The translations under genes and the position numbers were made by a program. Source: Cymodocea nodosa (taxonomy: Eukaryota > Streptophyta > Magnoliopsida > Alismatales > Cymodoceaceae). From it: a stretch of 64,000 nt of DNA. Under the pieces are notes generated by a model. That model was not told where the DNA came from, made no database searches, and saw nothing but the letters and a program-made list of their open reading frames with translations. The stretch spans positions 5,158,501 through 5,222,500 of the forward strand of contig JAZBRI010000003.1 in the NCBI GenBank assembly GCA_036874045.1, in the 5' to 3' direction. The number at the start of each line of letters is the position of its first letter. Position 1 is the first letter of the stretch. Positions 1 to 64,000 of this stretch are shown here, one piece after another.

Positions 1-864
1 AGTGTGTATGATGCGCCTCAAGGAGTCTTGGACAAATGTAAAAAAGTCTCTGCATCTTTTTTGTGGGGCAATAATGATAGAAGTACAAATTGGGTGAGAT
101 GGTCCAAAATCACTAAGCCTAGAGAGGTGGGTGGCCTTGGAATTAGAGATTTAAATGATATCATGCTGGCCTTGCAAGTGAAGATGGTGTGGAGACACAT
201 TTCCAACAGCAGTCCCTGATCTAGAGTGTTGATTCAACTTTCCTCCAAGAACCTGCTTGTTGGAGAAACTGCTTTCAGGTCCAAACAGATGCAACAAGCT
301 TGGGAGAAAGTTTCCAAACTTGCCAAATGGTGTGGCAGACTCAGGAGAATCAACTTCTGGAATTCCTGGTGGCTCAGCTGTGGCAGAATTGCAGACCATG
401 TGGACATTCCTGCTAGCTTTGAAGCTCTGGCTGTGGAAGAGGTAGATCATAACAGAAAGATCTTGGAGGAACTTAGAAGCAAAATACCTCAAGGGCTGGG
501 TCTGATTTCATTTTCTGAAGACAAATTTCTTTGGGTCTACTTCAATGGCAATTCTTTAGATATCAGGTCGGCTAGGGACCTCATTCAGGCCAAGATGCAA
601 AAGGATCCTATTTATTCTGGGATTTGGTCTGATTTCATTCCCGCAAAAGTTTCTTTCTTTTCATGGAGATTGATTTCTAATGCGCTTCCCATGGATATCC
701 TTTAGAAAAGGGGACTCTCCCTGGCATCATGCTGTAAGGTCCAGAAACATACAGAAACTATTGATCATTTCTGGTTTGGGTGGGGGGGGGAGTGGGCTAT
801 TTATTCAGTGCAGAAAATGGTGCAATGAGTTATTCTATTTTAAACTCAAGAACCAAGAAGTATA
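1..864 (+). mobile_element. LINE ORF2 3' part, upstream piece (RT C-terminus and zf-RVT), degraded
   Basis: Non-LTR retrotransposon polyprotein fragment. The frame from base 4 reads a plant LINE reverse-transcriptase tail (SFLWGNNDRSTNW, then KPREVGGLGIRDL), followed by a zinc-binding RVT region (KVSFFSWRLISNALPMDIL) at 640-702. A stop follows at 703-705, but the same frame continues with family-like sequence (KRGLSLASCC...ETIDHFW). A run of G at about 781-790 shifts the frame. Another stop lies near 219. The element begins before base 1 and is cut at 865-869 by a copia insertion; its RNase H part resumes at 4549. It looks dead. It probably lies inside a long intron of the SAC gene whose 3' exons start at 7427. 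Confidence 0.85.
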
Positions 865-869
865 GAAAA
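865..869. repeat. Target-site duplication GAAAA (left)
   Basis: GAAAA lies directly before the left LTR and is repeated directly after the right LTR at 4544-4548, as expected for a copia insertion. Confidence 0.85.
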
Positions 870-995
870 AGATAGATGATACTTAGGGAAAAAAGGGTCT
901 ATCACTCAAGAAGTGAGTACAATGAAGTATAAATAGAGTACAAGCAAATAGATATCCATTTTGACTAAAAGAATCTTACTACTATAGTCTTAACA
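870..995 (-). repeat. LTR (3' LTR in element orientation), 126 bp
   Basis: Nearly identical to 4418-4543. On the + strand it starts AGATAGATGATACTTAGG and ends GTCTTAACA. The purine-rich tract of the element, minus-strand AAAGGAGTG, adjoins its inner edge at 996-1004. Confidence 0.9.
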
Positions 996-1699
996 CACTC
1001 CTTTAAGTTAGCAGCATATATATTAAATGTGCCCAACTTGTTACATAAATTCTTGAAAATACCAACACCTTGGTCTTTGTTGAAAACATTTGCAACTTGG
1101 TTTTCTGAGCAAGTGAAAGGAGTGGGTATCACATATTTTAATACATTGTCTCAAGATCCCACGTGCCTCGAGAAAGAAGAGCACTCATCTCTTCATCCAT
1201 GGCTATTTTCCAGTGTGGTATCTGAAATGCCTAATGATGATTCTTGGGCAAAGATTTGGTAGAGATGGATAAAGAAAAGTTACAAGAGGTGAAACCAAGG
1301 TTAACATAGGAAATAAAATGAGATAAAAGGTGTTGGGTACAAAAATGAGTGATCTTCTATAAAGCAATAGATAGGGAATCTTGTAAATCATTAGGAGGGG
1401 GGGAGAACTCATTGGTGGAGACCAGAGGAGATATGGAGGAGAGCAGAGGTGGTGGAGGTAGTGGTTGCCGACAATATACCTATAGCTATGGCAAAGCCAT
1501 GGCATCTAGTACATGATTCTCTTCAAAAGTGGGGACATTAGGATCTTAATTATCATCAAGCACCATTGAACAAGGAAGGGGAATGAAATCTTGACCTACA
1601 AAGGGAGAGTCACTACAAGAATCAAAGTAAGATTGAGACTCAAGAAAGGTAACATCCATAGAAGTATAATACTTATGAGTGAATGAGTGATAAAGCCAA

Positions 1700-2067
1700 T
1701 ATCCCTTCTAAGTCTAAGAATATCTGACAAACACACACTTAATGGCTCTAGGAGATAATTTGACAAGATTAGGAGAGAGATCTTGCATAAAACCAATAGA
1801 CCCAAACACTAGAGGCATAATGAGGAAGAGATCAGTATTAGGGTAAAGGCGATGAAGGGGAATGCTTCCCCCCAAGTAGGTGGAAGACACCTTATTGATC
1901 AAATAGACTAGTGATGATTGTATTAGACTAAAAAGATTTAGGAACTTGCATATACACCATGAAAGTGCGAGCAACATCAAGAATATAACGATACTTGCAC
2001 TCGGCAACCTCATTCTATTGCAAAGTATGAAGACGTGGTCTGGTGTATGATACCAATGGAGGGACAA
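1700..2067 (-). pseudogene. Copia integrase C-terminal region, degraded
   Basis: The minus frame reads VYLINKVSSTYLGG, then LVFGSIGFMQDLSPN and KLSPRAIKCVFVRYS. These match the conserved copia post-catalytic integrase block (YLINRMPS..., VFGC..FV, KLSPRA.KCVFLGYS). The catalytic part upstream (2068-2350) is frameshifted. It belongs to the 870-4543 element and is not expected to be functional. Confidence 0.8.
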
Positions 2068-2410
2068 ATATTTTGAAATCTAGATTGTATAAACTCAAGA
2101 GCATTGTTGGTGTGAAAAATTTTTGGGCAAATAGAAATTTAATTCTTAATTTTGACAATAAAGTCTTAAAGTACATCAATCACATTTTGATGATCTTTCA
2201 AAAGATAAGTTCAAGACACACAAGAGAAATCATTGACAAGCACAATGTAATACCAATGACCATTAATAAATGTGACACGACTAGAATCCTAAATGTCACA
2301 ATGGACAAGATCAAATATATTTGCTGAAGACGTAAGATGCAGCATTTGAAGGTAGTATGATGATACTTCCCAAGCTAACAAGACTCATACTCAAATGATG
2401 AAACAAAAAT

Positions 2411-2901
2411 CTATGGTAAGGCTTGATGAAGTTTAGTCCATAATGGGTGCCTCAAGTGATAATACCACAAAATTGAAGAGTCAGTATTAGACATGCATGT
2501 GATCAAACCACAAGGAACATCATTGCGGACCAGCAAGTACACTTCAAACCAATCATCTGTTTTATCTATAAGTCTTAAAAGGTACAATGAAAGGGATAGA
2601 AGGTCACGAAACATTGTAGTTGAGTGGTTATAGTATCAATAGATAAAAAATTAAAAGAAAAATCAGATACATATAGGACGTTGTGTAGTCTCATCTAAGA
2701 GAAGACTTGAACCTCCCCCTTACCAAAAACGAGATATGAACAATTGTAAGCAATAGTAATAGTGGACTTATTAGTGAGAGAGGACAGATGGTTAAACAAG
2801 GAGGAAATACCTAAGATGTGGGAGGAAACTCTTAAATCAATGATCACTAGAGGTAAGGAGAGTAGTATTAATACTAGTACTTGGATGAGTAGAAGGATCA
2901 T
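2411..2901 (-). pseudogene. Copia protease and GAG-pre-integrase remnants
   Basis: The frame at 2901-2695 contains SSHILGISSLFNHLSSL and NKSTITIA, the region after the aspartic protease active site; the same words occur in the 40.7-45.8 kb element. The frame at 2614-2411 has YLLVRNDVPCGLI and ILWYYHLRHPLWTKL, the GAG-pre-integrase HxxxxHP motif. Separate frames and stops show decay. Confidence 0.8.
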
Positions 2902-3860
2902 TAGTACTCATGACAGTGGTTTGTGTCTCCTATTCTTGCAGAAGATGTTCATAATCTACCTGCAATATGGTAATGGTAGGTCTAGAAGAGGTAACATTAC
3001 CTACGCGATGAGTCTTCTAACTAACATTGGCAAAAAGAGGCTTTACATGTGAGAATTTATCCCAACACTTTTTAAAATGATGCATCATCTTGTCATACCA
3101 CTAGTATTTAGGATGTTGCCACATCTCTTGCTACTGTGTCTACGAGCTCACCTATCAAAAGCAACTAAGGTGGACTAATCATTACATAGAGAATTGTGAA
3201 TGATTGAATATTAAGTTGAAATCCTTATAACCCTGGCAAAGGTCTCATCCAACCCTAGTATGGGTTCAACACCTAAGACTTGTCATCAAATCTGAGAAGC
3301 CACATCTAGATTCAGGCTAGCAAGATAAACAACAATGACTAGCTTTGCTCGATAGCACTGAAAAGTGGTGATGTCAATTGTGGGTAGTTGATAGATGTTT
3401 AACTCATCTATTAACCTTCTGAGAGTTCAATAATGTTCTTGGCAAGTCTAATATCCTTGGTGAAGCCGAAATAACTATTCATACACTTGAAAAGACCTAG
3501 AGATATTTTTCTCGTACCCATAAACCTTGCGCAAAGCATCTTAAATTTTTTTTGGTAGGTTGAATCATAGATACCCCACAAGCAATGGTGGGTTCATGCA
3601 AGCTAACATCTAAGAAATAATTGTAGCATCATCTACAATCTAGTTTTTGTAGGTGGAATCATTTGCATTCAATGGCGGAAGAGATAGATGACGCTCTTGA
3701 CCATGAGCACATTGGTTTCAAAATTTTAAGCCTAAAGTATGTAATTAGGACTATACAACTTCTCAGAAACTCTTGTAAAGTTTCTAATAAGTAGATCACC
3801 CTAAACTCCTGTGCTTTCATGTGAAACCCTAGAAGAAGACGTGTTGAAGTTGGAAGCCAT
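2902..3860 (-). pseudogene. Copia gag remnant
   Basis: An ATG at 3860 (minus) opens MASNFNTSSSRVSHEST and, after a stop, GDLLIRNFTRVSEKLYS. This is collinear with the gag start of the 40.7-45.8 kb element (MVSSRSS...NLLIRNFLGVSEKL). Downstream the frame is repeatedly broken. The untranslated leader between gag and the primer-binding site is about 557 bp. Confidence 0.7.
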
Positions 3861-4405
3861 GAAGATGGGAAGAAACACTTTCTTATTCTATGTTCTGGTT
3901 TTTTATTTTTTACTTGATCTAAGTACTGTGTAAGAGACGATTCCCATGAAAAAGGGCTTGGTTGAAACAAGCTGTTTTAATAGCAATTAACTGGACTACT
4001 TGAACTAAGGGCTGGCTGAAATGGGATTGCTCCAATAGCGACGATCAAGTTGGACTTAGTGTCATCTTCGATGTCTATTGGCTCAAGAAATGGAAATACC
4101 AAAAGACCAACTGATCAACGATCTAAGGAGCAATTGCAATGACGAGTGACTATGAGTGACCAGATTGCCCAAAATACTAGACAGACTGTTTAGAGAGAGG
4201 AGTCAGGTTGGACTTCCTAATGAGGAAGAAGACTATGTCGTATGTGATTTGCTAGGTCAACATTGATGGCACATGATGCTGACCTATAAGGAAGGAGCGA
4301 GCATTAGGAATGTCAAGCAAGGTGGTAGGCAGTTGTTGAAAAAAAGAAGGGTAAAAAAAGAAAAAGGAGGAAGGTCGCCAGTGGATGAAAGGAGCGGGTA
4401 ACCTT

Positions 4406-4417
4406 GCTTTAATACCA
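4406..4417 (-). other. Primer-binding site (initiator tRNA-Met type)
   Basis: The minus strand reads TGGTATTAAAGC directly next to the LTR, close to the standard copia PBS TGGTATCAGAGC that is complementary to the 3' end of initiator tRNA-Met. It fixes the element orientation as minus. Confidence 0.8.
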
Positions 4418-4543
4418 AGATAGATGATACTTAGGGAAAAAAGGGTCTATCACTCAAGAAGTGAGTACAAAGAAGTATAAATAGAGTACAAGTAAATGGA
4501 TATCCATTTTGACTAAACGGATCTTATTATTATAGTCTTAACA
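4418..4543 (-). repeat. LTR (5' LTR in element orientation), 126 bp
   Basis: Partner of 870-995, same length with a handful of differences. It is followed by the right TSD GAAAA at 4544-4548. Confidence 0.9.
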
Positions 4544-4548
4544 GAAAA

Positions 4549-5388
4549 TATTTGTCTTTAAGTCCATCCAAGCCTAGGCCAAGACTCCTTTTGACAAGTT
4601 TAAAAAAAAACTCTCGGCTATGATACTTTGGTATTGTTGGAAAAGTTAGTGTAACATTAGATATAAGGACTTGCAGGAGACCTTCAAGGAGGTTCGTGGA
4701 AGAGTTTACTCAGAGTTACAACTCTTCTTGAGTTTGCATGGTTCTTCTCCTCATCCGGTCAGGGGAGGGCTGTGGCTGCACTGGTGCAATTCTGAGGCTG
4801 AGTTTCTTAAACTCAACATGGATGGGGCTGCTATGGGTGGTCATGTGGCTGGGGAAGGAGCTCTCAGGAATTGGAAAGGGGAGTTGGTTTTTGCTTTCAG
4901 CTATTATTACGGGCCTATTGACAGTATTTCAGTGGAATTAAATGGCCTTTACTAAGGCCTTCTTATGTGTGCGGCCAAAGGGTTTACTCTTGGATCAATT
5001 AAGATGGAGATTGACTCTTTGGTGCTTCATAAGGCTATTCAGGATGGTGTTTGTCCAACCACCACCAACAGATTCATCTGGTTGAATCTATTCCCTCTAC
5101 TCCATCAGATCTCAAACGTTAGTCATGTTTTCAGAGAATGCAACCACTTGACTGACCTTCTGGACAAACTTGGTCTACAACATAAACAACACCTTGAATA
5201 TGGAGATATTTCTCACATCCCTAGACATATTTGAACTCAACAACTTTTAGATGCCCATGGATTCTCCAATTTCAGGAGGTCCTAAGGCTGTTGAAGTTAA
5301 TTTTTTAATGTTCCATACTTTGTAATCACTTTTGTTGGGCCCCCATCCCATTAATAGATTGGAGATTTATTATAAATAAAAAATGTGG
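4549..5388 (+). mobile_element. LINE 3' part (RNase H domain and 3' end)
   Basis: Continuation of the LINE interrupted at 865. The frame from about 4671 reads LKLNMDGAAMGG (the DGA active-site region of the plant LINE RNase H), then GALRNWKGELVFAFS and ISVELNGLY, a stop, and in the same frame MEIDSLVLHKAIQDG and VSHVFRECNHLTDLLDKLG. These are the D-E-D type conserved blocks. The ORF ends at 5234. The 3' end has TTATTATAAATAAAAAA near 5366-5385, consistent with the A-rich LINE tail. At least one stop (4955) breaks the domain. Confidence 0.85.
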
Positions 5389-5720
5389 TGTCCAAATTCA
5401 ATGCTAAGACTAGGTAGTGATATATGGCTCAAACAAATTACAAAATGATGTGATGGAACCTGGTTTCATGTACAAGTTCAAATGCAAATGCAATGTGAAA
5501 ATCAAGTATGCAACTTTATTTCACATATCCTTACATTCCATGACTAAGTATATTAAGATTGACCATCACTATGTTAGAGATTTGGTGATGGAGACATTGA
5601 TGGCCATTGCCACACCTTGTACATTATTTTCTGAATTTGTTGTTGATATCTTCAACAATGGAGTAGAGACCGTTATTCATGAGTCATTGTCTAATACCTA
5701 AAGTGGCAATGAGGTGATTG
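5389..5720 (+). pseudogene. Copia RNase H tail fragment, copy A
   Basis: The frame ending at 5701 reads MTKYIKIDHHYVRDLVMET and FVVDIFNNGVETVIHESL. This corresponds to the copia RNase H C-terminus (RTKHIEVDxHFIRD..., ADIFTKGL...). No other part of the element is present here. The upstream 120 bp is repeated in diverged form at 5895-6040 (copy B). Confidence 0.7.
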
Positions 5721-5879
5721 ACGGAGTAAGTCAATCTTATGGCCCAAGAGATGAGGATCTTGCACAGTTGGTTTGGTAGAGGGTCAGCAACTATCGAATA
5801 AGTGTGAACAAGTTTTTGCTGGCATGGTACTCTCCTAGGTTGGGAATTTGATTTAGTGTTTGAGCTGGTTAGGAAGAAA

Positions 5880-6043
5880 TAAAATGAGGCATCCAGATTT
5901 AGTGCTAAGCCTAGATAATGTTTAGTCAAAACATTTGCAAAATGATGTGAAATAACTTGGATTTCTTGTACAGTTTAAAGCAAATGCAATGTAACAATTA
6001 AGTAATCTTTATTGCACATGACTTTGCATTCTATGACTAAGCA
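5880..6043 (+). pseudogene. Copia RNase H tail fragment, copy B, left part
   Basis: The sequence from CAGATTTAGTGCTAAGCC to TTCTATGACTAAGCAT parallels 5396-5545 of copy A with many substitutions. It stops at the codon where copy A reads TATATTAAGATTGAC and resumes at 6842 after two nested insertions. Confidence 0.65.
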
Positions 6044-6310
6044 TTAGTTTGGTAAGGCTTTTGAAAACTTGAGCTTTTCAAGAAGTTGGACTTCTAATGA
6101 ATCATCATATGAGATTTTAGATGTTAATTGACTGGCTAAAATCTAATTTGGATCATGAGCTTCTTCGTGAGCTTTTAGTTTGTTGTAAAAGGCATGATAC
6201 CAAAAACTGAAGTGATTAACTAGGGTCTGTCCCCATGCAAAAACCCTAAGCATGATACCCTAGTAATCACTCCCAAAACTTGTCCAAAACCTTAGACAAA
6301 CCAAGCCTAC
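6044..6310. mobile_element. MITE-like insertion of about 267 bp
   Basis: This segment is absent from copy A at the equivalent position. Its ends are weakly inverted: left TAGTTTGGTAAGGCTTTTG, right (reverse complement) GTAGGCTTGGTTTGTCTAAG. No ORF. A short CAT is found at both junctions. The class (hAT or another TIR type) cannot be fixed from this one copy. Confidence 0.45.
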
Positions 6311-6326
6311 ATATGTTGAGATTAAC

Positions 6327-6841
6327 TTTTTTTTAATAAAAAGCCTCCGATCTATTCATGGGGTGGGGACCAAAACAAAACTTATCAAAGTACAACATGA
6401 GGGGGACTAAACCAAAATCTCACAAAATACCAAAAACAAAAAGAACAAACAGCAAGTAAATCTAATTAAATCCTCCTGCAGCATGGACTGCTCCATCCGT
6501 CAAGTAAGACTTGGCTTCTGAATCTTTAAAATTAACCTTTTGGCAAAGTTTTAGTCCTTCACTAGCTAAACTGTCCACAACACCGTTCACTTCCCTAAAA
6601 ACATGAGAAATTGACCCTACCAAAGTTAGCATGTGTATCAGGTCAAACCAGAAGTGCACAGGATGGAATATCGGACATTCCTGCCCCAAAACAGCCTTGT
6701 AGACAAGCAAGGAATCTACCACCACAAACCAATTGAAGCTGGATCTGGTTTTTGATGACAAAGTTTAAGACCCTCATAAAGTGCTCTCAATTCGCAAAAT
6801 AACTACTGCATTGATCATAAAAGTTCGTAGTGGCCATAATC
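6327..6841 (-). mobile_element. 5'-truncated LINE (RNase H part), antisense
   Basis: On the minus strand, CELRALYEGLKLC (6765-6800) and after a frameshift VVVDSLLVYKAVLGQ and SISHVFREVNGVVDSL match the LINE RNase H blocks seen at 4671-5234, so it is the same lineage. The 3' end is a T-run on the + strand at 6327-6334, which is the A tail. It is flanked by ATGTTGAGATTAAC (6313-6326) and ATGTTGAGATTGAC (6842-6855), a 14 bp target-site duplication of copia copy B. Confidence 0.8.
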
Positions 6842-7010
6842 ATGTTGAGATTGACTATCACTATGCTAGAAATTTAGTGATGAAGAGACTGATCGCTGCT
6901 ATTTGTACACTGGTTTCTAAAGATCCTATTAATGGATTAGGTACTATTGTTTTTGAGTCCTTATATAACAAGTTAGATATGTTTGATATTTATGCCTCAA
7001 CTTAATCAAG
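6842..7010 (+). pseudogene. Copia RNase H tail fragment, copy B, right part
   Basis: The frame ending at 7005 reads HVEIDYHYARNLVMKRLI, then TIVFESLYNKLDMFDIY plus AST and a stop. This is the usual C-terminus of copia polyproteins (the 40.7-45.8 kb element ends LCNKLGTFDIYALT). It continues the frame interrupted at 6043. Confidence 0.75.
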
Positions 7011-7426
7011 GGTGTCAAAGTTATTATAGATTACATCTTGCTGTCCTAAAAATTGCCCATCTTGATAATAGAGGTTTAGTCTCACGTAAGATATTGTAAA
7101 TATAAGCCTATCTTGTAAATCTTATTTAAAGGGATTCATACTAGTGGACAGAATTCTCATTTTTCTCCTTACTATTTATCAAAATTAAATATAAAAAAGG
7201 AAGATTAAAAATTATATGATTGGAAATAATGAGAAAAGATTTTCAATCACATAATTCAACTATACAATATAGTGATTAGAGGGTACTTTTGTGGTTATCT
7301 TTTCCATTGTATATAGTAATCTTTTAATTTGTTTATATCTTATATTCATTACATAGGCATGATAATATAATTATAAAATATGTATTTAATTTTATTTTTA
7401 ATCTGTCATATTTCTGGCATTGATAG
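7011..7426. other. AT-rich intron end before SAC exon, possible LTR trace
   Basis: No coding signal. Bases 7060-7180 (ataagcctatcttgtaaatc and following) look like the promoter part of a short copia LTR that would follow the RNase H tail, but I find no partner copy. The last 60 bases are pyrimidine-rich and end with the splice acceptor AG at 7425-7426. Confidence 0.35.
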
Positions 7427-20232
<12,806 letters not shown>

Positions 20233-21800
20233 ATGGAGAGATAAATACATACAGAAGCTGCTAACTACTATATGTATATCATTGTGGTGATGCCAGCTTT
20301 TACTTTCATTTATTATTATTTTTGATGGCAGCACTAGATTGTAAAGACAGACTGCATGATAATTTACTTATAAATATCAATTCGTTACAGGATATTTTTT
20401 AAAATTCAACTGTTTTGTTTGTCATATATATAGAACTTGTGCAATTGAAAGGCTTCTGTATTCTATGAAAAAATTGTTTGTTGTGCTTCCTTTGATTTGC
20501 CAGGTAATAGAAATCCTAAATTTAGCTTTGTTTTTAGATGAATAAAATGGTTATTTTTATCAGTCACCTTACGTATACCCAACACAACGACTGCTGTGCA
20601 CATGCTCCATATTTTTCATTGTTATATTATTTTCCTATCACTTAAATTATTTCTTACAATGAATCTCAAAGCAGATAGAAGTTTCGAAAATCTAATGCCT
20701 TAAAAAAACAGGTATCGAAACATTAAGAAAAAAAAACGAGTTTTCAATTTCTTTGGAAATTTTCTCTCGATATCTTTGATTTTTTTAACAATCCACTAAA
20801 TGCTTTTGGTATTCTCATGTTTCTCTCAATATCCTTATTTTCCCTGTTGTTAACTGTTAGATCGAGATATGATACAATATGTTACAACGGTTGGTAAAAT
20901 GATGAAAGGAACATTTGGTTTGGTGCCTTTTAGCACCTTCAAGGTTGAAATGATCGCACGAAAAGAATGATTTTTTTAGGGAGAATATCATGTATACCAT
21001 CTAAGATACATGAAATTTCAAAACACCATCAAAACTTTTTTCATTATTACTTTTTAGTTTTATATATGCCATTAAGGGTTTGAGTTAAAACTAATAATTT
21101 TTTCTTAACTTGTTAGTTTTACATATTAGATGATGTAATTACTCTTTTATCTTATATTCTCTTGCAACTATAAGGACAATTTTTCTCCCTTTCTTTTTCT
21201 TTTCTTATTTTTAAATATTGTTAGTTTCTTTTAAAATGTTTTTTCATATTTCTTTGGGTTCATCTTGTACGTCTTCACCTTCATTCACTTTTCTTTCCAA
21301 AGATTGAACTTTTTCTCTTAGTTTGTAATTGATCGTTTTGGGTTGGAAGTTTAACATCTTTGAAAACATGGGAAAAGAAAATCTAAAATAGAAAAAATGG
21401 AGTAATGTCTTTCTACTCTTCTTTGTTCTCATTTTGAAAACACACTAGAGGATGGTGGTTGTTGATTTAGGATTTATGAAAGTAAAGGTAAAGATTGAAA
21501 ATTAGGTACATGTCCACAAAAGTGGCCATGTCATATTTCACTTGTGCAACCAATTTGTATTTTCCTCATCAATTTTGGGAAAATTACATGAAAATGTGCT
21601 TTGTTAATAAATTGTAAAATTTTCTTCCAAATTCATCTAAATTGTTTTTAATAATTCATAGAAATTCGGAATAAACTCCAAAATAGAATTTTATTTATTA
21701 AAATTCCTTAAAATAAAATTTGTCCATGAAAATCTTCAAAAATCTAATAACTTTCAGGAAATTATTTTATGAATTTTTACGTCAATTCATGGAAATCTTT
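20233..21800 (+). other. SAC 3' UTR and downstream AT-rich DNA
   Basis: The 3' UTR probably covers the first 200-350 bases after the stop; no single poly(A) signal can be chosen. Beyond that I see no coding signal apart from short chance frames. Confidence 0.4.
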
Positions 21801-21821
21801 AGGATTTCACAATCTTGTTCA

Positions 21822-22190
21822 TCAAAGCTTCCAAATCAAGTTGAGTCCTTGTGTATCCATATTGATTGGAGATGCTGAGGTCAATTGAAACAGACATTCA
21901 TTATGTCCCTCGATCCTTGATTCATTGATCAAATATCTAGATACTGTAAAGAATTCGCTTATATCACATTGAAGAGACCTTATTACATCGTACATGGTGT
22001 GAACTTGCAAATTTAAATATAAATTTATAAGGATCAAATTGTCATTCACCACTCAAAACAAATGTAGTACCCTGGCATCCTTTTTAACAAAATTTTCAAC
22101 CCACTCATTATTGCCAAACATGTTTGGAAGTCCACCAATGGTTAATGTATTTATTGTTTCCATAGCATAATCTTCATTCTCATTATTCAT
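21822..22190 (-). pseudogene. Possible copia gag fragment
   Basis: Minus frames read MNNENEDYAMETINTLT..., KKDARVLHLF, and LYLNLQVHTMYDVIRSL. Spacing and words resemble plant copia gag (DARVL..., TAKAMWDYL). The match is weak and the frame is interrupted near 22050. It could be another kind of sequence. Confidence 0.3.
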
Positions 22191-22499
22191 TGCCGTTCTT
22201 AATTAATCAACGGTGCCATTTCTATTTTCTTCTTCCATACATCATCCTTTGGAATGCCAGTTGACTTGCCTAATCATTAATAGGACCAGATCTGAATCTA
22301 GATGTGAAATCACTAAAAAAATTATAATCATTTCTTTAATGTTTTCAATTCCTAGGATACCTCTGGGCTCTGGTTTCCAATTAGATTGGGAGATGTTAAT
22401 TCCAAATAAAAACTCCAACCTATGGTTCCCTCTTTCGTCAGAAGAAATTAAGTTGGGTATTTTCTAAACCTATGGTTCCCTCTTTTCTTTTATTAATAA

Positions 22500-25000
22500 T
22501 AAGGACAGTTAAAAATATATACTAGAAATGATGCACTATTCCATGGACTCCGACGATACCTCCATATTTAAAGACATAAATCAAGATTTTATTGCCTTGA
22601 TCCGTGTTAGTGACTTCAGACTTATACGTCTCTTGAATGGTTCTCAGAGGTCACAGTGAAATTGTAAGGGTCTGACGTAAATAGGTTAAGGTTGGAAGGG
22701 CATTTTGGTCATTTTCACGTACGGTTATGGAAAAGGGGGGAAATAATCAGATTTTTCGTTCTTCCGATCCTCAATCTCGGCGGGAGCTTTCGACGATGCG
22801 GCGGTTTCAGTGGGAACCTTTAGCACGTTCTTGGCAGGAGACCTGCGCGTAGTGGGTGAAGGTTTGTGTGTCTTTGCGGGTGCACTATGGCGGGTGGCGT
22901 GATGTCGAGCAACGAGCTCGGTGGAAACTGCGACAGGCAGGATTGTGAAGGAAAAAAAATAAGAAGAGAAGAGAAAAGAAAACAGAGGAGCAGCAACAAA
23001 GGGAAGAAGTTTTTTTGTTCGTTGAGATTTTCATTTCTATTGTTGTAAGTAATCGTCCTCCTTTTTCTTTTATCTTCCAAAATATGTATTTTTTATTGTT
23101 GATTGTCATGTATTGTCATGATTATGTCTGTGTTGAAGCTTAAAATGTCGATTATTGCTTAATATAGTTAATCATGCAATTATTAAGTTGCTTATTGTAT
23201 GTCACGGTAATTAATAGTGATGGTAGCCTAATTAGCAAGATTTGTAACCGTGAGGTGCTTGACTGCGTTAATCCCATATTTGTTAGTGGGCATGACATAA
23301 TGTTGATGATTATCTCCTAATAGTGTTGTTTATTGCAATCTATTTTGACTACGTGCATAATACAGCTGATTTATGCACTTTATGATATGTGACTACTATG
23401 TATTATATGGATGCCTAGTATTTTGGATTATTATGCAATAATGTGGATTGTGTAATTGTATTGACTAGTGGTCAACTTATCTTGTATGGTTATTAATGAA
23501 AGATGAATGAACTACATTAACTACAAAATCCAACTACAAAGACATAGTACCACATGATATTATATATATGATTGAGATAAGATATGTGTAGTCTATCTCA
23601 AGATAATTTGAGGTATCTAAAGTCTAAGTCACAAGATAATATGTGACTATTTGACTTATTGTAGGGGGGAGAATATGTAATTATACTTGATCTTATTATG
23701 TGAGAGAATATGTAGTAGTGTAGGAGAGAATATGTATTTGTAGCTAATTAAATAAATAAATGATGTATTTTTGGTCTAGTCTCCTTAATTTATTTTACAT
23801 AGACGATAAACTACTGATTTTGTTTCGTACCTTGTGCATATTAAGATTATAACTCTTCATGTGCAGTATTTTCTTACTTCACCTATTTTCTTTTCTAGTT
23901 GTGGATAGATTACCTACTTAACGCTAACTCACTTCGAAGTCATGCTAGTGTTTTTTGCAAGTTGCTAGACTTTGTTGTGAATGTGTAAATGAATGTATGC
24001 TTATAAATTTTATTATAAATATGAAATTGTGGCGGTTATATGAAAGCAAGACAAGAATTGTGATATTAGTAATTTCGTAGATTTTTCGAACGAACTAAAT
24101 TTACTCACTAAGGTTTCTACTGTTTTGAGTTGAGATTTATCTATTCTCGTTCATTTCGAAAAGGTTTAAATTTTTGTTAGTCTTTTGTTGTTAAATTCAA
24201 CTTCTTAGGAAATTCCACCTTGTAAAAATAAAGTAGGTGAGTTTTTTCACTTTTTTAATTTTTACGGCGTTTGTCGTGACCCCTCGTTTAAAGGTGTGAC
24301 AGAAATGCCTTACAAATAGATTAAATCCAATCCTAAATAAAATCATTGACGACTTACAAGAGTGCATTGTAACCTTTCGTTCTATTCACCCTGCTAGATT
24401 AGAAGGCATTAGTATTAACCTCAATTCTAAGAAAATCTTTGATAATCTGAAATGGGTAGGTTTATACTAGATAAGTTTTTGAATTTGGAGATAAATGTAT
24501 TTCTTGAATTAAAATGTGTATCTTTGCAACCAAATTCCCTATTTTCCTAAATAGATCACTAAAAGAATTCTTCATTTCATCTAATGGACCTAGAAAAGAT
24601 TATCCCTTCTCACCTTATTCTGGTCTCTTCTATCTTAGGTGGTACCAAAGGAGTTGTTACTACAATAGTTTTTAGTAGGTACCGAAGGAGTTGTTACTAC
24701 TATATGGCAGCAGCTCTTGTTGCCAAATGCCAAGAGTTACGTAGATAAATATGCACTAAAAATGAAATAAAATTCAATTAAAAGGAAAATATAAAAAATG
24801 AACTACACCAATTAGTCTTGAGCATGTGTGATGCATAGAATTTTATGAATTTTTTCTTGATGGTGATATAAAAACTTAAAGAAAACTACAAATATAACCA
24901 TCCTTAATCAATTAAACTTACGTAGTTATGTATCTGTGATATGTGAGTATACTTGAGTAAAATGAAACAAGAGATCATGCACGTGCCTCTAATAACTTCA
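22500..25000. other. Intergenic, unidentified, partly LTR-like
   Basis: 22690-23060 is GC-richer (GGCGGGAGCTTTCGACG and following) with two short overlapping frames on opposite strands. 23630-23760 repeats GGAGAGAATATGTA several times. The end near 24270-24305 (GTTTAAAGGTGTGACAG) looks like the edge of a solo LTR. I found no partner or target-site duplication and no protein domain. Confidence 0.3.
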
Positions 25001-25099
25001 TACTTTGGTAAAAATTTCTGCTATTTTTCAAGTATTCGTGCACATTATTTATTTTCCATCATTTACCACTGGTATAAAATATTTACCTTCCATCGTTTT

Positions 25100-25320
25100 C
25101 TTCGATGAGAATCCTTCAAAAAAGATACCCACCCTTGTTCCTCGTTGCCCTCGTTCTGGAAAAATCCTTTCGACGAAACCCTTGTTCCTCGTTGCCTAAA
25201 CAACTGTTTCTGATACAAGTGGCCAGGAAGCAAATGCACGAGTTCCTCGTCACCCTTTTTCTGAAGAATTCCTTTAGAATCCCTTCAACGGAACCCTCGT
25301 CCCTTGTCGCTTAAACAATG
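25100..25320. repeat. Diverged tandem duplication
   Basis: Two units share TTCTGGAAAAATCCTTT / TTCTGAAGAATTCCTTT, CGAAACCC / GGAACCC, CTCGTTGCCTAAACAA / CTTGTCGCTTAAACAA at about 25151-25204 and 25257-25318. No function assigned. Confidence 0.5.
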
Positions 25321-25799
25321 GTCATTGGCGAAAGCAGCAAAGAAGCAAACACATGAAAGCGAAGCTAGCGGCGACGAGCTCATCTCACATTGTATGGATT
25401 TTTTTTCTTCCTGTCGTGCAATTCTTAATGCTTGTTTCTATGGAAAAGAGTTTGATCGGCAACCTCCTCCTCACCAAGACCACCACCATCTTGAAACGTG
25501 AACTCCACACATGGTGTTTCCTACTTCACTAGGGATCGGATCGCAACGCCTCTATGCCTAAGCCATCGTTGGCTGGGTCCGCCGCTGCTTAACGTTGATG
25601 GAACATTTAATGGATGCTTGCTAAATCTAAGATTTGTAGACCAAAATGTGAAGGGGGCCTACGTAGATTCCAGTTCCAGAAATTGGATCCATCAAGCAAA
25701 TGATGGTTGAGGAGATCCTACAAGTTGGCTTTGTTAGTTGATTTTTTTCATTCTCTGGATTCTCTTCTGAAATCTTATTTTTCTCTTGTTTTGGCTTGC

Positions 25800-26580
25800 A
25801 TGTGACATTTCAAATATCTTCTGTCTCCAAACGTAATTGTATTAATTCTGTTATTGTTGAAAATGGTAAATATCTTATGATTACTTATGTTGGAAATTGT
25901 ATCATAAACAATTCTAAACTTTCGTTAAAAAATGTGTTAGTTGTTCCGTAAAGGAAGAAAAATTTAGTTTTTATTTCTGAATTAATATCTAATTATCTTT
26001 ATTCTGTTAAGTTCATTTGATAGTAATTGTTGCACGAAGGATCTCCAAAAAAAAAAAAGAAGCTGCTGGCAAGACATGACTTACATGCTCTAAATTACAA
26101 GAATTTGCCTAATGCCTTTTTCTCAAATTGTAATTAGAGGGTTGATGCTCAAACTTGACATAGAAGATTGACACATCCCAATGATAAGATATTATCTGCT
26201 CTTAAAAGGTAGAATTTAATTAGTTATGAAAATAAACAATTTCAGTTGATTGCAATAGATGCTTGATGAGTAAAAGTAGGAGGTTACTTTTTGAAGAATT
26301 TTAAATAAATCTAGTCAACCATTTGACAAAATTCATTGTGACTTATAGGGCAAGGCTCCTTTCAAATCAATAGTTTGCTTATTATGTTCTTTTTGTTGAT
26401 GATGCAACTAGTTACTTGTGGTTTGTTCCTTTGAAACATAAGCTTGATTTTCATAACATATGTGTTGCTTTCTATAAAATGGTTGAAACAATATTTAATA
26501 CTTGATTAAAGTTTTTCCAAAGTGATGGTAGCTTAGAATTCATCAATAGGAAAATGGAGTTCTTATTTAATTCTTTAATA
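25800..26580 (+). pseudogene. Copia protease-integrase fragment, degraded
   Basis: Plus-strand words in order: VIVENGKYLMITYVGNCI and LSLKNVLVVP (end of protease), KNLVFISELIS, then HRRLTHPNDKILSAL (zinc-binding HHCC start), IHCDL (first integrase Asp), YYVLFVDDATSYLWFVPLKH and FQSDGSLEFINRKM (second Asp). Stops and frameshifts occur throughout and RT is absent. It is a different copia lineage from the other elements in the window. Confidence 0.75.
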
Positions 26581-26979
26581 GGTATTATTATTTTTTTGAT
26601 ACAAAAGTAAGAAATTAAATCACAAGTATAAGTTTGAATACTTAAATTCACATTAATAATATATTAAATGTTTTTTGTCACTATTGAGATACATGTCCAG
26701 GATATTGTCTTAAAAAGTAAAACTTTTGTATGTAAACTTGTGGACTCCACAAAAACCTTGATTGTGTGTAGACTTGTTTAGAATGAAAAAGTACATAATA
26801 TTAACGGTTAAATGATGGTTAATTGCATAATATTTAGCTTATAATATGAGAATTAAACTATTATGTTATAATTGCACTGTTATAAGCTTTAATTAAAGAA
26901 TCTGCTTAATTTTGGAGAATTAATGTTAATTTAGTATATTTTTGAATTGTTGGTAAGTTGTAGGATGTGAAATCCTTAA

Positions 26980-27582
26980 GTATCCGAATTTTCTGATATT
27001 TCGGACAGTTATGTTTAACATACTGAACATGTATCAGATAGTTATGTTTAAATTACCAAACAGTTATGTTTTAAAAGAATATTTTATTATTTCCTGAAGT
27101 ACATGTATCGAAACCATAATGCATGACTTAAGTGAACTTTCGGTGAGTTATCTATAACTATCCGAAATTGCAGCTAGGTATCGGATAGTTATATGTGTAA
27201 CTCTCCGAAATTTCCTTTTATTTATAAAATAGTTGTGAACACGTGTCATGTTCTGGGAAAGTGACTTAAGTGGATTTTCGGTGAGTTATCTCTAACTATC
27301 CGAAATGCATTTGGGCATCGGATAGTTAGACCTGTAACTCTCCGAAATGTTTCTTTTATTATTAAATTACTGCTGACATGTGTTGAGATTTGGTAGATTT
27401 ACTTAAGTTATATACCGTTGAGTTATCTGTAACTATCCGAAATGCATCTTGGCATCAGACAGTTAAGTTTGTAAGTATCTGAAATGCACCTGAGCATCAG
27501 ATAGTTAAATTTATACACGTGTTTTATAGTTAAATCAACGAAGTAAGTCCGTGGAGTTACTTATCTGTAACTCCACGGACTA
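26980..27582 (+). repeat. Array of GAGTTA/TAACTC inverted repeats with CACGTG-like spacers
   Basis: Repeated units carry TTTCGGTGAGTTA...TAACTATCCGAAA (27138-27167) and TCGGATAGTTA...TAACTCTCCGAAA, separated by GACTTAAGT and CACGTGT words. The same words in the same order fill the LTRs of the 53.7-62.3 kb copia (minus strand), so this is a diverged relative of that LTR in the opposite orientation. It ends with a perfect 15 bp inverted repeat at 27546-27581. Confidence 0.8.
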
Positions 27583-28720
27583 TTTATTTTCTAATATGCC
27601 ACTGTAGTGGTTGCAGAAACAGGATAGTTGGAAGGAAAAACCACGATCGCACGTATCGCGTAGAGAGAAGAAATCATCGTCGTTGATATGAATGAAGGAA
27701 ATCCAACCGATCATTCAAGTAGAAGTAGTTACCACTGAAGAAATATAAAAGAAAAGAAGAAAAAGAAGTAAAGAGTGTGTGATCGATGAGTGTGGCCAGT
27801 GTGTGCAAAGGAGGATCAGCGTCGACAATTCTCTGAAGTACCACACCAACCATCATCACCACCACCATAATCATCAACCATCGGAGGTCTATGAGAATAC
27901 TTTCTTGATGTTGGATCGATTCCGAGCCAAACACAATGCTTGACAACCACTGTGAGGAGTGATCGCGTCGCGGGAAGGGAAGCTATTTTCACCAAATGCC
28001 GACTCATATCTCAGGAGATCGTAAAACTTTTAGCCTTGGTTTCGAGTTGATGCTTGTATGCTGAAGAGATCATTTTGCAATTCTGGACTTGCAATTTTAT
28101 AGGAAGAGGAGACAAAATTGTAAGTGGTTTAATTTTAAGTGGTATAATCGCATCGCATGTAGTGATGGAAGTATTTACTGTCAATTGAGATTACTTTACA
28201 TTTCACCTTTCGTACATTTCCATGTTCATATTAAAACAAAAATACCAAAAATAATTTATCTGTGTTTGTATTTTGTATTTGAGTGTTGTGTTGTTTGTAT
28301 TGTATCGTGATTAATGTTATCTTTGTCAGTGTTGTGATTGTTTTATGTTTGTTTTAGTTTTACAATTTACTGAAATTGGTTCGTTCAAAAGACTTAAAGA
28401 TTTTAATGGTTACTGTTTGAATTATCTGAATATTAGTATGCTTAATGATAAATCTCGTGTTTACTAACATTAAAGAGCTTAATTGATGTTATTTACAATC
28501 TATGGAACTGCCCAATGGTTGGCCGAATTTCTCTGTAAATAGCAGTATTAAATTGGAATGACAAGCTCATGGAGTTAACTTAAGTCCACGAGGTTAATCC
28601 GTTGATTTAGCCATAACTCAACGAATTTTGTCCGTTGAGTTAACTATAATTCAACAGAGAGTTTATTAAATATATAAATTTGATTGTTCAAAACGGAACA
28701 ATTCTCAATTCTTAAGCAAT
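27583..28720 (+). other. LTR-like downstream region, no gene
   Basis: GC-richer stretch to about 28010 (GATCGCACGTATCGCG...) then AT-rich DNA. At 28614-28642 there is another inverted repeat of the same type, TAACTCAACG...CGTTGAGTTA. Probably the rest of one long LTR (R/U5). Confidence 0.35.
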
Positions 28721-28970
28721 TCCCTATAAGATCGACCTGTACTTGCACACTAATACAGTAGACACTATGCACTTGTAGTTAAAATACAAATTGAAATTAA
28801 AATCTAATTTGTGTGAAAGGTTGTTTGTTTACTTCTAAAAAAAAGTAGAATAGGCATAAAGATAAATTAACTAAGTAAAAACAGAAGTTAACAAATACAA
28901 GTTTTTCTGGTACATTGCTGGAGATCTAAACAAGTTTTTTGGTGTCGTGCTAGGTAACCAAATAGGACTC
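28720..28970 (+). mobile_element. Athila-like (gypsy) LTR end and leader remnant
   Basis: AAGATCGACCTGTACTTGCA at 28728 and AGTTTTTTGGTGTCGTGCTA at 28934 resemble two leader words of plant Athila elements (GATCGACCTGTACTTGC, and GTTTTTGGCGCCGTTGCCGG before gag). Nothing coding follows. Based on remembered consensus only. Confidence 0.4.
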
Positions 28971-29526
28971 CTTACATTCATTTAAGTAGTTTTTTTCTTC
29001 AATAAATATTGGGTTAGAAAAGAAAAATGTTGATGGTTGCCTAAAGACATGGTGACAAATGTATAAAAATTATAAAAAGATCGCTAATCAAAGTGGTTAG
29101 AGATGAAACAACATACATGGTCATACAAGTATTTCTGATGAAATTTGAGAAAAATTTGTGAAAGTGATTTTAATTATTATGAAACATATATATTTCTATT
29201 AGTTTACGTGTAGTTGATATGCTACTTATTATATTTTTTCTCAATTTATAAAGTCATCCTAAATGTAGCACCTTGAAAGGAAAGTCTTATTCAACATATG
29301 AGTAATTAAAAATGATTTTTGAGATTAACATTACCAAAGGAGGAAAAAGCACAACCTATGGATTTGCAAACACCTTCATAATTTAAAAATTCTAAGAAAA
29401 AACACAATCTGGCTCGTCCTCATAAAATCATTTGAAAAAAAGGTAACTTTAGTTTAAGAGATAGAAGTAGACATGAGGAAATTTTTATAGGAATGTAATG
29501 AATGTAATAGAAGTAGAATATAGATT

Positions 29527-29724
29527 ATGGAACATATTGTCAAAGTTGAGAAAAAAAGAAATGAATTCTTAAGAATGCAACACAATGAATTGAGCATTAT
29601 TCCTTCATTGCTTGAACTGAATGGTTTAGATGAATATAACGTATATAATATAATAACATTATTAGAAAATCATCAGAAACAAAAAGTATTTTTAGGTCTA
29701 CTAAAAGAGATGAGACTCAATTAG
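29527..29724 (+). pseudogene. Myb/SANT-like ORF1 tail of a PIF/Harbinger element
   Basis: Reads IPSLLELNGLDEYNVYN and LLENHQKQKVFLGLLKEM. This matches the C-terminal module of plant Myb/SANT-like proteins encoded by PIF/Harbinger elements (short helical domain ending VFLALKPELR-like). The DNA-binding part upstream is not readable. It precedes the transposase remnant in the same orientation. Confidence 0.5.
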
Positions 29725-30029
29725 CTAAAACATAATCTTTCATAAACATTCTTGTTGTTATTATTGTTATGTATATTGTTGATATAATGATGTAATAGAT
29801 ATTGGTGTAGTACATTATTGTTTTGTTATGTCGTTGACATTGTTGTTATTGTGTGTGTAATATATTATGTTGTTTATGTGATGAAATAGTGAACTTTGTT
29901 ATAGAATGTTATGTGTGTTGTTTATGTGATGATGTAGTAGACATTGTTTTTATTCTTGTGATAGTGTATTGCCATTATTGTTATTATTATCTAATGTAAA
30001 TGCTCTTCTTTATTTCCTTTTTTTATAGG

Positions 30030-31300
30030 TTTTTTGGTTATTACAAATGAATGTATTAAGATTTTGATAGAGCTCATGAAAGAGGAAGAAGCATAATAAA
30101 AACAAGTACTCATATACTTGATAAAAGCTTGAAAATTTATGTCTATATTAGCAAATAGTATGAATTATATTACAAGAAGTACTTTGAGAATATATAGTAA
30201 AGAACAACAATATATAACTATATTATTAAATTCATCTTTGCCTAATCAAGTTTATGATTGTACAAAAATTTATCGAATAAGTTAACTTGTTTTCTTCTAG
30301 TTTTGTAATTTTTTGAGATATGGAGAAGTAGTGTAAGATAGTAGAAGTATAAGTGTAGAAGAAAAACTTGTAATATTTTAATTACAATTAGACAAAATCA
30401 ATGATATGGTGTAACTATTGAATAATTTTGTTAATTTGGTTATACAATCAATATATACTTCAACGAAATGTTAAATGTAATATTAAAAATAGGATATAAG
30501 TTATTGACCAAGTAAAAATCATCAACTCCATCATAGATTTGGAATGATTGTCACGTTTATCCTTACTTTAAGGTGAAATAATGTTATATTTAAATATGTT
30601 TTAAAATTAAGATAGATCACTATGTATGTACTTTTTCTTCTAAAATTGCATTAGAGTAGTTAATGGTACTTACGCCAAAACTATAATTTATGGCAAAAAT
30701 TATATGTTGGAAGAATAAAAAAAATGAATTATCATAAAATATATTAGCAATATATAATTTTAATATAGAAATCGTTTATGTCATTTGTAGAAGAGAAGAA
30801 TCGATAAGTGATACTCGTATTTTTCAAGATGCATTTTCTTCATGTAAAGCTTTCAAGGTTTCATCAAATTGATATAAAAATAATTGAAAATACTTATGAA
30901 TAGTAGAAATTATTGAATTAATTTTTCTAATATAATATTTAAAAAAATTATAAAAATTACAATTAAATATTACTTGTTAGATGTTGATTATCCCAATAGA
31001 TCAAAACTTATTACTTCTTGAAGTGTAGGATATCAATTGAATGATTATAATGTTAATAGACTTTTGATAAATACAATTGAAAATTTTAACCACAAATATT
31101 CATAATTAAGAATGGTAATCGAATGTATATTTAGAATAATCAAACATCATTTCTCAATTTTATAATATTATATGTCATTTACTTAAAACACAAGAGAAAA
31201 TTATTTTAACATTTTTTTAGTACACAATTTTATTCTTAAAATAAACAAAGTAAATTTACTTGAATACTTTTAAGAAGAATTATAAGAAATGACAATTTTT
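30030..31300 (+). pseudogene. PIF/Harbinger transposase remnant
   Basis: Discontinuous plus-strand words in the family order: YNFNIEIVYVICRREE, SDTRIFQDAFSSCKAF (DDE region SDSRILRDA), YYLLDVDYPNRSK (YYLVDAGYPN, with the catalytic Asp region), GYQLNDYNVNRLL, ENFNHKYS and MVIECIFRIIKHHFSIL (LRNVIERTFGVLK). Many stops, mainly from AT drift. Terminal inverted repeats not identified. Confidence 0.75.
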
Positions 31301-32537
31301 GAACAAGTTTTTTTAAAAGAAAAAATGTTTGCTATTACAAACAAGTTAAGAATATAGAAAATAGGTTATACAATACATAATAATATTATGAAATATATGT
31401 AAAAGAATAGAGATGTGTGAAATATAATTTTATGTTGTAACTATTGTGATTACAACTATTTTTTGTATTATCATTTAAATTTTGTTATTTTTTATTATGT
31501 AGACAAATACAAAAAATCTAAATTTATTATTTTCCATCATTTTTTATTCTACATTTAAATACATATATTTTAGATTCAATTATTTTTTATTTACAAATAT
31601 TTATATTTTCTATTAATTTTTATGATTTCTCTTTTCATTATTTTCTATAACTTTTTTTAATTTTCTTTTTGTTACTTTAATACGCATGCTCTTCGTGTTT
31701 CAAAGTGATTGCCAACAAAATCTTAACTCTTAATTGTCCTTATGGAAAATTTGAATGATATTTAAAGTTATAATTAGCGTGAACGAAGCATGTAAAAGAA
31801 ACTTTTTTTTTCTAAAATTTTGATTACAACAATGAATTTTCCACAACTGATTTAATTACCCTTTTATTTATGGTCTACTCTCCTACATTATTTAGTTATT
31901 TTTAACAACTTTATTTATTTACATTAATTTTCTCACAATTGATATTTAATTTTAAATTTATCATACCTTTTAGTTTAATTTCATACATACAAAAAAAAAG
32001 TGAAACAAAATCAAAATCAAAATGGAATTTAACAACTCATTATGAAATACAAATCATACGAAAATCAAATTTAAGTTTAACAGGTTATTATAAAATTTAA
32101 AAGTTCTGTAACTTAAAATGTTGATAATATACTTCTCATAAACAGATAATGTAAAATGTTAGTTTTCTTCTTTTTTCATTCTCTTTACCAAAATATATTA
32201 TAAAATTTATTTTCTATGTTTTTTTCTTATTTCATTTTTTTACATTCCGATTGGAAATGAATCTTCTAGAAAAATATTTGTGTAAATGTTCTTGGATTCT
32301 ATAAAATCAAAGAAATATAATATGGAGAAAAAGTAATCATATTGGTAGCAACTACGTTAGAATGGGAAATTTAAATAATTAGAAAAAGATTGAAAAATAA
32401 AATGAAAAAATGTATCGGATAATTCTTTTTTTTTTAAAATATTTTTCGAGAAATATTTAATAAAAACATTTATCTAAAAAAAAGCAAAATGGATGGGTAT
32501 TTTCGTCATATCATGAAGTAAAATCGTGAAAATCACA
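31301..32537. other. AT-rich spacer upstream of fibrillarin
   Basis: No ORF or recognisable repeat. Part may be the 3' end of the Harbinger element. Confidence 0.4.
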
Positions 32538-32700
32538 AAACCCTAGAAGAAAAACCCACGGGCTATAAACCCTAACAGAGTGCGCAAGCTCATCTTCTAT
32601 ATATACCGCACGAAGCCGCCGGCCACCCGGAGTTCCTCACATCTCTCCGTTGGTTCTACTCCGTCGATCCTAAGGAGAGAAGCAATAAATCCATACAGAT
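32538..32700 (+). promoter_or_regulatory. Fibrillarin core promoter and 5' UTR with telo-boxes
   Basis: Two telo-boxes AAACCCTA (32538-32545 and 32567-32574), typical of plant ribosomal-protein and nucleolar genes, precede a TATA box TATATATA (32598-32605). Transcription would start near 32630, giving a 5' UTR of about 70 bases. Matches the expected growth-linked regulation of a nucleolar protein gene. Confidence 0.75.
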
Positions 32701-35700
32701 ATGAGACCTCCGAGAGGTAGGAAACCTCTCCTTTCCTTTGGTTCTTAATGCCTTGTTTATCTGTCCATTACTTCCTTTGGCGCATTTGGTGTCGTAAAGC
32801 CCGAAATTTGCTTCTTTGTTCTATCATTACAGTTTATCATCGGTAAGGTTTCGTTATTTCCATGTGAATCTGAGATGATAAATTGTTTGTTATCACATCT
32901 CTTTCTGTTTTGAGTTTCTCATTTAAAAAGATAGCTTTCTGCTAGCGCAGTGCATTTCAAGCTGTTGTTTTCTTTGTAGTTTCTGCTGGTTTTGGAAGTT
33001 TTCTCAGTTTTTGTGATAGTTAACTGTGATTTTTTCTTGTTTGGAGATTCTCACTTGGCGTTGTGTTTGACTGTCTTCCAGGAAGAGGTGCATTCAGAGG
33101 TGGTAGGAGTGATGGAGGTGGTGGCAGAGGAAGAGGAAGGTTTGGTGATTCAGGAGGGAGAGGTGGTGGCCGTGGTGGTGGACGCGGTGGTGGCCGTGGT
33201 GGTGGAAGAGGTGGGAGGGGTAGGGGAGGAGGTCGCGGTGGTGGAATGAGGGGAGGAAGTAAGGTGGTAGTCGAGCCACACAGGCATGAAGGTGTGTTTG
33301 TTGCGAAGGGAAAGGAGGACGCGCTTTGCACAAAGAACTTGGTTTTCGGGGACTCTGTGTATGGAGAGAAGCGTATCTCTGTGCAGGTTTGCATTACTTT
33401 TTGTTTGCTGACATTACTAGTCTTGATTTTTGAGTTTCCATTGATCGTTAGCGGTTCTACTTTTCTTGTTCAATGCACCCTAATTCTCGGAGAAGCTGAA
33501 AGACATGAATGAGAATTCTGTACTTTTCTTTTCTCATATTCATTTTCTCACAATAATGTTATTTTATTTGCCCACCTGTTATTGTGCACCCTTTGTGAAG
33601 ATTTTGGGGATGTTTTCATTTTTTTGTGATTTTCCAAGAATTTATGTTTAGCATTGAAAAGATGAAAATAGTTTGTTATTGCCAGTAGTTCATTTTGGCA
33701 AAATAAGAGTTTTTTTCTCTTGCAGAATGAGGATGGAACAAAAACTGAATTCAGAGTGTGGAATCCATTCCGTTCAAAACTTGCTGCAGCCATCCTTGGT
33801 GGTGTTGACAATATTTGGATTGTAAGAAATTATCCTACCTAAGTTTTTACTTTGCTCGACATTTATTAAGCATTTTGACCCATGAAGTATAGCCAAACAA
33901 ATGGTAGTCTTATAAGCTTTTCATTTTAATTTTAAGGGTACTTTCTTATCACATAACATTCTAGAAACATTTATTTATTTCATTTGTCTTACTTTAATCC
34001 TCTTAATATCATCCTTTATAATTTTTCCATTGCTACTTATTATAGATTTTGAAATGGATACAAAATATGAATCATATTTATCTTTATTTCTTAATGAAGT
34101 GTTTTCATAAATTCATAATATTGTAATGTGCTTGATTAACCTCTTGCTCTCTTTCTTGAAGACCCCAGGTTCTCGTGTGCTTTACCTTGGAGCTGCATCT
34201 GGAACCACTGTATCTCATGTGTCTGATATCGTTGGTCCAGTAAGTAAAGCCTTTCTTTTGTTGCATTTGTGTAACTTCTGACTCTTACGTTTGGTTTTTA
34301 TCTTATAGACTGGAGTGGTATATGCTGTTGAATTTTCACATAGGAGTGGTCGAGACTTGGTAAACATGGCAAAAAAACGAACTAATGTCATTCCCATCAT
34401 AGAAGATGCTAGGCATCCTTCTAAGTACAGAATGCTTGTTGGAATGGTGGATGTTATTTTTTCTGATGTTGCTCAACCAGATCAGGTATTCAGATAGTTT
34501 TCTTTTGAATTTTGATAACATGACATGAAGTTTCATTGGGAATTCTTTTGAAGTTTAAATAGTCCATCTCTTTTGTGTTTATTTTGCATTTAAAGCCTGT
34601 TTTCTATCTACACAGTGTTTGCTGAATTCAGATACTTTGCCCTTTTGAATTTTGATAACATAACATAGATGTTTCAGTGGGAATTCTTTTGAAGTTAGAT
34701 GGTCCATCTCTTTTGTGTTTATTTTGCATTTAAAGCCTCGTTGCTTTCTGCAGTGTTTGCTCATTATTTTCCTGTATTTTTTCCTTGTCTAGATTCTGTT
34801 CCAAATCATTTTTATTTTTGTCTGAAATGTATTTCATGCAGTTTTTCTGATTGGAATTGAAACTTGGTTTTTAATTATATTTTTGAAAGATTGCTTGCTT
34901 TCTTTTGTTTACCGCTCAGACTGTGTTAGTAATGTTTGCGGCTAGCTCAAGGTTTTGTGGTGTCATTTGTAACATTTTAAATGCTTTGTTAACATACCAA
35001 GCATATGATGAATTAACTCGGATTCCCCTTCAGGACATCACAATGGATGATGCAAATTCGAGTATCTGATGCACATTGTGAACTTTGATGATTGTTTACA
35101 ATTGTTTTTTATTTTTTGTTTAATTTTTAATGATTTCTTTGTTTTCTGATAATTCATGTGATGATTTGCTTGGATTCCCCTTCAGTACGTCATAATGGAT
35201 GATGTAGCTTCAAAATTCTGATGTATATTCATTATTTTCTCTTTAATCTGTCTCCTTCTTGGTCTTTGATTTCTCTGATGTGTTGCTAGTTTTTATCAAC
35301 GTTATATTAGTTTTTAAAATAATCTTTATCTTTAGATGAAACTTCAATTGATGCTTGTTTTTACCCTTTTGAGGTATGGAGCAAGTTTTCCACGTGCGTA
35401 TGACAGGGAGTCATCGATGTGCTTTTGGTTTACAATTGAATTTGGTTGCTAGAAATATCTTTTGTGCTGTTAGTAGTGGCTTTTAGTAATTAAGTTTATT
35501 TTGTAATTTTACTAAAAATATTGGGTAACACGGAGCATTATCCGAAAAAACTTACCTCTATAAGATCTTAATTTTTGAATACGATCTCTTAATTCTCTAC
35601 TTGAGCATTATCTGTAACTTCTGTTCGATCTGGTTCTTCCAGTGTTTAGATTTTTGTTATGTTACACATGCTCTTATTTTCTGCAGGCAAGGATCTTAGC

Positions 35701-36125
35701 TTTGAATGCTTCTTTTTTCTTGAAAAATGGTGGTCACTTTGTCATATCAATCAAGGTACTCCTGTAAATACAAACACTATTTTGCGTTGTTAAAACAATT
35801 CTCTAGTTTCCTGAGCCTACACATGTTTTACTCGTAATCACAACACTTCGATACCGTATTTGATTTCTCCTACCCATGTTTTACTTGTAATCGCATATTG
35901 GCATTGCAATCACAATACTTTGATACCATATTTGATTACTCTCCACAGGCCAATTGCATCGACTCCACCGTTCCTGCCGAGGCAGTATTTGCCCAAGAAG
36001 TCAAGAAGCTCCAGGCTGATCAATTCAAGCCTTCTGAGCAAGTTACATTGGAACCATTCGAGCGTGATCACGCTTGTGTTGTCGGTGGTTACAGAATGCC
36101 AAAGAAACAAAAGCCTGCTTCATAA
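32701..36125 (+). CDS. FIB: Fibrillarin, rRNA 2'-O-methyltransferase of C/D snoRNPs
   Basis: Nucleolar methyltransferase that uses C/D-box snoRNA guides to 2'-O-methylate rRNA. Exons: 32701-32716, 33082-33386, 33726-33821, 34162-34239, 34309-34485, 35687-35755, 35949-36125; all GT-AG, total 918 bp, 305 residues, the usual plant length. The start [16 protein letters not shown] leads into a Gly/Arg-rich domain (about residues 6-75, RGG and GGR repeats). The methyltransferase domain follows: [28 protein letters not shown], AdoMet loop [17 protein letters not shown] (from residue 145), [36 protein letters not shown], and a C-terminus ending [11 protein letters not shown]. No defect is seen; it looks functional. 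Intron 5 hosts two snoRNA copies, as in Arabidopsis FIB1/FIB2. Confidence 0.98.
34500..34768 (+). repeat. Tandem duplication in fibrillarin intron 5
   Basis: TTTTGAATTTTGATAACAT...AAGCCT...GTGTTTGCT occurs at about 34503-34625 and 34644-34760, about 85-90 percent identical. Noncoding; C and D boxes absent. Confidence 0.75.
35000..35074 (+). ncRNA. C/D-box snoRNA, copy 1 (U60f-like), in fibrillarin intron 5
   Basis: C box ATGATGA at 35005-35011, C'-like GGATGATG at 35045-35052, D box CTGA at 35066-35069, with a short GCA/TGC closing stem. The guide CTCGGATTCCCCTT (35018-35031) is complementary over 13 bases to the conserved 25S rRNA segment AAGGGGAATCCGA (remembered). Processed from the spliced intron. 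Arabidopsis fibrillarin genes carry U60f snoRNAs in the fifth intron, so position and host support the call. Confidence 0.8.
35153..35226 (+). ncRNA. C/D-box snoRNA, copy 2, in fibrillarin intron 5
   Basis: C box GTGATGA at 35158-35164, C'-like GGATGATG at 35197-35204, D box CTGA at 35218-35221. The core TTGGATTCCCCTTCAG is shared with copy 1, so 11 bases of the 25S guide are kept. The second guide region before the D box differs (TAGCTTCAAAATT against CAAATTCGAGTAT). The closing stem is weaker than in copy 1, so it may be less well processed or decaying. Confidence 0.7.
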
Positions 36126-38350
36126 TTTCTGGTATTTTGATGGAGCGCTTCCTCGGTTGCTTCATTATCTTTCGTACATCACAGACCTTTACCTTTTCAT
36201 AAGGTGTTGTTATAACTCTTAAGCTTACTAGATTTGTGTCTTTGATTTATGCTATTTCCTCTTAGAATGCTAATTTCATGGACAAGAACGTTAAAATATC
36301 CTTATTGCCCCTTTCGTCTCACTCTCATCTCTCAGTCTTTGTCGATTTTGAGCGTCTCAAGCCATGCTAACGGTGTAATGAATTGGAAAATATAGCTTCT
36401 AGAAATGTTTGGAATGGGTATTGATCACACACTAAACATGTATGATTGACAAGTGTAATTGCTATTCAAGTGTGATTCTCCTTTTCTTTTAACGACTGTT
36501 GTGTGAAAAATTCTCAATGTTGTTACTGAAGAGTTTCTTGAGGAAAATAATTATTACGGGCAGTGCTCCGGAGACCTTGCCATTTCCCTACGGATTCATC
36601 ATAAATAAATATTGTGGTGGATGATAATCTCAATAAAAATGCAAATGTTGCCGCCTACGGCAAACGTCTTGTAGGCATGCGTCAATGATGGATGGCTGAG
36701 ATTCAGCCACGTCCTCACTTCCTTACCCCGCGCCTCAAACTTTCGTTGTCCAATAATAAGAGTACCCATCTCTTTTATGCACCAACATTTTGTTGATGAT
36801 GGTTGAATCTATTGGAATTTAGTTTTTCAAACATTTTCCCCAACTACCGAAGACCTTACATCCTAAAATCTCTGGGCGGTGAAGCTGCACATATTTATGG
36901 ACAATGTGCACACAAATATTTTATTGCTTGCAGCCAACCCTACTCAATTACATCATCCTTTTGTACTTACATCAGACAAGTTAGAAGACGAAGTCATTGA
37001 TAATAATTATTATATATATTTAACATAAAAAAAATAATTTTACCAGCATCACTATTTTCGAATAATATTATGAAATGAGATTATCGTTTATAAGATAGAC
37101 ATTTATAACAAAATTTCCGTGTATACTTACGATAAATGATTTTGATTTATTAGAACTGACGTTCTTGCACGGTATATTAAATATCTAAGAATACTGATTT
37201 TAATTTAATCAGAATTAAATATTAAGATTTGTTTGTACGTTTAGAATTAAATATGATAGAATTTAAATTCAATCGAAGGAAGAAGAAGAATGAAATAGAA
37301 GGAAAGTCGCAAAGTTGGTTAAGAGCAGACACATGATTTCTGATGGATGGCAAAAGAAGAGGTTGATTCCTTGATGATTATGGGATGCGAAAAAAATTTC
37401 CGTCGTTCTGCAGAAGTACAAATTTTTTTCCCATTTTAGCACAATCAGCTCTTACGCAAAATTGAACAAAATCTTTTTCCCTTTCCCATCTAATTCCACG
37501 TGTAGAAATCTCCCCTGCGACGAACACCCCGAATGTCTACGTCTTCGTAGATCTTTGAATGGTGTTACTTTTGTCAATATATAATTTGTTTAGACGTCAA
37601 TTTTCACGTCTTCGGATCACTTCGCTTCGTGCACGTGCCGATCGTTACGTGGTCCTTTCTTCCACGAGAGAAGACGTAGACGAAGACGAAGACGACGGGA
37701 AATAAATATTTGACGTGACTTTTTAAAACTTATTAGGACAATTTTATATTGATATAAAAAAAAGCTTAACATTGTAATTCGTTACCGTCAATTGAGGTTT
37801 TAAATTGAAAAACCTGCTAATCATTGTAGATAATTAATAAGTTGAACTTTTACCAAAATTGAGGTTGTGAATGTAAACGAAGCTAAATGCTTTCTAGTTT
37901 ATAAAAAAGTTGCAGAAGCATTATCCTACGTTTTCAAAACTATCAATATGATTTTTTTTATTTACATAAAAATTACCAAAAAAATCGCAAATATTGTCTT
38001 TTAAATTTTATTTTGGAGTGGATCAAGTAAAACCATTAATTAAAGAACTCGATTTAACGAATTATTCAATTCCTCGTATATACCAGAAAATCAAGAGAAC
38101 TCTCTCGTGTAGAGACGTCTGTTTAAAAAAAATTTTCTACATCTTCACGTCACGAAGTTGCACTGTTGCAGTCAAAATTTTGTCATTTCACTTTATGTCA
38201 TGGTGAGCAAAAATAGAAATATTTAGAAAAGTTGAAGTTGATATATCTATAAAAAATATATTCGACGGTATAAAGTTTTTAAATATTAAAATTAAAAAAT
38301 TTAACTGTAACTACGGGCTTAAAGTTTCGAATCCGTGGATGTAATAAAGT
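36126..38350 (+). other. Fibrillarin 3' UTR and intergenic DNA
   Basis: The 3' UTR probably ends within the first 350 bases. 36560-36770 is GC-richer with CCACGTCC but I recognise no gene. 37490-37710 has CACGTG (G-box, about 37632) and TACGTGG words that look promoter-like, upstream of the 38.4 kb island. The rest is AT-rich. Confidence 0.35.
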
Positions 38351-39085
38351 GTAGAATATATTTTCTTGTCAAAGAAAAGTGTACGATCTTTTGACAAATA
38401 CTACAGAAGTCGGAAGCGGATTGGCGACAGTTCGACTCCACCACCTTCCAAAATGGTAGAAGCGCCACGTCACTATCACACCCTTGCAGAATCTACTTTG
38501 CTTGCAGTCGCAGCCATTTCGCCTTTGCCTTTGCCTTTGCCTTTGCCTCGTCGTCGGCGTCGCCGATATTCCAAATTCCCAATTGCCTAGGGCTTTGCGG
38601 TTCTAATCCAACGAATTCCGGGATTTTACCGGCGCGCTGCTCGTGCGACAGTGTGGGCCATGAGAGATCGGATTGATCGCCACCGGTACGTGGTTTTTTC
38701 TCCTTGCTTGTCCGAACTATTTTGGAGTAGTAGGATTTTCTCTTGTGATTTTCTTGCTCGTAATCGCCTGGTAAGTTCGGTGCCTTGAGTGATTTGCTTT
38801 TTCTTCCCGTGGGATTCTATCGTTATGATCAAGTTTTATGTGTACTTGCGTGGTGTTTATTTGTTTGCAGTTGGCACATAGCAAAGGAAACGTGCCGTTT
38901 CGAATGTCTTCCTCACTTCGTACTTACCTTTTTTTATGTGTTTCCTTCTTCTTTTAGTGTTCTGAATAATCGTGCCTCTGTGCAGAGAGATTTGACGAAT
39001 GGAAACTGGCCGCGCGTAGGGGAAGATCAACGGACACAGAAGATTCCGGCTAGCTGTAATGGGGCTCCGAAAGTGGCTGTATCAA
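38350..39085 (+). other. Promoter and leader-exon island of an unidentified or distant gene
   Basis: A local GC rise with a (TTTGCC)n tract at about 38521-38550 and a plausible first exon ending at donor CACCG|GTACGTGG (38684|38685) after ATGAGAGATCGGATTGATCG at 38660. A later exon-like segment (acceptor TGTGCAG near 38985, donor TCAA|GTAAGG at 39085) reads DLTNGNWPRVGEDQ, then TQKIPASCNGAPKV. I do not recognise this peptide. It may be the 5' leader of the BRO1-domain gene starting at 49717 (sense, no other start between), or a truncated gene. Confidence 0.35.
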
Positions 39086-39429
39086 GTAAGGGGGTTTTCC
39101 ATTCTATTCTAGCCCAAAAACCCCTTTTCACTATTTATAATGGAAGCGAAAACCTCGACACTCTCTCCGCCCCTAACCACTCTCAAATTCTTCTAGGAGT
39201 GGTGGTCAAACGTTCAGATCGTGCAAATTTGAATGTTCAGATGGTGCTCTTCAATGACCACCCTCCAACATCTTTCACTTGATCACAAAGATCATGCATC
39301 GCTTATACACTATTATTATCTATTAGATGTATAATTTTCAATTTCCACTCCTACCATTCGTAAAGAGTACAATTTTCAGTTTCCACTTTCACTATTTATG
39401 GTAATGTTCTTCATTTCCATTATCAATGA

Positions 39430-39577
39430 AAATATTTCTTAATCTCATCAAACCAACAAACTTGATTAATTTTTTCATCATAATCTCTTTAGTTAAAGGA
39501 TCAATAATTATATCGTTTGTCGGAACATAACTTACTTTTACTTTTCCTTTATCTACAATATCACAAATATAATGATG
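39430..39577 (-). pseudogene. Copia RNase H C-terminus remnant
   Basis: The minus strand reads HHYICDIVDKGKVKVSYVPT, then NDIIIDPLTKEI, the end of a copia RNase H domain. It continues the frame at 40097-40288 and is separated from it by a MITE. Confidence 0.75.
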
Positions 39578-39582
39578 CTATG

Positions 39583-40096
39583 AGCTTGTTTGTGCACATA
39601 AAATTAGAATTTTGTAGAATTGAAATTTTGACAAAATTTGACAGAAACAGAATTTAAAATATAGGTGTTTGTGCATATTCAGTAATTAAATAAAAATTGA
39701 AATTCAAGTATTTATGCATAATATGGAATTGGATAAAATTAGAATTTTATATTTATGTATGATAATAACGTAATATACTTATTTTTAATTAAATAATTTA
39801 AGTAATTATTAAAAATAGAATTTATTTATTATATTAATCAATTAACATGTTATATAATTATATTATTAAATATTCATATATCATTTATTAATAATTAAAG
39901 GACATGCAAGAATTTCTTGAGACGGAAATGAATTTCACACCTCTATGGATGAGAATTCACATTTTCATATTTACATTGTAATTGAGAATTTCATTTCTTT
40001 TTAGAGTTAAAATTTCAAGTGTACAAATACTCATTGTTTTGGAATTGGATGGAATTAAAATTCATTTTCATTCAATTCCAAGTGCACAAATCCCAC
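39583..40096. mobile_element. MITE with TTTGTGCAC ends (copy 1)
   Basis: Inserted between YIDI and HHYICDI of a copia RNase H remnant. Left end AGCTTGTTTGTGCACATAAA; right end (reverse complement) GTGGGATTTGTGCACTTGGA. An internal GTGTTTGTGCATATTCAG lies near the left end. No ORF. Flanks share only CTAT(A)G, so the duplication length is unclear. Confidence 0.7.
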
Positions 40097-40288
40097 CTAT
40101 ATGTCAATATATTTTTCTCTTAAAATATTAACACTACCATTAATAAAACTAATTGTAGTTTGGTTGTTACAATATATTTTTATTGGACCATTTATCAAAT
40201 TAAGGTTTAAGTCATTCAAAAATGTTTTGATCCAAATAACATGTGTGTTGGTTATAATACTAACAATATATTTGTAAGCATAAATCAT
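40097..40288 (-). pseudogene. Copia RNase H remnant (DNQ region)
   Basis: Reads VIWIKTFLNDLNLNLIN, PIKIYCNNQTTISFIN and REKYIDI, equal to the family AxWLKxFLxDLxL...PIxIYCDNQxAI...RxKHIDI. The catalytic-site Asp of CDN has become Asn. Confidence 0.75.
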
Positions 40289-40676
40289 GTGCGATCAAAA
40301 ATACAAATTTTACATTAATCTTTTTTTCCACAAGTGCACAATGTCCATTGTATTTAACATGTGCAAGTATGGGTCATTCCCTTGAGGTGTTTGTCTTAAC
40401 CATATTTATTAGATTGATTACTTGATTAAACACCGTCAACATGAATCTATCATTAAGTTAGTATCCTAAATATCTACTAAAATTTAAGTTATATGCATAC
40501 AAATGGAGCAACCAGATCAGAAAAAATGCATAGATACTTTACTCAACCTCTCCTCTTTACCCTTATAAGCACACGTCCAAATAATGGTAGAGTTCATCAT
40601 TTCAAACCTAAGAGCCCTTCATTGGAGAGTAAATAGAGACATACAAATCAATGCCCAACATTCAAAAACTCATATG

Positions 40677-40760
40677 ATACAAGTTGGAGAAGTAGGAGAA
40701 TATGATACAAGTTGGAGAAGTAGGAGAATATGATACAAGTTGGAGAAGTAGGAGAAGATC
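40677..40760. repeat. 28 bp tandem triplication across the copia insertion junction
   Basis: Units start at 40677, 40705 and 40733, each ATACA plus AGTTGGAGAAGTAGGAGAA. Each unit contains the 5 bp target ATACA and the first 23 bases of the LTR; the third unit runs on into the true LTR. Confidence 0.85.
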
Positions 40761-40875
40761 AATCGTATATTTTCTTTCAATCGTATATTATGTGTAGTAC
40801 AAGAGACTAAGAGGCTATATGGTATCTTCAAGATCCATTTATGCATAAATGAATCCTATACACTAAGTACTAACA
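40738..40875 (-). repeat. 3' LTR, 138 bp
   Basis: Matches 45691-45811 except for a 17 bp insertion (ATAAATGAATCC... near 40844-40862) and a few substitutions. The outer edge is part of the triplicated 28-mer. Confidence 0.88.
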
Positions 40876-40882
40876 CACCCCC

Positions 40883-41368
40883 TCAAGTTAGAGCATATAT
40901 ATCAAACGTACCCAACTTGTTACAAAGATTTTCAAAAACATTGGCACCAAACCCTTTGGTAAAAATATCTGCAACTTGGTCTTCAAATCGAGTGAAAGGT
41001 GTGGAAATGATCCCTTTGGCCACATGGTCTTTAATAAAATGACAGTCAACCTCGACGTGCTTTGTCTTTTCATGAAAGATAGGATTACTAGCGATATAAT
41101 TGACTGCTTGATTATCACAATGCACAAGAATAGATGAGTTCACATTAATTTGTAGTTCTTGTAATAATGTCTTTAACCAAATAAGTTCTGTGGTAGTTTG
41201 AGACATAACTCGATATTCAGCTTCTGCACTTGACTTGGAGACCATATTTTGTTTCTTGCTTCGCCAGGTAACTAGATTTCCACCAAGATAAGTACAAAAA
41301 TCAGAAGTAGACTTTCTATCAGCTTTGTCTCTTGTATAACCAGCATTAGAGTATCCTTCAACATTCAA
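40883..41368 (-). pseudogene. Copia RNase H domain
   Basis: 161 codons: EGYSNAGYTRDKADRKST (first catalytic Asp replaced by Asn), SSAEAEYRVM (Glu), VHCDNQAVNYI (Asp), HVEVDCHFIKDHV, VADIFTKGF and C-terminus NKLGTFDIYALT. Open but missing one active-site residue. Confidence 0.88.
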
Positions 41369-41440
41369 GTGTCTATGTTTTTGATATAGAAGGCCCTTTC
41401 CCAGGGCATTTTTGAGATAGGTGAGAACACAAAGAGCTCC

Positions 41441-42460
41441 TTACCAATGGACATGTTTCAAGGCATGCATGAATTGACTGAGTAGACTGACGATATAAGA
41501 GATATTCGGTCTTGTCACAGTTAGATAGATCAGTTTTTCCACTAACCGTTTATATCTCCCTATATCTTTAAAGAGAAGAGAGTCTTCATCCCAAAAAGAA
41601 TAATTTTGTTCTATAGGAGTACACTCTGGTTTGCAACCTTCAAGGTCGGTTTCTTTTAACAAATCCAAGATATACTTCCTTTGAGATAGAGATAGATACC
41701 CTCTGAAATAGGCTAGCTCAATGCCAAGGAAATATCTCGGGGATCCCATGTCCTTGGTAGTAAATGTTTTTTAAAGGAATTGTTTTGTCTTTTCTATGCC
41801 TTGAGGATCATCACCTGTTGAAGCATGTCATCAATAGATACTGCAAGAATAACAACTCCCTTATCAGTATACTTGATAAAGACATAGTGATCAACCCTAC
41901 AGCTGTCAAACCCATGATTCAGCATAACACTACTAAATTTTTCAAACCAGGCTTTTAGACTCTGCTTAAGTCTATAAATTGCCTTGTGAAGCAAGCAGAC
42001 TTGATTGTTCTTCTGATTAGCATAACCGAGGGGTTGTTCCATAAAAACCTATTCATTAAGATCTCCATATAAGAAAGCGTTCTTAACATCAAGTTGTGTT
42101 AACCTCCACGACTTGTTTACAACTATAGATAGAATTACACAAATGGAATCAAGGCAGGCAATAGGAGAAAAGTCTTAGAGTAATCAACACCATACTCTTG
42201 GGAGAATCCTTTAGCCACCAATCATGCCTTGTATCGGTCAATAGAACCATCTGAATGATGTTTAATGATGTAAACCCACCTGCATGAAACTACATTGCCT
42301 TCATCAAGACAAGGAATCAGATCCCAAGTACCATGAGAGAGTAGAGCATCCATTTTTTCATCTATAGCTACTTTCCAGTGAGGTATTTGGAGTGTCTCAT
42401 GATAATCCCAAGGTAAATGTTCAGAAGTAATAGATAGAGCAAAGGTACGAAAAGTGGAAT
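41441..42460 (-). pseudogene. Copia reverse transcriptase, frames broken
   Basis: The frame 42042-41794 contains MEQPLGYANQKNNQVCLLHK, AIYRLKQSLKAWFEKF and VVILAVSIDDMLQ, which replaces the usual YVDDM. The frame 41749-41441 has SPRYFLGIELAYF, LSLSQRKYILDLLKET and NISYIVSLLSQFMHALK. The N-terminal part (42050-42400) is frameshifted. Confidence 0.85.
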
Positions 42461-42623
42461 TCAGGTTTGCATAGGAGACAATATGAGATAAGGGATGTTG
42501 TGTGCATGAGCGAGCCCCCTTTCATAAGGTAATAGGTAGGCTATCATCAGGTAATAAGGAAGTAGACTCACCAATAGGAGCAGTGAAAGAAGGGGACGTA
42601 GGTAGAGCTGGAGGCCGTGGTCT

Positions 42624-43774
42624 TCAATGATATACCTGGTATGTAGGTTGATCATTTGTGTTTTGTATAGACATGTTTTCAGATTTTGTAGCATGAGTAT
42701 CTGGAGTCGCATCAACATCATTGGTGTTAATATTTTTAAATTCTGTGGCATGAGAAAGAGGACCCAATAGAGGAGGAGAAATACTCTTAGAAACATAACC
42801 TATGGGAGAAGTTTCCGTGGAAATAGTGTAGGACTGAGACTCAAAGAATGTCACATCCATAGAAGTATAATATTTCCTAGTTGGAGGGTGATATACTCGA
42901 TATCTCTTTTGGGTATGAGAGTACCCCACAAACATGTACTTGATAGACTTGGGGGACAACTTATCAGCTCTGGGCATAGATTTTGAACCAAAGCAATACA
43001 TCCAAACACACGAGGAGTAATAGGAAAAAATTCAGTTTCAGGGGCAAGACGTTGAATGGGGATAACGCCTTCTAAGGATGTTGAGGGCATCCTATTAATC
43101 AAACACGTAGCAATAAGAATAACATCAGACCAAATGTACTTTGAAACCCACATATGAACTAAGAGAGTGCGAGCCACATCAAGAATATGATGGTGTTTGC
43201 GCTCAACCACCTCATTTTGTTGAGAGGTGTGAAGGCAAGTCATTTAATAAATGATGTCATGAGAAGCACACAAATTCTAAAACTCATGCTGAACAAATTC
43301 AAGAGCATTGTCAATTCTTAAAATTTTGGGATAGATGGAGAACTGATTTTTTATTTCAGTTAAAAAAGTTTGAAAAACATCTAGAAAAGTTTGATGATTT
43401 TTCAACAAATACACTTAAGACACTCAAGAAAAATTGTTAATTAAGACAATGCAATATTTATGACCTAGAACAGACACGATATAACTAGAACCCTAAATAT
43501 CATAATAGACAAGTTCAAACATACTAGTAGACGATACAAGACGAAGGTGCTTAAATGTAGCACGATGATGTTTCCCAAGCTAACAAGACTTACAATCAAA
43601 AAAAGGAACAGACATCCATGAGAGAGCTTGACGAAGTTTGACCCATGATGGATGATTCAAGCGGTGATGCCACAAAACTGAAGTGTCTGTACTTGACAAG
43701 CCTGTGATCAACTCACGGGAAATATCGTCACGAACCAGCAAGTACACCTCATCAATCTTCTGTCTATGACCCAA
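42624..43774 (-). pseudogene. Copia GAG-pre-integrase and integrase, frames broken
   Basis: 43774-43580: LWHHRLNHPSWVKLRQAL (zinc-binding start). 43243-42851: LHTSQQNEVVERKHHHILDV (catalytic Glu region) and CLINRMPSTSLEG. 43001-42624: KLSPKSIKYMFVGYSHTQKR. The catalytic Asp region near 43300-43570 is not in one open frame. Confidence 0.85.
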
Positions 43775-43921
43775 ACCAATCTTCTGTCTCGTCTACAAGT
43801 CTTAAAAGGTAACATGAAAATGATAGAAAATAACTGAGCATTGTAACTGGACGGTAATGGTGCCAATAGATAAGAGATTGAATGAAAATTCAGGTATATA
43901 AAAGACATCATTCAGTCTTAG

Positions 43922-45097
43922 TCAGGAGGAGACTTGAACTTCCCCCTGACCAGAAATATGGCATGACCAACTATTGGCAATGGTAATAGTTGACTTGTTG
44001 GTAATAGTATTTAGGTGGTCAAATAAGGAAGATGTACTTGAGATGTGTGAGGAGGTTCCTGAATCTATAAGCCAAGGGTCATCACTGGAAGTAATCAATG
44101 CGGTACTAGTACTTGGATGAGAAGATGGAGTGGTCTGAGCTCCCATGGTTATAGGTGTAGTTCTCTATGATTGAAGGAGGCGCTCGTAGTTAGACTGAGA
44201 GATGGTAACCATCTAACCTGAGTCTACATTAACCATATTGGAGGAATGCATACCGTGATTGGTTAGAGGAGATGACTTCATATGGAAAAATTTGTCCCAA
44301 CATTTTTCAAACTTGTGCCTAAAGCACCCACACCATTGACATTTGGGTCGTTAGCGGTCACTTCGACCTCCAGTACGCCCACATCCACGACTACCTAAGA
44401 CCACAAAAGCAGACTGCTCAATGTGAATAAGAGTAGATCTAGGACATGTTTGAGTGGAAACATGCATGACTTTGGAAAAAGTTTCAGCTAAATCTGGTAT
44501 TCTATCAACACCTAATACATGTCCTCAAATCTGTGACGCAACCTCTAGATTGAGACTGGTAAGATAGAATGTCACAGCAAGTTCCTCCCTATATCGTCTG
44601 AAAGTACTAATATTAGAGGTGGGGGGCTAATAAATGTTAAGTTCATTTATCAATCCGCGAAAGGTACTATAATGCTCCTGACACGATTGATCACCTTGTC
44701 GTAGCTGAAATAAGGCCTCATAAACCTAAAAGACCTTAGAGATGTTCTTCTCATGACCATAGGTCTGACGAAGATTGTTCCATATCTCCTTGGAGATCTT
44801 CATCATCGAAACGCCGCAGGCAATCTAGGGCTCTATACTAGACAACATCTAAGAACTAATAGCCGCATCATCGACATACCAATCTTTATACTAGGTTGAG
44901 TTGTCATCAGGCAGATGGCAGAACAAATGTTGTTCTTTCTGATGAGCAACCACAATCCTTTCAAAGTTTGGTGCCTATAAGAGGTAGTTAGGGTCATTTA
45001 ATTTTTCGGAGACTCCTAGAAAGTTTCTTATCAATAAATTACTTCCATGACCAGAAGAAGAATAGGTGGCTGTAGTGGAGCTTCTTGACGAGACCAT
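43922..45097 (-). pseudogene. Copia gag with zinc knuckle and protease
   Basis: The ATG at 45097 gives MVSSRSSTTATYSSSGHG, then NLLIRNFLGVSEKLNDPNY. The zinc knuckle CQWCGCFRHKFEKC (C-x2-C-x4-H-x4-C) lies at about 44300-44345, and the protease site DPWLIDSGTSSHISS at about 44055. Stops occur at several points. Confidence 0.85.
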
Positions 45098-45678
45098 TTT
45101 AAGCTAACACTCAAACAAAGCTGATAAAACAGTATAACCGGACATCAGTGGCACACAACAATGGATTCCTGATGGACAAAGCTAACAACACTTCCTGACG
45201 TCCATTGCAATGCTTCCTGCATTTTGACGACGGTGCACAGTGGACAACGATGGCTCTGACAGGTAAATTAGGGCACCGGCAACAGTTCATTACTATTATT
45301 TTACTACTCTTTGATCGACAGTGGATGACCAACAATTCACTTGCATTGTAGCGGCTCGAACAACGATGACTTCATGGTGCTGGCTGCGAAAGGACTCCTG
45401 CAGATGATCGACGGTGAACTCCTGTCGGGAATGACTTCACAGTGCTAGCTTCGAAAGGACTCCTGCAAATGACCAACGGTGGACTCCTGTCGGGAAAGTT
45501 GAACGAGCTACGACGAACCTACTTGTGGTCAGCTCGACAGCTCATCAACACTAGCCATGGGAACAACTCCTGAAGTTGGGAGTCTCCTGAACGATGAGAT
45601 GTAGCGGCAAGAGTCTGGGAGAAGGAGAAGATGTCGACGCTAACCAGGGGAGGAGGGTCAGTGGAGGAGATTCCGGAA

Positions 45679-45690
45679 GCTCTAATACCA
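45679..45690 (-). other. Primer-binding site
   Basis: The minus strand reads TGGTATTAGAGC directly at the LTR edge with no spacer; one mismatch to the initiator tRNA-Met PBS. Confidence 0.85.
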
Positions 45691-45811
45691 AGTTGGAGAA
45701 GTAGGAGAAGATCAATTGTATATTTTCTTTCAATTGTATATTATGTGTGGTACAAGAGACTAAGAGACTATATGGTATCTTTAGGATCCATTTATGCACT
45801 AAGTACTAACA
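45691..45811 (-). repeat. 5' LTR, 121 bp
   Basis: Partner of 40738-40875. On the minus strand it starts TGTTAGTACTTAGTGC. Followed by TSD ATACA (45812-45816). Confidence 0.9.
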
Positions 45812-45816
45812 ATACA

Positions 45817-47460
45817 ATTGTCTACCAAAATCAAAGACTAAATAGCAAGGAATCCAATGGTAGTAGTCAAAGTGTCACATTCTAGAAATCACAAAAAGAA
45901 GCCTCAACTTCTAACCCTTCTTCCTCCCAACCTAGACATCAAAAAATTCCAGAAAAATACTTATTAGAAGGGCCATTGAGTTATCTTTACAACCATGATA
46001 ATTTCCAGAGCTAATTTACTCCAGATTGTCACAAGTTTTGAATCCTTTTACAGATGGAACAAATTTGCACTTGTTCAGTAAATACAAGTTAGACTATACT
46101 AGAGTTAATGAGTTATTTTATTAAACATCCTATATACAAACACACATATATTCACACACTTACATGATAACAACCATTTTAAAGCAAAACCCAATTCAAA
46201 CAACTCTGAAATTTAATAAAAGAAGCATAAACAATAATTCTATACATATGCATTCAAGATTTACCATCCAATGAGCTTATACAAGGTTAACCGTCATTTT
46301 TACTCATACATATATGATTAAACAGTAAATACAAGTATGAAGATTCTCCATTTCTATATACCTTTAAGATCTTTATGTCTTCACAAGCACAAGATCTCTA
46401 CTTGGTTGTAAATCACAACAGTTGTGCCACCTCAAGGTTGTCACCACTTGAGGTATCACTTTCGAAGGGAGTCACCTAGGGGTACTTGGCGACTAGGCCA
46501 TTAATGTGAGTCACCTAGGGGTACTTGGAGACTAGGGCCACTTGAGGTATCCTCTATCTTCCAAAATGTGAGTTTATAACCTTCCAATCACCATCGATGC
46601 CCCCTTTGCACCACCCCAAGAGCTTTCACGAACTCTCCTTCTCAAGTGTGCACACAAGCTCCTCTTGCAACCACCAAATCGCCATCCCCATAGAAGTTCT
46701 TGGATGTGTTATCCCCTTGAGAATTGAGAGAGGAAGATTAGGGGGAGGGAGACGCACTTGGCTCACCACCTGCTAAGAGGAAAAGTTGTCCACCAATGGA
46801 GAGAAAGGAGGAAGGGTGTTGGCCTTGCAATAGTTGGAACATTGGCGAATGACTTCTCTAAGGTTGAACATCTCCTTTATATGCTAGGGTTTGTTCTTTT
46901 GATGTCCAATGGTTTTGATCCAATGGCTCACATTCATCCTCCCTTGATCAACCCTAATTTCATGTCAAAACACTTAAAACAAAGTTAAATGTATATGCAC
47001 ATTAAATGTTCATGTATATAAGATAAGGAAAACAAAACATTCATAGAAACATGTGCATAATATATTGCATATTCATGTAATATATTATGGCTATGATAAC
47101 AAGAAATTCTTTAATGTATCTTAATAAAATAATGTGTGCTTCTATACCCAATTCATATTTCATATAGTTGATTTCATATCTTAAAGATATGACTTTTAAA
47201 ATATACATGAAATCAATATATAACAACTAGCTTATATCTAACACATGGACTATTTGACTAGGTATTAATTAAATTAAAGATAAATTTGTACATTAGTTAC
47301 TTTTAACACATAAAAACATGCTTAACCCTTAAAGTGTGATTGACATATATCTCTTCATTACAAGATATATATTTGTGACTTATAATCTATAACATACATG
47401 AATTAACATATAAAAAATTTAGGTTTTACAATATTCAACTTTCTATATGCATCTAACTAA
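45817..47460. other. Intergenic/intronic DNA with LTR-like repeats
   Basis: 46469-46540 holds two direct copies of GAGTCACCTAGGGGTACTTG. 46580-46930 is GC-richer and LTR-like (includes CTCCTTTATATGCTAGGG at about 46870). No gene or partner LTR found; 46990-47460 is AT-rich. Confidence 0.35.
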
Positions 47461-47469
47461 ACATCTTTA

Positions 47470-47910
47470 CTTTTTACTACCTCAAAATACAACACCACCT
47501 CTAAAGATGAATAAGTGTCTCAAGGTGGATTTTTCATCTTCTTTGTCATCTCTAAAATTTGCATCTTTATAATCAAATACTTCAAGCTTTTTTGCTTGAT
47601 ATGTAAGTTTGTGGTATGATGTTCTTTTTATATATTTAATCATTCTCTTAACAACTTTCCAATGTGTTGTTTTTGGATTACTTTCATACCTACTAAATAA
47701 AATTATAGAATACGTTAAATTTAGTTTAATACACAACATAACATACATTAAGTTTTTTATTGTTTGGGCATATAGTACTCCTAAATGTTGTTTTCCCTTT
47801 TCAAGATACTTTTCCTTGTTTAATCTTTTTCCATATACATATAGCATAGGCATTGAGATTTTATTTTGCATTTCAAATTTTTTTAGTACTAAGCATATGT
47901 ATTTTTCTTG
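47470..47910 (-). pseudogene. Copia RT C-terminus and RNase H start, remnant
   Basis: The minus frame reads LSQEKYICLVLKKFEMQNKI, GVLYAQTIKNLMYVMLC, NLTYSIILFSRYESNP, HWKVVKRMIKYIKRT and DYKDANFRDDKEDEKST (RNase H start). It is separated from the rest of RT by a MITE. Confidence 0.8.
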
Positions 47911-47915
47911 ACTTA

Positions 47916-48414
47916 GGGTCTATTTGTGCACATAGAAAGTAACATAAAATAATAGAAAGAAAGCTTCAAAAAATTATAGAAAGTGACAAAAGAGAAAGTT
48001 ACAAAAAGTTAACAGAAATAATAAGTATTTGTGTATAATCAAGAATATAATAGAAAGTAATAGAATATGAATTTAATAAAATATGATTTTTATATGATGA
48101 TAAAATATGATTTTTACTATAAAAGATGATGAAATATGATTTTTATGATTTATGATGATAACATATGTTCTATAATGAAATTAAAAGAAAACCTCTACTT
48201 AATATATGACAAAGATGAATCATCACTTTTTGATTCTTTCACACTTTCTGGGGTCAGAAATGTTGTATGAATAAAAATCTTTTCAGAAAAATTAGGGTGA
48301 AAAGTTTATTAAATTTTTTTCTACTTTCCATTGCATATAAGCATCTTACATTTTGTTTTAACTTTTTGTTATTTTCCTTTTATCTCTTTTTACCACTTAA
48401 TGTCATGTACAAAT
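47916..48414. mobile_element. MITE with TTTGTGCACA-type ends (copy 2)
   Basis: Splits a copia RT just before LSQEKYI. Left end GGGTCTATTTGTGCACATAG; right end (reverse complement) ATTTGTACATGACATTAAG. Flanked by the direct repeat ACTTA at 47911-47915 and 48415-48419. Internal AGTATTTGTGTATAATCA echoes the ends, as in copy 1. No ORF. Confidence 0.75.
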
Positions 48415-48419
48415 ACTTA

Positions 48420-49095
48420 ATGTTCTAAAATTTTGATCTTTAAGGATCTATATACCAATGACATAAGATGTTTTCCATATGTCATTCATTTCAAATCTTA
48501 AGCCAAGTTTCTTTTTATTTTATTTAACAAGTTAATGTCATTTTTTATGAGCAAAATATCATATATATATAAAGATAATATTATAAAATTATTTTCACTT
48601 TTCATGACATATACATAATTATTCAATTTGTTTGAAATAAATCTTATTTTGACAATAACATTATGAAAATTAAGGTACCATTGTGAAATCATATATTGAC
48701 TTTTTTAATTTGCACACTTTATTTTTATATATTTTCACTTGAAAACTTTCAAATCGGCACATATATATATCTTCTTGCAAATCTTTATTTAAAAATATAA
48801 TTTTTACATTTATTTGATGTAATTCTAAGTTCAAGTGTGTTGTAATAGTCAATATCGTTTTTATAGAAGTGAACTTAACTACAAAAGAATAAGTTTCTTG
48901 AAAATCAATTCTTAATTTTTATGTGCATCCTTTGACAACTAATTTGACCTTATATTTATCAATAGATACATCAACATTAATTTTTTTCTTAAATATCCAT
49001 TTGCATCCTATAGTCTTTTTATTTTTTGTTAAATCACATAATTCCTAAGCCTTATTCCTTTTAATAAAATCAATTTCATCATTCATGATTTCAAG
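48420..49095 (-). pseudogene. Copia reverse transcriptase remnant (N-terminal two thirds)
   Basis: Minus-strand words in order: KKTIGCKWIFKKKINVD, DKYKVKLVVKG, LELHQINVKIIFLNKDLQED, VCKLKKSIYDF, WYLNFHNVIVKIRFISNKL and IILSLYIYDILLIKNDI (the YVDD motif now YIYD). Stops show decay. Continues at 47910 after the MITE. Confidence 0.82.
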
Positions 49096-49716
49096 TATAA
49101 ATCTTGTTTATGTAATTTAATCACGTCTTTATATGTCATGAGTTTCTTATGATTTTTTTCTTCTATATCAATTAATAAACATGAAAACTTATAAGAATAC
49201 AAATGATAGTTATTCATCCATCAAAATTGATATCTAATTCTTTTATTACCAACAAGAACTTTTTGTTATTCATTTTTGTCTATAGGCACATTTTGATTTT
49301 CCATATCAGGTTGAACACCTTGATTTTCAACCTTAATTTTCACAGGATCATTTAGATTTTCCATGTTAGGTCAATCCTTTTCATGTTCCTTTTTTTCAGC
49401 TTATGCTCAATAAGACTTTGTCTTTAACTTCACTATCTAAATAATTTCTATGAATCATCCATGAGACAGAATCGTAAGTGAGCCTCAATTTGACTCTTTA
49501 ATTGGTCCACCCATCTCCAGGAATATGCAATTCCTATGGTTTGGGCCATCTACGTATATTTGTTTCATTTGTTAGTTGCTAGTTGTCCACCACCACAATT
49601 TATGGCCAAGTTTTATTCAGCTCATAGTTCTCTCTTATCGTGCTGGAAATGATGTTTGATTGTTTATAACATTTATCATATTCCTACAGTTTTTTGCAAG
49701 AAGGAAGTTCCAGGAC
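49096..49716 (+). other. Upstream region and probable 5' UTR acceptor of the BRO1-domain gene
   Basis: 49096-49450 is AT-rich, probably linker of the copia remnant. TTCCTACAG at 49681-49689 is a good splice acceptor 27 bp before the ATG, suggesting an intron in the 5' UTR with the first exon further upstream. Confidence 0.45.
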
Positions 49717-52700
49717 ATGGGTTGCCCGGAATCAACCCTGAAAGAAAGTGTGAGAAGTAAAGGTGTGAGAAGTAAAAGTGTGAGAAGTAAAAGCAACAGA
49801 AGATGGTTCAGTAATGTTGGGGAGGTTTGTGTGTTTGTGCCAGGCTTGCGTGTACCTAAAAACATTGATTTTCATACATCCCTTAGCAACAGATTGCCTA
49901 TGAGTTTAGTGAAGCGTCTTTCAGACCTTAGAAGTCGCATAGTTGTCATGGCTGCCCAAGAAGTACTGGCTTCTACAAAGCGGAGGCGACGAGCAGCCAC
50001 ACAACTTGGTATGGAAAAACCTTGAGTAACCTCTATTCAAATAGTTGACTGTAACTCAAGCCAAAGTAATGTTTGCAGGAGATTCATCATTATCTGATCT
50101 TCTGCAAGCTCTTGAACAATACTTGCCTGTCTTGCTTGGATTGGTCGAGGATGGTAAGCTGAACTACTATTCCACTAGTTATCATAGAAAGACTATTCAA
50201 CCCTTTGATCTGGAGCTAATTCCTTCTACAACTCTATTATTCTAGGTGGTCAGCTAAAAGACAGAGTTTCATTTGTGTGGGCTAATCAAGAGGATGATGC
50301 TGAGGTCAGCTTGTGTATTCAGAATTTATGCAGTGATCTTTTAATTTTTTTTCTTCAAACATTCGTTACACACTCACAGGTGATTATTGAATGTGTTTTA
50401 CCTTTCAGGAAACCTCCATGGCTGATGCATGGTATGAGGTATTGTCAGTCTTGCACTTGATGTCCATGCTTTGCTTTTTAGAGGCAAATTCCATGCTTCT
50501 TATCAAGAGCACTGATGGTTATTATTCAAAAGTATCAGAAGGTACATATCTATAACATGTTTATTTTTCTTCACTTAGAGTCATTATGATGGTGGGTAAT
50601 AGTCACAAATAATGTAGAATCTATAATGTTTTGCATGTGGAAAGGGCTCAACCCTTGCAAATTTTTTGTTATGGTAATCATCGTTCCCTTATTTATAATC
50701 AGATCGATTGATTTGGAGAATACCATCCTGAGGATATTAGTATTTTATTTTCTGAATGGTGTAGAGTAGTAAGGAATTGAAGGCTTTAATAAGAATTTTC
50801 TTTCAACTTAAACTTACGATGCATTTATGATACATTAGTCAATTTTCAGTGATTAAATTTTAGCTGCACCGTAAGTGAGAAAATATTAAGCTGAAGGTGT
50901 AAAGTGCTAGTATTGACTTGTTTTCAAAATTAAATTTCTTTTTTTTGAACGAATCTATTCTAGTGGGAAATCTCAACTAATAATCTGATAAGAGAAAATC
51001 TCAACTTGCTAGACAGTTTCTATGCAATTGCATCTCACATGGATGCCAATTCTTTTCACTTCTCTCCTTTTAAGTCCTATTTCTAAATCCCAGTCATTTG
51101 ATTTAATAAAAATCTTTTAATAATCAAATTCCACTCAATTAACAACTGCTAATCAATAGATTTGAAATTGGGAATAGCTTGTCTCATAAAATGATTTATT
51201 AAACTACAATCAAAATTAGTTAATAAATCTCACAAATCCAACTCCTGCAAAATTATGGATATGTTTTGTTGCTTCATGATTTATCAAACTACAATCAAAA
51301 TTAGTTAATAAGCCTCACAAATCCAACTCCTGCAAAATCATGGATATGTTTTGCTGCTTCATGATTTATCAAACTACAGTCAAAATTAGTTAATAAAGCT
51401 CACAAATTCAACTCCTGCAAAATCATGGATATGTTTTGCTGCTTCTCCTTTTGCACTCCTTACTGTGGTTAGGAGTAGATAACAATTTATTTAAACTTTG
51501 AATCATTGATATTATAGGATTTTGAGCTATATTTGATGTTTTCAACATTCATATGATTGCAAAATATCTTCATAGGAAGGATATAAAGCATGCACACATT
51601 TACTTATTGGGTAGTTATGAAAGAATATTATAATCCTTGATCGTAATATTACATCTTTGTTTCTTCCAATACCAATTTATACAATATAAATATAGTGCCA
51701 CAAGTAGAACATTCTCTTGTACACTTCGACAATGTAAACAAAGATGGCTATACATTAATTTTGCAGCTTTTTATCTCTTTAGGGTGATGCCTTTCTTTTT
51801 TATTTCTGAGCCTGCAGAAATGTAAAAAGGGATATTAAAACTGACGGTGTCCACTTGGATTGCACTTATCATTTTATCAACATATATGCTGTAAATGAGA
51901 AATGTTTCTTCGAGTATGGTGTCAATGCATCTGTGGTTGCTCTTAAGCAAATGTAGCCATATTACTCACTTTGATTATGCTATTGTAACAAATCAGTAAA
52001 TATCATTGCTCATTAAAGCGATGAGTTCATTTTGTATCATTCTATATTGTTGCAGATGCTCGATGTAAAAGCCTTGACATTTTACTCAAGGCAGCAGGGT
52101 ATTTGGACTGTGCAATCCGAATTGCCCTCCCTCGTATTCCTGATCAACTCAGGTTTGAAGTTCAGTATGTTGGGAAAAAAATTTAGCAGTTTGTCTGAAA
52201 CCCTTTTTATTGAACATTGAGATGTTGTGTTCTTTTAGATTCCATGCCAAATATCATACTTCAATTTTATGTGTTGTTACTTTTTTATCTTTTTGAGTAG
52301 CTAATGGTTCTCTGTTTTGTTTTTGGTAAAATTACCAGACATTCTCTTCCAATTGACTTATCAGAGGACGTGCTACATGCTCTTTGTTTGCAGGCAATGG
52401 GTCAGGTATGGATATTGTCCTTGTCGGCACGTGAAGAAGAAACAACTCTTGGCATGCTACAGTACTTCCATTTTTCATGGTTGCTAGTTCAAATTAGCGT
52501 ATGGTGTGCTACTCACAATCCACGTTAGGAAGAATAAGATAACCAGCAAACTTCATAGTTCATACATATGTGGCAAACTTCATGTGATTATTCATGAAGT
52601 TGCTTCTTATTTCAGAAGTGAAGATTTCACAGGATTATTGATACATTTCTTCAGTATTGAAATATATAAAGCCCAAGGGGAATTCAAAGATTTTGAAATG

Positions 52701-53418
52701 TATTACTGGAAGAAACTCTAGGTTTGGTAAGATGATTAGTTGATACTTGATTGGGATAATGAAAATCAAAAAATAAAATTATTAGAAAAACAAACTGTAG
52801 GACTAGGCTCTTCACATATGATATCTAGGCACCATCTAGCAAGCAAATAACAAATAAAATATTCAACATTTTTTTGTCAAATATAATCATGGCTGCACTT
52901 GACTTTTGAAAGTTATACAACTTATATCATAATCCCATTATGTGGGATTGGTTATATGAATATTTTTCTTATATATATTTCTATCTATGGTTAAATTACA
53001 TAAATTTAAATCTTTTCTTAAAATTTCTATCCAAGTAGTTTTAGGCCTTCCTTTTTTCAGTTTATTTTACATTAATTAATTCTCTTGTACTTGTCGTTTG
53101 AAAGTTATATTGCAGAATAATAAAATTATATATCAAAACTGAGTTTGTAACTGCTATGTTTTCTGTACTTCTTGCAAGCATATATTTGTATCATAAGCAA
53201 AATTGTTATTGATAATAAGCTTCTCTGGATTAGTACCTAACGACATCACTAGGATGGCAAGTGATGAAGGTTTCTATCATTGTTTCTTCCTTGTACCTTC
53301 CTTTTGTTTGTCCATATAGGGTGTCTACATTCAACTTGTGATGGCAATTGACAATCCAAAGGCCACGCTGGCGGTAAAACGAAGACTGGCATGTGAAATG
53401 GTGAAGTACTGGAACCAG
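49717..53418 (+). CDS. BRO1-domain protein (At5g14020-like), first seven coding exons
   Basis: BRO1 domains bind ESCRT-III partners and act at endosomes; the role of the short plant family is poorly known. Exons: 49717-50008, 50079-50153, 50246-50304, 50409-50541, 52056-52152, 52339-52405, 53320-53418; GT-AG with matching phases, 274 residues so far. The start MGCPES is a candidate N-myristoylation site (Gly2) with a palmitoylatable Cys3. A basic repeat VRSKG/VRSKS (x3) follows at residues 12-26. Family words: VCVFVPGLRVPKNIDF, RLSDLRSRIVVMAAQE, SDLLQALEQYLPVLLGLVED, VSFVWANQEDDAE, MADAWYEVLSVLHLMSML, ILLKAAGYLDCAIR, VLHALCLQAMGQ, LAVKRRLACEMVKYWNQ. The next exon (usually starting AQDN-like) is not found before 64000; a copia element begins 310 bp after the last donor. 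Confidence 0.9.
51187..51441. repeat. Three tandem copies of an about 88 bp unit in a BRO1-gene intron
   Basis: Each copy has ATGATTTAT(T/C)AAACTAC, AAATTAGTTAATAA, CTCACAAAT(C/T)CAACTCC and GGATATGTTTTG. Copies 2 and 3 are about 95 percent identical. Confidence 0.8.
52406..53319 (+). other. BRO1-gene intron 6
   Basis: 914 bp, AT-rich, no element recognised. Ends with acceptor TCCATATAG (53311-53319). Confidence 0.6.
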
Positions 53419-53724
53419 GTATTACATAGTTATTTTACACTTTCTTTTCTCATTGGTTCTTCTGAAGACTAGCACGTGCCACTTTGTCAACTAATTTATT
53501 GTTGCATTTACTTGTTTTAAGGCAACTTTTTCCATCAACACTGACATTCTCTGATGGACCATATTGTTAGGTAGATTTTTTTACCACATATATTGGCCTT
53601 ACTATCCTGGCAGGCCCACATCTTTTGATGGTCCTACATTCAGGAATTTTACACCATTTAGGAGGTTGGTGCAACAAATCAACAAAAACAAAGTTTACAT
53701 CAGATTGTTTGCTATTTTAGTTTT
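53419..53724 (+). other. BRO1-gene intron 7, part before the copia insertion
   Basis: Starts with donor GTATTA. A short frame is open at 53564-53764 but has no family similarity. The intron continues after the copia element at 62321. Confidence 0.5.
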
Positions 53725-53729
53725 GAAAT
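53725..53729. repeat. Target-site duplication GAAAT (left)
   Basis: Repeated at 62316-62320 directly after the right LTR. Confidence 0.88.
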
Positions 53730-55486
53730 TGTTAGGATCAATAGACTTACTAGAGAGGGGGTAAATAGTGAAAGTGTGTATTTTTAAAATTCTTTTAATG
53801 TTGAATCGAATGATTCAACAAAAAATGAGATGAAACTAATATAATGCAAATAAACAGAGATAAGAAATACACAGCAAATTTTTAGGTGGTTCACCAATTT
53901 GGCTAGTCCACCCCCAAGATTCACTTTGACTTCACTAAGTGTTTCAACACTTACATATTTGCTTTCAGGTCAAAGTAAGAACCAACTACACAGAAGTTTT
54001 CAGGTAAAAACTTCAGTAAACCAACCTCTTGAGTTTTCAAGTCGAAACTCAAACCAACACTGTATGTAGCTTTTAGGTTGAAGCCACGAACCAACAGCTT
54101 TAAACCTTCAATCAGAGTTTTGGCGCAAGAGCTTTTTCTGCATTGGATCTTCTGAATATTCTTCACTGTTTGCAGGCTTGAATATCAATGGAATTCGAGT
54201 GTAGCTCACTGTATATCTCTACTGTATATCCGTTGTCTGTATTTTGAATATATACTTGATATGTATAATGATCATATTTTCTTCCAACGGATGTATTCTA
54301 CTGTACTTGATTACGATCAAGTCCCAATACGGCAAGTGACCGTTCAGAAAAACGTTTCAAGTCAACTTACCAATTTTCCTGTTCTTTTGGATAGTTAGCT
54401 ATGCAACTCTCTGAAGAGTAACTGTAACTCACCGAAAGATCACTTATCATTTACTACCAGGTAGGATTCCAGAATATTTAAATGTGAGCTGTCATCCAAT
54501 CGGATACTTATAACTATAACTTACCGAACAGTTATATACTTAACTCTGTCAACTTTTCGATTTAATTTAGCACGAGCATAAAAGACTTACTTAGGTTTCG
54601 GAAGGTTATTCTGTAACTCACCGAAATTCTTCAGGATTTCGGATAGTTATTTTTCTCTCCAAAAATTTATTTGAACCACTGTCTGGAATTCTGCACGTGG
54701 AAAATTCAATGACTTAAGTTTCGGATGGTTAAATTGTAACTCACCGAAACTCTTTTGAAATTTCAGATAGTTATCCTTCTAACTCTCCAAAAACCTATTT
54801 GAGCATCTGTCTGGATTTCTACACGTGGAAAATTCACTGACTTAAGTTTCGGATAGTTAAACTGTAACTTACCGAAACTCTCTTTTAAATTTCAGATAGT
54901 TATCTAACTCTCCGATTTTTCCATTTAAACTTTCAACTGCCGGCTTTCTTCATTTTGCACGTGCGTAATAAAATGACTTAAGTTCCAGAAAGTTATGTCT
55001 ATAACTTACCGAAAAACTCGAATAGTTATCTAACTCTCCGAAAAGAAAACTCGGATAGTTATCTAACTCTCCGACAAGTCTTTTAAGCTTCCGTTCTGTA
55101 TTTCTGCACGTGGTTTATTGAATGACTTAACTTTCGGATAGTTATACCTGTAACTCTCCGAAAAGTCCTTTAAGCTTCCGGATAGTTATCTCCTTAACTA
55201 TCCGATCATTCAATCTCTTTAACTGTCTGATTAAATAACTCTCCGAAGGCTTTGTAAAATCAGATAGTTATTCTTTTAACTGTCTGATAGCATTGCTGCT
55301 GCTTTAAACTTGCTCTTCGGATACTTAGACCTGTAACTGTCTGATTTTGCTGACTCTTCTTGATCTTTTCATCTACCTGGAAATAGTTCTAACAGCCTTC
55401 TGATCTAATGTAATAAGACTTAACTGTGAAATACAATATGTTTCCTCACATAGGTTTTGCATTATCAAAATACTCAGGTACTAACA
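53730..55486 (-). repeat. 3' LTR, 1,757 bp, with inverted-repeat array
   Basis: + strand TGTTAGGATC...GTACTAACA. About 54385-55345 is an array of short inverted repeats such as TTTCGGATAGTTA...TAACTCTCCGAAA (55132-55163) and the perfect CGGATAGTTA...TAACTATCCG (55179-55204), interspersed with GACTTAAGT and CACGTG. A frame at 54166-53951 (MKNIQKIQCRKSSC...) is repeated in the other LTR at 60979-60764 but has no known domain. Confidence 0.93.
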
Positions 55487-55500
55487 ATCTCTCCCTTTTT

Positions 55501-55920
55501 GATAATGACAAAAACCTTTACAATTATTTACATGTATTTCACTCCCTAGTGTATTTCTATACATTTAGTCACACAGAGAAACATAAAACAAGAATTTAAC
55601 AAAATTATACTGACAAGGAGGGATTCCTCCCCCTGACTTTGAGCAGACTTCTCTCCCTATCTGTGTGCTAAGTTTTTCTCTTTTAATTCTTGTTGGAAAT
55701 ACTATGAGTGACCATGACAAATTTCCAATCCTTCTCCCCCTTTTTGTCATTATATAAAAAGGTGAGGACTGTAAAGTTGATTTTCTGTAAAACTGATATA
55801 ACCTGCACGAGTAGTTTAGCAGAAAAACAAGCTCCCATATTGTGAGCTTGATGAATAAAATATTTAAAGATCTTGTAAAGAGCATATTCCTAGATTTCGT
55901 CTAATATGATTAAAAGTTGA
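55501..55920 (-). other. 3' untranslated part between RNase H stop and purine tract
   Basis: Contains a polypurine-like GGGGGAGAAGG stretch on the minus strand at about 55732-55743 that could be an extra tract. No coding similarity. Confidence 0.45.
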
Positions 55921-56130
55921 TTCATTTAAAGGTTTGGTGAAAATATCTGCAAGTTGATTTTTTGTTGACACAAACTTAAGTGAAATATTCCCTTTCTCCA
56001 TATGATCTCTCAGAAAATGATGTTTGATCTCGATATGCTTGGCTCTGGAATGAAGTACTGTATTCTTAGATAGACTGATTGCACTGCTGTTATCACAAAA
56101 TATGATTGAATTCTGAATTTTAGTCTATAA
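55912..56130 (-). pseudogene. Copia RNase H C-terminus in a shifted frame
   Basis: The minus strand reads IIFCDNSSAISLSKNTVLH, RAKHIEIKHHFLRDHMEKG, VSTKNQLADIFTKPLN and ends ICSLQDL. This is the normal continuation of pol, one frame away from the 799-codon ORF. A single indel near 56127 separates them. Confidence 0.85.
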
Positions 56131-58409
56131 TCTGTTAGAGTTTGCTGCATCCAAAGAATTTGTGCATAGCACAATCCAGCTGCAATATACTCAGCTTCAG
56201 TAGTAGATAAAGCTATACAATTTTGTTTCCTACTGAACCATGAGATTAAAGAACATCCAAGTAATTGACAAGTACCACTGGTGTTTTTTCTATCAGATCT
56301 GCTCCCTACATAATCTGCATCACTATAGCTTGTTAAAATTAAACTACTGTCAGCTGAGTAGAATAATCTGAAATCTTTTGTTTCTTGTAGATATCTGAAG
56401 ATTCTTTTGACTGATTTCAAATGTGATTCCTTTGGTGATGCTTGAAATCTAGCACACAAGCATACACTAAACATAATATCTGATCTGCTAGCTGAAAGGT
56501 ATAACAGGGATCCAATCATACCTTTATATAGCCTTTGATCTACTGCAACACTTGAATCATCCATTTCTATTTTAATGCTTGAGCTCATTGGAGTATTTAC
56601 GGATTTGATGTTTTCATAACTAAATTTCTTCAACATCTCTTTGCAGTATTTCTCTTGGTTGACAAAAATATCATTATGCATTTGATGAATCTGTAATCTC
56701 AAGAAAAACTTCAATTCTCCCATCATACTCATTTTAAATTTATTTTTCATCAAATTCTGAAATTCACGACAAAGATCTTCTGAAGTGGCTCCAAAGACTA
56801 TATCATCAACATATATTTGTACAATCAACATGTGCACATCAAAAGTTTTGACAAACAAAGTGTTGTTCACTTTGCCTATAGAAAAATTGTTTTTAATTAA
56901 AAATCTTTTCAATTTCTCATACCAAGCTCTAAGTGTCTGTTTCAAACCATATAAAGTTTTTCTCAGTTTGTAGACATGATCCAGCTTGAGTTCATCTTCA
57001 AATCCAGGAGGTTGTTTTACAAACACTTCTTCTTGAATTTCTCCATTTAAGAATGTACTTTTTACATCCATTTGAAACAATTTTATCTTCATACTACTTG
57101 TAAAGGCAAGCAATATTCTGATAGTTTCAATCCTGGCTATAGGAGCAAAAGTTTCTTCATAGTCAATACCTTCCTGCTGATTGTAGCCTTGTGCAACTAA
57201 TTGAGCTTTATTTCTGAGAATGTTATCATCTTCATCTAATTTGTTTTTGAAAATCCATTTAGTTCCAATGATGGATTTTACTGTAGGTTTTTCTATTAGT
57301 TCCCACATATTATTTTTCTGAAACTGATTTAATTCTTCCTGCATGGCTATTGTCCAGTAGGTATCATTACAGGCTTCATCTACTGATTTTGGTTCTATTT
57401 CTGACACAAATGCACAAAAATTACAGATATCTTGTGTTTTGCTTCTGGTTTGTACCCCTTTGGATATATTTCCAATAATTTGTTCCTCAGGATGATCAGA
57501 TCTAAACTTCCAACTGTTATGATTCTGATATCTAAGGTTGAGATTCTGGTCTAACACTTGTGAATTGGTATTCTGCTTGCTTTTATCATCTTCAAAGTCT
57601 TCATTTTCACTATCATCATTAATCTTCAGCTTTTTGAAATTCTGAAACAGATCTTCATCAAATTGAGCATTTATACTTTCCTCCATTCTTCTATCTTCAG
57701 CAAAATATACTCTGTAAGCTTTGCTTCTTGAAGAGTAACCAACAAGTATGGCAGGTTCAGACTTAGCATCAAACTTGTCTTTAGCATTTCCTGTATTTAA
57801 GACATAACATTTGCATCCAAATGTCTTAAAATAGCCCACATTTGGAGTTTTATCGAACCAAATTTCAAAGGGTGTCTTATTCAATATGGATCTAATGTGA
57901 GTTCTGTTGGAAATGTGACAAGTTGCTCCTACAGCTTCTGCCCAGAGAAATTTAGGTAGACTCGTAGCACTTAACATAGTTCTAGCCATTTCTTGTAATA
58001 TCCTATTTTTTCTTTCCACAACTCCATTTTGAACAGGAGTTCTAGGACAAGAGAATTCATGTAAAATTCCAAATGAATTACAGAGGTTTTCAAAATCATA
58101 GTTTTCAAATTTACCTCCATAATCACTTCTAATTTTCTTCATTGTTAGTTCCTTTTGATTCTGAACTCTTATGCAGAAATTCCTGAACTCATTGCAAGTT
58201 TCATTTTTATGTGTCAAAAATATTACCCAAGTTAATCTAGAGAAGTCATCAACAATAACAAAGGTATATTTTCGACCCCCAAGACTTGATACTTGAGAAG
58301 GACCAAACAAATCTAGATGTAGTAGTTTTAATGGTCTTTTAGTGGAAACAACACTTTTGCTGTGATAAGCAGTTCTCTTCTGCTTCCCTAGCATACACTC
58401 ATTGCACAC
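56010..58409 (-). CDS. Copia pol: integrase, reverse transcriptase, RNase H (799 codons)
   Basis: Starts inside the integrase zinc domain (CNECMLGKQKR). The integrase catalytic triad is Asp33 (HLDLFGPS), Asp96 (IRSDYGGKFEN) and Glu132 (VVERKNRILQEMA); the C-terminal block is AILVGYSSRSKAYRVYF. RT starts at KSIIGTKWIFKNKLDEDD, with FQMDVKSTFLNGEI, KTLYGLKQTLRAWYEKL and the active site IYVDDIVFGATS. RNase H has SYSDADYVGSRSDRK and STTEAEYIAAG; the third acidic site lies after a frameshift near 56127, and the last 40 codons of this ORF are out of frame. The start Met is only the first after a stop, not a true start. All RT and integrase catalytic residues are intact. Confidence 0.92.
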   Translation of the reverse strand: MCNECMLGKQKRTAYHSKSVVSTKRPLKLLHLDLFGPSQVSSLGGRKYTFVIVDDFSRLTWVIFLTHKNETCNEFRNFCIRVQNQKELTMKKIRSDYGGKFENYDFENLCNSFGILHEFSCPRTPVQNGVVERKNRILQEMARTMLSATSLPKFLWAEAVGATCHISNRTHIRSILNKTPFEIWFDKTPNVGYFKTFGCKCYVLNTGNAKDKFDAKSEPAILVGYSSRSKAYRVYFAEDRRMEESINAQFDEDLFQNFKKLKINDDSENEDFEDDKSKQNTNSQVLDQNLNLRYQNHNSWKFRSDHPEEQIIGNISKGVQTRSKTQDICNFCAFVSEIEPKSVDEACNDTYWTIAMQEELNQFQKNNMWELIEKPTVKSIIGTKWIFKNKLDEDDNILRNKAQLVAQGYNQQEGIDYEETFAPIARIETIRILLAFTSSMKIKLFQMDVKSTFLNGEIQEEVFVKQPPGFEDELKLDHVYKLRKTLYGLKQTLRAWYEKLKRFLIKNNFSIGKVNNTLFVKTFDVHMLIVQIYVDDIVFGATSEDLCREFQNLMKNKFKMSMMGELKFFLRLQIHQMHNDIFVNQEKYCKEMLKKFSYENIKSVNTPMSSSIKIEMDDSSVAVDQRLYKGMIGSLLYLSASRSDIMFSVCLCARFQASPKESHLKSVKRIFRYLQETKDFRLFYSADSSLILTSYSDADYVGSRSDRKNTSGTCQLLGCSLISWFSRKQNCIALSTTEAEYIAAGLCYAQILWMQQTLTDYRLKFRIQSYFVITAVQSVYLRIQYFIPEPSISRSNIIF

Positions 58410-58894
58410 TCTATCCTTCTTAAAAGTGAGTTTAGGTAGACCATTAACAAGATCACCTGTGGATAGCTTTCTGATATTCTTTATGCTGATGTGACCAAGT
58501 CTTCTATGTCACACCTAATCGTCTTCACTATTTGCTACAAACAGGAATTGTTTGCAGAATTTTCAAATGGAAAGTTTAATGTATATATTGAGCAATTTCT
58601 AATACCAGTAAATTTTGTTTCATTTATGGCAGGATCAATAATGTAGCAATTTTTAGCATTAAAGGAAACAATATAGCCTTTATTACATAATTGTCCTACA
58701 CTTAACAAATTTTGTTTTAAACTATTTACATGCAAGACATTCTCAATTATACCATTTTCAGATGTAATATTTCCTATTGTAATTATTTTACACTTTTCAT
58801 TATTTCCAAACTTAACAGATCCTGAACTTAAGTTTTTAACTGAGTCAAGAAAGTTTTTCTTACCTGTCATATGTTTTGAGCATCCACTGTCCAC
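58410..58894 (-). pseudogene. Copia protease and GAG-pre-integrase
   Basis: MDSGCSKHMTGKKNFLDSV carries the aspartic protease site (DSG). QNLLSVGQLCNKGYIVSF and FVANSEDD follow. Two stops then lie in DD*V*HRRLGH (58505-58520), where the family has Trp at both positions. HRRLGH with downstream CNEC forms the integrase zinc site. Confidence 0.88.
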
Positions 58895-58940
58895 AATCCA
58901 TTTAGTTGAACGTGTTTGAAACTCCTTGTCACCTTACAAA

Positions 58941-59885
58941 TCATACTGAAATTAAAGCTTTTGGTACCCAAATCTTCTTGGATCCAGAGGAGTTAGTCCT
59001 TAAAACATTAAATCTATTGCCTCTTGGCACCCACATATAACCTGATCTTCGTTTGATGGCAAACATAGTGGTGTCATCTCTATAAGATCGAATCACTCCA
59101 CCATAATAAGGTATTTCCTGTGGTGTAGCATATCTTAGGCCATATTTATTCTCATTTGATCGTTGAGATCCTATTATTTTATTTAATCTTTTTTGTCTTT
59201 GAGTAAATTTACATATAGTATTTTTCAAATCTAATATAGTAGTTGATAGTATTTTATTTTCATCTTTTAATTTACAGTTATCACAACTATATTTATCTAA
59301 ATTTGATTTTAGATTCCTATTTTCAACTATAGTTGATTCTAATTCAGCAAATGAATTTTCTAAGCACTGATTTAATCTTTTAATTTCTTTCTTAAAATCT
59401 CTATACTTCACATATAAATTATCTACAGTAGATAAAAGACTATTTATGTCTAGATCATCATGCTCATTTTCTGAACTAGAGGAAGTAGAGCATACCTCTT
59501 GTGCTGCAAAACAAACATTTGCTGCAGCTTCTTCTTCAGACTCTGATGAACAGCTTGAAGAGCTACTGTCATCCCACGTAGCTTTGAGAGCCATATTCTT
59601 TTTGTCTTTCAATTTCTTATTCTTATCTCATTGATACTCTTCTATCTGAAATAGACAGATGGTCTGTATGTGCCATTGCCTTTTACATTTGAAATACGTA
59701 GGAACAACTCTTTTAGAGTAGCTGGGCTTATTCTTTTTCTTCATGAATTTTCTGAAATTTCTTGCCAGCAACATGATCTCATCATCATCTGAGGTAGGAA
59801 CTTCTTCTGTAGATGGAAATGTTATTTCCTTTTTCTTTTCAGCTTTCTTTTCAACAGTTCCTTCTTGCTCTTTCCAGTACTTCAT
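58941..59885 (-). pseudogene. Copia gag C-terminal part and spacer
   Basis: 59885-59628: KEQEGTVEKKAEKKKE, then MLLARNFRKFMKKKNK and a decayed zinc knuckle YFKCKRQWHIQTICLF (first Cys replaced by Phe, Gly before His lost). 59612-58941: acidic Ser/Glu-rich segment followed by a coiled-coil-like region (LDINSLLSTVDNLYVKYRDF and on), as in many plant copia gag proteins. Confidence 0.8.
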
Positions 59886-60023
59886 CTAAGCTTTGTGGGC
59901 CAGAAGATTGCCCAACAATTCTTCAACTGTATAGTTGTTAAGATCCTTGAAATCTTGAATAGATGTGGACTTCTGTTTCCACTCAACAATTAAGCTCCTC
60001 AGGATCTTCTGTACCTATTCACG

Positions 60024-60500
60024 TTAAGAGAACTCCTTTCTCAAGTTTTTCAAATTGTTAGTGATTTCAGTAAATCTAGAAAATATTTCAGTTATGTTTT
60101 CATTATCATTCATTTTAATCAGTTCAAGTTTTCTTAAAAAAATACTGATTTTTGTATCCTTAACCTGGCTTGTACCTTCATGAGTAACTTGAAGGATTTT
60201 CCACGCCTCATGAGCAGATTTATATGTAGATATTTTATTATATTGATCAGCAGTTAGTGCACAATAAATAGCATTCAACTCTTTAGTATCCAACTAGATG
60301 ATTTTCTCATTCTCCTCAGACCAGTCCATAACATTACTGGTTGGAAGTGTAGTTCCAAGAACAACAATCTTCCAGAGTTTAACATCAGAACTCCTAAGTA
60401 AACACTCCATTCTATTCTTCCAATAGTTATAATTAGGGCCATCGAATAGGAGAGGTCTGTGGATGTTTTGTCCCTCAACAAATTGAACCATAAATTCAAA
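60024..60500 (-). pseudogene. Copia gag N-terminal part (UBN2-like)
   Basis: MVQFVEGQNIHRPLLFDGPN, YNYWKNRMECLLRS, then after a stop LNAIYCALTADQYNKIS and SAHEAWKILQVTHEGTSQVK match the plant retrotransposon gag UBN2 domain (NYxxWKxRM..., KEAWDxLxxxHEGTxxVK). Two stop codons interrupt it. Confidence 0.85.
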
Positions 60501-60528
60501 TGGTTAAATCTTATGAAGGATTAACTTT

Positions 60529-60540
60529 GCTCTGATACCA
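60529..60540 (-). other. Primer-binding site
   Basis: The minus strand reads TGGTATCAGAGC, a perfect copy of the standard plant copia PBS complementary to initiator tRNA-Met, two bases from the LTR edge. Confidence 0.93.
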
Positions 60541-60542
60541 AT

Positions 60543-62315
60543 TGTTAGGATCGATAGGCTCACCAAAGGGGAGGTGAATGGTGAAAGTGTGTATTTTTAA
60601 AATTCTTTTAATATTGAATCGAATGATTTAACAAAAAATGAGATGAAACTAATATAATGCAAATAAACAGAGATAAGAAACACACAGCAAATTTTTAGGT
60701 AGTTCACCAATTTGACTAGTCCACCCCCAAGGTTCACTTGGGCTTCACTAAGTATTTCAACACTTACACACTTGCTTTCAGGTAAAAGCAAGAACTAACT
60801 ACACAGAAGTTTTCAGGTAAAAACTTCAGTAAACCAACCTCTTCAGTTTTCAGGTCGAAACTCAAACCAACACTGTATGTAGCTTTCAGGTTGAAGTCAC
60901 GAATCAACAACTTTAAACCTTCAATCAGAGTTTTGGCGCAAGAGCTTTTTCTGCAATGGATCTTTTGAATATTCTTCACTGTTTGCAGACTTGAATATCA
61001 ATGGAATTCGAGTGTAGCTCACTGTATATCTCTACTGTATATTCGTTGTCTGTATTTTGAATATATACTTGATATGTACAACGATCATATTTTCCTCCAA
61101 CGGATGTATTCTACTGTACTTGATTAGGATCAAGTCCCAATACAGTAAGTGACCGTTCAGAAAAACGTTTCAAGTCAACTTACCGATTTTCTTGTTCTTT
61201 CGGATAGTTAGTTATGCAACTCTCTGAAGAGTAACTGTAACTCACCGAAAGATCACTTATTCTTTACTGCCAGGTAGGATTCCAGAATATTTAAATGTGA
61301 GCTGTCATCCAATCGGATACTTATAACTGTAACTCACTGAACAGTTATATACTTGACTTTGTCAACTTTTCGATTTAATTTAGCACGAGCATAAAAGACT
61401 GACTTAGGTTTCGAAAGGTTATCCTGTAACTCACCGAAATTCTTTAAGATTTCGGATAGTTATTTTTCTCTCTCCGAAAACTTATTTGAACCACTGTTTG
61501 AAATTCTGCACGTGGGAAATTCAATGACTTAAGTTTCGGATGGTTAAATTGTAACTCACCGAAACTCTTTTGAAATTTCGGATAGTTATTCTTATAACTC
61601 TTCGTAAACCTATTTGAGCATCTGTCTGAATTTCTACATGTAGGAAATTTACTGACTTAAGTTTCGGATAGTTAAACTGTAACTTACCGAAACTCTCTTT
61701 TAAATTTCAGATAGTTATCTAACTTTTCATTTAAACTTTTAACTGCCGGTTTTCTTCATTTTGCACGTGCGTAATAAAATGACTTAAGTTCCGAAAAGTT
61801 ATGTCTGTAACTTACCGAAAAACTCGAATAGTTATCTAACTCTCTGAAAAGAAAACTAGAATAGTTATCTAACTCTCCGACAAGTTTTTTAAGCTTTCGT
61901 TCTGTATTTCTGCACGTGGTTTATTGAATGACTTAACTTTCGGATAGTTATACCTGTAACTTTCCGAAAAGTCCTTTAAGCTTCTGGATAGTTATCTCTT
62001 TAACTATCCGATCATTCAATCCCTTTAACTGTCTGATTAAATAACTCTCCGAAGGCTTTGTAAAATCAGATAGTTATTTTTTTAACTGTCTGATAGCATT
62101 GCTGTGCTCTAAACTTGCTCTTCTGATACTTAGACCTGTAACTGTCCGATTTTACTGACTCTTCTTAATCTGTTCATCTGGAACCTTCTTGATCTTTTCA
62201 TCTAACTGGAAATAGTTCTAACAGTCTTCTGATCTAATATAGTAAGACTTAACTGTGAAATACAATATGTTTTCTCACATAGATTTTGCATTATCAAAAT
62301 ACTCGGATACTAACA
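60543..62315 (-). repeat. 5' LTR, 1,773 bp, with inverted-repeat array
   Basis: Partner of 53730-55486, identical for long stretches with scattered substitutions and small indels (an extra GATCTGTTCATCTGGAACC-like piece near 62168). It carries the same inverted-repeat array at about 61200-62160, and is followed by TSD GAAAT. Confidence 0.93.
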
Positions 62316-62320
62316 GAAAT

Positions 62321-62720
62321 TTATTATACAAGTCTGATGAGAACTTTACAACCAATTGTTTTCATCTTAAATGATGGGCTTAAAATCATATGGTCATGCC
62401 AATGCAAATAATCCATTACTCATTCAACTTACCTAGTCAATATTCATTCATATCTTACTTTTTTAAGTCGATAGTGAGCCATAACCTGTAGGAAAAACCT
62501 ATTGCATTATAAACATAATCTATATGTGGTATTTTTTTGAATATTTTGGCTTTTGGAAGAGGTACATCCATTGCTTTTATTTCTTATGAACTGACACCGT
62601 AATGCTTGTGTCCATGAAAGTGATCGCTTATGATCAGATATGCGACCATACCAAATTGCATATGTTGAGATATAAGACATGGTAGAAGTAGATTGTATTT
62701 ATAACCAAACATAAGGTCAT
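62321..62720 (+). other. BRO1-gene intron 7, part after the copia insertion
   Basis: AT-rich, no exon of the BRO1 family recognised on the + strand. Confidence 0.45.
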
Positions 62721-62724
62721 TATA

Positions 62725-64000
62725 TATAGATACTAAACACAAAATAAGCAATAAGGTCATTATATATAGATACTGCATAAAGAAGATAAACACAAAATAA
62801 ACAATGTGTGATTAACTCACTTATAACATAATACTAAACTAACATATGTAGTCTAATACTTCCCCTCAAGTTGGAGCATCCAACTTGTAACGGATTGGTA
62901 CATAACAAAATAAATAAGGAGATTCATAACAGATGGACATAACTAATAGTAGTACTGGTAGTAATATTGTGCAAGCAAAATAAATGATCAAATCTTAGTT
63001 GACTACATTAAAACATATGTAAATACTAATATGTTGTTGATATTATTGAACTAAGTTAACATTCATAAACCTACTAAGAAGACTTGTATATATATTTCTA
63101 CAATGCAAACATTATCAATCATCTAATAAAAGTGTAGATTGTTAACTTAAGGCATCCACAAACCTTAGATTTTATGGAGAACATACATCTTTGACAAAAT
63201 TAACATTGCTATAATGTTGACACTCATACGAGAAGGGTATAACTAATTTAATTGGAGATTAATAGTGAAGTATTAAACCTTTTTTGTCTTCTTTTTTTCT
63301 TCTTGTTTTTCCTTTTTTTAAAACTTCCACCATATATATTTTTTCTATCTCTCCTTCGTCCTCTCTTCTCTTTTTTTCTTTTTTCTTTTTTTTCTTCTTT
63401 CCTTTTTTTTTCCTTTCTTTTCTTTTCTTTTCTTCTCTTCTCTTTTCCATTTCCTTCCTTGTTTGTTTGTCTTGCCCTTTGAACACTAATGAGTGTAGGT
63501 GACAAGGAAGACAATGACAACTATTGAAGGAAAGAAAGGATAGCGGAGTCAGGCTTGAGGTGATTCTTGAAGGAGAGAGAGGAGGTTGAGGTTGTGGATT
63601 GAGACTTTGGTCATGCTGCTGTCATGGAGTTGGGTTGCCACAAACTAGGGCACTTTAAGCATCAACGTCAACCTTGGACTCAAAGTGGTGCTCGTTATCT
63701 GATGTGATACTTGTTGTATTTTGATCAAGAAGGATAAAATATTGGAGGGTGACCTTTAGATAGGGGTTGCTCTCCCTTGTTGCACGATCCATGGCTAGAT
63801 GTGGACAATGACCATTGTTGTGGCAATAGTGGTGGCCTTGTCTCAGAGGAGGAGGGGAGAGAGCAGGAGTGTGTAGGGAGAGAGGATGAAAGAAGATTGA
63901 GATAAGGAGTGATGGCAGCATCAACAAGGGCCACCGTTAGTATGGGTTGGGAGGGAGGAGGTTGATGGCTAAGGTTTCCCTCCTTACCTAAATTTCACAT
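62725..64000 (-). mobile_element. Deleted copia element of the 16 kb family, runs off the window
   Basis: The 3' LTR-like segment ends near 62857 (GTAGTCTAATA); minus-strand CTTGAGGGGAAG is the purine tract. GAGCATCCAACTTGTAAC resembles the end of RNase H as in the 40.7 kb element. Pol is then missing. 63490-64000 is leader/gag-like and its last 50 bases (GCTAAGGTTTCCCTCCTTAC) match 16097-16140 next to the 5' LTR of the 14-16.3 kb element. The 5' LTR should lie just beyond base 64000. Confidence 0.55.
63275..63475 (+). repeat. Polypyrimidine tract (CTTTT/TTCCTTT-rich)
   Basis: About 200 bases almost entirely C and T on the + strand. Overlapping frames in both directions are low-complexity artefacts. 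Confidence 0.85.

Follow-up and report, generated by a model that had tools for sequence, protein, structure and literature searches.

A bipartite half-site array, putatively an enhancer module, in the U3 of Copia and Gypsy long terminal repeats of Cymodocea nodosa

Why should the long terminal repeat (LTR) of a retrotransposon be filled with short words that face one another? The question is raised by a stretch of 64,000 nucleotides of Cymodocea nodosa (contig JAZBRI010000003.1, positions 5,158,501 to 5,222,500), hereafter the window, in which the original prediction described an LTR packed with inverted-repeat words sharing one core and considered cruciforms or RNA hairpins, a multi-site enhancer or a source of small RNAs as possible roles. 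All the words that it named are present in the sequence, and both LTRs of the element concerned (family F1) carry the array, in which the word stands in both orientations. The element lies on the minus strand, so that U3 is the high-coordinate side of each LTR. Its features are as follows.

53730 to 55486, minus strand: 3′ LTR of a Sirevirus-like Ty1/copia element (F1), with TGTTAG...CTAACA ends
54248 to 54254, minus strand: TATA-like word TATATAT of F1 at LTR position 1234 (coordinate converted by hand), 3′ of the array in element sense
54385 to 55345: half-site array in the U3 of the 3′ LTR, with 19 strict CGNNNAGTTA sites in the LTR
54711 to 54827, plus strand: one composite module, GACTTAAGT, F, R, F, R, CACGTG, at offsets 0, 8, 26, 50, 69 and 111
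55487 to 55501, minus strand: polypurine tract CAAAAAGGGAGAGAT, adjoining the 3′ LTR
56010 to 60293, minus strand: broken gag-pol, with gag_2, Pol_BBD, rve, SH3 and RVT_2 in separate open pieces (Pfam)
60529 to 60540, minus strand: primer binding site TGGTATCAGAGC, tRNA-Met type
60543 to 62315, minus strand: 5′ LTR of F1, pairing with the 3′ LTR
61198 to 62151: half-site array in the U3 of the 5′ LTR, with 18 strict CGNNNAGTTA sites in the LTR

GAAAT is present at both outer flanks of the element. The K2P distance between the left and right LTRs is 0.060 (88 transitions and 12 transversions in 1747 aligned positions), which corresponds to about 2.3 million years at a plant substitution rate of 1.3e-8 per site and year. 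The domains follow the Ty1/copia order, with the integrase before the reverse transcriptase. F1 also has most Sirevirus hallmarks. One hallmark is the presence of multiple AGGGGGAG linker tracts, the last one 10 bp before the 3′ LTR. In F1, the exact octamer occurs 148 and 255 bp upstream of the 3′ LTR, and the variant tract AGGGAGAG occurs at 172 bp and, as the terminal one, 10 bp before it. The AT/TG attachment site (GAGAT directly followed by TGTTAG) and the Sirevirus core of the primer binding site, TATCAGAGC (AACA followed by ATTGGTATCAGAGC), were also found. By eye, an inverted repeat (CATTATCAAAA ... TTTTGATAATG) spans the junction of the polypurine tract and the 3′ LTR, and a C-rich integrase signal lies near the LTR 3′ end, as CACCATTCACCTCCCC in the 5′ LTR and as a CCCCC run on the minus strand in the 3′ LTR. 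In addition, a palindromic CGG-CCG motif, repeated and CpG-rich, stands in U3 ahead of the TATA-like word. Since F1 has most Sirevirus features, its array belongs to the kind of repeat called RM boxes in Sireviruses. Elsewhere in the window, remains of another Copia-like element lie at 40886-43243 on the minus strand (SH3_retrovirus domain at 42627-43031), and two tandem copies of 191 bp with 99% identity at 10339-10724.

The strict half-site CGNNNAGTTA is concentrated in the three LTRs of the window that carry arrays, with 19, 18 and 15 copies; the remaining 58,280 bases contain a single one. The third of these LTRs (array at about 26977-27590) was absent from the original prediction. Its details for F1 were borne out: 55132-55163 reads TTTCGGATAGTTA, six bases and TAACTCTCCGAAA, with a single mismatch over 13 bases; at 55179-55204, the arms match perfectly over 10 bases around a loop of 6; CACGTG and GACTTAAGT appear repeatedly between units; and the array is repeated in the right LTR. 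Exact TAACTCTCCGAAA occurs in the left LTR only of the two F1 LTRs. Dinucleotide shuffling, which had been proposed as a check, showed that the real F1 LTRs exceed shuffled ones in both inverted repeats and folding. Each F1 LTR array has 8 inverted repeats (arms of 9, at most one mismatch, loops of 3-12), whereas 200 shuffles averaged 1.28 and 1.43. The z-scores of RNA folding against 30 shuffles each were -7.6 and -6.6 (plus and minus strands) for the 3′ LTR and -6.0 and -6.4 for the 5′ LTR. The second array likewise exceeded its dinucleotide shuffles in inverted repeats and folding. A chance origin of the array was rejected on the basis of the shuffles, a genome-wide control with reversed words and the distribution of strict sites. 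A known structured RNA was also rejected: Rfam at gathering scores reported two snoR60 only, elsewhere in the window. These copies lie downstream of the Gly/Arg-rich start of a fibrillarin gene (PF01269; 33030-33509 and 34999-35225, plus strand), presumably in introns.

The words can be condensed to a bipartite half-site, (T)CG-N3-AGTTA. Across the 21 sequences formed by the window and L009-L028 (228,018 bases), CG-Nk-AGTTA matched 375 times at k = 3 and 3-29 times at other k between 0 and 12, and in 17 further loci (L030-L046) it matched 203 times at k = 3 and 0-10 times at other k; all loci beyond the window lie within the initial 8.8 Mb of contig C1 and were chosen for their match, and the array copies are related, so that the counts are not independent. 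Two classes of half-site were distinguished, class A (TTTCGG-NN-AGTTA) and class B (TCCGTTGAGTTA, TTCGTTGAGTTA and kin). Of 68 strict pairs that closely face each other, AGTTA inward, 53 have a gap of 4-6 bp, and the same gap was found in 190 of 217 pairs of a looser set in which gaps of 2-9 were allowed. Across the 374.6 Mb of the genome, TTTCGGATAGTTA occurs 26,809 times (13,268 + 13,541), against 8 (4 + 4) for the reversed control. TTTCGGNNAGTTA faces its own inverse within 30 bp at 6,374 places, and ACTTAAGT followed by a facing pair occurs 11,223 times (5,689 + 5,534), with 0 in the control in either case. Half-site pairs in the same orientation number 2,829 + 3,052 (control 0), and most of those listed hold a reverse half-site between them, as judged by eye.

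The array is not confined to F1, and a single-family oddity was rejected because arrays occur in several LTR families. A search for other members, which had also been proposed, found the array in further F1 loci (L012, L023, L031, L036, L040, L042 and L043) and in other families. Automatic clustering put 26 of 27 arrays in one group because the elements are nested, and the families were then split by hand. The second array of the window, with like half-sites and module layout, belongs to family F2.

26775 to 28964, plus strand: probable solo LTR of Ty3/Gypsy family F2, with flanks AGACT/GGACT (4 of 5 equal); ends by eye
about 26977 to 27590: second half-site array, in the F2 LTR
28572 to 28650: class B half-sites (TCCGTTGAGTTA type) in the F2 LTR, about 30 bp upstream of TATATAAAT

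Pieces of F2 were found in 14 of the 20 loci L009-L028. The superfamily of the solo LTR in the window is taken from another copy, L029, the interior of which holds RVT_1, RT RNase H, integrase H2C2 and rve; since RVT_1 and RNase H precede the integrase in this one element, F2 is assigned to Ty3/Gypsy. The F2 primer sites of L014, L015 and L017 start with TGGCGCCG, which we take to be Athila-like. F3 (L020, L026, L027 and L035) adjoins a Copia gag in L027, and in F4 (L009, L011, L014, L028 and parts of other loci) a fragment of a Copia gag lies 500 bp inward from the U5 end in L028. F5 (L016, L033, L034, L037, L039 and L041) is also Copia, with gag_2 in L033 and L037 and RVT_2 in L034. Its polypurine tract AGTGGGAG, present in L034, L039 and L041, is named in a section of PMC2829016 as a common variant in classic elements, and F5 would accordingly be of the classic rather than the Sire lineage, as judged by the tract and not by a tree. 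F7 (L044-L046) has a Sirevirus-type tract in L046; its word occurs five times in L046 and three times in L045, in a single orientation, and a degenerate facing pair is also visible in L045, at a greater distance. A class B array ahead of TATATATA and a Gypsy-type gag, found at one locus (L024), is tentatively called F6. In L024, a 293-codon open frame without a Pfam match (4828-5706) lies downstream of the F2 array stretch, and the Gypsy-type gag lies beyond it, at 7040. F2 LTRs adjoin F4 copies near 3840 in L014, near 4361 in L028 and, by eye, near 1400 in L021.

The half-sites are arranged in a composite module, of which 84 anchors resembling GACTTAAGT (one mismatch allowed) and followed by a half-site were collected from the 21 sequences, not all of them complete. 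Measured from GACTTAAGT, most class A rows of F2-F5 have half-sites at 13 (F), 30-32 (R), 53-55 (F) and 72-74 (R), and most F1 rows have them at 8 (once 7), 26-28, 47-52 and 66-71, with CACGTG at 108-132. Three F1 rows on the opposite strand begin at 13-17, two F3 loci have an extra row at 17-18, 35-36, 58-59 and 77-78, and class B rows in F2 begin at 20. Many F2 rows have CACGTG, presumably a G-box, at 113-116, and two F4 rows have it at 100-101; it is absent after the module in the F3 and F5 rows of the 21 sequences. Relative to transcription, F1 and F4 have the module in antisense, and F2, F3 and F5 have it in sense; such a difference among families fits an enhancer, which tolerates either orientation.

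Read in element sense, the strict F1 sites, 19 in one LTR and 18 in the other, all precede TATATAT at 1234/1249, and a further TATATAA lies inside the array at 950/965. The class B pair of F2 ends about 30 bp before TATATAAAT. Among three F5 LTRs, TATATAA follows most sites in two, one site of L033 lying after it, and no TATATAA was found in L037. In the one F4 LTR examined (L009), TATAAAT follows the last site, and in the one F3 LTR (L027) no clear TATA word was found after the array. In F1, the arrays have a CpG observed/expected ratio of 1.08-1.11, the remainder of the LTR one of 0.56 and the interior one of 0.14. The F2 array has a ratio of 1.10, and the remainder of its LTR is nearly as high, at 0.94.

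From the half-site, its pairing and its placement, we propose, with a probability of about 0.65, that the array is a U3 enhancer, that is, a cluster of putative (T)CG-N3-AGTTA half-sites for one DNA-binding protein, most likely a host factor. A host transcription factor would bind two facing half-sites 4-6 bp apart as a dimer. The pairs, together with GACTTAAGT and in some families CACGTG, make up a module that spans about 115 bp, has almost constant spacing and is repeated in tandem upstream of the core promoter. As the module is common to several LTR retrotransposon families of both superfamilies in this genome, an orientation-tolerant enhancer shared between families could place them under the same host factor. 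Several observations count against an enhancer: RNA folding that greatly exceeds shuffles in stability, the presence of the U3 of the 3′ LTR in the genomic RNA and the excess of matching changes in the pooled classes described below; weak or absent core conservation in close F2 pairs and the CpG ratio of 0.94 in the rest of the F2 LTR; and a TATA word soon after the array that is not clear in the F3 LTR of L027 and is absent in L037.

How the module came to be in both superfamilies was addressed by sequence comparison. The same half-site, mostly in the order GACTTAAGT-F-R-F-R, occurs in the classic-tract Copia family F5, in other Sirevirus-like families and in the common Gypsy family F2. The Copia LTR of F4 in L009 can be aligned with the Gypsy LTR of F2 in L013 over 223 bp at 78% (E 5e-42), in opposite orientation relative to transcription. 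Between the half-sites, F2 and F4 agree in 9-17 of 25 bases (shuffled 6.5-8.3; p > 0.1 in 2 of 18 comparisons), and F2 or F4 agrees with F5 in 5-7 of 25 (shuffled 6.3-6.8; 9 comparisons). A masked comparison left three matches, F1-F3, F3-F4 and F4-F7, the first two at the LTR end; the F2-F4 match was lost because masking splits it into short pieces. Judged by these comparisons, homology beyond the words is seen between F2 and F4 only, which evidently share a U3 stretch by transfer, insertion or descent. The other families have only words and layout in common, which may reflect constraint or age. We see an even chance that, within one plant genome, Ty1/copia and Ty3/gypsy LTRs have exchanged a composite enhancer module of fixed internal geometry, which is oriented oppositely to transcription in the two, in which case unrelated families would obey one host regulator and regulatory modules, not only coding parts, would be exchanged. 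If the module was truly passed between Copia and Gypsy, families that have no recent coding ancestor in common could come under joint activation and silencing, and about 26,800 word copies would be raw material for the rewiring of host genes.

The main alternative is that the palindromes are kept as secondary structure, with RNA hairpins or cruciforms serving the life cycle or feeding small-RNA silencing. It has in its favor folding z-scores of -6 to -12, the excess of inverted repeats and some perfect palindromes, such as 55179-55204 and 6 of 25 pairs in L030-L046. The U3 of the 3′ LTR lies in the genomic RNA of the element, so that RNA hairpins could form there and position is no bar. Moreover, palindrome clusters of maize Sireviruses are reported as small-RNA hotspots with strong predicted structure in the relevant passages of PMC5311732 and PMC10760457. 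If pairing were the constraint, changes in one arm should be compensated in the other. However, among 95 class A pairs in which neither arm deviates at more than two positions, 6 compensated changes were found against 8.9 ± 2.7 by permutation, and in a looser set of 130 pairs 18 were found against 20.8 expected. The two central bases of class A were identical in 10 of the 95 pairs against 23.8 expected, and 0 of 2000 permutations gave so low a value. For strict sites of both classes, N3 was equal in 11 of 68 pairs against 7.8 expected (p 0.125). With the classes pooled, matching changes in both arms numbered 79 against 44.8 (0 of 1000 permutations), mainly because class B arms face class B arms; this excess favors structure, and for class B pairs it leaves room for pairing, which may occur.

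The two arms of a pair also tend to differ. Exactly one ATAGTTA arm was present in 66 of 67 listed genome pairs with gaps of 4-7 (33.5 expected) and in 45 of 50 pairs from the window and L009-L029, although in only 18 of 25 pairs from L030-L046, where 6 had two. Facing class A pairs are in this sense mostly heterotypic, an ATAGTTA arm with a TGAGTTA, AGAGTTA or TAAGTTA arm, less so in L030-L046; a heterodimer, ancestry or avoidance of perfect palindromes are possible causes. Furthermore, the word run of F7 points one way and so excludes self-folding of the facing-pair type. With the reservation that the choice of cores depended on a match in one member of each compared pair of sequences, which somewhat favors them, core bases were conserved at 86-91% against 76% for other array bases between the left F1 LTR and L012, at 84-88% against 73% between the right F1 LTR and L012, and at 80-91% against 72% between the F2 LTR of the window and L013; conservation was weak or absent in the close F2 pairs of the window with L021, L022 and L024, and not clear between L013 and L028. 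Hairpin pairing as the main constraint on class A was rejected, since compensation is missing and the centers are mostly unpaired. The originally proposed hairpins or cruciforms can form, as the folding indicates, but the class A arms and the one-way run of F7 speak against them as the reason for the array, and secondary structure seems an unlikely account of it as a whole. For class A half-sites, a DNA-binding protein is the better reading, and of the three roles first suggested the multi-site enhancer fits best, on the class A and F7 evidence against hairpins.

It is quite improbable that the half-sites serve several families in trans as targets of a VANC-type anti-silencing protein encoded by an element. 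The undepleted CpGs of the arrays would suit such a protein, and known VANC target motifs are short, tandem and non-coding, those of VANC6 being found also in the unrelated AT9TSD1, but the motifs given in part of PMC5735166 differ (YAGTATTAY, AGTTGTCC and AGTTGTAC). Placement ahead of the TATA word fits a promoter role instead. That the array is an old, functionless repeat spread through several LTRs by tandem duplication and nested insertion is just as improbable: tandem units of 128 and 137 bp, F2 LTRs adjoining F4 copies in L014 and L028 and the capacity of slippage to expand tandem repeats would allow it, but the spacer is strictly 3 bp, the layout is common to families lacking homology between the half-sites (F2 or F4 against F5, 5-7 of 25 against about 6.5) and the CpGs of the F1 array are undepleted.

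Returning to the enhancer, its closest known counterpart is the RM array of Sireviruses. In the sections of PMC2829016 that treat them, RM boxes are palindromic, have a CGG-CCG core in all but one case, number 8-32 copies and begin 200-400 bp into the 3′ LTR, ahead of the TATA box. As the design is the same, and as the Osr9 box TTTTCGGACWTRTCCGAAAA has a similar sequence, the original claim that no named LTR family has it was wrong. The arrays described here resemble RM boxes in their many dyad copies in the first half of the LTR, upstream of the TATA box, and the Osr9 box resembles their TTTCGG...CCGAAA. They differ in having a CG-N3-AGTTA half-site with a separate gap, mostly of 4-6 bp, and in belonging to a composite module that also contains GACTTAAGT and, for some families, CACGTG. 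RM boxes are called Sirevirus-specific and absent from classic retrotransposons in PMC2829016 (in part), whereas the arrays here occur also in a classic-tract Copia family (F5) and a Gypsy family (F2). A partial precedent is one maize palindrome common to structured regions of Copia and Helitron elements, noted in a passage of PMC10760457. Whether Sirevirus palindromes are protein sites or structure is left undecided in the pertinent parts of PMC2829016 and PMC10760457.

Host factors are known to act through LTR sites, as in Tto1 with NtMYB2 (PMC6762207, in part) and in ONSEN with HSFA2 and EVADE with WRKY (PMC12786077, in part), and the arrays here would likewise be sites for a host factor. 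Tandem arrays in plant LTRs usually hold two or three boxes, as stated in an extract of PMC2829016. Each F1 LTR, in contrast, holds 18-19 strict half-sites. VANDAL elements are not LTR retrotransposons. Their VANC arrays are similar as short, non-coding motif arrays found also in one unrelated element, and are unlike in their element-encoded protein and motif sequences (PMC5735166, portions). The modular U3 of the Tnt1 superfamily, as outlined in part of PMC1838419, likewise evolves apart from the coding part, but within one Copia group, whereas the U3 stretch described here is common to a Copia and a Gypsy family. In a limited look at open-licence papers, some in excerpt, we found no report of sharing across superfamilies or of a half-site grammar, and the array words used as text-search terms gave no retrotransposon paper among the matches listed. 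As far as this look reaches, what is new beyond the Sirevirus description is the sharing with classic-tract Copia and Gypsy families and the half-site grammar, which separates the protein-site from the structure reading and names the bases to test.
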